From assembly GCF_003073045.1 (NCBI RefSeq), contig NC_037594.1, positions 31,980,737 through 32,044,736 on the forward strand: DNA of 64,000 nucleotides, written 5' to 3'. Position numbers and translations under genes: made by a program. The stretch comes from Pomacea canaliculata. Its lineage: Eukaryota > Mollusca > Gastropoda > Architaenioglossa > Ampullariidae. Every line of letters starts with the position of its first letter. Positions within the stretch are counted from its first letter, which is position 1. Below the pieces are notes generated by a model, which saw only the letters and a program-made list of their open reading frames with translations, was not told where the DNA came from and did not search any database. This document shows positions 1-64,000 of this stretch, in pieces.

Positions 1-514
1 GTAGTGCCAGTGACTTCAGACAATGAACAGACCATTCGGCAGGTATTGTTTTATGTCTGAAAACAAAAGATATTACCGCTCATTCACACACGCCTAGAAC
101 TTTTATTTTTTGAAAATCTGTTAACAACACACTCAGGTTCCGTTAACCCTTTTTACTTTTATTTCTCTCATAGCGCTCGCACGACCAGCTGCTCGCACGC
201 TGACTGACCAACAGATAAAATCGTTGCAAAGTGAATTACTTTGATTTTCTTATGACAGAAGATCTTGTTATGTCTGTAGAAGTTTAAAGAAAAAGAAGAA
301 ACGGGGTAAACGACGGATGAAGATCTCGAAACCACCACCTGGCTGCTGATGATGATGGCGGCTAAAAGCCTCAACCACTGGGTTTGCTGAGTGTACTACC
401 GCCTTCTCCATTTTGATAAATACGTATAGAGCAAGTTCCACCCGCATTCAAGATTTCAAGATCCAACTACCAGTGTGTGGAACAAAGACAACTAAGTGTT
501 AACAAGGTGAGGTC

Positions 515-640
515 AACTAACGCTTGAATGACCTCTCTGCTGACCAGCGTGTCCACTGACCTCACTGCTGACCAGCGTGTCAATAAACGCTTGAATGACC
601 TCGCTGCTGACCAGCGTGTCCACTGACCTCGCTCCAGACC
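515..640. repeat. Short tandem repeat abutting the CFAP58 exon 8 donor
   Basis: The core CTGCTGACCAGCGTGTC occurs three times, alternating with CGCTTGAATGACCTC or CACTGACCTC. The larger unit is about 67 bp. It reaches into the 3' end of CFAP58 exon 8, so its donor context GAGGTCAGTGGAC (minus strand, 630-618) is copied at 563-551. Confidence 0.7.
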
Positions 641-3600
641 GGTGATCTGAGCTCGAAGCGTCTCGCGCTGCCGCTCCGTGTCCGCCTTCTGGTCCTCCAC
701 CTGGCGGAGCTTGCGCTGGATGGTCTCCCGCATCTTGCCCAACCGCTGCGTCTCTGACCGCAGGCCGTTCACCTCGTCTTCCTTTTGCTGCAACGACACA
801 TCACATCTAGTAACTCGAGTACCCGCTACACTCACCTGGCACGTCACCAAGCTCAAGTACCCAAACCGTCTTGCAAGTCACTAAAGCTTGCGTCTTGTAC
901 GTCACAAACCCTCACCTGTTCAATCATCTTGCACGTCACATAACCTGACTTTTGAGAATCATTATTGACGAAACTGCTCTGACAAGCCACAATTAACTTG
1001 GTAGAAATAATTTCATCCTCCACTTCCAATGTCCACACACTTCGTCACCACACACACAGACGAGACAGAGACATGTGTAGATGTGTGGACTGCGCTGATC
1101 ACTCAGATGTAAAGGTCACGACCTGCATACCTTGAGCTCGGCTGTACGCGACTGGTTCTCCTGTGCCATCTGGTCGGCGGCAACCAACTGCCCCTCGAAG
1201 TCCGTCTGTAGCTTGGTGTACCGCGCGTTCAGCACGTCTGCATCCTTGATGGCTCTCTCGTTCAGTACCTGACAACCGTGACGTCACAGTTACCCAATGT
1301 GCAGTGCGCGCCTTCACAGGTGGTAAGACATTCTTTTATAGTAAACACCCAGCCTAAGCAAGATCTCGTACTCAGATAATTTCTCAACAGTGCTTTCTGA
1401 ACATTGAGGTCAACCATGACCTAATATTACATCAACTAATGAGGTTACAGTCTCCTGTGGGTGAGTTCTGCTACCCATAATAGTACTCACCCTCTGCTCT
1501 TTGAGCTGCTGCTCCAGCTTGGTGATCTCCAGCTTGTATTTCTCTATCTGGGTCTGCATCGTTCTGTTTTCTGATGTCTTGGCATCCAGGTCGGCCTTGG
1601 ACTGCTTGAGTTCGCGCTCCAGCTTGTCCTTCTTCCTGCTCTCCCGCTGGGCTTCATTGCTGCGCACTTGGATGTCCTGAGTCAGCTGCAGCCATAGCAA
1701 CAGACCCAGCGTTTTCAACTTTTGGATCACATCGCCACCATCATGAAATCCTGTTTTCTAAGCTATGGTGAGCACATGCAGTACTGTGATGGACTGCGCC
1801 CTGTAAAGCTCTTATTTCATACTATTCATTCTAAACGGAGAATACCGATCTTCGAAAGTATGTACTTAACAAATCTGTGATAAGTGGCAATTTAAAAACT
1901 CAACTTTATCTAAACATTTGATGAAAATATATATGCAGACAACAGTAATGATTTGTTTTTGTCATGACCTGCAACACAGGTAATGAATCTGTAAAGCTAC
2001 CCAACAATGCTGCACAGTAAATATATGTTTATTCTACAAAACACAATTTAGACTTTCTTTGTAAAAAAGAAGTTGTTTTAGAAGAAAATTACAAGTATGC
2101 TTTTAGTGCAGTGAAGATTGTGCTATAGTGACCTGAAGAACAAATAATTCACAGAGCACACGAAAGTTTTATATGATGTGAGTCAACAAAGACAAAGAGA
2201 TGATTTTGTGATATTCATAAATATGCATCTTTGTTAAAATTTCTTGTCAAATGTCACACTTGCTATATTAATTATAATCTAGCATTCTAGTGCCACAACT
2301 CAATTTTCTACAGGTGACATATAAAATGGCATTCATTTCTGAATTCCCATGCATCTCTCTCTTGTCTGAAGATGTGACATAGTGACTTGGGACAAGATGT
2401 GAGCAGGTGACTTGGAACAAGATGTGACACACTCTGATGGGGCAAGATTTGCAGCTACATAACTAAAAATTAAAAAGAACAAGCAGAAAGTCTGCTTCAG
2501 TTTATATTTTGAAACTAAAAAAATGGAACTTGTGTTAAAAGACTATGGTCTTAACATCATGTGTCCAAGAGGCAAAACATGCAAAATCACTGACACGCGT
2601 AGACAGCATAAAAACCACCAGCATATTACCCTTCCACTGGAAGACTTTGTTTCAAAAACAGAAAAATATATATTGTACAACTTTCAATGTAGCCTGAGGA
2701 AGAGTCTTTTTTTGCACGAGTTCTTTTCCTCTTTCATTTTTTCTACTTTTCTCTCTCTGTTTCATCTTTCTCTACTTCCTTTGTGCCCTCTCTCTCTTGA
2801 TGCAAGATAATTATGCATAGAGTACATTTCTTTTTCATTTCATAAACTTGTTTACTGAGTTTAATATATGGTAAGTTATACTGCTTATACTACAATACTA
2901 TATTCAAAATGGAATGGCATGGCTGCCCTTGAACTGGAAGATCATAACTTCAATTGAAATGGTCAAAGGCCTAGCAATAAAGAATTCGAGTCAGAGGCCT
3001 CTCTCTCTCCACCCCAACTCTGTGTACATGTTTGTGTGTGTGTGTGCATGTTTGGGCATGTGTCTGTGTTTCCGTATGAATGCATGTATGTGAGGGGGGA
3101 GATGTTGAGGAAGGGAGTGTGAGTAAGACAGAAAGACAGAGAGAACTGATCTGTTTATTTGATGGGTCAGCGAAAGAAGGGTGAAATATAGTTTCATCGT
3201 CATCAATAAAAATCATAAGCATGAGATGGGTATATACATTCACATCATTTCTACCACTCAGCCAATAGTCCACACACACCCACCCACTGTGCATGAGTTG
3301 ACCATCAGGTCTGATCTAACTCATCACAACATGTGAAATCCAAACTATGACCATGGACTCTAAAATGGTCTACAAAAGACAGGCACATTATATTAAATAA
3401 AAAAATTGCATATTCTCAATCAAACCATTCTTCATTCACCCTCTCTTTCTTCCATATACAACACACACACACACACGCGCACACACACACCAGTATTAGG
3501 CCATCAGCCCCAGTCGAAAGAGAGAGTGTTTTCCTCTAGCGGATACCATCTATTTTCCAAACTAACATAATAACAACCAGAAACTCCTAAGGTCTCATTT

Positions 3601-6600
3601 TGGAGGGGTTTTTTTTCTGAGCTTTCCAATACTGTATAAAATAATTAAACAATTACGGAGTGGCCCATTTCAGTTTTTCTCTGCCTTGTTAACAAAAGGT
3701 TTTCACCTACTGATGCCTGACTTTCACTGATATGCTGTGGTCCCTGGCTTCTTTCTAGGGCTTCCTTATCCAGCCCAATCCTATATTCAGTCTTTCACAA
3801 ACTCAACGTAGATCTTCTATAGGCTTCGGGTCTTGCTCTAAAACCAAATCTGGATTTTCTAATGAACTTACCATCACAAAGAAGCTTATGGCCATCAAAA
3901 TACTTATGGCTGCACTCACCCAAGCTCATATTCATATTTTCTCATATATGAACAAATACACACTTGCACACAGACAAGTTTCACAATAGATGCTGGCATT
4001 TAAAACAAGAAAATACAAACTATTACTGTTGCTCCAGAAAGGTGCTGACTGTCATGAAACTGTTTGATATATGTATGAATACATATAGATGGAAAAAATG
4101 TGAAAATTCAAAAAAATGTTAGAAAGGCAGAGCAGAAGAAACACAGGAAAGAAGGAGAGACTAAGAGAAAGGGAAGAGCATGACAGTGTACATCTCAGTT
4201 TTTTAATATCGACAAATGTGCCTTGAGAAAGTTGCTTAAACCCAACAGTCATATGCAAAAAGATCAAATTTATTTAAAACCTACAGCTGTGTCTTGAGAA
4301 AATTGTTTAAGCCTAACAGCCATGTGCAGAAAGATAAAATTTATTTTAAACCCACAGCTAGGAGAACAGAGAAGGAAAGTTAAAATAAAAGTTGTTTTAG
4401 ACAGATTGATGTTGTTTTAAAAAAATACTGTGTATGGAGAGATGGAAAAGTATTTAAAACTTATAACTCTGTTCTGCAACGGTATCTAACACCTACAGCT
4501 GTGTATAGAGAGTGAGGACCATCCTTACCTCTTGGATTTTTTCCTCGGCATCAGCTCTGTCTTGCTCCAGCTTGTTCTGGAGGTTGCTGGCATCGTTCAT
4601 CTGCTCACGCAGGCGACTGATCTCTTGCAGCAGATCATCTCGCTCCTTTGTCAGGTCCTCCTTGATCTTCAGCAGCTCATTGACGCTAATGATGAAAAAA
4701 AAATGTGATGTTATTAACAGTATTGATGTAACTGATGTGATTCGACCCTGCTGTAGTCATACATGACAGGTAAAAGACAAGACATTTTGGTGGGTTTTTA
4801 CACACCTACTATTGTTACATTGACTGCTCTCAAGATTTCCATCCAATCCATATGTTTGAAGATGTTCCGTGCTTTTAGAATAAAAAATCCTGATACTTTT
4901 CTCACCAAGACACTAGCGTACAGACTCACCTTTCTACCTTTCTTCTTGAGACAGATTTAGCATTGTGATAAGAAAGATTTAGTTAAGACAGCTAGTGCTT
5001 TCTTATTAGCTCTTCATCGTCTGTATAGACACCTATGCTTATTAGCTTGTGTCTACTCACCTGTGTTCTTGGCCCATGGTGAGGCCTGCACCCTGCTCCA
5101 CTAACTTGCTGAGATTTGAGATTTCCTGCTTCAATGACTGGATGGTCTCCCTAGCACGGGTCTCCTTCTCATGAGCTGCATCCACCATTTTCCAAGCTTT
5201 TTCAATTTCCTTTGAATACAGATATGATGTGTTATAATTTTACTCTTACATGCTCTCACAGTTGATGCCAAGTATTAGAATAAGTCAGTAGACAGGCAAT
5301 ATGGACATGACAGGGATCGATGATAATGTATGGGGAAATGGGGGCAGAGTTTAAGGGTTTGTTCATAATAATTAGCACAGACAAAAACATTCAAATTCAG
5401 TGTTCCACAAAGTTCTCTTTGACACCATAACAGGGTACATTACAGGTGTCTGAGAATATCAGAGTGTAAATGTTTTTTATTATCTCCCATGATATAAATC
5501 TGCAACCCATGCTGTTAAACTAACCCTGCTAAAACCTGTGTTACAAAAAGAAAGATGGTAAGAAATGATAAAGGGAAGAAGAAAATAAAGCTTTAAATAA
5601 CAATTTAAAACAATGAATGAACAATTAATCTACAGAAATTTTAAAAAAATCAGACAAATTAATCAACCAATAAATGAAAATTGAGTCACTAATGCATAAA
5701 GGCAAGCTCTGCAATATAATTCATGCACAAAAAAAGATAAAGAACACTACTGAGAAATGGAGATATTCACATGTCGTTATCAAAGGATGGTTCAAGTGCA
5801 TTTTCTTAATCTCTTTGTAATTAAGTTAGCAAGTCACTCAACAAAATATGTGTGCGCATGCATACACTATGTGAAAGAGAGAAAGAGAATATGTGTGAAT
5901 ATATCTGTATACGTTTGTGCAGGTCCACAAGTATTTATATGCCAATATGTGCTCAAATGTTTGTGTGTGAATTTAGAAAGTATGCGTATATGCCCACATG
6001 TGAATAAGTATATTTATGCGGAAAAGAGAAAGTACAATGCACATAAATCTCACGCTTATATTAGACTCATATGTCTCAGACTATGATCAATTGAAGCTAT
6101 GTAAGAGAATATTTTCTCGACGCAATGGTATTAATAGATAATCATTCATAAACATCCCAAGCATCATCTTTGAAACATTTTGAACTATTTTATTGCCCTA
6201 GGGGCATTTTTAGTCATAACCTCATATAATAATCATACAATTACAATAATCATACAATATCATACTCATCACACAATAACAATCTCACAACAGATTATGA
6301 CAACACGGCAAAATATATAGATGAATACACAATACTAAAGCATTATATATAGGGATTACTTAAACAGTGATAATGAGTTTGAATAAATTTCCTTAAGTTA
6401 ACAAGTATACTTATGGATTGACTATTCATCAGGTGGTGAAATTTATATTCATTTGGAGGATGCACAACATGTACTGAAAGCCATTTTAATACCTTCTTCA
6501 AAGATGCAATAGTTGCCTGGTCTTCCTGTGACAGTTTGAGAGCTGTGGCAACTTTTGCTGAGTTGGCAACTATTTCTGCATTTAGCTCCCGACATTTCTG

Positions 6601-7852
6601 CATCAAACGCTTCTCACTGTCATGGGATTTTTTCAAAGCTTTGTGCAGCTTTTCATACTCTACTCGAAACTTCTCTAAGCTCCTGTCCCCCATCAGTTCT
6701 GCCAATGTCTAGAAACAACAAAACCACAAATGTAGAAAGGAAATATAATTATGACATCACATATCACTGGAAAAAATTATATTCATATGATACTTTTATA
6801 ATACTTTACATATTAGACAAATTACAATTACCCTGATTGTAGGCCAATTGTTTATTTGCCAGAAAATGCATAACTTTCAAAGCAATGATGTGACAGCTGA
6901 CAATAATCTTTATTTTTATTACTGTCACAAATAAAATTATTATGCTATTTAACATACACCTTCAAATTCAGAAAATCATATTGTATAATGTGAGCCTTTA
7001 CTCAAAATTTATTAAGCCCAATCCTTTCTATGCTGGGGAAAAAAATATACAATAATTTTGTATATGTTGTCAAATTATGCAGTTTGAAGAACATCTAATG
7101 GCAAGATAATCCTAATAGAAAAATGATTTTGTAAATTGGAAAGTCATTTTACTTCTTGAAAGTCTTTCTCTAGTGCCTCAAAGGCACTATCATCGAATGT
7201 CCCTTTCTCCTTCTTCTCCTGAAAAAAATAAAAACAGTGAATGATGATGATGAAGAGGAGAAATTTTAAGATGATAACGAGGAGGAGAATGCACTATACC
7301 TATAAAGATGTATGCTATTTACGTTCTTTTGGAATTCGAAAAAATAGGTGTCCAAAATGTATCTCCCCAAATAAAAGTACCTTAATTTTGTGATTGAAGT
7401 ATACTAACCTACAATTAATTACATTTGCATAGCTCATGGATGAACTATAAAATTATCAGTATTAAAAACGCTAATACGGTTCAAAATGAGGGGAAAATTA
7501 TCTCATGCATTCTAATGAAGCAAATCCTAAGTATAATTGTATGTTGATATTTAACGAGTGTAATTTTTGTTCAATTCACCAAAGCATCGGGTACAGGTAC
7601 GTTCTATTTTGGAGAGCTGGTCGAGGTTTTTCTTGTCTTTTTTTCATGCCATAATGTGATAATACGTAACATCAAAATTGTTTCCATCTACTGACGTGGT
7701 ATCCTTTACTTATTTTAATCACTACACTTTAAAAACACATTTTAATTGATGGCGTACACTATAGCTGAGACTCTCAGTGAAATGGGAAAATAAACCGACA
7801 AGTACGATCAGGAGGCAAGAAAAATTGAGAACACTATAAATACCTCCGTCAT
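628..7852 (-). CDS. CFAP58: Cilia- and flagella-associated protein 58 (CFAP58/CCDC147), N-terminal part, split gene
   Basis: CFAP58 is a long coiled-coil protein of motile cilia and sperm flagella. Eight coding exons can be joined in phase on the minus strand: 7852-7844, 7218-7153, 6708-6493, 5209-5061, 4685-4529, 1685-1491, 1268-1131 and 787-628, each with AG before and GT after. They give about 363 residues starting MTEEKKEKGTFDDSAFEALE. Family-typical stretches include LEKFRVEYEKLHKALKKSHD, KRLMQKCRELNAEIV, NSAKVATALKLSQEDQATIA, EIEKAWKMVDAAHEKE and KLEQQLKEQR. The product is almost entirely heptad-patterned, charged helix. The start is the tiny first exon (ATG at 7852-7850), which supplies only MTE before a 625-bp intron. 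The vertebrate protein is about 870 residues, so the C-terminal half should lie beyond position 1; no ninth exon is visible in 1-627. Identification is from family resemblance and is strong; exact exon borders are hand-called. Confidence 0.93.
3460..3492. repeat. (AC)n microsatellite
   Basis: An AC dinucleotide run with a short GCGC interruption, inside CFAP58 intron 5. Confidence 0.9.
4219..4360. repeat. Two-copy tandem duplication of about 70 bp in CFAP58 intron 5
   Basis: The segment beginning TGTGCCTTGAGAAAGTTGCT at 4219 recurs in diverged form as TGTGTCTTGAGAAAATTGTT at 4288. Both copies end near an A/T-rich run and ACAGCT. A third partial end (ACCTACAGCTGTGTA) lies near 4490. The copies differ at many positions, so the duplication is not recent. 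Confidence 0.65.
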
Positions 7853-7942
7853 TTTCGCTGGTTCTGTTTGTCTCCAAGTTTAGGGATAAGATTGAAGGCT
7901 AGTAGTCCTAGCCCCTGTTTCGCTGCCTCTCCGTGTGTATTT

Positions 7943-7957
7943 GTCGTCCATAGAAAC
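7943..7957. promoter_or_regulatory. Putative RFX X-box upstream of CFAP58
   Basis: GTCGTC, a 3-base spacer CAT, and AGAAAC fit the degenerate X-box pattern RYYNYY-N(1-3)-RRNRAC on either strand. The site is about 90-105 bp upstream of the CFAP58 start codon, where RFX sites of ciliary genes typically sit. The pattern is degenerate enough to occur by chance, so this is a position-supported guess. Confidence 0.35.
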
Positions 7958-8246
7958 CACGACTTCCGCTTACCCAGGCGCAAGGCACAGAGTTGTCTCC
8001 CGTTATAGAAACTACACTTAAGTGGTGCTTTTGGTTATCTACTTGTGGGAACCCGATCAATAATCTATCAAATAAAATTAATATTTAGTTGTATTTGCCA
8101 TTAATAGTTCACTATACTTTAATGATTTGCAATAAAATATTTATGCTTCGCTAGACAGAATTCTTTAAAATAAAAATTCAGAGAAAGATAACCAGTACTA
8201 CACTCTTCTAGCTCATTTTTGTTGTACCCTCCCTTGTTTTCTATTT

Positions 8247-8541
8247 CTATGGGGCGCCAGGTAGGACAATGGACTCGCTTGTTACCATTGCAGAGACTGA
8301 GAGACCCAGGGTGAATCTCTAGAAATTCAGTGTATGTGATAACTGTTGCAGAGTCGGTCTCCAGGTACTCCGACTTCATCTTCCATCCCTTTCCCCTCGT
8401 TGTGCGAAGCACTTTCCCGCCGAATCAACCATGCAGCCAACCATCTACTGTGCCACTCATTTCCTCCCCCCCCCCCCCCAGTGCAAAATCGCCGCAAGGT
8501 GGAAGCACTTTCCTACTCAATAAACCAACCAACCAACCAAC
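8247..8541 (+). repeat. SINE-like element with (AACC)n tail
   Basis: The left part has a tRNA-promoter-like look: a B-box-like GGGTGAATCTC near 8309 and an A-box-like stretch near 8257. The right part carries GCACTTTCC-type motifs twice, a C-tract (8467-8480) and a tail of AACC repeats (8522-8541). This architecture is typical of tRNA-derived SINEs, but the A and B boxes are imperfect and no second copy in the window confirms it. Confidence 0.4.
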
Positions 8542-10370
8542 CTACACCGCTTGACTCTTACAGTTAGATGTCCTTTGTGTCCTACGCACTTCAGCAGCAG
8601 GTTATAGGGTGTAATACTTTTCAGCATTAAAAAACTGTATGATAAAGATGCTTGGGAAATAAGAACGGTACCCACTCTACTCTGAGTAGAGCATTAACAT
8701 TTCTTTTTTATGACATCCTCAGCCTACAACAGCATTTGTTTTTCATGTCATGACATTAAGCATGATCAATGTACAAGAGCATTTTTCGTTAGTCCACGCG
8801 GCTTACAAAACTATTGACAGAGACGCTGTCTGGTATCGGCCTTCAGACCTTGCCAAACACAGCAAGTTGTTGATCCACAGAAGTCATCGCATAGAGCAGC
8901 AAAAACAATGTTGACCCTCAAAGGTCTAACAAAGTCCAAGAAAAATATTTCCACACAAAGTATACGTTGCACAGTAAAACAATCGTCAACTGTCACCTTA
9001 CCATTGCCGGTAAACACAAATGTGACCTGACGGTGTTTACTACAGGTAATAAATTTACTGGCAGGTAATAAATAAGCTAGGCGTATGCGTCGTCACTGGC
9101 CCCCCCGTTGGTCAGGAAAGCTGTGTCATCAAAGTGCTTTCATCTTACGACTTTAATTCTTTTTATGTTATCTATCTTATATCATATGTGTGTATGTGTA
9201 TGTGTATGTGAGGTATGCATGTTATGCATGTTGTGCGTTGTGGTTGATATGTGTACGTTGACATGCAGGCCTGATGAGAGGGGGAACAAGTGGGTCTGGT
9301 GTACTCGGGCCCGCAGGTGTGAAGAGGGCCCGGCCTTGGTCAGTAGATTTTTTTTCATTTTCTTTTCCTTTTCTTTTAAAGAAAGGTACTGCACTTGTCC
9401 TAATGTTACGTTAAGTTATTGAATAAAAATTATTGACAATTTGATATTGATTATCGAATTATAAGCATATTATTACACACTGGGGAAAAAATTAACGATT
9501 ACAGTTACAAAGGACCTGGAGAGATCGTCTACCCCGGGCCCGTGCTGGCTGTCGGTGGCCGTGTTGACCTGTATATTCTTGACTCTGCGACTGCTCAGGT
9601 CATAGGGCGTCGGCTCACTTAATTCTCAGTTTCCGTCCACAGGTTACAAACAAGTCGCGACCCCATGGGTATGAATGTGACCTCGCTGCACTAGGAAGTT
9701 AGCCGGGTCAAGGTCAATTGTTCTAAACAATTAACAAACACGCGATCCACGTGCCGTTCCCTCTATTAGCAGATTAGCTCGAAGAAAGGACAAATTAGCG
9801 TACGTGGGAACATTTAGTGTGAGTCTCGTCATCTTTGAGAAGGCTGTGAAGAAAAATCTACCATTCATATTTGTTGAGAGATGTGTAAGGGCACAGAGAT
9901 CACCTGACCACTCTCGGAATGGTGAATGGTGAGCTGTGCTTGACCCTCTCTCAACTTGTGTGGGAATTGAGAACAGAGACTGCATTTGCAGACGACGGTT
10001 TACGTAAATTTGGCTTGAGTGTGTTTCCTGCCTCATCTCGCTCGTCCTCATCAATTGCTTTTTACTCCCACCTTGGACACTCGACACAGCAGGGTGTCTG
10101 GTTAACAGGGTTTTCCCCACAACGAGTGCCATTGGAGCCTGGGTGCCGGCGTCCGCATTAGTGGGCATGCGCAGTGGGTCTTCAAGTGAGAAGTAAGTTA
10201 GGTCGCTAGGTTGTCAGACTTTGTAGCACTGCACAAGACAACTGGTGTGAACTCTGGAGCAAGGGTAGCAGTATCTGAGATTACTTGATGCCCTTTATAG
10301 TTCTCCTTTCTGGTCATGTAACCTTTTTTTCTGACACCGCGTTAAAGATCCACCTGGACGGTTTTGTGGT

Positions 10371-10467
10371 GTTTTTTTGTTTTTTTTTGTTTGTTTTTTG
10401 TTTTTGTTTTGTTGTTGTTGTTTTGTTGTTGGTTGTTTGGTTTTTTTTTGTTGTTGTTGTTGTTTTG
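10371..10467. repeat. T/G low-complexity tract
   Basis: Runs of T separated by single or double G on the plus strand. Open frames here on either strand are artefacts of this composition. Confidence 0.85.
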
Positions 10468-10622
10468 AGAGAATGAGTGACAGTTCGGATTATTTGGACG
10501 CTGACAGTATTTCTCGTGCTAAAGTAACAGTTTTTGAGATCCACGAGAAATGCAGTCAACATTTCAACTACACCATATATGACTAAATGCGTTCCCTATA
10601 TTATAATAAAGACATGTATATA

Positions 10623-11119
10623 CAGGTAGTCCTCGGGTTACGACGGTCTCGAGTTACGTCGTTTCGTGGTTACGACGCTTTATATTACGCTCATTCCGAC
10701 TTGCGATGTTTAGCGTCGTAAGTCGAACTGTACGTGATCCTCATTCCACGTGCGGCGGAAGTCATAGGGCAATCTGAGAAAAGGAAAACAACAACAGAAA
10801 TTGGCAGGTCATTAGGACTTAGTCGCTCGATTGTCGCTACGATTATCCAGGATAAAGATCGCATCCTTGAACATGTGACAGGATCTGCTCCTATGAAAGC
10901 GACAGTGATAACAAAGCGTAGTGTACTGCACAATATTGTACTGTACTTATGTTTATTGATAATTATGTCGGCTACTGTGTTAGGATAGGCTAAATGTTTG
11001 CAGTACTGTACTGTTATTCTGGTACAGTACTGTATGAACGTATGATCCGACTTACGTCGAAATTCGATTTACGACGCCGCGTTAAGAACGGATCAACGTC
11101 GTAAGTCGAGGACTACCTG
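10623..11119 (+). mobile_element. Truncated Tigger/pogo-type DNA transposon, 497 bp
   Basis: The left end CAGGTAGTCCTCG is matched by its exact reverse complement CGAGGACTACCTG at the right end, and a TA dinucleotide flanks each side, as expected of Tc1/mariner-pogo insertion. Beyond 13 bp the repeats continue with shared TTACGACG and GTCGTAA blocks. Inside is a remnant of the transposase N-terminal helix-turn-helix. No DDE domain fits in this length, so the element is an internally deleted, non-autonomous copy. Confidence 0.88.
10734..10988 (+). pseudogene. Tigger/pogo transposase remnant (CENP-B-type HTH only)
   Basis: An 84-codon frame inside the Tigger element contains TTTEIGRSLGLSRSIVATII followed by QDKDRILEH, the pattern of the N-terminal psq/CENP-B helix-turn-helix of pogo-family transposases (compare the family form K.EIA..LGLSRSTV..I...KDKI). 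The sequence beyond about residue 55 no longer resembles a transposase, and neither the second DNA-binding domain nor the DDE catalytic core is present. It is a decayed fragment; any start codon is arbitrary. Confidence 0.75.
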
Positions 11120-11877
11120 TATATAATAACTATACTGTAATACTTATGTGTTCTCTACTCTGTACGTACTCACCATACTATGCATACCTATATGTGTTCA
11201 GTATATTATACCTCTTTGTTTATTGTAATATGCACAACTATGTGTATTTACAGCACCAATATGCAGATATATTTTCCCTATGCTGTAATACTTGTGTACA
11301 CTTTATACTGTACACACCTAAATACTCACCATGCTATACATACTAATAGTCTTCACTGTGATATAACACCTACATGTGTTCGACAAGTATGCATAATTGT
11401 ATGTTGTCATTATACTTTACCTACATGTGTTCACGCACGCTTGAGACCCACAGAGAAACATAAAAGAGACCGTAGCAATGATAGAAAAAGAAAAGCAGGA
11501 AGGAGAGACAAAAGTAGGGGGCGGGTAGAAATCAAGAACATGACCTTTGCACCTTTTAAGATGGTAGAAAGGCCTTTCAGACCTACGCAGTCCGTCATGC
11601 CTTAGTGTTTACCCACAGCTGCTCGCCACCCCAGGTTGCTTCGTACCGACTCACCACTTCCGCATTGTGAAGTGACTTGGCGTGTGAATGTAAACATCGC
11701 CGTCGTCGTCACAAGTGGCGGTTCCGGTACTATATAGTGGATGCCGTGCTCTCGTGATAACAGCGGCGGTATGACGAGAAGCTGGGAGTAGCCTGGCCAG
11801 ACTCTGAGACTTTCTGTCACTCACTTTTCTCTTGTTCGGTACCACGCCTCACACACTCGCCACAGGCACACGCACTT

Positions 11878-11945
11878 ATGCATCCACACACGCGCACGCA
11901 CACACACAAGCTACATGCCCGGATACACGAGAGACACACACACAG
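11878..11945. repeat. CA-rich simple sequence
   Basis: Interrupted CA/CG dinucleotides, about 400 bp upstream of the serpin start. Confidence 0.75.
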
Positions 11946-12298
11946 ACAATAATACAAACAAGCGGACATAAACACGCATGTGCATAGCGACGGGCAGTAA
12001 TTCACACTTTCCTTCGCCAACACATCGCCGATGACAGGGCCCACCGATTGCATCTGAAGTATGAGCCCACTTTTCACAAGTGAGGGCTTCCGGCTCCAAT
12101 AACGACCTCGGTGTGCCGAGAGTTCTGACAGAAGCCAGAGTGTCGCGCACTTTTGCCAGAATCCGCAACAAACACGTGGTTTGTGAGCGAGACTGCGCGT
12201 GAGGTCGACTGCCAGCTGTGACCCCCATCTCTTGTTGGGGGAGCCTGCGGGCCTCCATGGGACCAAGACTTTATCTTTCTTCAAATTTCCGACCCGAG

Positions 12299-15148
12299 AT
12301 GGCGGCGGTTTCTTCGCGCTCTGTGGCTTTCTCCTTTGCTTTTTTATACGGTAAGTCGCAGAGATGCAAATTAAGGAATCATTAATTATTGTTTCAAAGG
12401 TCCTGTTGTGTCAAACTGTGGAGTGTAGACATCTTTAAAGTCTATCAACGGTTGCAAAATTCCCTGTTTTATTCGAGAAGCTTGCAAGTGAAACAAACTG
12501 TCATGCTCTTCTTTTCTTCTGTCATTTTTATTTCTGTTCGATTTTCTTTTTTCTTTGTCTTTTCTTTCCTTGAACATTTCTTTGTTTTTGTTTTGGATGT
12601 GTGTGTTCTCTTTCTCCCTGTTCAGTAGCAGTAAACTCGGAATTTGGTATCCGTAGTGGCTGTAGAATAGTTTGATGAACACTTTTTATGCCTAGGTAAA
12701 AGACAAGGTACTAGCAGCAAACGACCTAATACATCAATACCTGGAAACTGAGAATTTGTGTATAAGTGAAAACTACTCTCAACAAGTAAAAATGGCGAAA
12801 AAAATTTATCTTTCATTCACAACTCCTGCATTTTGAGATACATGTACTCAGTCAGCTTCTTTTAGGATTGAGGGATGTTTTCTGACACACTTTCTGTGAC
12901 ATTTCTTGATTCCCGTGTCTGCTATTCTAAGAGAAAGATTTATCTACTTCTCGCCCTCACAATTCCTGGTGAGTCACATGAGAAACTGCAGGATTCCCTA
13001 CAGGTAAAGAATGGTTATCTCAGACATACTGCCAACAGTTTCTGGCTCGCAAGATCTGTATCCAGGCTAAAGCTAGAAAAAAAAATCTCTGGAATTCCTC
13101 GTCACATAGTTTTGTGAACTCATCCTTCATCTAAGCAATGGTTTAAAACCTTCTTTTCCTTTTTAACCATGGTCCCTTTAACTAATCAAAATCTCACGGA
13201 TTCACGCAATGTGAGTAAGCAGTGAAATGTTATCTGTCTCAAAATTTTTCTGCAATTTTTTATTGCTTCTTGTTATAAACTTCATAAGTTGAGTCTGTTA
13301 TGCGAGCCACACACAAGCGCGTGCGCACGCGCGATCTCGGGGAGGCAATCCCCAGTAAAGTATTCCTGGTTCCATAAGCGTCTTTGAGAGAGAGTGAGAA
13401 ATAGAGAGACAGACAGAGAAAAAAATGAAGGAGAAGGAAGGTGGCAGAGAATGTGGAGAGAAAGGATGTTAGAGAGTGACATGCCTTTGACTTTTGTCCC
13501 ATTTTTTTCTTTAGTTTGGATGTTGCTGCCAACAAGTCAGGTGCACGGTAAGATACCTCTGTACCTTATCCGGCTGCGAGAACTACTTCAACGTCAAAGA
13601 GCCTTCGAGCAAGTCCAGAACACACGCCTGAAGACCCTGGAGGAAGCCTCGACATCCTTCGCCAGCCAACTGTTTCCTCTCCAGCTTTCCGCCGATAACC
13701 ATAGCAACGTGATTTTGTCTCCTCTGGGCGCCTTTGCTTCCATGGCCATGACCCTGTCAGGTTCAGACGGAATGACGAAAATGGAAGTACGCCAACTCTT
13801 GCGCATGCCTAATATCACGGGTGTGCACACGACGATCCAGCATGCCTTCCGAACGTTTCACAACGATGACACCAGTATTGGCAACGACCCCGCCGCGGAC
13901 GACGACGGCTTTGCTAGCGACGCCACCAGCGAGGACTTTCCTGAAGACATGGACAGGGAGTACGCCAAGATCGTTGAGATCGCGAAAAATGACCTCGCTG
14001 TTGATAAAAGCATCAGTTACACCACCGGCAGCAGCAACATCATGTCTGGGATCGGTATTTCGCTCGCGACCGTCGGTAGCAGCAGCGACGTCGACAACAA
14101 GCGACAACTCTCCGAAGATGACGTCAGACCTCGCGTGACCGCGCGCTTCGCCAACGGCCTGTTCCACAGCGATGACGTGGCGATGACTCAGTTGTTTTCC
14201 AACCGTCTGGCGGAGCTGTATGGAGCGCCCCCGATGGCCATGGAGCCCTCTGACCCCGCCTCCTCCGTCAACCTTTGGGTGGACGCCACCACGCTTGGCA
14301 CCGTGCCCCAGATGCTGGATGCGCCCCTTGACCCCGGAAACTCATCTCTCTTCTTGGTCAGCGCCGTCTTCTTTCACGGCGCCTGGCAGGACGAGTTTGA
14401 CGCCCGCAAGACAGTGCCGGTGGACTTCAGCACGGACGTCGGAGACACGGTCCGCATCGATACCATGCACCGTATCGGCAACTACTCCGTCAAGACGCCT
14501 GAAGACATCGGAAGCAAAATTCTGGAGCTGCCATACGCCGGGGGCAACTACAGTCTCTTTGTCTTCCTTCCGCTGCCCGGCCATGACTTGTCCCAGCTGG
14601 CCGAGCGCCTGAGGTCGGCGGACATTCCTATCCTACTCCGCGATATGCCGCCTCCGACCTTGACCCTTGTCCTGCTGCCCAAGTTTAGGGTCAGCCAGAG
14701 GCAATCACTGAAATTATCCATGGAGACCCTTGGAGCAAGACGTCTGTTCAAGCCCTGGCAGGCGCAGCTTCAGAGGATGACGGGAGAGGAAAAAAGCAGG
14801 TTGCACGTGCAAGACGTCATCCAGTATGCCGCTCTGCACGTGGACGAAGGAGGAAGCCTCTTACGGAATGGTGATGCTCCCCGCGACACGTCATCACACT
14901 CGTCGACCCTAGACAGCACCCCGACAACACCTTTCGACGTCAGCGATGAAGAGCAGTACCCTGAGATAGACGATGATGATTATTCTGACTATGAAGATGA
15001 TGAAATTGAGGAAGACTACGACACAGAAGATGGAGTAGATGGAGACATTAATGACTTCATCGTAGATAGGCCGTTCCTTTTTGTGCTGCTGGACAAACGA
15101 TTTCAGCTTGTGCTGCTCATGGGTCGGGTAGCGACACCGATTCCTTGA
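12299..15148 (+). CDS. Secreted serpin with an enlarged acidic reactive-loop region
   Basis: Two exons, 12299-12350 and 13515-15148, join in phase (TAC G|GT..AG|TT TGG) to give 561 residues. Exon 1 starts MAAVSSRSVAFSFAFLY and runs into VWMLLPTSQVHG, a convincing signal peptide. Serpin landmarks (561-residue numbering): NVILSPLGAFASMAM (82-96), VTARFANGLF (from 225), VNLWVDATTLGTVPQML (269-285), SAVFFHGAWQDEF (about 310-322), LLPKFRVS (from 404), ALHVDEGGS (457-465) and DRPFLFVLL (535-543), with C-terminal LLMGRVATPIP. Two insertions stand out. Residues about 134-224 are Ser/Asp-rich and sit after the helix C/D region. The reactive loop from GGS (463) to VDRPF is about 70 residues instead of about 25 and ends in a stretch with 23 Asp/Glu in 40 (492-531). 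The hinge lacks the small-residue run of inhibitory serpins. At least five NxS/T sites are present. The fold assignment is secure; inhibitory activity is doubtful and the target is unknown. Confidence 0.9.
12351..13514 (+). other. Serpin intron splitting the signal peptide
   Basis: A 1,164-bp intron with donor GGTAAGT and an acceptor after a T-rich tract (TTTTTTTCTTTAG). The exon 2 frame stays open upstream through the acceptor to 13394, where the polypyrimidine tract reads as hydrophobic residues, so an intronic start is possible on paper. I prefer the spliced start because exon 1 provides a typical signal sequence and the phase matches exactly. Confidence 0.7.
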
Positions 15149-16510
15149 ACTCACGAAGCAGTGCGGTGTCCGCTGAAGGTCTGCGCTACATGAGTGCGAG
15201 TCCAGTAAACACAACTTCACCTGCAGATGGGAACTACGACGGTTGCGCTCCACCCGACGAGAACCATCGCCACCTAAAGTGAGTTTGATAAACACGATTC
15301 ATCTCTCTCAGAGCCATCTTCGATTCTGTGTTCCATGAAAGAAAGACATTCCTGAATCAACTAGTGTCTTCATGTCATGTCGGCATCTGTGGTTAAAGAA
15401 ATTTTTATGCATTTATTTCGACCTCTCAAGCAGTCCCATCAATGTCCTGTTTTCATACAGCGCCTAGAGTAACGACAACGAAAGAACGAGGATTGGTGAA
15501 GAAGAGAACAAAGTAATATATTACTTATACGGGGTGATATCCTCAACTTTAAACTCAGCCTCGCGCCGCTGACAGTGTAATGAATGCTGCCATTTCCTCA
15601 GCTGCACTACAGGCTGCGAGGCGTGCAGGTGATGGCGAAGGGAACTGAAGAGAACACGTGTTAGTCACGATGGAGGCTGTCCTCAGTTTGTAGTAGATGA
15701 CCCACGGCGATGGGAGGACGATAGGAAATATGTTGATTCTCCCGTGACAGTGTTTCTTGGGCCTTACAGTGTGCGACTATCTTGTGTGTGTGTATGAGAG
15801 AGATATAACGAAGAAAAGAAGAAAAAAAATTGAAATGTGAGAATGAGGCAGAAAACGAAGAAAGAAAGAAACAAAGAAATGAAATGTGCTTGCATGTGTG
15901 TGAGTGTCTTTATGGCGCAGGTATTTATATCCATGTATGCCTGTCCTTGCATGTGCGTACACGCTCCAGAAGTTTGAAAAATATTAAATTTTTGTGAAAT
16001 TCAAAGAGTTTAAGTTTAATTAAGGTAACTTGGTTGTATCACTGTACATCATTAAAAGAGTATTTTTTTTACTGAAATATGAGGATTTCATTTAAAGAGC
16101 GTTCTCGTAACGTTAAGAATCGAAGAAAGATTGATGAGGCAGACAAGTAAAGACAGGGTAGAGAAAAGCAAATGAGAAACAACCATCTTTATTTGATCAC
16201 AAAATTTAATAATAATTTGGGAAGGTGCTCCCAGTTACAAGTTACATCATTTCAAAATGGCGATTAACTGACTATATCAACCGACTCTATAATGAGACAG
16301 TTTTTTACAAACAGTGAAGCGTAGAATGGCGTCTTTTCAAGACATATCAATATATTCATGATATAACTTTTGATAGTTTTGACATATACGAATAAACGAC
16401 GCGTCGCACTGGCAGCTTCAAAAGAGTTCCGCTGCCAAACGACAGTCTGCTTACATGGAGAGAGCAAAGCAGATCATGTTTCACGTCCAACATCCGGTAG
16501 TCAGCACACT
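15149..16510. other. Shared 3' flank of the convergent serpin and DyP genes
   Basis: This should hold both 3' UTRs. ATTAAA motifs at 15983 and 16051 could serve the plus-strand serpin, and AATAAA on the minus strand at 16193-16188 the peroxidase. No coding exon is seen. Confidence 0.6.
16188..16193 (-). promoter_or_regulatory. Polyadenylation signal AATAAA of the DyP peroxidase gene
   Basis: AATAAA on the minus strand about 320 nt after the stop codon at 16513-16511. Confidence 0.5.
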
Positions 16511-19500
16511 TTAGCACTCGAGTTTCTTCAGCTGGGCGACGCCAGGGAAATACCAGTAGGTGCCCTTGACGTTGCGGGAGAGGCGCATGATGTCGTCACT
16601 GTGGCCGTCGCCGCCGGCGCCCACCATGCGGTCCAGCATGTACTCGATGTTGCGCGGGGAGGCGGCGTAGCCGATGAAGAAGAGGCCGGCGTCACCACTG
16701 AGGGTTCCATACGGCATCGACTGCCGCACGATCTGGAACGGCTTGGGCGCCTGGAAGGCGTTACCTGCAACCGTCACGTTTGGTTTTTTTTTGGTTTTTT
16801 TTCAAATCAAACGACAATCACTAACCTCATCAGCTACATCCCCAAGAAATCTCAGGCCTTCTTAACATATCGTTGAAATCAGACTAGGTAAGTTTGTGTT
16901 TTTTACATGAGTCACATATTTCTTTTAACATAGTTACATATTTGACGAAAAATAATCGGTTAAAAAGCCAGCCAAATATGGACGAATATTTCACAAAGAT
17001 TGGCAAAGTTACTAGATGACAGCTATATATAAAAACTTTGTGAAACGTTCGTCTACATTTTTCTGATTAAGATCTTTCGGAAAACCAAATATTTAATTAT
17101 GAAAATTAAGTCATTGATTTTGTTTAAAAGCTAAGCAGGCTGTAAATAGGGCTAGAGTGTAGATGTTTATCATTTAAGAAACCCAGCCAGCTTACAATTG
17201 GGTCTAGAGCGTAGATGTTTATCCGGGGTATCTTCTCACACTCAGGGTTAGGGTTAGGGTTATATATATAAATAATTTTGTGACCGTCTTACTCAGGGCT
17301 AAAGTAAATATGTTTATCCAGAGTATACTGTCATACTCGAGGTTGAGGTATATCTATACATACGTTTATTCAAGGTACCCTGTCATAAAGGTTAAAGTAC
17401 ATCAATATATTATGGGTATCCTGTCGTACTTACTGGCTGTCATTCTCGCCACATGGGAGCTGATGCTTTTTCTTTGGAGTTCGATGCTGTCGGGACGAGT
17501 GCGGCCCACCCAGCTCTCTAGAGTCTTTTCTATAACGCACACGGACATGCACATATGAAAGAATATATATTATATATAGGTGTAAGCCTAGTGTGGTGGC
17601 CACATAGACATCCACTTATAGAAACAAGAATCTTTACATGTTAAGTACTAGTAAATATAATCACAAGACATAGTTCGTAAAAAGCCACCTCCAACCTCCA
17701 GACGCCGACAGGTCGTGTAGTGATCTTGTAAAAGGTTTCTTAATGGTGCTAGACTTTTGTTTTGTGAACTTTATCATCACTCTCAAGCGATCCACATGGG
17801 GGATAACCGACAGATCTTTACATCTGCACGTAACACAAAAATTAATAATCAATATATATATATATAGATACATGCATAGGTAAAAAGATAAAGGTCATCC
17901 CCTGATCCTTTTCAGTCGTTGCGCTCATGACCATTTCATGTGAGGGTGGATGCCATCACTCTTCACTATCATTTTCTCCAACAGTCTCTGGAGTCAGGTA
18001 CCCGTTCCCGACAGCTGGGTTGATACGGGGCTAGTTCGATGCCACTGGGGTATAGAACAGGTGCGGACGCCAGTGTTGCAAGAACTCAGATATCCGCTTC
18101 CCCTCATCGATATAGATCTTGACCTCAATATATGATAGCTGACAGCTAAGTAATAAGTCTAAAATGTTAAGCAGCAGTGAATATTTCCCAACCTTTCTCC
18201 GATTCGATCACATCAAGATTGTGGATCCACTTCTGAGTGATCTGTGGACAGAAACACGTTAACATTTAACAAACAAAAATAAAAAAACAAACATTGCGAA
18301 CATGCTGGAAATACTATATTAGCTCTGAGACTATTTAAAGGTATATCCTGAGTGCTAACAGGTCTCCTCTACCAGTCTTTAACACAGGCATGAGAGCCGG
18401 TCTCTCTACTTTTTTAGCCTCCTTTTCATGCTAAAATGCCAGGCTAAAATCATCTAAAACAATATTTAAACTACGAGTAAGCAAAGAATAACTTAAAAAG
18501 TATCTCGATTTCTATTGCAATTATTAAGTTGTGTTTTAAAAGTTGTAAGACAACTTTGGTGTGAAGTGCTCCGCGCTTATTCAGCTTTTGTTGCAAGCTC
18601 AGGGGTAGCGTACTTACCACGTAACTTCCGCCAGTCGCCTTCTCCACGGCTATCTCCCGACGGTCGTCTTCGTCTGCTGCATTTTCAGTACCTGTCCGTC
18701 ACACAGGTCACACTCTACCCTTTTACTGCCTGTATTGTGTCACACCTACCATAACTAGCATGTGACAATGAGGTCACGTTTACTTGTGTGAGATCATAAC
18801 TACCAGTTCACTAACTGCAGGTTACAGAGGTCACAGCTACAATTTACGACCTGTAGATATCAGTCACAGGTATCATCCTATAACCAGTATATGACACTGA
18901 GGTCACGTTTACAACCTTTACATGTACAATGAAGTCACACGTCAATACATTTGCAATCTGAGCATTGTACACGACGTCGACTGCACTCCCGATGAGTGTG
19001 TTGCTTCTGCCTCTTACTCTGTGGATTTTCTTGACTACTGCGTGATAACTCATACTTTCTCGGTTCCAGAATTGACGACCTCATGCCCTTAGTCTTATTA
19101 TCATCATCACTCAGCAACAGACATTTTAGTTGTCTCCCTTGTACCAAAACACAAACAAACAAAACCCTGTGATGTTCGTCTTACCGTCAATGAAGCCAGA
19201 CAGGTCGCGTCCATTTTTGTAGACAAAGCTGTATACGTCTTCAAAGCTCTCAACGCTGTTCTTGGGCAAGTTTCTCATGATCTCCTGACACAACTCAAAC
19301 AGCTTGCTAATTTGGTTTGACTTGGCGTGGATAAAAATATCTCCACCTATCAGAAACAGTAGAAATAGCTGCATACACTGCGTTATCACACACACACAAG
19401 TGGGGAAAGCCGGGTGGCACATTAGTTAGTTCACTGCCATGCAGAGCTGTGTACTCATACTTCCCCACCCCAGTCAACCTAACGGCAGACACCGACATCA

Positions 19501-22500
19501 CATACCATCTATCTCCAAGTTAAATGCGATTTCTATCACCTTATTACGCAACGATTACAGGACCCCTTAATGAACAGAGAAAACTTATTAAATAATGTTA
19601 ATGAAACTTTTCAATTTATATACAATATTATCTAAAATAAAACAAAATATATAACAAATGAACATTTTAAGTTTAAATTACACATACACATGATATACAT
19701 TCATTCGTTTTAAAACAGGTGGATAACGAGCATATGGATACTCAGCCAAGAGCATACATGTATGTTTGTCTGCTTGATTGACATTCACTTAATTATGTTT
19801 CCAAATCTGACGTGTCTAACTTATTTACTACTTATTTAGGCATCAAAGACTGAACGTACCTGAACTGGGCATTTCTCCTAGAACTCCTTTGCGATGAGCG
19901 TAGACAAAGGGTTCATTGGTCTTTCCAGCCACCTACAAGATGATCATGTGAAAGTCATCGCTATTTGTATTCTCGCCTTCATCTCAACTACACAAACCAC
20001 GCACGCACGCACTCAGACACGGACGCCAAGCACGCACACCTCTTTGTCTAATGATCGTATGACACTGTACACATTATTCATTACACTGCTTTTATGACAG
20101 AAAATTATACTTAAAGTTTCACATATTTTTGATTAGTCATTTTTACTTTGTTTTATTCTGCTTGGGAGTGGTTGGGGGAAGTAGGAATAGTCTCTGGGCA
20201 GGTCTTCAAATTGTAATTGTAATGAGCTTCCCCCATTTAATGTTTTACCTGACTGTAGAAGTTTGGCCCAAAGCCCACACCTGCCAGGATCTCGTCGTCC
20301 TCGTCTGTCAGTGTGGGGTCGCACACCTTGTCCACGTACTGCTGCAGGCGGCTGACAGCACGCGCCACCTCGCGCGTGTTAGCCTGGGGGCACAGGTAGA
20401 TCCATAGGTAAAGCGCGTGGTCCTTTCCTTGAGAGTACACCTGCCACAGCCATCATTACCATAAGAGTACACTTGTTACAGCCATTATCTCTGTGTATTA
20501 CTGGTATCAAATATAGAGTAAGACCGAATACATACCACAGGCTAGCGTGCACAGAGAATACCTGTGTGCTAGTTCCGACAGTGTGAAGTTAGCTAATGGT
20601 CTATATAGCATGGTCTAACGTTCACTGCGTGGCATCTCACGCTTGCTTTTATGAGAGATTTTATGCTTCTGTGAGTTTTATGGTGGGTCAGACTCGTCCT
20701 AAAGTACAGCTTCCAACCAGTTAACCACTCGTGTGGGCGATTCTTCCCCTTGTCGCGTCCTGATTGTATTCATGCAGACACAAGGACACTGCTACATACA
20801 AACATCTTCATCTCAAGGACTTCTATACACGCAGTTACACTGACCTGTGAGAAAAAGTCACATAAGACACAGTAATCTTCGGCACGTCAGATAAAGCATA
20901 AGGTATATATAGGTATATAAGGCTATTTCCTGAGGACACATGCGCACTCACAGATTTCTGCGATTCCGGCGGCGCGGCGGCGATGACCTTGTGGGGTGAC
21001 GCTGTCTCTCGCAAAGTTTTCACAGCTTCATCCAAGGTGGTGGCCAGCGACTGACTGCCAAGCGTGGCCTTGTAGGCTCCATAGCTTGCTGCACCTGCCG
21101 CAGCCACGCCCACCAGCCATGGGGCCACCCTGCGGCCGGTGCCAGAGGACCGGGTGCTTGCTGCACGACATCCAACTGCAACAAACACATGGAGTGTCTG
21201 CTAATACATTTGCTGTCATGGTGACAGTGAGACCTGGTCACGCTGGGTCAGTCTGACACATAGTGGCGCTGAATGGATGAAGCGTCGGACGAATGTGTGT
21301 GAGGTTGATGGGGAAGTATGGGCAGCGAGGAGGACAGTGTGGACTGTTGTCTATCCATGTGTTGACTACTTGTCGCGAATCGCTCCCAGCGTCGCCGGAT
21401 GCACGCTCGTAACCTCTCACACAGCCGGCACCAAGACACACCCATTCGCTCGGCCAGAGGCGGTACATGACGTACATGTCGAACCTTTGATGAATGTAGA
21501 CCACGACAAAACGAAATGAACGGTGCAAGTAAGAAGTTTAGTAAAAATGTAGATAAAAATGGGGAAAAGATACCAAAATAAAATTGAATACACTTACGCT
21601 TACACGCACATGCAAGAAAACAGAAAACCCTACGCAGAAAAGAAAAGGTAATGAGAGATGTTAGTAAGGGACCACACGACGCAGGACCGGACGACGATGA
21701 CTCACTGATGCTGAGAGTGACCCTCACCTTGTTTTCTTCCAGTGGTGGGGAGGTGATGTCGTAAGGCTGACTTGCAGGTGGAAAATCAGACAGTTGAGAT
21801 TAGAAACACGCACAATGTTTGTTACTGATTTGTCTGACATGACTTTTGTCTGTCTTTAGCTTCTTGTCACTGAGTGTGTGAACTTGACCAGCTACTTGTT
21901 TAAGCAAGTCGTCTGCTCCGGGGCCTGTGTTCAGATTTGAAGTTTGAAGGCAACACAGTTGAGAGCAGAGCACAGTCCTGGCACTGAAGAAACGAAGGCG
22001 ACAGCAGTCAGTGACACGCAGAGAGCAAGATGGAGGATGACACAAACACATCTCATCACGTGACGCGCATAGATCCAGAATCTAATCTACACAACATAGC
22101 AATGTACGTGGTTTGTAAATAATAAATAGAAAACGGCCTGGTCCACAATGGTCCCACTGCTAGAACAGCTAAAAATGTCAGTAAAGAAGGCACAAAATCC
22201 AGTGCAATCAAAAATCCAAAGCAGGATGGAAGAACTTGAGTGGAAGCTGTTGCCGGAAGAAGTGACGCAGCAATAAGCACAGAAGAACAATCCACAACAG
22301 AAGCGAACGGTGCAACAAACATCACAGATGAGTAGGAGACAACAAACGCCACAGATGAGAGGGAGAAACCAAAACTCGCCGTAGATCCACAGATAAGACA
22401 ACACGACAGAGAACTGGTCCCCTCCAGCCAGCCAGGCGAAGGGACATCACTCTCCTGCCAACATTTCGTGCAGCTCTAGTGAGCCACTTTTTCCTTGCGT

Positions 22501-23308
22501 GTAAAGGTTTAGTTTTTTACTTTTTTAACCACGTGGAGAGAAAGCTTTAACTGGGCTCTGCTTTTTTGCCAAGTCCTCGACAAGGAAAACTAACCTACGG
22601 AACTCATTTGGACTCCTTAGTTTCTCACTTTTTTTACAGGGCACAAATGCAACGTGTTCTTTTTTTCTTTATACTCATTCAGCTGTTTAAGTTATTCTGT
22701 CTTACATACGTTGACATGCAACACATGCCCCCTAACCATCTTGATCGCATATAAATGGGAAACATCTTTCAATCTTTGCAACATTTTTCTGTCCACTAAT
22801 AAAACATGAATATTCTCCAGACGATAATGGAGGATAATGTTGCATGTGCTTTCTCGCCTTACATATTGCACTCGCCCAGCCGCAACACCACAGACCTGCA
22901 CTGCCACAACCACACCTACCCCCCTCGTGCCGTGCGAGTTTGCCGCGGTACGGCGGCCGTCCTTGACCGCTATAACTGGAAAGCAAGCAGTTTATCAGGG
23001 AAGTGGCACAATCCCCCGTTACTTCTGCGTCTCACTTGAGAAACACACTGCTTTTAAGGATCAAGCGTAGTACCTCTGTTGTACCATCTGCTTATTCTGA
23101 TACAGGCGTGGTGCTCAAACTGCAAACAACCTGTTAGAACACTGGTGTTGCCAGACGATTTATGGTCGTGTCCAAAAGAGGACAGCACAGGCGATCACTG
23201 TCTGTGGTTGTGATCGCACCTGACGCTAACCACCTGATAAATTAACAGACTTTTACCTTGCTTGAGTGTTGATACGACTAGAGTCCGTGAAGCGCGGAGA
23301 GAGGCCAT
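16511..23308 (-). CDS. DyP-type haem peroxidase, predicted mitochondrial
   Basis: Nine exons join in phase on the minus strand: 23308-23257, 21175-20952, 20440-20249, 19932-19860, 19346-19185, 18691-18618, 18241-18193, 17529-17434 and 16764-16511, giving 391 residues. DyP peroxidases use haem and H2O2 to oxidise dyes, phenols and other substrates. Family marks: GGDIFIHAKS (181-190), NGRDLSGFIDGTEN (225-238) with the GxxDG motif and catalytic Asp234, GRTRPDSIEL (284-293), SHVARM (300-305) with the proximal haem ligand His301, IVRQSMPYG with the likely distal Arg321, and a C-terminal DAGLFFIGYAASP...DGHSDDIMRLSRNVKGTYWYFP block. Residues 1-45 (MASLRASRTLVVSTLKQVGC...) are Arg/Ser-rich without acids, as in a mitochondrial presequence, followed by a short Ala/Gly hydrophobic segment (about 41-55) that may anchor in a membrane. 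The exon 7 donor (G|GTTGGG) is weak; the other borders are good. The physiological substrate is unknown. Confidence 0.92.
17148..17430. repeat. Degenerate tandem repeat of about 60 bp in the last DyP intron
   Basis: Successive units share GTTTATCC-like, GGGTATC-CTGTCATACT-like and AGGGTTAGGGTTA-like blocks, for example starting near 17215, 17310, 17362 and 17407. The array runs up to the donor of DyP exon 8 (17434). Divergence between units is high. Confidence 0.55.
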
Positions 23309-25906
23309 GGTTGTGGATCCCGGTAATGCACAGAAATGCTGACCTGACACCGAGTCAACTGCTGAATAGTGTGGGCCTCCCGAGACGGAAGTTTCATAAC
23401 AAATCACGTGAGAGCTATTTTTAGTATGACTGGGGTTGCCAAGTCTACTGTCATAGCAAGGATGCAATACAAGTTGGTGGTCATTGTGACTCAGCAGATT
23501 TCCTCCTATGTAGTTTTTTCTTTTTTGCAAATGGACTATTTCCTCTTTGAAGCAGTTTGTAAGTCTTCAGAGCTCTTAGATTCGATTTTAATCTTTATAA
23601 AATGGAAAGTGAAGAGCTATTAAATGAGACAAATTTCTGCCCTGGAATTCCTGGGACAGGATCATTTTTTGGTTGTCTGTGTCAAGGTTCAATAGATATA
23701 TTTCACAGACAAAGCTTAGATCACTAGTAGCAAGCAGTTTATTGTTTGTGCCCAGCTTCCACTCATAGCAATACAACCTATTGCAAAGGAGATTACCACT
23801 TAGGCTGGTAGTAGACATTGGGTGGTATTCAACCACACAATCAAAGATAATGCTTATGTGGACATTTACTCAGTTATTAATATTTTAGTGTTTCACTTAC
23901 AAAGGTACTTCAGCTTGCTCACAGGACAAGCTATTTTAGATTGTTTTGGTCCTTCCTTGTCCCACTGAACACCCCTGCCCTTTTCAGTTTCTGAAGAGCT
24001 CCACAAAACTAAACCACACACTGTTTATAAATTTTATCCACAAAAGCCACCCAGCCCAAACCATTTTTCTCTAACGACACTATTCATTTGTTGAACAATA
24101 AACACACAAAAAGTAGGAAGACAGAGTTGTTGACCTTTAACAGAGGAGCAAATGACCAAAGAGTTCTCAAATCAAGAGGCATTGAAGCTAGCCATTACAA
24201 TTAAGGATGAATGTGCCTCAACCAGAAAAGTTCATCTTAGTAGTATGCAATCATGATTGCTGTCAAGTCCAAAAAGATGGATGAGATTCTTAATGCCACT
24301 TAGTTCTCTCACAGTGGAAATTTATTCACATGGAGGCAAGCAACTAGTCTTAAAAACAAAGACAGTAAATCGTTTTTATTTATTAAATTTATTTAATTAT
24401 CACTAAATCATTTAAATATATGTGAATTAATGTTTCATTCAATATCACAAAACACTTCTATCTGTACATATGAGAGAATTCTGATGAGTGCTTCAAGGGA
24501 CAAACAAAACAGCATTCAACAGGCAGACTTTACTTAACATGACAAACACATTTAAGGCCAGTCACATGCTGACATTCCCCATATGCGACACAAGATGTAA
24601 GCTATTGGTCACAGACAAACCGCTTCCTATATCATGTAACAGAGATTTCATGCAGCCCTCTAGGCCCATTTATAGTGTAGGATAAATTGAGTACTTTTTT
24701 TTTTTAAATATAAACAGAATTGTGCAGGGATCAAGAAAGCAGTTCCCATTATGAGTATCCTAACCACTATGGGGTAATGGTCGTTCCCTAACCTGTACGA
24801 TTTTAAAGGTCATTTTGGAGATGTTAGAGACTTCACTATTGCAGGGCCAGCTCTATGTGCAGGCAGTGCACTACCTCCTCCAACCCTATGTAGAGTAACT
24901 CCTCTCTAGTAATTAACCCTGTAGCTACTCATTTCACACAGTTGGGGTGACTGAGGGAAAGCTTGTAGCACCACAAAAGAATCATGCTGATGTGACTCAC
25001 AGTTTGGATGCCAGTGATTTTAAAAATCGGCCATCCACCTTCCCTTCCCGATGGCTTAAGTGCTCTGCTGCGGCTTTAACATATATATCTCATAAACTGC
25101 AGAGGCCATGGCATGGACAATCTTGATTATTGTGGTAACAAGAGTGTAAGCCGCACACACACACACATGGATGTTGGGGTGAGGAGGGGATGTAGGCGTT
25201 AGAATGTGTGACACAGAGGAATGATTGCATACAAATGAAAGCGAGACAGCATAATGACCCAGTCTTGATATCATATTCTTTAAAAGACCTTCTCTCATCT
25301 GAAATCAACAACATAGAACCTGAGGTGAACTGTATGGCTCTAACCTCAAGCGGAAAATTATTAGTCTCATGTGTCAGGGGAGATAACTTGTGATGGGCCG
25401 TTTTCCACAAACCTCTTTTTTCTGTTCCAAACATCTTTGCGCCTGATATTAGTATTTCCAAATCTAGAACCCTGCATTTTATCTGACATGTCATCTGAAA
25501 TCAAATTTTATGTGTTTCTGTAAATGTCTTTTTTTTTTACCAAGAAGAGTTTCCTTCCATCTATTATTAATTCCAAAGGCAGCTGATTATAAAAGTCTCA
25601 GAATTTGTTATCTAATAGACAAATGCTATGTAAAATCCATTTAATTGTATAGAGTAACACATTTTCCTCCAATCCTTTATTTTGTGTTTCTAAGCATTTA
25701 AATGTCATAAAACAAATAATGTTGATAACTTCAAACTTGTGTTGACAACATGCATCATTCATTTCTTTTCCTAGTAGCCTGCAGCAGTTCCTCACTGGTT
25801 AACTTAACCACTTTTCTTTTCCAGCTGACACTTTTCTGAGCATTGCAAACTTACATGAACTACCTGATAAACTTAAGTGGGTTCATGCTAACAGTTATAA
25901 AATTTT
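23309..25906. other. Spacer between DyP and GRPEL1 (same strand)
   Basis: This contains the DyP promoter side (above 23308) and the GRPEL1 3' UTR (below 25907). It is AT-rich with short runs of A or T. No exon or transposon could be supported. Confidence 0.6.
25677..25682 (-). promoter_or_regulatory. Candidate polyadenylation signal of GRPEL1
   Basis: AATAAA on the minus strand about 225 nt beyond the GRPEL1 stop codon. It is the nearest canonical hexamer noticed. Confidence 0.4.
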
Positions 25907-28165
25907 CTAAGAAGCCTTGAACACTCCAACTCTAGCTGGTCTCAGTGTCCTGTCGTGCAGCCTGTAACCTATCTGCTGGACAATGGCAATTGTGTCCCCC
26001 TTTTTGTCTGAGGTTGGTACTTGGAACAATGCTTCATGAAAGTTAGGGTCAAACTTTTCCCCCTCACTAGGGGCTATTTTAAAGAGACCATGTTTCCCAA
26101 AAACTTTCTGCAGCTGGGTTTCTGTCATTTTGAGTCCATCGAAAAGATTCTTGAGGTGAGGGTTAGCATCAGTAAGTTGCTCTTGAGGAACACTTGTAGT
26201 GGCTGTGCCTAAGATATCTGCAACCTCCAGAAGATCCTTGCAAAAGCCTTGGATCCCATATAACTTTGCATCATCTACTTGTTTGTTCATTCGCTGACGG
26301 ACGTTTTCCGTTTCTGCTAAAGCACGAATGTACTTTTCCTGGAAAAACGAATTTTTAAAAAATAAATTAAGCAACATATAAGTGTATGATATATTCATAA
26401 AGATGAGGTAGTCAGATATCTTTCCTATTTTCTGTTTGCTAACTGATGTTTGATGAGTCTAGTCAAGCAAAATTGTTTATGAAACTAAACCTGAAGCTGC
26501 ATTGAAAGAAATTTACTGAAACATTTTTTATCATTATTAAACCTGGATATCTTAAAGAATACTTTGCTGTTAATGGGACTGCCTATTAAGGTAAATTTTA
26601 ATAGAAAATATGCATAATCATAAAAGTCAAGGATTGAAGTCACTTTTCACAAACTAATTAGCCAAACACTCTGAAATGGTTGATATACACATGTGGGATC
26701 GCATACTTCCACCAGCTGACATAGCTGTTATTATTTGAGACGAAGTATGCTACAAAACATGACTTCTTAAAGTTTTGTCTGTCTTTATTTTTGTGTGTAG
26801 TGTGATAAATACTATTAGATCTTTAAAATATTTTAAAACTTGTTCTCTTCCCAAACTGTTCCCACACATTAAATACTTATAACATTGACAATTGTCTGAC
26901 ATAACATGTGTAAAGCAAAATTCTTATATATTATACTCAAACACACCCACACATATTTTCAGGCTTAAAAATTACTTTTAGCTCCTTTAGATCCTCCTGA
27001 AGTTTGGACTTCTCTTCAATCAAAGCTTTCTCTGCTGCAGATACTTCTAGCTTCTCTGCTCCTGGTGCAGCATTCTGTACTGTCTCTTCTGATTTTACAC
27101 TGTCACTAGCATCAGCAGGCCTCCCATCTGCTGCTGTTGAAAATGGTCTAAGAAACTGCACTCTGCCAAAAATAAGAACAAAAGTTAATTGCTGCAAGAA
27201 GTCAGATGTTTTGTATCAAAGGTAACAAGAATAATGGCTCTACTGGACATAAAGGGTTAGAGCACTTTACTTACTCTTTCTTCCATTGTGTGTTTATGTA
27301 TTGTCAGTACAGGCTGATAAGAACATTACCTATACAACAAGAACTAAATAAATGTTTTTTAATATAGTATACTATATACCCTATGTCATGTTCGATCATT
27401 TGTGATCTGTATGCGATGTCACATGTTTAAGATGGAAAGTGAAAAGTGGGCATTATAAAGAAATTATTTTATTTTAGATTAATAATCAGTACAGTGGAAT
27501 CTCAGTTAGCGAACACCTTGGATAGCGAACATTTCGGATAACAACCAAAAAGTTCGTTAAAAATTTGCACCGGATACCAAACAAAATTCCTAAGGACAAG
27601 AGTTGCTATATAGCATGTAACTTCATATATTAGTGAATCAACAGGGGCTGAGAACCAATTAAAATCTAAAATCTATTTCCTTTATTTCTTATGGGGAAAA
27701 TTGTTTCGGATACCAAATATTTCGGGTACCGACCAACTTTCCAGAACGGATTGTGGTCGTTAGCCGAGGTTCCACTTTACATGCATCTTACTGTTTAGGT
27801 AATTAACGATATGTTGAGTTTTTTTTTAATTTAAACTATCTCATTTAATAAAGACTATTGAGCAATCCATTCTGAGAGAATCAAAAAGGCATTCATTTCA
27901 TTTAAAGGTCAATACAAATTTCTTTCAGACGATGAAATACTACTGTCTATTGCACCAGCATCGTCTGTTCTTTCTAGTACATTCTAAATCAAGGATAAGT
28001 AAAACGGTAAAAATAGATAAATACCATCACAGTCAGGGCAAAATGACAAATTACTAAAGCAATTAATCTTTAAAATATGAAATGGAATAACTCATACCTG
28101 TTACTTCCTCTTAATAAGCAAAATCGAGCTGCAGACCTTGCCCACATGTTTGTGACCGCTGCCAT
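25907..28165 (-). CDS. GRPEL1: Mitochondrial GrpE homologue 1
   Basis: Three exons, 28165-28098, 27162-26976 and 26338-25907, join in phase to give 228 residues, the usual size for GRPEL1. The product is the nucleotide exchange factor of mitochondrial Hsp70: it releases ADP from the chaperone during protein import and folding in the matrix. Residues 1-about 35 (MAAVTNMWARSAARFCLLRG then NRVQFLRPFS) form an Arg-rich presequence. Residues about 60-110 are the long dimerisation helix (EEKSKLQEDLKELKEKYIRA). YGIQGFCKDLLEVADIL starts at 112. The C-terminal beta domain ends with the GrpE signature GYRLHDRTLRPARVGV (209-224). Exon 2 ends cleanly at LKELK and exon 3 starts EKYIRAL, with no gap against the family. 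It is followed on the same strand by the DyP gene. Confidence 0.96.
27492..27777. mobile_element. Tigger-like MITE, 286 bp, in GRPEL1 intron 1
   Basis: The left end CAGTGGAATCTCAGTTAGCGAAC pairs, with a few mismatches, with the right end read on the minus strand as AAGTGGAACCTCGGCTAACGACC, and TA flanks both sides. The ends match the CAGTGGAACCTCG family of pogo/Tigger MITEs. Inner repeats ATTTCGGATA and CGGATACCAAA echo the termini. There is no coding capacity. Confidence 0.82.
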
Positions 28166-28483
28166 TTTCGGTTCTCTAACTGGTTTTCTCTTTGAAGAGG
28201 GACTATAAGGGAGGCTACTGCACGCCTGTTATTTACCTTTTCGCCTTTGGTGGTCTCTCTTATATGGCATGCGTTAATGTTTGTTCTTATGTTGTTTCTA
28301 AGAAACAGTACAGGAAATCCCAGCGTAACATTATGATGTTTATTTTATTTTTTTAACTGGTGTGAAGGGTATGCAGCAGGTTTTGAGATAATGAGATTTG
28401 AGGGCTTTTTAGTAGATTAGTAGATGACTTATACAACGATCGAAGCTAAAAGAGCTGGCTGTTAATTGTTGTTGTTATAAATT

Positions 28484-28545
28484 TGTTGCTTTGTATCGCG
28501 CTTTTCCCCACCGTTAAAGGTAGGCTCAAAGTGCTGTACTAAAAC
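28484..28545 (-). repeat. Possible SINE 3'-tail fragment
   Basis: Read on the minus strand: GCACTTTGAGCCTACC, then GGGGAAAAGCGCGATAC. This is the AAGCGC..TTGAG...AAAGCGC.ATA pattern seen at the 3' ends of many metazoan SINEs and their partner LINEs. Only the tail is visible. Confidence 0.35.
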
Positions 28546-29534
28546 AAAAAACACGCAAACATAATAATAATGGATGCTGGTCTCAAAAGCAGTTGTAAAA
28601 ATCACTGAAAAATAGCCGGATTCGGGTAATAAGATCATCAGGTGAGTTTTACAATCCCTGAGAAACAGTCAGACTCTGTTTTCCGGACTGAAATACCGGA
28701 GGCAATCATCAGAATGTTGGTTAGTCACAGACTGTTTGCAGGCGCTGGCCTCATCCAACGATGGAGAAAGAGAGTTGTGGAGGACAGCGAGACACCTGTC
28801 CGCTAGCTGATATTAATTCATGATTCGCTTCACACTCCTATGTATGACACCTCTGCTATGCAAGTAGTCCAAAGCATTCAGTACATCCCGAAAAGATATA
28901 TTTATGTAACTAATAGTTCTGGCAGATTGAAGTGAAGTAGCCATGCAGCAGTAGACGGCAAGAACCATAGCCCATAACAGGCATGACTGTGCACAGCTCG
29001 TAGTGATGAATGAAGTAACAGTAATGAGGGAGAGCAGTCATATTGTAGCTGCTTGGTTGATACAACTTCTTTCTGTACATAAGACAGCTACAATGTAAGT
29101 TTTCTACATCAATCAGTTTAACAGCCACCTGCAGTCCTTGTTGTCGAGTGCTGAGCTCGATGAACTGTGTTTGTATTTTAGTGACCTTTGCCTATTCTTA
29201 TATACAGCTGATAGAAACGCTGTCAAACTGCACGATGACCATTTCTGATATAACTAGTAAAAGAGAATATTATTTAATGATAGAGCTTTAGATGATCATT
29301 TATACGAGTACCGTGCGATTATGTGCATGGGAGCGTGTGTACCTCATTTACTGCTATAGAAAGGTCTTAGGAGCTAACCCTCGTCGAATTTGTCCCCAGC
29401 ATCACATGAATACAAGCCCTCCGTATTGAATCATCATATATTACTAAATATTTTATAATATATTGTATAATCTACGACTAGATGAAACAAAATGCTCTCA
29501 TTCGTTCACACCTTTTGGTGTTAAGACCTGGATA

Positions 29535-29642
29535 AGGGATGTAGATTACCTGTCTCAGTGTCTCAGTCAGTGGATGTAGATTACCTGTCTCAGTATCTCA
29601 GTCAGGGGATGTATTTTACCTGTCTCAGTATCTCAGTCAGGC
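29535..29642. repeat. Three tandem copies of a 36-bp unit
   Basis: The unit GGATGTAGATTACCTGTCTC followed by AGTATCTCAGTCAGT recurs three times with one or two changes per copy. Confidence 0.85.
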
Positions 29643-29961
29643 ATCAGACGGGTTTCCACGCACCGTCAATACCCGCAGTGGACGTCAACCCATCAAACGT
29701 ATGACTGAGTGCCTCTGCCATTAGGCGCTCGATCGGATATCAAAGAATGCGAACAATCAGGGCCAGTCAGCAAATAATAAAATCTGAAGCTAATGACAGC
29801 TAATTCTTGACTTATCGATGTTGTGTCGCTATCATATTTCCTTGAAATCACTAAAGGCGATCAATGACAGAAAAAAAAGAGTGTACAATTTAGCTGTATC
29901 GACAGTATTATACCTTACCATTCCTCTGCAATAACATTAATCTCTTACCTTTCACATCGAC

Positions 29962-29962
29962 T

Positions 29963-30002
<40 letters not shown>
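29962..30002. repeat. (CTTT)n microsatellite
   Basis: An uninterrupted TTTC repeat of about ten units. Confidence 0.95.
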
Positions 30003-31653
30003 GGGAGGATGTGGCCGCCTACATTACGGATAAGAGTCAGTTACTTTCGTGAAAGAGTGTTTCAGAGGCGATTGTAAGTAAGAAACTCGTCTGTTCCCCA
30101 AATTTTGATGTGACATGTCAGTCTCTATCACTTAAGATCATCTTACCATTTCTTGCTTTTTGTCTTTAAGAGCTAGGTTGGCCTAAGAGCCATGAATGCT
30201 GCCCCAATGCAGGGGCCGGAGAGGTCGGAAGGGGATGCATGCAGGGTCTCAATGGCGCAAACACTTATCGTCTCTGGTCTCTGTTCCAGCGTCTCACACC
30301 AGAGAAAATGGAGGAGTGGGAGAGAGGGTGGAACCTGTTTCGATAGAAATGGGAGAGATCAGTCAGGTTTGGACAAGGCGACGGAGGCGGTTGCCTGGCG
30401 GCGACTGGAAGAGAATACCTTTCCAGACATGCGCATAGAGAAAAGATCTCCATTCAGTGCGCGACTGAAAGGGGACTTAATTGTTGAGTAGACTTTGCTG
30501 TTCACGACTGGATGGCAATCGATGTGGCGGCGACGATGGTGGAGGGTAGAGGTGGGTTGGGGGCAATACGATGGTTTTCATGGCCGTCAGCACAGATAGT
30601 CGCCTGGTCACCGAGATACGGAGACGCAGAAAAAGACATTAGGGAGAAGGAAAGATAAACATCAACACAACAACAACGACCACGAAAGAAAAACAAAAGC
30701 AAGAGAAAGAGAAGGAAAACTTTCTGAGATATAGGGAGGCATGAAGATAGAAAAAGAGTTTTAATACTTTATGTGATCGTTGCAATTGTCAAATGCAGTA
30801 AAGAAACAAAACAAAAAGAAAATCTTCAGAATCAGCACATGGAAGGCGGGTCATATCTCAAAAATTGATCAAGAATATGGGCTTTTTTAATTTAAAACTG
30901 AAAACAAAAGTGTCGAATGGGAAAATCTCTATGCTAGGTCAATCGTACTGCCTGTGACAGGTGGACCTCCGCGGACTCTAAATCGCGCCGGCTGTGGCCT
31001 TGCATAACCGAGGTAAAACTTTTTCTCCTTAATTGTAGAGAGAAAGATAAAGGAAAATCTGAATTATATGTAGCTTATATATTTTTATTTTATTACCTAA
31101 TAATGAATGAATGAGGGTCGTGATTATGCATAGTTTATGTCATAGAATTGATTTATTTTTCCGGGCATAACCTTTCATCGGTGCCTTGTAATCCAGGGAC
31201 AGCGATACAGGACATTTAGAGTTAAAAATACAAAACAAAATCAATAAAAGGATTAAAATTTAAAATTATGACGATATTTAAAACTGTGTTCCATTTCTAA
31301 AAGATGCTCAGTTTGTTGTAGCTCTCAGAGCTTGCCTCATTATGCCCTGTTCTCATTAGGTCCGTTTGTTGCAAGCCATTGAGTCGAGTTTGCTCCGCAG
31401 GTATTGCAGACGTCAAGCTTGCCTGGATTAGGTTCTTCTCTCATGAGGTCCATTTGTTGCGAGCCATTGAGCCTAGTTTGCTCAGCAGGTGTCGCTGACG
31501 TCAATTGACCTTGTTAATGGATGTCACGATAAAGCGACACAAGGTCCAGAGTAAACTGGAACCCACACGCAGCCAAACACTAGAACGGTGTGTCCACCTA
31601 GGTGATCGGGTTTTATTCGGGACCATAATGCAAAAACACAGTGAAAATGTAAC

Positions 31654-31656
<3 letters not shown>

Positions 31657-31725
<69 letters not shown>

Positions 31726-31733
31726 TAATAATA
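31657..31733. repeat. (AAT)n microsatellite
   Basis: About 25 units of AAT. It produces poly-Ile and poly-Tyr frames that are not genes. Confidence 0.95.
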
Positions 31734-34700
31734 ATTGATGAGACGAGGAGGGGATTTCTGTTTAGAGTTGACGAGGGAGCTTGGATTGGGGGAGATGGAA
31801 GAGAGAGAAATAAATGGTTTGATAAATAATGGAAGTGATCCAGCTCGTTTTTGCCTGACCAGTGTCTTTCTTGCTGTCAGTGTACCAGGGTACGTCCAGC
31901 CCAGACTTGAGGTAGTGGCTGTGGAAAGGTGCAAGTTGTGAAGTATTTTGCGAAGCATGTGAGCAGGATCAGGGTCAAAGAACCAGGTGAACAGAGCGAA
32001 CATTGCAAGCCTCTGAAAACTGGAAGGGCAGAGTATAGTTCCACAGTCACATCACAGACACTGTAAGAGGGTCAGAGGTAAGTTCCCGAATAACCAAAGT
32101 ATTGCGAAGCCTGTCATTGCTGGTTCAGTACAACACCCGGTCAACTATGAAATACATTTATGAGTGGACTCGACAACCGACTGCCAGGCTAAACTAGATC
32201 ACCAAGTTCAAGTATTTCGGCAGGTCCAGGAAGGTCAAGTTGGTCAAAATTAAAAATAATCACTGCTAGGAAAGTGAAAGGCAGATTATAACAGTAACCC
32301 ATCATGTCTAGAAACTCTTTAAATAAAGAAATCATAACTTTGTTTTTGAGGCTGGATGGAGTATGTCCGACGTTTGCACAGGAAGTGTAGTGTATGCTCA
32401 CAAACAGGCTGATTTGTTCTTCTTCACCGGTGTTGAAATGGAAAATCCATGTTAGGATACAATTTCACGATAAAGAATAATAGAGACATTTTGGGCGGAG
32501 GTTGCTGGGAAATCCCATGCTGCGTGACCGAAAATACTGATGGTAATCAGAACAGTTCTGATCTTTGTGGCTTGTTTGCACAAACATGGGATGTAAGCTG
32601 GAGACTGGTTTTGTGAATGCCAACCCGTGCGGGGATGACTCATGACCCTTTATCATTACTCAGTTGGGAGAGGTCTTTGAGTTAAAGACTGTGAGCAATA
32701 CACTGGCTATTAGAAGGGCGGCGGTGAGTAACAGCAACATGTGGTACTCACACAGAGATACACTCAAAACAAGGTGATAGTAGACTTACAAGGCTACAGA
32801 GATTTCTCTCAGCATTCTTCGAAGCCATTTTAACGGTTGTAGGGAGGTTGATCATACCAACCCACACCCAACACACACATGTGAGAGGAAAGGGGATGGA
32901 GAAGAAAACCTGTAAAATAATCGAAGGTAAAATAAAATTCAGTTTAAATATTTTGGAGGTTGGAAAAATAAAACTACACAGTGACAAACTTAGAATTTTC
33001 TGCTGGTATAACTTTATTTACAATGTCCCATAATTCTCTACATTTAAAACTTAATTATCTCGTCTATGTACAAAGGAGCTTCAAAGGTCGATACCAAAAT
33101 TTATACTTCCGCCATAATTTGTAGAAAATTTCCCCAAACTGTACGAGTTGTACAAGATAGCAACATGCCGCATATCATTGCCAGTTATATGGTAAACATG
33201 AAGAACCGAGCTTGAATTAAAGACAAATTTGATGTGTAGGAAGGCACACAAGGCAGGGCAATGAGCAGTCATTACAGTTCGTTGGCTCCAACTGTCTTTC
33301 ACTTGCTGCTGTTCAAACAATCGCCTTCAATCTTCAAGAATCTTTGAAAAGGAATCCGACTGTCGACGTTTGACTGCAGTCTTTTAAAGTATTTAGCGAG
33401 GGCTTATGCCTTTTTTTTTTTTTTTTTTTAAATTCGTGGTTTTGTTGCTGACTGCGAGAAGCAGGGAGACAGGGGGCTGCTAACGAGGGTCGTCGGCATC
33501 CTCTCAATACGGAGGAAATGAAAGTCGGTCGTCGCCTGTGCACACGGCCTCGTGTCAACGAGACAGCGACGAAGCCTCGCCGACGATCACGGGCCGCCAC
33601 CTCCATTGACGATGACTGCTACTTTGGCCTCCTCCACTTTGTTCTCATCAGACGACAGTCAGGTCCTTCCGGTGCTGGTAGTCCGACACCCTGTCTTCAT
33701 TCTTGTCCACTTTCCTCCGATTAGTATCACTTGCTGATGATGTTATTAGAATAACATTAGGCCTGAAGCTACAATGGTCAGCACCAGAATAACATTAGCT
33801 TTGAAGTTTCACAATGCACAGTATTAGAAAAACATGATGCTCGATAATATGCATGAATAAAAAAAAATAAGTATTAGAATAAGAAAAGAGTTCGATAAGG
33901 GGTGGGATAAAATAACATCGTGGAGTAAGTGAATAACTTCGTGTTTTCCTTTCGACAGTTAAGAATAACACAACGACAACCTTTTCGTAATGGACATGAT
34001 TGGAATAAGATGATGTTTACAGATCGATGAAGCTTGTTTTCCGATGATGTTCAAACCAAGAATTACTGACCCTGCCGGAAGCAGAAAGAAGTCGCATCAT
34101 CACAAAATCTGCCAGCTTTTTTCTTTCTCCTTTCTGTTGATCATAAAGTAAAATATACAGCTTAAAGAACAAGAAACTGTGTATGGGACACTTGAAAAAT
34201 GAAGCCGAGAAATACTATTATAAATAATGAGTTTGTCAAACAGATTACCTTCTACAAACGACCTCTAACCCCACCCGAAAATGGCTTTTAATAAAGTTCT
34301 GTAGACTAAGAGTGAAAGTAAATTACTTGCACGCATACAACTCATACATACGCATACATACTCACATACGATGGAGAAAGAGCATCAAACCTACAAACAT
34401 TAAGACAGCAGATGATGTGGAGAGAAGGAGTGTTGGAGGGAGGTAGAGATGTGGAGGAAAGCGGCGGGGTAGAGAGAGGGAGGGGAGGAGAGAGGCGAAA
34501 GGTCCACGCATGATTTCACCTCTCTTACGCAGTCGCAGCGACATCGGAAATTCGTTTCAATCAAAGACTGCCGGGAAAGTCGCTTCAATTAAATCCTTTC
34601 ATACACCGTTCTCGTTAGTGTGACGCAGAGCCAAAAATCACTGGCATTCAGCTCACGCTTAAGCCTCGAGTAGAAAAAGAAAAAAAAAAAACTGGAGGCG

Positions 34701-35738
34701 AAAACGTTGCTCTTTGGGGGCAAACTAATTCGAAGACGGAAGCCATCTTGGAAGGGGGTTGGACCTAAAGGCAGTGGGATGGCGAGTGAATGGAAGAAAG
34801 GAGGCGAGAGTGAATGTGGCTGGGATGCTGCTCCTCCTGCTGGAGCGAGAGTAGAAAGTAGGTCGTTTGAGACATGGAAAACGCCTTCAACACATAAGCT
34901 GTGTTGTCGGAGACAAATGTTGGATTTGCAGGAGTTGTGAAAGTCTACTGGAATGAGCTAAGGTTGGCAGATCGAGGCCTGTTCGGGCATGTGACTAAAC
35001 AAAAACAAAACAAACCAAAAAACTCCTACGGCCCACCCTGCCTCGGGCTCAGCACATGGGATGCTAACTCCACCCTTATTCTTCTGAGACATTTTCCAGA
35101 AAATTCAAATCCTCTTTCACTTTTGCTCCCCAAACCTATTTGTAGTAACTCAACAGTACTTCAATAATTATTGTTAGTCGACTGCTAGCGATTATGATGT
35201 TACTTAAATACGGTCAGGAACCTTTCTCTCTGAGCTGTTTTTGTTTACCAGTCTGCTCATGGTTTCTGTAACTCGTCTGACATGACCCCTGACCTTTACT
35301 TTAGTACTTAGCGCCAAAAAAGCGGAATATAAATATTTTAATCTCTTCTGAATCGTCGTAGTAACTGTGTATTACTGCGAATCAGAGAAGTTTTAATGAT
35401 GCAAAAATGTAACAATTTTTTTTTTAATCCTTGTATAGAAAATCGTTGTATAATCAGTTTTTGAAGCAGACGACTTTAAGCACAGCTTATGGCTATGTCC
35501 ATCACAATCTTTATAAGAACCATTACTTTTCAAGTGGCCATATCAGAGCTTATTCACGCTCCAGCTCCCACATCGATCACAGTAATTAGGCCACACAGGT
35601 AACTGACAAGGTTAATTATAAATCTAGACTTGAGAGTGCTCCATCGATTTCACTGAGAAACTCAATACAGCCAAGTGGGCATTGTACAGCGGGTAGAGTG
35701 GATCGGTTACAGACAGCTTTTGAGGATACCATCATAAT

Positions 35739-35814
<76 letters not shown>

Positions 35815-35815
35815 T
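35739..35815. repeat. (CTTT)n microsatellite, long
   Basis: A nearly perfect TTTC repeat of about 19 units. Confidence 0.95.
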
Positions 35816-38800
35816 TGTTCTTCATTGACTTTTTGGAGGGGGTATTGTTTTAAACTTTATTTGATGGCATAATATATAATACATGAGTACCATATTACCG
35901 TAGTGCTTCCCCCGTATCATGGCTCACACAGAAGTAATAAACCAGAAAGAAAAAAAATCCAAGGAAGCACATACATACACACACGAATTGTACAATTTAT
36001 ACAATTTTTCTTATCCGTAATTATTTAGTATATTATGTACACAAGTTCATACCTATGAAACATTTTAGTATATAGATTACATGTTGGTATGTTAAAGACC
36101 AAGTATAGTAATTTATGTAAGATAGGCACAAAGTTTCCAGAAAATACACTTTCTTTTCAACAATATTTATTTATTTATTTTGTTCCTTCAGTGCCAATCC
36201 ACCAATTTTCAAGACGGTTAAAGTGTGTTCATCCTTCATGAGTTGCAGAGACATTAGCTTTCAAATATCATTTAGGTCTGGGGTTATATGAATTGTCGAA
36301 ATACTGCTGTAATGTTACACCACTCTATAATGCACTCTCTATAGCACACTAACACACTCATATACATGCGCACACTCACATGCATAAACACGTGCGTCTT
36401 GTGCACACACACACACGCCAACTAAATTCATTGTTTTTTTCAGAAACTGCATCCCATCAATATGTAGACACCTTCTGTCATCATTACCATTGGTCTCGTG
36501 ATCATCATGATCATCATTATCATCATCATTTACTGGAAACTGTCTCACACAGAAAGGCTAGAAATGCATGCTATCTGTAGAATTTAAAAGAAGGAATACA
36601 GAAATAAAAAAGAAGCAAAGCAGACGCTTTGCGAGGCCAGAGATCGATCAGCAACTTTTGCATCTACACCGTCAGGCATCTCCACCTTCCCTCGCGCCAG
36701 CCTCGCGCGCAGCCTCCGCCGAATCTCCGTCTGTCAGGCCGGCCTGCTGGCACGTCGCTAGTAAAGACAAGAACAAAACCCCCCTGATTTGCCCCGAACA
36801 TCCAAGCCGCTATAAATGTAAATATGGTGGGCTTTGGATGTTGGCTGGCCTGGATGTCTTGGGACATTGTGCAATTTCCCCTGGACCTCGCCAGTCGGAT
36901 GGGGAGGTTAGCATCTTGTCCTCCGGGTGTACAGAAGCTCCACTTTCCCTGTTGACATCAAACGACATGTCTCGTCTGCATGGAGAAGAGCGGTCACAAC
37001 CCGTTTACTTTTACTTATGCTTCTAGCAGAGATACAGAACAGAAAGGAATACTGTTATTCCGAGGGGTTAAATTACTTGGCGGTCATGGCATCACAGGCT
37101 GAGTTTTATAGAAAGTTGAGTAAAGTAAACAAATGATGGTTTTGTTTGCTTGTTTTGGTTTGTTAAGAAAATGATGACTTCTGGGATAAACGTGGAACAG
37201 CTGAAAAAATGTTTGTACTGATTGCACTACAAAGCATCCAAAGGGTTAAAGTCAGTTTATACAAATAATTCATAGCCCTATAAGCACGATAACATACAAA
37301 CACCACAAGCTGAGGAATTGTGTCAGTTATGGTATTCAGTCGAGCTGATGCTTTTGCTGTTACAATCTTACCAGTAGATCGTTTTCTTATTGTGTATAAA
37401 GATTATAAGACAAGTAATATCCAAAGATATTAATAAAATAATTTTTTAAAAGGGATCGAGAATTTTTTTAAGAATACAAGAGAGAATAGAGCTTGAAACT
37501 AGTGGCACTATCGTCTTCTGCTTTTGATGTAAATGACATTGATAGATATGTTTCCCCACCATCACCGCCACCACCACCACCACATGGCAGAGGAAAGACT
37601 GTGAGAGTGCTATAATTTACAAGAAATTTGTAGAATGTTACCAGCCTAGTGTGATCAGTTCTCTTACCGATGTCTGACAAAAAGAAAATGCACGATATTG
37701 GAAAAAAATGCTCTCTCAAAATGCAAGAATTCCAACTGGGAACAATAAAATTTGTTGAAAACAGATGTTCTTACATCAGCCAGGCAAGATTTCGTGCTAA
37801 AATTTTCTCTCAGTACATGTGTATTTAGTTTTGGGTGGTTTTTTTTTTTTTTTTTTTTTGGAAGGGAGGTAAAGGCCCTGTCTGCTATTTTATCGTCGCA
37901 TTTACTCATGGAAAGTTCTGATGATACTGGCACACGCAAGGGTATATAAAAACTGAACTTCAAATCGATTATTACTGATTACTTACAAATTACTTATCGT
38001 CTACGGTACCGTTTAGATAAAAGGTCTTTGAAAAGTTCAAGGATCAGTTAGTCAACCAGATATCAATCACAGAGTAGCCGCTAATTGACCTGATCCTATA
38101 CCCTACAAGTTCCCCCCGTTATTCACCCATTAGAGGAATCAATCATTTATTCCTCGATCAGTCAATCATGCAATCGATCGATCATTCTTTTGAGACATCA
38201 GCATTATTTTACTCTCTCTCCCGCTGTTTATGCATCCTGTTTACTGCAGCCACCCTTGACCTCCGGTGCTTTGATACAGCGGGAGGAGTGCAGGCAGGAA
38301 AGAACAGCGAGCCGTCAACAAGCGAGTGGATACTGTGGCCGAGAGTGTAAACAAACACAAGGAGATAGGGTTCAGCTGCTGGGAGACAGAGTAAACCCCT
38401 CTTTCTGAGCTCAGTTTTACACTCAACTCGCCCGAGCTCGCCTCACCTCCAGCCAAGCCTGACGAAGCCCGTTGCTGGCCCTCCCCGACCCCCCCGTGTG
38501 AACTTTCCCCTCCCCCAATCTTTTGACTGCCTACACGACCAGCGGGTCGATGCCAACCGGCCATTGAATAGCAATTACTGAGTGCATGCTTAAAGACAGC
38601 GGAAACCACGCTTTTAACGGCCTCAGTCACCAGCGTCACGTGATTCGCCGACTTCTTGCCGCTAGGTGGCGTTGTTTGATGTGGACAAGTGCGCGCGCAG
38701 CCAGCGACAGGGCAGCCCCACGTCCGCTGTCAACGGATGGAGGATGGGGAGGGTGGTGTGACCAGTCATGCCACTTTCCAGGGAGGAGAGAGGGACTGGA

Positions 38801-39780
38801 CTGGCGGAACTGACTGACAGACTGTGTGGGCGAAGGGAGGACAGTGGAGGCGCAGAGACTCGTACAACCTCCATGTTGGGCAAATGAGGAGCAGACAGAT
38901 GGAGAAAGTCTTCTCTGCATTTGTAACGATGGTACCAGCAAGAACGCATTATTCTCTAAGAAGAACATTGCAGGACACTATCAGATTTCTTGACAGTCGT
39001 TTTTGTTTCTTTATTTTTGTTATCCTCGAGTACCCTAGAGGACCATCATTGTCTCCGATCCATGCCTGAAGGCGACAAGTCGCTTTGCCTTGTATAGGCG
39101 AAATAATATAATTAATAGCAGTCCAACCTGTGAGAGTGGAAAAGCAGGTTATAATTAAAACAACTGTTCAGGAAGTAAAACTAACCAAAAATTAATGCAA
39201 ACAGCCTATAATTTAAAACATAATAAAAGATAAAATGAGGTCATGGCTGTTGTTAATCCTGAAAAAAGAAGGTTGAGAGGGGACCGAAGCTGTCACATTG
39301 TTTACAAACATTTTAATAGTTCTGCTTCAGTAGCTTTGACATCAGGTGAAGCAGTTGGATGCCTGTCTGTTCACAGATGACAACATTGATCACCAGGCTA
39401 CAGACGGTGGCGACCCCATGTGCAGCAATCGCCAGCGATTCTACGGTGAACGATAACTGAAGTTGAGTTGCAAAAGGAGAGAACTAAATTACAATCAAGC
39501 AGCTTCAGGAATCGGAGAACCAAATATTGTCAGCCTCCACAGCTACATATCAACAGATGTTTTGTGTTTGTTATCTTTTTTTATGACAGTGTTTTGTGAA
39601 GATATGTTGATCAAAACAAGGTAATATATATACATTTCCGGACTGTAAAGGTGTTTGTCCCACTGATGGGGAAACTGGCAGAATGTCGCTCAAATTAGTC
39701 ATAAGCTACAGACATGAACACGTGATGTATTTATGTGTATCGAAGCGTTTAGTCTTTGTGATATAAAGAAATGAGAAGTT

Positions 39781-39870
39781 TAAAGATAGATAAGGAAGGG
39801 AGGAAGATGAGCATCCTCCCCTCTCTCACCTAAAGCTAACCCCGAGAAAAGTGAGATCTTTAACATCTCA
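39781..39870. repeat. Dispersed repeat, copy 1 (copy 2 at about 60385-60455)
   Basis: GGAGG...ATGAGCATCC, CCCCTCTCTCACCTAAAGCT and AACCCCGAGAAAAGTGA here correspond to GGAGG...ATGGGCATCC, CCCCTTCACAAAGCT and GACCCCGAGATAAGTGA near 60393-60448. Two diverged copies in the same order suggest an interspersed repeat of unknown type. Confidence 0.5.
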
Positions 39871-40138
39871 TCCCCAGACTGATAAAGGTTAGGGGACAAC
39901 CTTTACCTTCACCTTGCACCTTGTCTGTGATAAACAATACTTTGCGAGTGGTTTCTGCTGTCTTCTGTGAGATCCCGACATGTAAAAATGTTAAAAAACA
40001 CTATTCCTTGTCTTTGAGACATAGCTGATTAGTCTTTTGGTTATTGATGATCGCTCATTGCATGTTACAAGAGCAGTGTCACATTTGTTACAAGTCCTTC
40101 TCTGTCCAACGCATGCAGCTGTCCGTAGTCATCGAACC

Positions 40139-40680
40139 ATGATAGAAAACAGCAGATGTTCACTTGCTGAGCAAATTGATAAAAAATTAGAAATTCTTAC
40201 AAGCACTTTGTTTGAATTAAGAACTGAAAACGATCTGCTAAAAAAAATCTTAGAACAAACGCAAAACCAAGTAAACAGCTTGGAGGAAGAATCACAAAGT
40301 TTGAGAATACAATGTGCAGAGCAGAAGGAACAAATCAACGTGCTGGAACCAGTACTCACGACGTGAATCCATACGTGTGTTCGGGATACAGGGAGACAGA
40401 AAAGAAGAAACACCTGCAGAATGTGAAAAAAAATACTGCATATGATTCAGAATGTGCTTGGTTTGAGAGATATTGATAGTGCCAAATTTCAACACTTCAT
40501 CGAGTGGGGAGAGTGACGAAACAAACCTCGACAGTGATCTAAAATTCGTGTCGCGCAAGGACAGAGATCAGGTGATCAAAACAAGAAATAACTTAAGGGC
40601 TTAAATGTTGTCATCACAGAAGACCTGACTAAATTAAATGTACAAAGACTAATCGTCTGCGGCAACACGATGGAGTGTTA
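40139..40680 (+). pseudogene. LINE ORF1 protein remnant (L1-ORF1-like)
   Basis: The first frame (to 40366) gives MIENSRCSLAEQIDKKLEIL and a heptad-repeat coiled coil (ENDLLKKILEQTQNQVNSLE). After a frameshift near 40355 the next frame reads SRRESIRVFGIQGDRKEETP, then CEKKILHMIQNVLGLRDID, matching the SRR.N.RI.GIPE..E and LGL..I pattern of L1/Tx1 ORF1. After a stop near 40515 a third frame has LKFVSRKDRDQVIKTRNNLR followed by LNVVITEDLTKLNVQRL, the C-terminal ORF1 pattern. Three broken frames in the right order mark an inactivated ORF1. It would have bound element RNA. Confidence 0.8.
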
Positions 40681-41304
40681 GATGCCTGGTCAGCGGCAGG
40701 AGGTCGTTTATTCGTTTAAACTAATAGACTATCCATAATGGAAATCAAGAACGGAGACACCAACCATAGAGAGAAACTGGTGGGGGTTAAAGACAGCAAC
40801 AGCGACCAAGCAGGGAACCAAATAGACAACAGAGATATCGTCAGGGGAGCAACGACGGCAGCAAGACCAAAGACAACACCCATCAGAGGTCAGGACGGAT
40901 GGAGGACGACCGTCATGGGGCTCACCGTCACGTTCCATTTTCCCCTACCACCTATTCGACGCCTTCAACTACCTGGGTACATGCGCCGAAACCTGTGTTA
41001 GAGACAGATGTCCATCAGCATGACGCTAACAAGGAACAGCAGCCAGCCGCAAGTGATGTGAGCAACATTGATGTGGAAAACACGAGCAGAACATTGGATA
41101 ATCCACTTGTGTAATACTAATGACAAAAAGCAGTAGACATTCGGTATGTAGAAACTGAAAATTCATGGATATATGTGATTTCCCCTCAAAAACCAGTGTG
41201 TACTGGTAAGTAACTTTCTTATATATATATGTTCTGTACTCTTTGAGACCTTAATAAGGGGAGTGAAGAAGCTAGTAGGAATACGCAGAGCCAAGGATGG
41301 GTTA

Positions 41305-41306
<2 letters not shown>

Positions 41307-41341
<35 letters not shown>

Positions 41342-41386
41342 TTATTTATTTATTTTTTTTTTGTTTTATTATTATTTTTTTTTTAA
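41307..41386. repeat. Poly(T)-rich tract in the LINE linker
   Basis: About 33 T followed by TTTA units, between ORF1 and ORF2. Confidence 0.9.
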
Positions 41387-41857
41387 ATAGCCCACCCTTT
41401 GAGATTCTCTCTATTAAATAAAAAAGTAAGAGACAGTTATTAGCGCATTTAAATTCTAAACTGCACGAATTCTTACTACTTAGAACTGAGTGTGCTTTCT
41501 TCCCCCTCCCATGTACTCGCATCAAGAAAAAGTACGTAGCCGTAAATAAAGGTAGCGCTTATGCACAGCAAAAAGCTCACCGACGTAAACATAGATGCAC
41601 AGTGGGACTTTATGTCATCCCTTTCTGTAACAGTATACATCATCGACATCAATACATCTGTGAATACCGCTCATGGCAAAATGCTGTGGCCTTGCTGCGC
41701 CACCGTGCCAGCTTTTTGTTTGTTGTTACATGTTGTTGTTCTGTACTTTGTTACTTTTTACTTTCGGAAGAGGAAACAGTCTAATTATGACTCTTTGGGC
41801 AGTCTAGTTTGTTTGTTTGGTTTTTTTTTTTTTTTTTTTCTTTCCTAATTAAAAATA

Positions 41858-44800
41858 ATGGATAAGTTAACTATATGTTCTATGAATTGTCGAGGCTTGG
41901 GAGACCCGAATAAAAGAGATGATATTCTCCATTTCCTTAAAGAAAAAATACAACGTATACTGTATTCAAGAAACTCATTTTACTAAAAAAATAGAACATA
42001 TTGTCAAAGCAAAATGGGGATATGATGTTTACTTTAATTCTCACAGTTCAAACGCTAAGGTCTGGCAATATTAATCAATAATAACTTCGAATACAAATAC
42101 AAAGATCTATACAATGATCCAGCTGGAAACTTTATGATTTTAAAAGTGTGCATTGATGACTTTGATTATCTGCTAGTTAACTTCATGGCCCAAATACTGA
42201 TAGTCCAGCTTATTACAGTGAACTTAAAGAAAAGCTGCATAATCGAGAAAAAGTCTATGTCATCATGACTGGTGATTGGAACCTGGTGTTAAACCCACTC
42301 TTGATTATTGCAACTATAAAAGAATAAATAATCCCAATTCGAGGAAAATAGTAAAAAACATTATTGAAGAGTTTAATCTAGTTGATATTTGGAGAGAGAT
42401 GCATTCTGAGACTAAAGGTTTCACTTGGCGCAAGAGACACCACTACAACAGGCTAGGTTAGACTTCTTTCTGATATCAGAAACATTAGCCGGGGAAGTTA
42501 CTTCAGCAAAAATAGAACCATCTTATAGATCTGACCATTCCCCTATAATGATATCACTTCAGCTAGGAAAAATCATGGAAAATGCAAGACATTCTGGAAG
42601 TTTAATAAATCCCTTCTTAAAGATGAGGAGTACATACAATTAGCCAAGAAGGTCATTAGCGAGACTAGAGAACAATATGCAGCTTTACCATTTGTCGTGA
42701 ATCACTGGACTCCATTTCTCCTTCTGATCTTCACCTCCAAATAAGTGATCAACTTTTTTTTGAAATGTTACTTTTACAGATTAGGGGAGCCAGTATAGCT
42801 TATGCATCTGCCAAAAAGAGAAGCAGATTACAAGAGAGAAAGAGCTAAAACAACAAATAAGTAACATAGAAGAAAACATGACTGAAGACTCCACATTACA
42901 GCTTGTAGCACTGCAAAATGAACTACAGAATATTAGGGAACATAGAGTTGAAGGATTGAGGATACGATCGAAAGCAAAATGGATTTTCGAAGGAGAAAAA
43001 AATTCTAAATACTTCTGTAATTTAGAGAAAAGACATTTTGTAAGTAAAATTAATGAAGACAATAGAGAAAGAAAATGGGGAAATCCTTTGCGATCAAAAA
43101 CTGATTACAGAAGAATGTGAAGCATATTATAGAGAATTGTATAGAAGTAAGGAGTCTGAATTAATGGAGTTTAAGCCAAACTGTCTGGAGAAAATAACTT
43201 CCCAATACTAACTGAAGATGAAAAGAATGAATTAGAAGGTTTAATAACAGAAAAAGAAGCATGCAGAGCTCTTAGAGAATGAAGAATGATAAAAGCCCTG
43301 GAAATGATGGTTTCCCAGTAGAGTTCTTCAAATTCTTTTGGAAAGATTTAGGAATATTTCTAATAAGATCATTAAATGAGGGGTTCAAAATGGGCAGTTT
43401 ATCTGTAACACAGAGACAGGGGGTTATAACACTAATACCAAAAGGAGACAAACCCAAACATCTGTTAAAAAATTGGCGCCCAATCTCTTTATTAAATGTG
43501 TCATATAAAATTGCCTCAGCCTGTATAGCTCAGAGAATAAAGCGAGTTATGCCATCTATTATTCACGAGGATCAGAGAGGTTTTATGCAAGGAAGATCGA
43601 CTGCAGATAATATTAGACTAGTATATGATATATTATACTATACTCAGTTACAGCGGAAGCCAGGTTTGCTACTGCTAGTGGACTTTGAGAAAGCTTTCGA
43701 TTCCATTGCACACTCATTTATTCAGAAAGCCCTTAGACTGTTTAATTTTGGACCAGATCTTTTACGGTGGGTAAATGTATTTTATAAAGATGCAGAATCT
43801 TGCCTTATTGTAAATGGCTGTGTCTCTCGACGTTTTCGTATAGAACGAGGTTGCAGACAGGGCGATCCTCTTTCGCCATATATCTTCCTTATATGTGCGG
43901 AAATTCTCTCCATTCTACTTAGAGATAATGCTGATATTAAAGGTATAGTTGTGGGAAGCAAATCATTCCTAGTGTCACAATTTGCTGATGACATGTCATT
44001 GTTTCTTGATGGATCTAAAGAATCTTTTGAAGCAACTGTTTGGGAATTGGAGAAGTTTGCTCTGTTTTCAGGTCTCAATATTAACTTTTGATAAAACTGC
44101 TGCAATTTGGATTGGTATTAATCGAGGCTGCTTGACACGCTATATGACTCAATTAAAAATTCAATGGAATCCCGAAACATTTACAGTTCTTTGGTATTAC
44201 TTTTTCTCTAGACCTTGAAGCTGTGATAAATATTAACTACCAAAGAATTTTACTAAAATGCACAGGATTATGATGGAATGGAAGGCGAGAGATCTCACAC
44301 CAATAGGGAGAAACGCTGTATTCAATCCCTTATACTGTCTTTATTTACTCATCTATTTATTACTCTTCCCTGTCCTGGTAAGAATATTCTTAAGAAAATT
44401 AGTCAGTCAGCCTTTGAGTTCATTTGGAAGAAGAAAATACAAAATTAAAAAAACCACTGTTATCAGGAAATACTCAGAAGGGGGACTAAAGGTAATGGAT
44501 ATCAATGCTTTTCATAATGCACTCAAGCTGACATGGATAAGGAAGATTTGTACATCAAATGCAGGCTGGAAGTACCTTTTGAATTCAATTCATCCACAGA
44601 TTTTAAATTTTCAACAGTATGGAGGATACTTTCTGGAAAATCTTGCTGAAACAAATGTGTTTTGGAAAGATGTATTCGCTATTTTTTCTGACTTTTGCAC
44701 TAGATTTACCCCCTTGTCACTTACAGAATTTCTGCATGAACCGTTATTTTTTAATACTTTTCTGTCCAAAAATGATACACAAAAAACAGTAGAAAAATGG

Positions 44801-45379
44801 TTAAACTGTAATATTATGAAAATTGGGGATTTACTTGATAATAATGGAATACCTATGAAATTTGAAATATTCCAACAAATACATGGCAAAAATATAAACT
44901 TTCTCGAGTATTACAGTAGAATCATGGCCATTGTCAGATATAAAAGAAAGATTGGTCACTTATGGAAACAATCAGATAGAAATACTACATGCTATGCACC
45001 ACTGTTAGCCATAAACAAGCATAAAAAAGGCACAAAAGGTATATATAATAAACTGTTGTGTCCACAGACGCCTCCTACATGCATTAGAAAATGGGAAAAA
45101 GTTTTTCCAGACCTTCAGTGGGGACAAATATTTGCTCACCTTTTCATTGTTACAATGGATACAAAACTTCGGTGGTTTCAATATCGTATTCTGCATCGTG
45201 TTTTAGCTACAAACACACTATTATATCAAATAAAACTAAGAGATTCAGATCTTTGCACCTTCTGCAATCAGTCAAGGGAATCTATAGAACACTTGTTTTT
45301 TGATTGTATTATTGTTAAAAAATTTTGGAATGATCTCTTTACTAAGTTAAAAGAAAATGTGCTCATTGTGAGCAGATAG
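41858..45379 (+). pseudogene. LINE ORF2 remnant: endonuclease, reverse transcriptase, C-terminal zinc motif
   Basis: The ATG at 41858 opens MDKLTICSMNCRGLGDPNKR (endonuclease start). The next frame holds CIQETHF, later frames VIMTGDWNLVLNP and IEPSYRSDHSPIMISL, the Asp and His catalytic surroundings of an AP endonuclease. Reverse transcriptase lies in 43279-44091: DKSPGNDGFPVEFFKFFW, LIPKGDK, NWRPISLLN, DQRGFMQGRSTADNI, motif A LLLVDFEKAFDSI, GCRQGDPLSPYIF and motif C FADDMSLF at 43981. A shift near 44090 leads to the 44258-45379 frame, ending with LCTFCNQSRESIEHLFFDC, the C-terminal Cys/His element. Frameshifts and stops interrupt every domain; the product would have nicked the target and copied element RNA. 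Confidence 0.9.
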
Positions 45380-45644
45380 AAGTAAAGAAACAGTTAATAC
45401 TATTTGGAGTCCAAATGAGTTATGACAGATAAGATATTCAGCCTTATTCTAATTATGGCAAAGTTTTATATTTACCGGTGCAAATGTTTCAATATTCATC
45501 TAAATGTGAACTCATTTGTATTGGAAATAAAAAAAGATATCATGTAGAAAATATTATTACACAATAAATAGTAAGCCAGAATGTTTTGCACTAAAATGGA
45601 TACCATATGAGCAGCTTTTCTTCACACATTGAATGTTTCTGTCT

Positions 45645-45689
<45 letters not shown>

Positions 45690-46842
45690 TGAGAATGCAT
45701 TTACATTGTGGTCTAATGAAAAGCCTGCGAATCCTGTTTGTTTTCCACATTCCTCTTCCTCCCTCTTTTGTGTTTGTGTTTTTGTGACAATCCATAGTTT
45801 TGTTTTGTTTTGTTTTTGTAAATTTATGTGTTTTTTTTTTTTTTTTTTTTTGTTTTTGTTTGTTTTTGTTGTTTTTTTTGTTTGTTTATTTATGTTTTCT
45901 CAAGGTGTAGAACAAATGTACAGTCTTGCTTACTGTTACTTCCATTGGCAACGTCATCAACCATGTGTTTAACTGCTAAAACTGTGTTAAGCCTCAGGTG
46001 TCCTTTATCTGTTTTCATTTACATTTTTGGTGCAATTTTTTATCCATTCTGTCTTAATTCGTGCTTTACTGCCAACATTTGGCAGTCTCCACAACACTTT
46101 CTTTAATAGTCTAGTTAGTCTTTCTTTTCACATTCTTTATCTGTCTTGCTTCCCTGTTAAAATATGTAAATACTTGTTTCATTATCAGCCATTTGTATAA
46201 ATGCGCTTAGGGCTTGGGAGAAATAAGTTTTTGTGAGAACAATATGGCTGCAGTTTTTGTGTCATTCAAATTTTGATTTATGCTGGAACAACTGCACATT
46301 TCTGGAAAGTGTTTTGCAGTCGGTGGTATGCAACCAATGAAGATGGAAGTTCTGTTAAAATATGTAAATACTTGTTTGATTATCAGCCATTTGTATAAAT
46401 GCGCTTTTTTTTTTTTTTTTTTGGTTTATTTGTTGTTTGTGAGATTGCATGGGGAAGATTTGCATTTCACTCAGGTTGGAAAATTTTCCTCGTAGCATCT
46501 GTAGTCATAATGTCTGAAGGCAAAGTGTAAAAGACTTCTGCTTTGGAGAGAGACTGTACTTTGTGCTGAACCAAATTACTTTGGCCTGTACAGTTTCACA
46601 AGTTTAGTATAACTGAACAATTTGCGTGATTATTTCATGGTTTAAAAAAAAAAAAAAAAAAAATTTGCTGTTTTATATAGAAAATATTTTGATTCTTCAT
46701 TGTTAGCTGATGTGAATAAAAATGGGTCTTGCTATTATTGCTCTGAATAACAGTTTGTTGGCTGTTGCCTCGAGATTAAATAAATTTGTGAATTTCTATT
46801 ATGCAAACATTCCTACATAGTGAGGGTGTAGGTACTGTCGTG

Positions 46843-46873
<31 letters not shown>

Positions 46874-47236
46874 GTACAAAGGAGAAATAAGTTTTTGTGA
46901 GAACAATATGGTTGCAGTTTTTTGTGTCATTCAAATTTTGATTTATGCTAGAACAAACTGCACATTTCTGGAAAGTGTTTTTAAATATGTGTGTGTGTGG
47001 AGGTATTAGGTCACATGATTGTTGGATGTAATTTCTTGTTACTGTCGTGCTTTGCTTCAGGGCTTGAGAGAAGTGCTTAACTTACATTCATATGGGGTTG
47101 ACATGGAAGTGTGCGCATATTGTGTTGCATGATTTGTTTTTTGACTGTGCCTTGTGCGTTTGTGGTTGTTTTTTTCCTACGATGTTAAATATTGTATATT
47201 TATTTGTATCTGTTTGGTGTATTTAAGTATTATGAA

Positions 47237-47268
<32 letters not shown>
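45380..47268 (+). repeat. LINE 3' UTR with internal duplications and homopolymer tracts
   Basis: Block A (46154-46206, TGTTAAAATATGTAAATACT...) recurs at 46352-46406. Block B (46218-46314, GAGAAATAAGTTTTTGTGAG...) recurs at 46882-46980. Pure T tracts lie at about 45646-45686, 45831-45851, 46406-46422 and 46849-46873, and an A tract near 46645-46663. AATAAA at 47236 immediately precedes the terminal A tract (47239-47268). Confidence 0.8.
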
Positions 47269-47273
<5 letters not shown>

Positions 47274-48170
47274 TCTTTTTTAAATGGCGGCTCTTCTGGC
47301 ATCAAAGACAACAGCCACAAAAGAACTGGTCTCACCCTTCCGTCAGACAAAAAAAGATCAAACATGCAAACTGGTGTCGGAACGGAAGTAGTAGACGACA
47401 AGAACTTTGTTTTTTCTGATGTGTGGATTGTCTGCTGTCAAAGAGATGAAGCGGTCAGAAAATCTTTGAAATCGAATCTCCAAGGTTACAACCAATCAAA
47501 AGTAGCCTTGAACCCAGAGTTTTCACAACATGACACTATGAGGAGTTTGATTCCTCTTTGTGGCCGACACCTTTTGATGTTTGCGATGTCCTCCGGTCTG
47601 CCATGGACACAACAGGGAAAGTGAACCTCCACTTGACTCTGGCGCTGAGTGATGTCTGTACAGAGATGCCATTGACTGCCACCTGGGGGCTTGTTTATAA
47701 GGCCAGGGCAAACAGTTGACCTGGGGAAATACTTGACCTGGGCATCTCAACAAAAAGCAGTTTGTTTCCGAAGTTATAAAATTGTGTACAAACCCCGCAG
47801 ATGCTGGTTTACTCTGAAGCCGCAGTTATAAAGCGATGACAAACATGTCTTGGGACCAAGAATAAATATAAAACATTGTTTACCGGGTCTGGGCATTGTT
47901 GTATACTTGTGAAAACAAACCGCCTTTCCTTGAGTTCTCCATGTGGACCTGGAAAAACTACTTCATAACAACAGCCTCAGAGTGACATTCAAACACCTCG
48001 TTTAGTAAATTACATTTTTGTCTTGTCACTCGCATTTCCTTGTTGTTTGCATATTTTTGATATATTGTTTTTATTTGTTTGCCCTGTTTAGTAGTTTGGC
48101 GTTGACTTTCTTTGTGAACGTTTATATTCCATCATATTGTTTTGTTCAGATCAGGTTTGGCATAATAATT

Positions 48171-48192
48171 GTCATCATCATCATCATCATCA

Positions 48193-48234
<42 letters not shown>

Positions 48235-48256
48235 TCGTCGTCGTCGTTGTTGTTGT
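48171..48256. repeat. (TCA)n/(TCG)n compound microsatellite
   Basis: TCA units change into TCG units and then TTG. Long Ser, Val or Thr frames here are artefacts. Confidence 0.95.
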
Positions 48257-51200
48257 GGAGTCCCGCTGCTGTTTACGTTGTCGTGACACAGTTAATGTGC
48301 ACTTTATCAAGAAGAATATTTTTAACTTTTTCAAAATCTTTCCAACGATCAGAAAGATTTGAAGCTTCAAGCACCTTCATCACATTCTGCCAGTCCCTCC
48401 TTTCTTAGTCTCACACTATGTCCATAAAAAACATGAAAAGATCGACCTCCAAGGTTTAGTATAAAACATATATTTTTCATATCTACAGTCGGGTGTTTAA
48501 CGAATATTTTAATACCTCTGTCCAAAGATTTTTTTTTAAATTAACTAATTTGCATGTGTTCTATATAAAGTTTAAGTCGAAAATTTTGTCATTTGGATTA
48601 ACGTGTTATTTTGTGGAAAGGGTGGGGTAGAGATTCGTTGTACTCATCGTTTTGTCATCATCGCTGTTCTACCAACGTTGTGTTATCATCATTGTGTCAT
48701 CACACCAGGGAATCTGTCAGAAGTCATCGAAATTTGAATCTCTTCAGTATTGCTACAACGACAGGGAAAAGTCTACAGTCAGTAGAAGACTTCTCTCTCT
48801 AGTCTTTTCTTAAACAGTTCTCAAAGAGATGTAGTGATGTTGGTTGGGTGGGAGTGATTCATGTGATGACCAAAGGCAAAAAAAATTCTGTGGGCTGTTT
48901 TCATCCAAAATACAAGTGTTTCTATCGTTTCTGATGATGCAGCGAGGAAGATTGAATTCTTTAATCAACCACAACAGAAGGCGTGTGGCTATTAGCAGTC
49001 GGTCCTCACACGTTTCCAGACATTTCATTTGATGTTGTCCTGGCATCTCTGGCACTCCTCTAACCTAGTTTATAAATAGACTTCAAACACTCCATTCCAT
49101 GAAACACTTCTGGTCACACTGGAGATCGGATCTTGCACTAGCAAAATAACAGCCAGCAAAAAGTGTCCAGCACATTTGAAACAACACCATGCTTTTCTTG
49201 TTCGTCGCCGACATTCGGCGAAGTCAATGGGTTCATTTGAAGTTCAAAACAAGGCAATTTCGACATCTTGTCTCGATAGTTTTATATTTGACCCCACACT
49301 GACCCCTTCTTTACTCCCAGGTAAAAAAAAAAGTAAGACCACCCAAAGGCTAGCTGACCCACCCCTACCTGTAAGCCCCCTTTTCTGTCAGTCCCTTGTC
49401 TTCAGATGACTAGTCCATGTGATAACTTTAAAAACAATTATAATCATTAACTTATCCATGTTTCATTTTTAAGTAGACCCGATTGAGGTTGGAAGTCTGA
49501 GGGTTGTAATCGTAAAGAAAATGTTTCTAGGTTGGAGACTTTAGTCATACCGAGGGCAGAGTAAACACCAGAAGCAGTTACAAGCGCAGCTCATGTCAGG
49601 TGGAAGTCGCGCGTAGGTGAGAAACGACCACTGGAGCCTGTCAGGTCCACGAAGGAAGGAGCAGTGGAGTCCTGCCATTGGCTGCAGGGACCTGGAGCGT
49701 TGATGACCCTTCCCCATGTCGTGGAGGGTTCCAGCAAGTCACAACAGCGGCTGTAGCAGTGGTGCAGACTCTGGTGTTGTCTGGACTGTCCAGGGTGCGT
49801 GGGAGAAGGAAAGACAGAAAGAGACAAAGACAGAAGGCCACACACATCCTTTCATTTTGAAGACCGCAACTCGTTTGACTTTTTTTACGGTTTACTGTAC
49901 AACCATCTTTTTTTCGGAATCTCCTTTCGGTTTGTTGGCGACTTTGCGAAGCGCAGCGCGTGCCGCCAATGTTCACTGGCTGTGTTCAATAATTATTGCA
50001 GTCTCCACGCCCCCGCCTTCTCTTCAAAGGGTAAAAGAGCGTGGCAGCCGCGGGCGCCCTCTTATAGCCCGTGGCAGTGAAGTATAACATCCCATTAGAG
50101 CTTCTGATGCTGGAGACAGGCGCCTCTCGTGAGCTGTCACTTGCGGGTCCTGATGACCACAGGCGAGCCGCCACTGCCGCCGTACAATCACTCACCTGAC
50201 AGCGCATAAAGGTGAGTTCCTGCACTTTTATTGGCCACCGCCTCTGTCCTCCTAACATTTTCTTGCCTCAGCCATATTTACTTATTCTCTCTGATAACTT
50301 TCTCTTTGTCCTTTTTTTTTTCTTGTCTATGTCTTCACTGGACCTGACTTTTCCATCATTGTCATCTGCTTTGTAATCATCGGCATAGTTATTGGTTTAC
50401 TTCTGTAAATTGAATTAATATAGAGAGACACCATGTTGGGAGATAGATGAGGGGGTGACAGTTAAACATCATAGTCAGGTGGTGACAGTTAAACATCATC
50501 ATATGCAGGCAAGTATTGTATCCTCAAAAAACCGAAGTGTACACAAATTTAATGGAAAGGTAACGTGCACAGGTCATTGTAGCAAAAAGTTTTTTCCAGG
50601 CTCTTGCAGGATGGATTACAGACATTGCGGCTGTACGCTGCCTCAGAATATTCAAAATAAGACACGAATAGGTCTGAAATTTATTTTTATTATTTTTATT
50701 AATATTAATTCTGCTGTTTAGAAAACATTTTAAAGTAGGTCGACCGCGCACGTGTGACGAAATGAAAGTGTGTACAGAACAAAGGTGAGCTGTGCACGAC
50801 ATACAAATATTGAGTCCGTTAAATCTGTTTGTACACCAATTCAGTTGGCTTCTGCCCTCGTGTCTCCTGCCCTTCAGGTAAATTTGTGTTGCAAAGTTAC
50901 AGTCGTCACAGTCATAACAACAAGTACTTAAGCAAGTCCCTTCATAAACAAACGTAAGCACTGGAGGCAGAAAACTTTCTAAGGTAGCCCTAACTTCTCA
51001 AGACGAATATTAAACTAAAGCTCGAGAAGTTTATCTACATGGGAATATTAATGATTCCCCGAGAATTGTGTCTCGAGTAGATATCAAAATTTCATTTCCT
51101 TTAAAAGTATCAGGAACTATTCTTTAGCCGACGGGCGGCTGTTTACAGAACGAGCCTAACATCCTCGTCAGAGGAGGTCATGAAGGTTTCTTCAGGTTGC

Positions 51201-51605
51201 CGGGGATGTGCGGTGTCGTCTGCCGGTAGGAGACATCTGTCTGTGGCGGTTGTCGTAGGAAGATACTAATGTTGTTGTAGCCGGAGTCTGTAGGCCTGTG
51301 GTGGTTGTTGTAGGAAGATACTAATGTTGTTGTAGAGGGATTCTGTAGGCCTGTGGCCTGTCATCAGACAACGGTTCTCGTGTTGTGTTGAAGCCTGCGC
51401 CGGGTGGTCAGCCCCAGGTACCCGGTGTCTGCACGTGCACGTCCTGAGGACTCATTCTCACGCTGCACGAAGCATGTTGCGCGTGCGGCAACATAACATC
51501 ATTAATATTGTACACCTTCCTGACCTGACAGTCAGCTTAAACAAACTGTTGACTTTCCCTAGCTCCCCCACTTGTCACAGTCTCTCTCCCCCTGCACTCG
51601 GGGTT

Positions 51606-51633
51606 TGTGTGCTTGTGTGTGTGTGTGAGAGAG

Positions 51634-51674
<41 letters not shown>

Positions 51675-51678
51675 TGTG
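51606..51678. repeat. (GT)n microsatellite
   Basis: GT repeats interrupted by GAGAGAGA. Confidence 0.95.
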
Positions 51679-52395
51679 TTTTATGCATTTCTACGTTCAC
51701 CTGTGCGTCCACACTTGCGAGCCTGCGTGTGTGTTTATGCTTTATCTCTTCTCTATATTGTGCTTCTCTCTGTAAGTGAGCATGTCTGTCTTTAACTCTG
51801 CACCTCTTTGTTTTGATTTTACTTCAGTATATTACTATACTTGGTTGCATTATTATTGTATACCGGATTGAGCTCTATATTTCTTTCTTATTTTATTTTT
51901 AGTGACTAACAAGTTACTTTCTCATAATACCGAAGTCTGGCTTACAGCATTTGGGAAAACTTTAGATACCGGCCTATCAATCCGGGGGAAACTGTAACAA
52001 CCAACAAACAAACAAACAAACAACCAAAAAAGCAAAACTTTCTCTATCACCATTCTGTTCGTTTCTCATTGCATCATGTTTGAAGCTCATCTCGGAAAAT
52101 TAGTTTTGATACATGTTTGTGTGAATGGCCGTTAGTATAACAGAAATCCCTGTCTCCCACCTGCTTCCTTGTATCTCCGTCACGACATTCTTGTCCTTTG
52201 AACTTTGTTACTTTCCAGACTATCTGGCCCCGTATGCAGGGAGCACCGATAGCGCCGCTAGAGGTACGATATCCCTTTCGTCACGATAGCGCGGGAAAAT
52301 TCGCATGCAGGGACCGCCGATAGCCGGCTATCGTAGCTCTACGGCTAATGGAGCCTCACCCCTCCGTTAGCTCGCTATCGTACCGAAAGCACAAG

Positions 52396-52608
52396 ATGGC
52401 GGACTGCATGTTCGGGGACCGTATTCTACGCTGTTTGCGCCACGAACTTGTTTTTCGGGACAGGAAACCTCCCCTGGACCGGTACAACGACCAACAACTT
52501 TACCAGAAATATAAATTTAGAAGACACGATGGTTTAGAACTGACAAATGACATTGCAGCAGCAATCGAATCATCGAATCGACGTGCGTGGCTTTCTCCAG
52601 TGTTACAG
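52396..52608 (+). pseudogene. Harbinger transposase, N-terminal exon only
   Basis: ATG at 52396 (AAGATGG context) starts MADCMFGDRILRCLRHELVF, followed by RDRKPPLDRYNDQQLYQKYK, FRRHDGLELTNDIAAAIESS and NRRAWLSPVLQ. The pattern R..PLD..ND..LY..YRF.R......T.R...LSP..Q is the N-terminal region of HARBI1-like transposases. The frame ends at a good donor (CAG|GTACTG at 52608). No following exon with the DDE triad is seen before the antisense SANT gene; the expected place is filled by a minisatellite. Confidence 0.78.
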
Positions 52609-52792
52609 GTACTGAATAAATCAGTTATTAATCTGCTGATAAAACTTGTTCAGCTTGTTGTCTATTTGATTTTAGCCGTGATTAGTTGCTTTTTAAATGA
52701 TATTTTAAATTTGAAAAAGGCAAAATTAACATCCTAGCTTAGGTATTGTGCAGACTAACATGACTGTAATGTGACAGTCAAACCTTCTAGTT

Positions 52793-53455
52793 CTTGACAT
52801 AGGATTTGCCCTGTGTGAGAGAGAGTTTGTGTGTGTTGAGGCTTTGTACTGTAACCCAAAAATTTTTAGTTTGCACTGCTGAATACCTGTTGCAGGGTGT
52901 GTGTGTGTGTTGATGCTTTGTAATGTAACCCACATTTTTTTTTTTTGCATTTCATCTCACTTCAGAATATGTGTTGCAGGTGTGTGAGTTTGTGTGTGTT
53001 GAGGCTTTGTACTGTACACAAATTTTATTTTGCATTGCATCTCACTGCTAAATACCTGTTGCAGGGTGTGTGTGTGTTGATGCTTTGTAATGTAACCCAC
53101 ATTTTTTTTTTTGCATTGCATCTTACTTCTGAATACCTGTTACAGGTGAGTGTGTGTGTGTTGAGACTATGTACTGTAACCCACATTTTTTTTTATTTCG
53201 CATTGCATCTCACTTCAGAATATGTGTTGCAGGTGAATGAGTTTGTGTGTGTTGATGCTTTGTACTGTAACCCACATTTTTTAGTTTGCATTGCATCTCA
53301 CTTTTGAGTAGCTGTTGCAGGGGGGGGGGGTGTGACTTTGTACTGTCACCCACATTTTTTCATTTTGCATTGTATCTCACTTCAGAATATGTGTTGCAGG
53401 TGTGTGAGTTTGTGTGTGTTGATACTTTGTACTGTAACCCACATTTTTTAACTGT
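52793..53455. repeat. Minisatellite of about 80-90 bp inside the Harbinger element
   Basis: About seven or eight units, each with GTGTGTGTTGATGCTTTGTA, CTGTAACCCACATTTTTTTT, a TTGCATTGCATCTCACTTC block and a TGTTGCAGGTGTG end. Units vary in T-run length. Confidence 0.88.
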
Positions 53456-54576
53456 ATACAGATCCACACTAATATACAAAAATGCATACACTGGCAGTAC
53501 TGCTAGTTTTAATTATCATTTATCTCTTTGTCTAGCTTGCTTATTCAGCGTTTAGCAGCCAGACTTCTAGTTTGAGATTTTAATTTCTAGTTCCATTTGG
53601 CTTATAATAGACTGCTTTTTGGTCTTTGAATGTTATATCATGAGCTGTTGCTCTGTATCTCCTTTGCTGGCTGTTTTTCTTTTTTTTCCTTCTAAGGGTT
53701 TTCCGGTTGTCCAGGGTGGTGTTGACAGGTAGAAGTTTGTCAACGATTTGAAGGGACTTGAATATTCTGTGGCAGAGCAAAGAAAAATATGTAGTAAATG
53801 ATGGTTGCAAGAGTGGCAATTAGATTTCTGCATATACATCAATAGCATTCTAAAGAAAAGTGATGTTATCCACAAACTGATTTAGTGTAAAGTGTCAGAA
53901 AATTATCAATCCTGCAAAAATGGACAGAAAATATCATTTAAATGTGGATATATATATATTTGTGTGTGGATGCAATTATTCACTTTTCATTGTGTTTTAA
54001 AATGTGTGATTGTGACTGTTTGAGAGTAAAATAAATGTCACTATGTAAATTTTAAGATATTGTGTGTTACTTGTTGAGATGGCAACATGTTGCACACAAA
54101 CTTCAGAACACAGCATTCTGCGCGCAAAGTTCACAATAGAGCCACCGTAAAACATGAATTCATTCAGCCTGCTTACCTCCTGTGAATCTGGACCATTCAC
54201 TGGAATAAAAAAAACATGTCTTAAAAATTGTACTTCATTTAATCAACAAGCATATAGCTGATGTATAAACAATAAAAGAAAAGTAAATAATGGTTGCATT
54301 TGAGGCAAGATTAAACCAAGCCATTTCAACCTGTGGTGCTGTGTCAACAGTTACCAAGAATGTAAAGCGTGTAATATTAACAATTATAAGTGTGATTTAA
54401 ACATCCAACGCATACAATATGTTTCACTGCTCCCCTCCCTACATCCAGCTGATTTGCAAACATAATCACATTTTCTATTATAATATTATAATTTCATAAA
54501 AAATATAAATAAAAATAAGTAATTATTCTGTCATTTAATGTTTTATATACTTTTTTTTAGCCAGTTAATGTGTCAC

Positions 54577-54974
54577 TTACCTCCAATACCACTGATCAGG
54601 GAGAGGTGTTATTGCCAAGGATCGCAGCAACAGCCTCTTCATATTCAGGTGGTGGCATTCCCTTGTCGCCAACTGTTTTATTTGCCTCGCTTTTTTTTTT
54701 TTTTTTTTTTTTGAAGCATTGTCTATTTTTGTAGATCCATTTATCTTTATTTCTGGTACAGAACAGCCACCCTGCTTGCCGACACCTTGGCCGCGATTTT
54801 TTTTTTCCAAATTTCTTTTTTTTTTTTTTTTTGGTTTGTTTGTTTGGTGGGGTTTTTTTTTTTTTTTGGTACCGTTCTTTTGTTGGAGAAGCAGCTGGAA
54901 AGAATTTTGTCTTTCATGGATATCTCCTCTAACAAAATTTTTATTTCCATGTCACTGAAATTGGCTTTTCGCAT
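54577..54974 (-). pseudogene. Harbinger second ORF: SANT/Myb-like DNA-binding protein remnant
   Basis: The ATG at 54974-54972 starts MRKANFSDMEIKILLEEISM, then KDKILSSCFSNKRT and, after an A-rich insertion, KKEIWKKKIAAKVSA. This is the RK.NFS..E...LL.E....K..LF.......T...K...W..I...VN pattern of the SANT/Myb-like partner protein of Harbinger transposons, which helps the transposase reach the nucleus and the element ends. A further piece, GDKGMPPPEYEEAVAAILGN at about 54670-54610, fits the proline/acidic tail of the same protein and ends near a donor (GGTAAGT, about 54585). Poly(A) runs, a stop and shifted frames show decay. Confidence 0.65.
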
Positions 54975-55984
54975 ATGTTTCGTTTCCCGTTTTTCTGCAA
55001 CTAGGACATCGTCAGGGAGAAAAAGTAAACGCTACTTTTAAAACAAATACATGCGCAGTAGCGCATGAAAATCGGGCCTACCCGGAAGCTATTTATAGAA
55101 CTGCCTTCCCGCGCCGAAAGCAAGTGGAGCTCTATCGGCGTGTCCCTGCATACCACGTTAGTGGGGAGACTATCGCTGCTATAGCTTTCGGACCGAAAGG
55201 CTCTATCGCTACGATTGGCTAACGGTGTTTCTTGCATACGGGGCCTGGACTACATCTTTATGATGCTTGGAAATGCATGTTGTTGTTGTTGTGGTCACAT
55301 GACAGCCCGAGCATGACCAGAGGGAGGAATGCTAAGCGAGAGGAAAGAGCGGGGAATGTGGACTGTGAACGAGCTTACTGATGGTGAGATCTCTATCTCA
55401 CAGTGTTCACATCCTGCTCGTGACACCGGGCCCTTCATTAGGCTGTCACTGCTCACAATTACATGTTTCGTAATCACCGGCCAGGCGTGAAATTTCTGGT
55501 TGATATTTCATGTGTTTAGAGTTTAGGTTATTGTTATTATTATTATTATCGTGATAGTTCTTAATTTCTAAAGGTGTGAGTGCGCGTGCGTGTTTATATC
55601 TGTGGATGGGAGTGTGTCTGTGTGCATATGCAGTGTGTGTGTGTGTGATTGTATGCAGTGTGTGTGAGAGAGTGCGTATGTGAGCGCGTCTGGCTACGGA
55701 GTCGGTCTCCACATCCGGTTCATTGATCTGCGCATGTCTTGCGTCATGGCAACGGAGCGCAGCAGCTCTTAGCGCCGGAGCGGAGTCCTGGCCTCCTGTT
55801 TAAAGAGCACTTTGCAGCGCGATCAATTTTAGAGAAAATAAATTTGTTTGTGGACAAGATTAGGCACTCCGACTGTTCTCTTGACCACTTGTTCCCGCCG
55901 CGCGCAGGGCGCCAAAATATTCCGCCACTCGCTTTGTCTTACACAACCACCCTCGGGTAGCAGGCTACCCGTCCTTCACGTGGG

Positions 55985-56120
55985 GCATGCTTCTCTACTG
56001 CTCTCTACTACTTCTCTACTTCTTGTGTATTGCTTCTCTACTGCTTCTTTGCTGCTTTTCTGTTGCTTCTCTACTGCTCCTCTGTTGTTTCGCTATTGCT
56101 TCTCCACTGCTTCACTGTCA
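55985..56120. repeat. Degenerate TTGCTTCTCTACTGC repeat
   Basis: Pyrimidine-rich units of about 10-16 bp (TGCTTCTCTACTGCT and variants). Confidence 0.75.
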
Positions 56121-59100
56121 GTCTTCTTGTTTCAAGTCTGTTTAGTAGAAGTGTAGAGGGGCTGAAACAATTCGGCAAAAACACTGAAAGGAAAACAGCC
56201 TCAGCCATTCTTCGTTGTCTCTTTGATCAGTCCAAGCTCCGCTAATTTTTTTTCCTTCTCTCTCTCTTTCTTTGTTTTTATTTAGTTCGTTTTTTATTTG
56301 TGTTATGTTCAATCTTTCGTCTTTTGTTTCTCTCCCTCTCTAAATTAATTAATTGAACATTTACATCTCTCAGCATGTGCGTGTGTGTGCACGTGCGCCT
56401 TTCTGTACAGTGTGATCTGTCATCACTTATTTGAGACACACAAACACCTGATGGAGCTGGCTATGGACACGTGGCACTCAGGTGCAAACCCTGGATCCGC
56501 CCCACACAAACTTTTATGTAGCCACCCAGCAGTTCCACAAGCATTGAAAAACTTTCTGGTAACCAGCTCTTGCAGTTCTTGTGCCATGATGTATACTGCT
56601 GCTGTTCACAGATGATGAGAAGCCGGAGGAGGAAGGAAAAGGAGTAAATTGTTTACAGCTCATGTCTCTAAAGTAATGTGCTGTGCACAAAAAACAATAA
56701 TATACAAATACATATTCAAACTAGTACACTTACGTCAATCGAAACATATTAACAAATATATAAATAATAATAACAAATAATAACAACAATAAGACAACAT
56801 CAAAAGAAGCAGGATCTGGCAGTCAAGGAAAGTAAGGAGAAAGTCTGAACACATCGTCTGAAGATGTTGCAACCGATGCGAAGGTTCCTTAAGTGTGAAC
56901 GGAAAGAATGAATCTGGCGAGTGAGTCTGGGCTCGTGCTCCATCGTGAGAGGCTGGGGAGACCTGTCAGGATGAGGCTGTCATTTCCTGCAGGTGTGTGT
57001 TGGCACAAAGGATGAGTCTGACTCCTCACAGACACTTTCTCAGAAGGTTGAAGCTGCTCCTACCGCGTCACTTGATGGAGTCTAATGGTCAGGGTACTCG
57101 ACTGTCGAGCGAAAACTATTCTGTCCAGCAGAAAATGGTATCTGATAAATCAGGCAATATAGAGGCAGTATCTGATTCATTATTATCTAATTCATTAGAC
57201 CTATAGCTCGTGACAGAATGAACCACTTTCATTACCGGACCCTACGTGGGTCATCGCTGTTTCTGCAGACTGCACAGATGTAGGGACCACCAGCACCGTG
57301 GACAGGCCTTTATGCAAATACAAACACTATTTTGCATTTGTTTCTTCTTTGCACTATAAACACCGCTTTAATATTTTTCTGGCATTTATTGACTTTTTAT
57401 GAAAGTGCTCCATCAGTTCGCTGGATCATTTCATTCTGAAGAATCCTTTCATAAAACCAATAAACATTTAGTTAACACAAGAAATAACAAAACTAAAAGC
57501 ACGTTTTAGTAAATTCAATATGGTTTCTCTGAATCATTTGTTAATAACACTACTGTAGCAGTAGCAGCAGCAGTAGTAGTAGTAGCTCAAGTTTAAAATA
57601 TATCGAAACAGTCTAAGAATGACAATATAAAATTTCTTTTGGGATTTTAAACTCTGTTTGACTTAAAGTTCTAGTAAGATGGATTTTTTTCCAGCGACAA
57701 AGTTGAACTACTGGGTACAATTACTATTTCCAAAATTCTAAGCTAAAAATACCTTCAACGTGCAGGAGGAAATCGTGACGTCACGCTTGTACATAGATAC
57801 GTCATTTGCTCCCACTTCTCCTGAGACTTTCATAACGAAGCCGTATTTCTGTACATTTTCTGGTGTGTGTTGTTGGCCTCTTCCTGTACATCGTGATGTT
57901 TAAAGGCCTGTATCTAAATAACGGATAAGCGGAATCTCACCCAGATGTCGGGAACAGTATCTTGCACTGAACCAGTAGACTAATACTTACATCTCACTGG
58001 TTCTTGCAGCAATCGAATGATTATCACTTTACGGACTGTCGGAGTTCCTAAAGGCCAAGGCAAAACAAATTTGAAGCCTTCTCTTTTTTTTTGTTTTATT
58101 TTTCTAATCTTTTTACACAAAACGCTTTGAGAACTATGTTTAAAGGAGCCTTCGAGTATCTTCTGAGTTCACTGAGCACAGGTAAGAGCTGAGATAGTTC
58201 GACGAGTTCAAGGTAACAGACTACGGGAATAAAAACTTTACGACCTCCAATAAAACCTGTTTTTTTCCTAAAGACAAGTTTTATGTAGCTGTCACGGAAG
58301 CAGACAAGAAACCGCCGTTACAAGAGAACCGAAGATCATCACTCACTTGTTTGTTGGACGAATGATGTCCTCTGTAAACTGGACAAATGAAAGGAATTTT
58401 GAAAGTAAATTAGTGAGATTATTGTACCTCATTTTTTAAAGACCCCAAATTTCCCAGGGTTGCCACAAATTCTTTTGCCTTTTTTCTTTCCTGAGTAAAA
58501 CACCAACACATGGTCTTGTACCGAACATATCACCTGACACACCGATAGACACCTCACTCTGAGCATAGTATACACATTGGTCAGGCTAAGCTTACGAACC
58601 AAAACTCCTTTAGATGTTCACACCTGATGACACGAAGCTAATATTTTACGATATCAACCAACGTGCGTATTTTCCTGTCAGTAAATTCTGTCCTATTCAC
58701 TCTCTGTCTCTCTGTGTGTGTCTTGTAAGGGAGAGATTGAGAAGAAAAGCATTTAAACCTTCTATAGCTCTGACCCTCCAGCTCAAGTTTGTCAATGGAG
58801 GCTAAATGCGGGCTGATTGTTCCCTTAACGCAGTTTTGCCGCCTCCCATTCTGAGTGTATTTGACTTGCACCTGGACATGCAACGGCAATTTACCGACCC
58901 GCCACACACCGTTGTGCCGCCATGTCGCCCAACCTCCAAATGCTGGCTTGGCCACAAGCAGGGAGGATGGCCATGAAAGGATGGAGGATGGGGGAGAAGT
59001 GTGTGGACAGGGGGGTAGGCAGGTAGGGGGGACAGTCTAGCTGCCTGCGGGGGACGTTTTGTACTGGGGTTCGTGCTTGTGTGCACACAGTATCGATATG

Positions 59101-60066
59101 CACCATGGAGCAGCACCAGACTTGAACAGCTCACCATCGATCTCTCACAGTACTCACCTATTGGAGCCACTTCTTGTCACCACCACCCGTCTGCTGCCCA
59201 ACGGTTTGGGGATTAGGGAGGGACGAGAAGGTCGCAGCATCCCACGCCGGCCTCCTCGTGCAGGTCTGAAGTGCCGAGAGAAAAGTTTTGTCTCCGAGTT
59301 TGAACAGCGCTCCACGTCGCTTTCAGACATCTTGGCCGGGGGACGAGGGTGGTCTCTACTCGCCTCCATGTTTGTCGGGACTGGAGTCGCTGAATGCTCA
59401 GTCAACACACCGCACCATAACATGATCATAGAAACAAGCTAGTCTTCCTTGGCTGGACCTTATGTGACAGTTTTTTTTTAATGGTCTGATATGATTTCGA
59501 ATGCTCAAGACATGCAATATGCAGTAGACACAATTGCTCGTGCGCGCAAACACACACAGGTGACACGAACTTAGCTTAAAACCTATCAAAATATCGTCAA
59601 CAAGATGGTTATTAAGGAGGCATCAAGACAACCAAGTTTCTCGAGAAGCGGGTAGGAGATCTGATTCAAGGGGAGAGCAGTTCTGAAGCCGCCCAGGGGA
59701 GATCATCCTTCAGACGTGCTCCGGCATACTGACCTGCATCCCGTCCACCCCACTGGTCTCAAGTCGACTGGAATCGATGGGGGACGAGATTATTGTCAAG
59801 GGTCATAAAGGCTGTTAAGGATGACACAGAACAGTCCATCAACACCACCACGAGCTTCCACTTCATCGCCACGTGCTAATATTTGATTGTCTTTACAATG
59901 GCCGCGCCAGCCATGACCATGAAAATATGATTTGGCACCAACATGGCGAGCTGGACCATGTTGCTGTCGGAAATCTGGCATTTGTCACCGCCAGGCGGCA
60001 GCAGGCGCGCCTTTGTAGAAATCACATGACAGGTTGGCATCCGCATGCAAGTCCACGAGTGTTTGA

Positions 60067-60244
60067 CTTCCTAGGTTATCTAAGTCAAGTGATCTTCCTC
60101 CCAGATTACCGAATGCAAATGAGTGTTGTCCTAGATTATCAAATGCAAGTGGATATCCTTCCACATTACTTGATACAAGTGGCTTTCCTTTAAAATTCCC
60201 TGGTACGAGGGGATGTTGTGACCAGCAGCTTGACTCAAGTAGGG
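60067..60244 (-). repeat. Six 30-bp tandem units with an open decapeptide frame
   Basis: On the minus strand the units read HPLVPGNFKG, KPLVSSNVEG, YPLAFDNLGQ, HSFAFGNLGG, RSLDLDNLGS and QTLVDLHADA, inside an open frame of 102 codons (60293-59985). A further related unit, PLALDNLSGKDL, lies at about 60518-60480 in another open stretch. No flanking exon or known family was recognised. Confidence 0.6.
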
Positions 60245-62117
60245 GGAGGGATCCAGAAGGGGGAAGAGGATGGCGTACGAGGAAGGTGCTCACCCTTGTC
60301 AGATTGCTCTCCTTGAGATGGGGATACTTCCCTCAGCTGATCCTGCTGCTGATGGCTCCTGAATCCATGGTTTGATGAAAGTATGGAGCGAAGGAGGGGA
60401 CATGGGCATCCCACCCCTTCACAAAGCTGACCCCGAGATAAGTGAACTCTCTCAACAAACTTTTCTTTCTTATTCCCTCACGCAAGTCTTTTCCTGACAA
60501 ATTATCTAAAGCAAGTGGTTTAAACCATTAATATTACCAACGAAAGCTATTTTTAACTGGCTAATTAAAGTTAATTATGGCGAAGATGCTTATCAAACAT
60601 GTATCAACAATAGTTTGACTCTTTGTGTTCATCTGTATTAACACGACAGGTAAGCATCATCAAGACTATCAGGTCAAATAATTTCCTGTTAAAAGTAATT
60701 AGAAATCGGTCGCATGCGATGTCAGCAAAAACTGTGACAGTAATTCAGTCCTCCGCTAGCCCCTAATTACACGAACATTTATTTATGTACCCTATATTTA
60801 GTTAATAGGCAAAGGGCTGCCGTGCATGCTGGGAGGTCCTTGATTAAACGGATATTAATGATAATCGATTGAATCCACACGGCCGATGGGTGGCTGCAGA
60901 TCCCAGCTGAGCTCCGAAGAAGGGGCATCGGGAGGCAATGGTGGACAACTGATCAGGGGGCCAAGACCCTGTCCAGAGAGAGGGGCTTGCCTCAAATGAA
61001 GCAAATACAGAAACATTGATCAGGCCCTTCTGCTTTTTAAAGATGTCCTGCTAGGATTTGAACACCGAGCTCGTTATGGTGTGACCCCCTCTACCCTCGC
61101 CCCATCCTGTATCCCCGTGTGTCTGCTGCCTCTCAACAGCTGGTCTCAACTGTCCGTTTGTCTCTTTGCTTTTGTACCCGCATTTTTTGCTTTTTTTTCC
61201 ACTTCTACCCGAGGACATGTAGACAGACATTCCACTGGTTGCCTCCATGTTTAGTGATGTAGTCAAACATCTCCTCCGCGTTCTTTCTCCACAGTTTTGC
61301 AAGTGTTAAGGATAATCAACTAATCCTATAAGCAGGACTTTATCCCTTCTTCAACCTCGCCCTCTCACCCCTTTGTTAAACAAAATATAACTTCCTTTCT
61401 TCCAATAACAAAGTAGTAAATAAATATTATGGCACAGGTGTCTATTCTATGTCAAAGTCAGCAGCTTTACCTTCAGGCTCCATCTTGGTTCAAACTTCGT
61501 CAACTGAGTTTCCTGAAATCGTCTCTTCCTGTTCTCGCTGTTTTTTACCTTCAGTTATTTCACATCGTTTTATTTTAAATTATCCCTCCATTTTGTTATG
61601 AGCACATTTTTCTTTACTGCTTGCATATCTGATTTTCCTCCGAAAATTACTGGCAAAGAGAAATCTCACCTACCCCCTGTAACTCTGACCCTGCGTTGAC
61701 TGAAGTTCCAGAAAGGTCACATCCTCTGCGCATCCACGGGAGGCGACAGGCGAATGTTCAGTTTTAAAATAAAAACGACTGATGCTACATTGGTGGAAAA
61801 ACTGTCTGCCCATCTGCTCATGTCTCCGCTATCGTCTTCCTGCCGTCCGATCAATGCTGTCAGCCATGATTATTTCATGAGGTGGGGCTTTCCGGCGCCG
61901 GAGGTGACGTAGAACGACTTACTCTGGGATGAATGGAAAGTCAAAAATATCACCGGAGCAGACGACGGCTGAAGGGAGGAAATAATCGGTTTTTTGTATT
62001 ATTTGTGACTCCAGCTCTTCGAGAAAACCTAGCGAGGATTTCCTAGATGCCTGCTTTGCATACTCCCACGATCGCCAGCCTACGCGCACGACGGTGTGTC
62101 CGTGTGGGTGTCGGTGT

Positions 62118-62225
62118 GGTTGGGGTGTGGTGAGGGTGGATATAGGGGTGGCAATGTGAGGGTGGATATAGGGGTGGCAATGTGAGGGTGGATATAGGGG
62201 TGGCAATGTGAGGGTGGATATATGG
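62118..62225. repeat. 27-bp minisatellite
   Basis: GAGGGTGGATATAGGGGTGG then CAATGT recurs about four times with very few differences, with shorter related units to about 62320. Confidence 0.9.
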
Positions 62226-63238
62226 GTGGCAATGTGTGGGTGGATGTGTGTGGCAATGTGTAGTTATGTAAGGGGTAGATACGATGGTTTGTGAGGGGGT
62301 GTGGTGTAGGTGGATATATGGTCCAAAGAGAAGCACAATGAAAAGAAAACCACAGCAAAGATATCCAAACTGTTTACAAAGTGTAAGTTTTGCTTGTAGT
62401 AAATAGACAATCAGTGCAGACATTATTTTTGTTCACCCTCGGGTACAGGAGGCGGAACACCCGGGTTTTTTCCAACCCTACACATCGACGTGTTTACGAC
62501 CAGCACGTGCAGACCTGGGTGGCCATGTTAGAGTGGTCTATCGGGTTTCTTGTCGTGACTTGTTCATTTTCTGTGCATGACACACGAGCTGAAGTATCGC
62601 TAAACGGTTCTCGTCTAACCGTCAATTGTTATGATGGGGTTTGTTCATAGCAGCTCTGTGTTTTCTGCCTCCCATTGTTAGCGCTCACGTGTAGACATAG
62701 GAACGGAGTGAGGGAGGAAACATCAACTGTATCATGGCAAGACACCCAGCCTGCCTCAGATGCCACAGAGAAAGAACAGTGTGTCTGAGACACGGTCTGA
62801 ACACAGGATGTCCAACCCTCACTAGATTGGTGACAGGCGATAACCCCTTTCGCCACTGTACCACCCGAAAGTAAGAAAGTCGAAGTAGAGATTTACTGTA
62901 TGAAGCCAGACTGGCCAACTAATAAAGTTCCATGATAACAACATAGAACTAATTCGTCAGACCCCACAGAGACATAAAGGTGTCTCAAGACATACTGAGG
63001 ACATGATGCAAGAGCAGACCGTCTGGAGACAGGAAGTAGCTGTGACAGGAGGATGTACTGTACCACACATGTTTCTCTCTTAAGCTCTTTCACTTCTGAG
63101 TTTTCTCAGACTCCCTTTGAGACAATCCTGTTAATAAAACAAGCCCTAATTTACTGGAAGTAATCGGAAACAGAAACAACAGTTGGTAAGCCAAGAATAA
63201 ATAAGAGGGAAAGCTTTGAAGAAATGTCTTAGAAAGCA

Positions 63239-63300
63239 TGGTGCGTGCGTGCGTGCGCGCGAAAATGTGCGTGCGTGTGCTTCTGTGTTTGTGTGTGTAA
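63239..63300. repeat. GTGC/GT simple repeat
   Basis: GTGCGTGCGTGCGTGCGCGC followed by GT-rich units. Confidence 0.85.
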
Positions 63301-64000
63301 AAGACTAAGATTGTGTATTTTTGTGGATTCACGGGGAACAGAGGGGATGAATGATCGTTGTTCAGTTCTGGCTTTTTCTTGCTTACCAGTCTGTGCTTAT
63401 GGCGACATTGAGAGCAGAGTTTTGCTAGTTTTAGTTGTCAAAGAAAGAAATGAAACTTGTCAGGTCTGAGTGTTTGACCTGGTCTCGGGTGGCACTCTCT
63501 GGCCTCGACACCCGTTTACACGTTGACTTTAACTCCTGTTCGGAAGGTTGGCCTGCGGACGCTTGTCTCCTTGTACTCTGGTCTCCTCATCACCTTTATC
63601 AACACAGTGCAAAGTCTTAGACGCACTTTACCATCAATCAAACAGCCAACTGAGGAGAGCTGACGACGAAGAACGACTGTCACGACCATATAGGGAGACT
63701 GGAGGGCGCAGAGGTAAGCCGCTTGCGAGATAGAAAGTCAAGATGAGGAGTCGGGTGTTCTAGTCTCTTCTCACACATCTTCTCTGTCGATGGATATCTT
63801 TGTACGTACTTTTACTGAAACCTTTAGCAGCTGACTTTACTGAACACATCTACAATGCCCCTGATTGTAAGCTTGCTTGGCTCGAGAGACACAGCACCCT
63901 TATCATTCACTTCTCTGCCGTGAGTCGGCCAAAGATCAAGAGGTTAAAGTTGGAAGTGTCGTCACGCGAAAGTCTTCTTCCTTCCTGTCCTTGCTTCTAC

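Follow-up and report, generated by a model that had tools for sequence, protein, structure and literature searches.

In the 64,000-nucleotide stretch of Pomacea canaliculata DNA analyzed here (the window), a plus-strand serpin gene at 12299-15148 encodes a reactive loop of unusual length and acidity, raising the question of whether its product can inhibit proteases and, if it cannot, what such a loop could be for. The gene consists of two exons, a short one predicted to encode signal-peptide sequence and one of 1.6 kb, separated by an intron. Exon 1 (12299-12350, predicted by eye) supplies the start codon and the first half of the signal peptide (MAAVSSRSVAFSFAFLY), open from the ATG to the donor TACG/GTAAGT. 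The predicted phase 1 intron (12351-13514, GTAAGT...TTTTTTTCTTTAG) joins the exons in frame and scores 10.3 bits at its donor and 10.0 bits at its acceptor, using approximate weight matrices, as for every donor and acceptor bit score reported here. Exon 2 (13515-15148), open throughout, carries the remaining serpin coding sequence to the stop (Pfam Serpin PF00079, 6.8e-63). This two-exon model, joined at 13515 after TTTTTTTCTTTAG, is better than a single exon; it yields 561 residues, compared with 560 from an alternative start at ATG 13466, and the residue numbers of the initial annotation agree with it. By eye, the start of the product (MAAVSSRSVAFSFAFLYVWMLLPTSQVHG) resembles a typical signal peptide, and on the strength of that signal peptide the product, which contains five N-glycosylation sequons, is probably secreted. 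Two ATTAAA hexamers resembling poly(A) signals, as motif matches only, lie downstream of the stop on the same strand (15983-16056, at 15983 and 16051).

Membership in the serpin family is clear from several searches. The long open frame at 13394-15148 matched the Pfam Serpin profile with 213.5 bits against a curated cut-off of 27, and the gene product matched 193 distinct sequences of solved serpins at E 0.001 (best, 2e-31), homology that supports a serpin fold. The main body from strand s2A to the hinge occupies 14132-14854 (Pfam positions 80-322 map to 14132-14857), and the C-terminal strands past the loop (DRPFLFVLLDKRFQLVLLMGRVATPIP), placed by alignment to serpins and by a profile of those strands, occupy 15065-15145. 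The earlier description of the product as a serpin, probably secreted, thus holds on the Pfam match and the signal peptide seen by eye. AlphaFold2, run on the protein with a two-row alignment whose other row was a bacterial serpin with a misaligned s2A region, returned a mean pLDDT of 29.6. The serpin body is a single exon (13515-15148), whereas most of the genome's other serpin matches fall into several separate pieces, so the gene may have arisen from a retrocopy in which the signal-peptide intron was retained or gained.

The central feature of the gene is its reactive loop. The motif VDEGGS starts at residue 460 (nucleotide 14840) and DRPFLF at residue 535 (nucleotide 15065) in the 561-residue numbering, and in the rebuilt product 70 residues, 26 of them Asp or Glu, were counted between VDEGG and DRPFLF, as the initial annotation had estimated. 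The translated first part of this loop (14855-14935, SLLRNGDAPRDTSSHSSTLDSTPTTPF) is rich in Ser, Thr, and Pro and could be an O-glycosylated stalk. It is followed by an acidic, tyrosine-bearing segment (14936-15055, residues 492-531) in which a recount found the 23 Asp/Glu in 40 residues and the tyrosines at 499, 507, 510, and 519 exactly as claimed (codons at 14957, 14981, 14990, and 15017). All four tyrosines sit among acids, three of them directly after Asp, and the 61 residues from 475 to 535 include no Lys or Arg. When the mature protein of 532 residues was shuffled 20,000 times, no 40-residue window with 23 Asp/Glu arose, showing that the segment is not a chance product of composition. 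No PDB chain resembled the loop alone at E 10.

A search of the genome (440,159,624 bases in 24 contigs) placed this loop among those of other serpins. The family search returned at least 118 pieces, and the 25 listed pieces that extend to the profile end all lay within the loci examined. A small profile built on the C-terminal strands, applied to loci L001-L070, gave 33 distinct ends, of which 30 were measurable: 28 by script (27 plus the window gene) and two by eye (L010 and L027, 22 residues each), with L007_p0, L008, and L017 unmeasurable. Every one of the 29 other measurable ends had a loop of 22 to 27 residues, and only the window gene, at 70, was longer, an excess of about 45 residues that bears out the claim of an overlong loop. 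The 27 other script-measured loops contained 0 to 4 Asp/Glu, compared with 26 here. Hinges followed the pattern G-T/S-x-A-A/S-A in 28 of the 29 other ends and read GTRAAP in L010, compared with GSLLRNG in the window gene. The other serpins of the genome, clustered on C14 with one on C2, share the serpin domain with the window gene at 27 to 46% identity in matched stretches but differ from it in their shorter loops, in their small-residue hinges, and in matches that mostly fall into multiple pieces, like multi-exon genes. No close paralogue was found in the genome, where the best other match had 38% identity across 87 residues, with up to 46% in some short matches at the N-terminal end. Two scans for orthologues in viral contigs found none, and a scan of genome contigs returned one bacterial serpin, the one used in the AlphaFold2 alignment (L072).

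The hinge bears directly on inhibitory capacity. Inhibitory serpins are described as having Glu at P17, Glu, Lys, or Arg at P16, Gly at P15, Thr or Ser at P14, and Ala, Gly, or Ser at P12 to P9 (PMC10671500). Translation of 14840-14884 on the plus strand gives V-D-E-G-G-S-L-L-R-N-G-D-A-P-R, in which Glu at P17, Gly at P15, Ser at P14, and the residue at P9 fit this consensus, while Gly at P16, Leu at P12, Arg at P11, and Asn at P10 do not. The assertion that the hinge lacks the small-residue run is confirmed by its reading, E-G-G-S-L-L-R-N-G, and the view that it is unfit for insertion is supported. Because the hinge departs from the consensus at four positions (P16 and P12 to P10) and the loop greatly exceeds the normal length (70 residues versus 22 to 27 in all 29 other measurable ends), this protein is quite unlikely to inhibit proteases. 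Shutter residues are also altered in the conserpin alignment (N186 to Ser, H334 to Gln, and S56 to Gly, in conventional serpin numbering). The S56 position is Ser in all six paralogue motifs found, and the N186 position is Gln in both recovered paralogue variants, which come from a cluster with normal hinges, so the shutter changes make a weak argument about function.

Two features that the initial annotation did not mention, a second acidic insertion and a low GC3 in the acidic segment, add to the description of the gene. The insertion lies between helix D and strand s2A (13862-14131, plus strand) and spans 90 codons where conserpin has about 5 residues; it holds 21 Asp/Glu and 7 Lys/Arg, for a net charge of -14. 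In the alignment to conserpin, residues 132 and 225 of the 560-residue form fall opposite conserpin residues 95 and 101, respectively, so that 92 residues face 5, an excess of about 87. Net charge is -24 in the loop, -14 in the helix D-s2A insert, and 0 in the remaining mature protein, for a total of -38 and a pI of 4.5. In structures of antithrombin, helix D ends facing the protease-docking pole, and by analogy the loop and the insert may lie on one side of the molecule.

The coding sequence of the acidic segment has a composition of its own. Its GC3 is 0.38, versus 0.71 outside the loop, and its third codon positions are mixed (entropy of 1.88 bits, versus 1.38 and 1.27), with first and second positions rich in G and A. 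No tandem repeat was detected in the segment at score 30, and the two found in 13400-15300 lie outside it. Given the mixed third positions and the lack of a tandem repeat, the segment is not a fresh trinucleotide (GAN) expansion, and repeat expansion was rejected as the origin of the loop. This codon-position pattern shows only that a new repeat is ruled out; it does not prove selection. Copying from elsewhere was also rejected: searches of the genome with the loop DNA (skipping simple repeats), the loop protein, and the helix D-s2A insert found no second copy of any of them, each matching the gene itself alone.

One reading that joins these features, which we give roughly an even chance of being right, is that this serpin is a secreted, non-inhibitory scaffold whose polyanionic arm, perhaps sulfated on tyrosine, binds calcium or basic proteins. 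From the sequence we infer that such a protein would be secreted and would have abandoned protease inhibition for display, with a disordered and perhaps sulfated arm serving in binding. The reactive loop would become a flexible 70-residue arm with a stalk rich in Ser, Thr, and Pro and then a 40-residue tip of Asp, Glu, and Tyr, and the second acidic insert, where helix D ends, would add to its charge. Together the two inserts would form a polyanion with a net charge of about -38 on a core with a net charge of 0, greater still if the tyrosines are sulfated, and this polyanion would bind either the basic clusters that heparin-binding proteins and protease exosites present or divalent cations, for example calcium. 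The genome encodes the enzyme for the modification, tyrosylprotein sulfotransferase (TPST), with one open frame (C4:30654156-30654731) matching a protein-tyrosine sulfotransferase at 1.2e-91, making sulfation of Tyr 499, 507, 510, and 519 possible. As in proteins with sulfotyrosine tracts, the tyrosines lie in an acidic array on a protein that appears, from the signal peptide seen by eye, to be secreted.

The closest known designs share parts of this arrangement. The initial annotation pointed to heparin cofactor II (SERPIND1), which is likewise a secreted serpin with an acidic segment carrying sulfated tyrosines, but at the N-terminus rather than in the loop. That acidic extension has been termed unique within the superfamily (PMC3601010). 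The comparison is sound as an analogy and fails in its particulars, as the snail protein has neither an acidic N-terminal tail (from the mature N-terminus through helix D the net charge is +4) nor a basic, glycosaminoglycan-binding helix D (the region, HTTIQHAFRTFH, contains a single Arg, lacks Lys, and leads into the acidic insert); heparin cofactor II, moreover, is an inhibitor. Sulfotyrosine tracts on other folds offer a second comparison. In fibromodulin the tract, also acidic, is a ligand for collagen and for heparin-binding proteins (PMC9372746), and a convergent origin of such tracts has been proposed for vertebrate SLRPs (PMC7310474). Fibromodulin, osteoadherin, and GPIHBP1 resemble the snail serpin in carrying an acidic tract on a secreted scaffold (PMC9372746, PMC7310474), but their sulfotyrosine tracts are terminal tails on other folds, whereas the snail tract is a loop inside a serpin and its sulfation is putative.

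Several other explanations were weighed against a display scaffold. An intron mistaken for coding sequence, or an insertion introduced in assembly, is an extremely unlikely source of the acidic segment: the composition shift across the segment would suit such an artefact, but the window contains no N, and the loop stretch holds no in-frame GT-AG pair that would leave a canonical loop if removed in silico. The stretch has 60 in-frame GT/GC-AG pairs with introns of at least 41 bases. The 43 with GC donors were listed unscored, and among the 17 with GT donors only 4 would leave 18 to 32 residues. Those four have weak sites, with donors of 5.1 or -2.8 bits and acceptors of 3.7 to -6.3 bits versus 10.3 and 10.0 for the predicted intron, and all of them leave Leu-Leu-Arg-Asn in the hinge; nor does the loop contain a small-residue run that a deletion could move there. 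A hidden intron or exon in the loop was accordingly rejected, on weak scores for GT donors under these approximate matrices and a hinge defect that persists. A working inhibitor with an exosite in its enlarged loop is quite improbable. Modeled on the docking of the heparin cofactor II tail on thrombin, the acidic arm would hold a basic protease exosite before the loop is cleaved and inserted; the likeness of the acidic, tyrosine-bearing segment to known exosite ligands fits this proposal, as do the retained Glu at P17, Gly at P15, and Ser at P14, but P12-P10 are Leu-Arg-Asn where paralogues have small residues, and P1 is Ser when counted from the hinge. Serpins act by carrying the protease to the far pole, a transport that an overlong loop should impede.

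The main rival to the scaffold reading, and a serious one, is neutral drift, which we hold somewhat unlikely, with inhibition lost first, the freed loop then gaining functionless acidic low-complexity codons, and the body keeping an unrelated role. The hinge is already degenerate, the second loop between helix D and s2A is likewise expanded, and no second copy of the acidic segment was found in the genome; the drop in GC3 from 0.71 to 0.38 marks a different codon composition and would also fit a segment inserted late and perhaps free of constraint. Speaking against drift, with selection unproven in each case, are a reading frame open through both inserts, acids retained despite mixed third positions, and the 61-residue run without Lys or Arg. 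A role in binding calcium or mineral in the shell or the calcareous egg coat, a special case within the scaffold reading, has a small likelihood of its own. The Asp/Glu density of the loop favors it, as does a report of a serpin-like protein in the shell matrix of a land snail and of a mussel (PMC6368272), although the matched text of that paper concerns neither this gene nor such a loop. In another variant, rather unlikely, the serpin would have a built-in mimic of a glycosaminoglycan. Among vertebrate serpins, antithrombin and heparin cofactor II use a basic helix D to recruit heparin-like chains; here an acidic, possibly sulfated helix D end and loop would replace the heparin chain and act as a constitutive ligand of heparin-binding proteins.

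A long reactive loop is not new in itself, as codling moth CpSPN26, an insect serpin, is described as carrying an insert of nearly forty residues in its reactive loop and is likewise predicted to be non-inhibitory, although the same paper elsewhere says that its reactive loop is lacking (PMC10671500). In contrast to the snail serpin, the description of CpSPN26 in the matched text mentions neither an acidic or tyrosine-rich insert nor a second insertion (PMC10671500). Serpins have also been reported as an expanded family with a suggested link to biomineralization in Oreohelix (PMC9719178) and as serpin-domain proteins in the P. canaliculata ampulla (PMC8533556); this gene was not identified in the matched text of these two papers or of the shell-matrix study (PMC6368272). 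Among the matches listed in the open-licence PMC literature, none reported this gene or a reactive loop that is acidic and carries tyrosines, so a long serpin loop has a precedent and, among these matches, an acidic one with tyrosines does not. The snail gene is an unusual variant of a known serpin family rather than a new kind of system. If the arm of the proposed scaffold binds partners, a serpin reactive loop would have been reused to display a disordered charged module, placing a polyanion on a secreted protein without a glycosaminoglycan. The gene also provides a test case for loop evolution once the need for insertion is gone.

Other serpin loci of the genome show patterns of their own. 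Two tandem clusters, at C14:3.98-4.16 Mb and 5.36-5.41 Mb, combine small-residue hinges and variable reactive loops with very similar C-terminal strands, the pattern expected if they encode diversifying inhibitors. Outside them, L010 (C2:43242242 region) is a lone serpin with a slightly altered hinge (GTRAAPVT), and the C-terminal end of L007 lies in two reading frames, which suggests a frameshift or a sequence error.

The rest of the window holds features unrelated to serpins. Convergent with the serpin gene, a minus-strand exon at 16511-16801 matches the C-terminal domain of DyP-type peroxidases (Pfam PF20628, 3e-14); the DyP (dye-decolorizing) family is more familiar from bacteria and fungi. 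Farther along, a GrpE exon on the minus strand (25907-26458, Pfam PF01025, 1.7e-42) probably encodes the mitochondrial nucleotide-exchange factor. Two plus-strand open frames of 271 and 380 amino acids lie at 43276-45379, the first resembling a LINE-type reverse transcriptase by eye. At the other end of the window, several minus-strand open frames at 467-6708 resemble coiled coils, one of them with a possible likeness to a cilia- and flagella-associated protein such as CFAP58.
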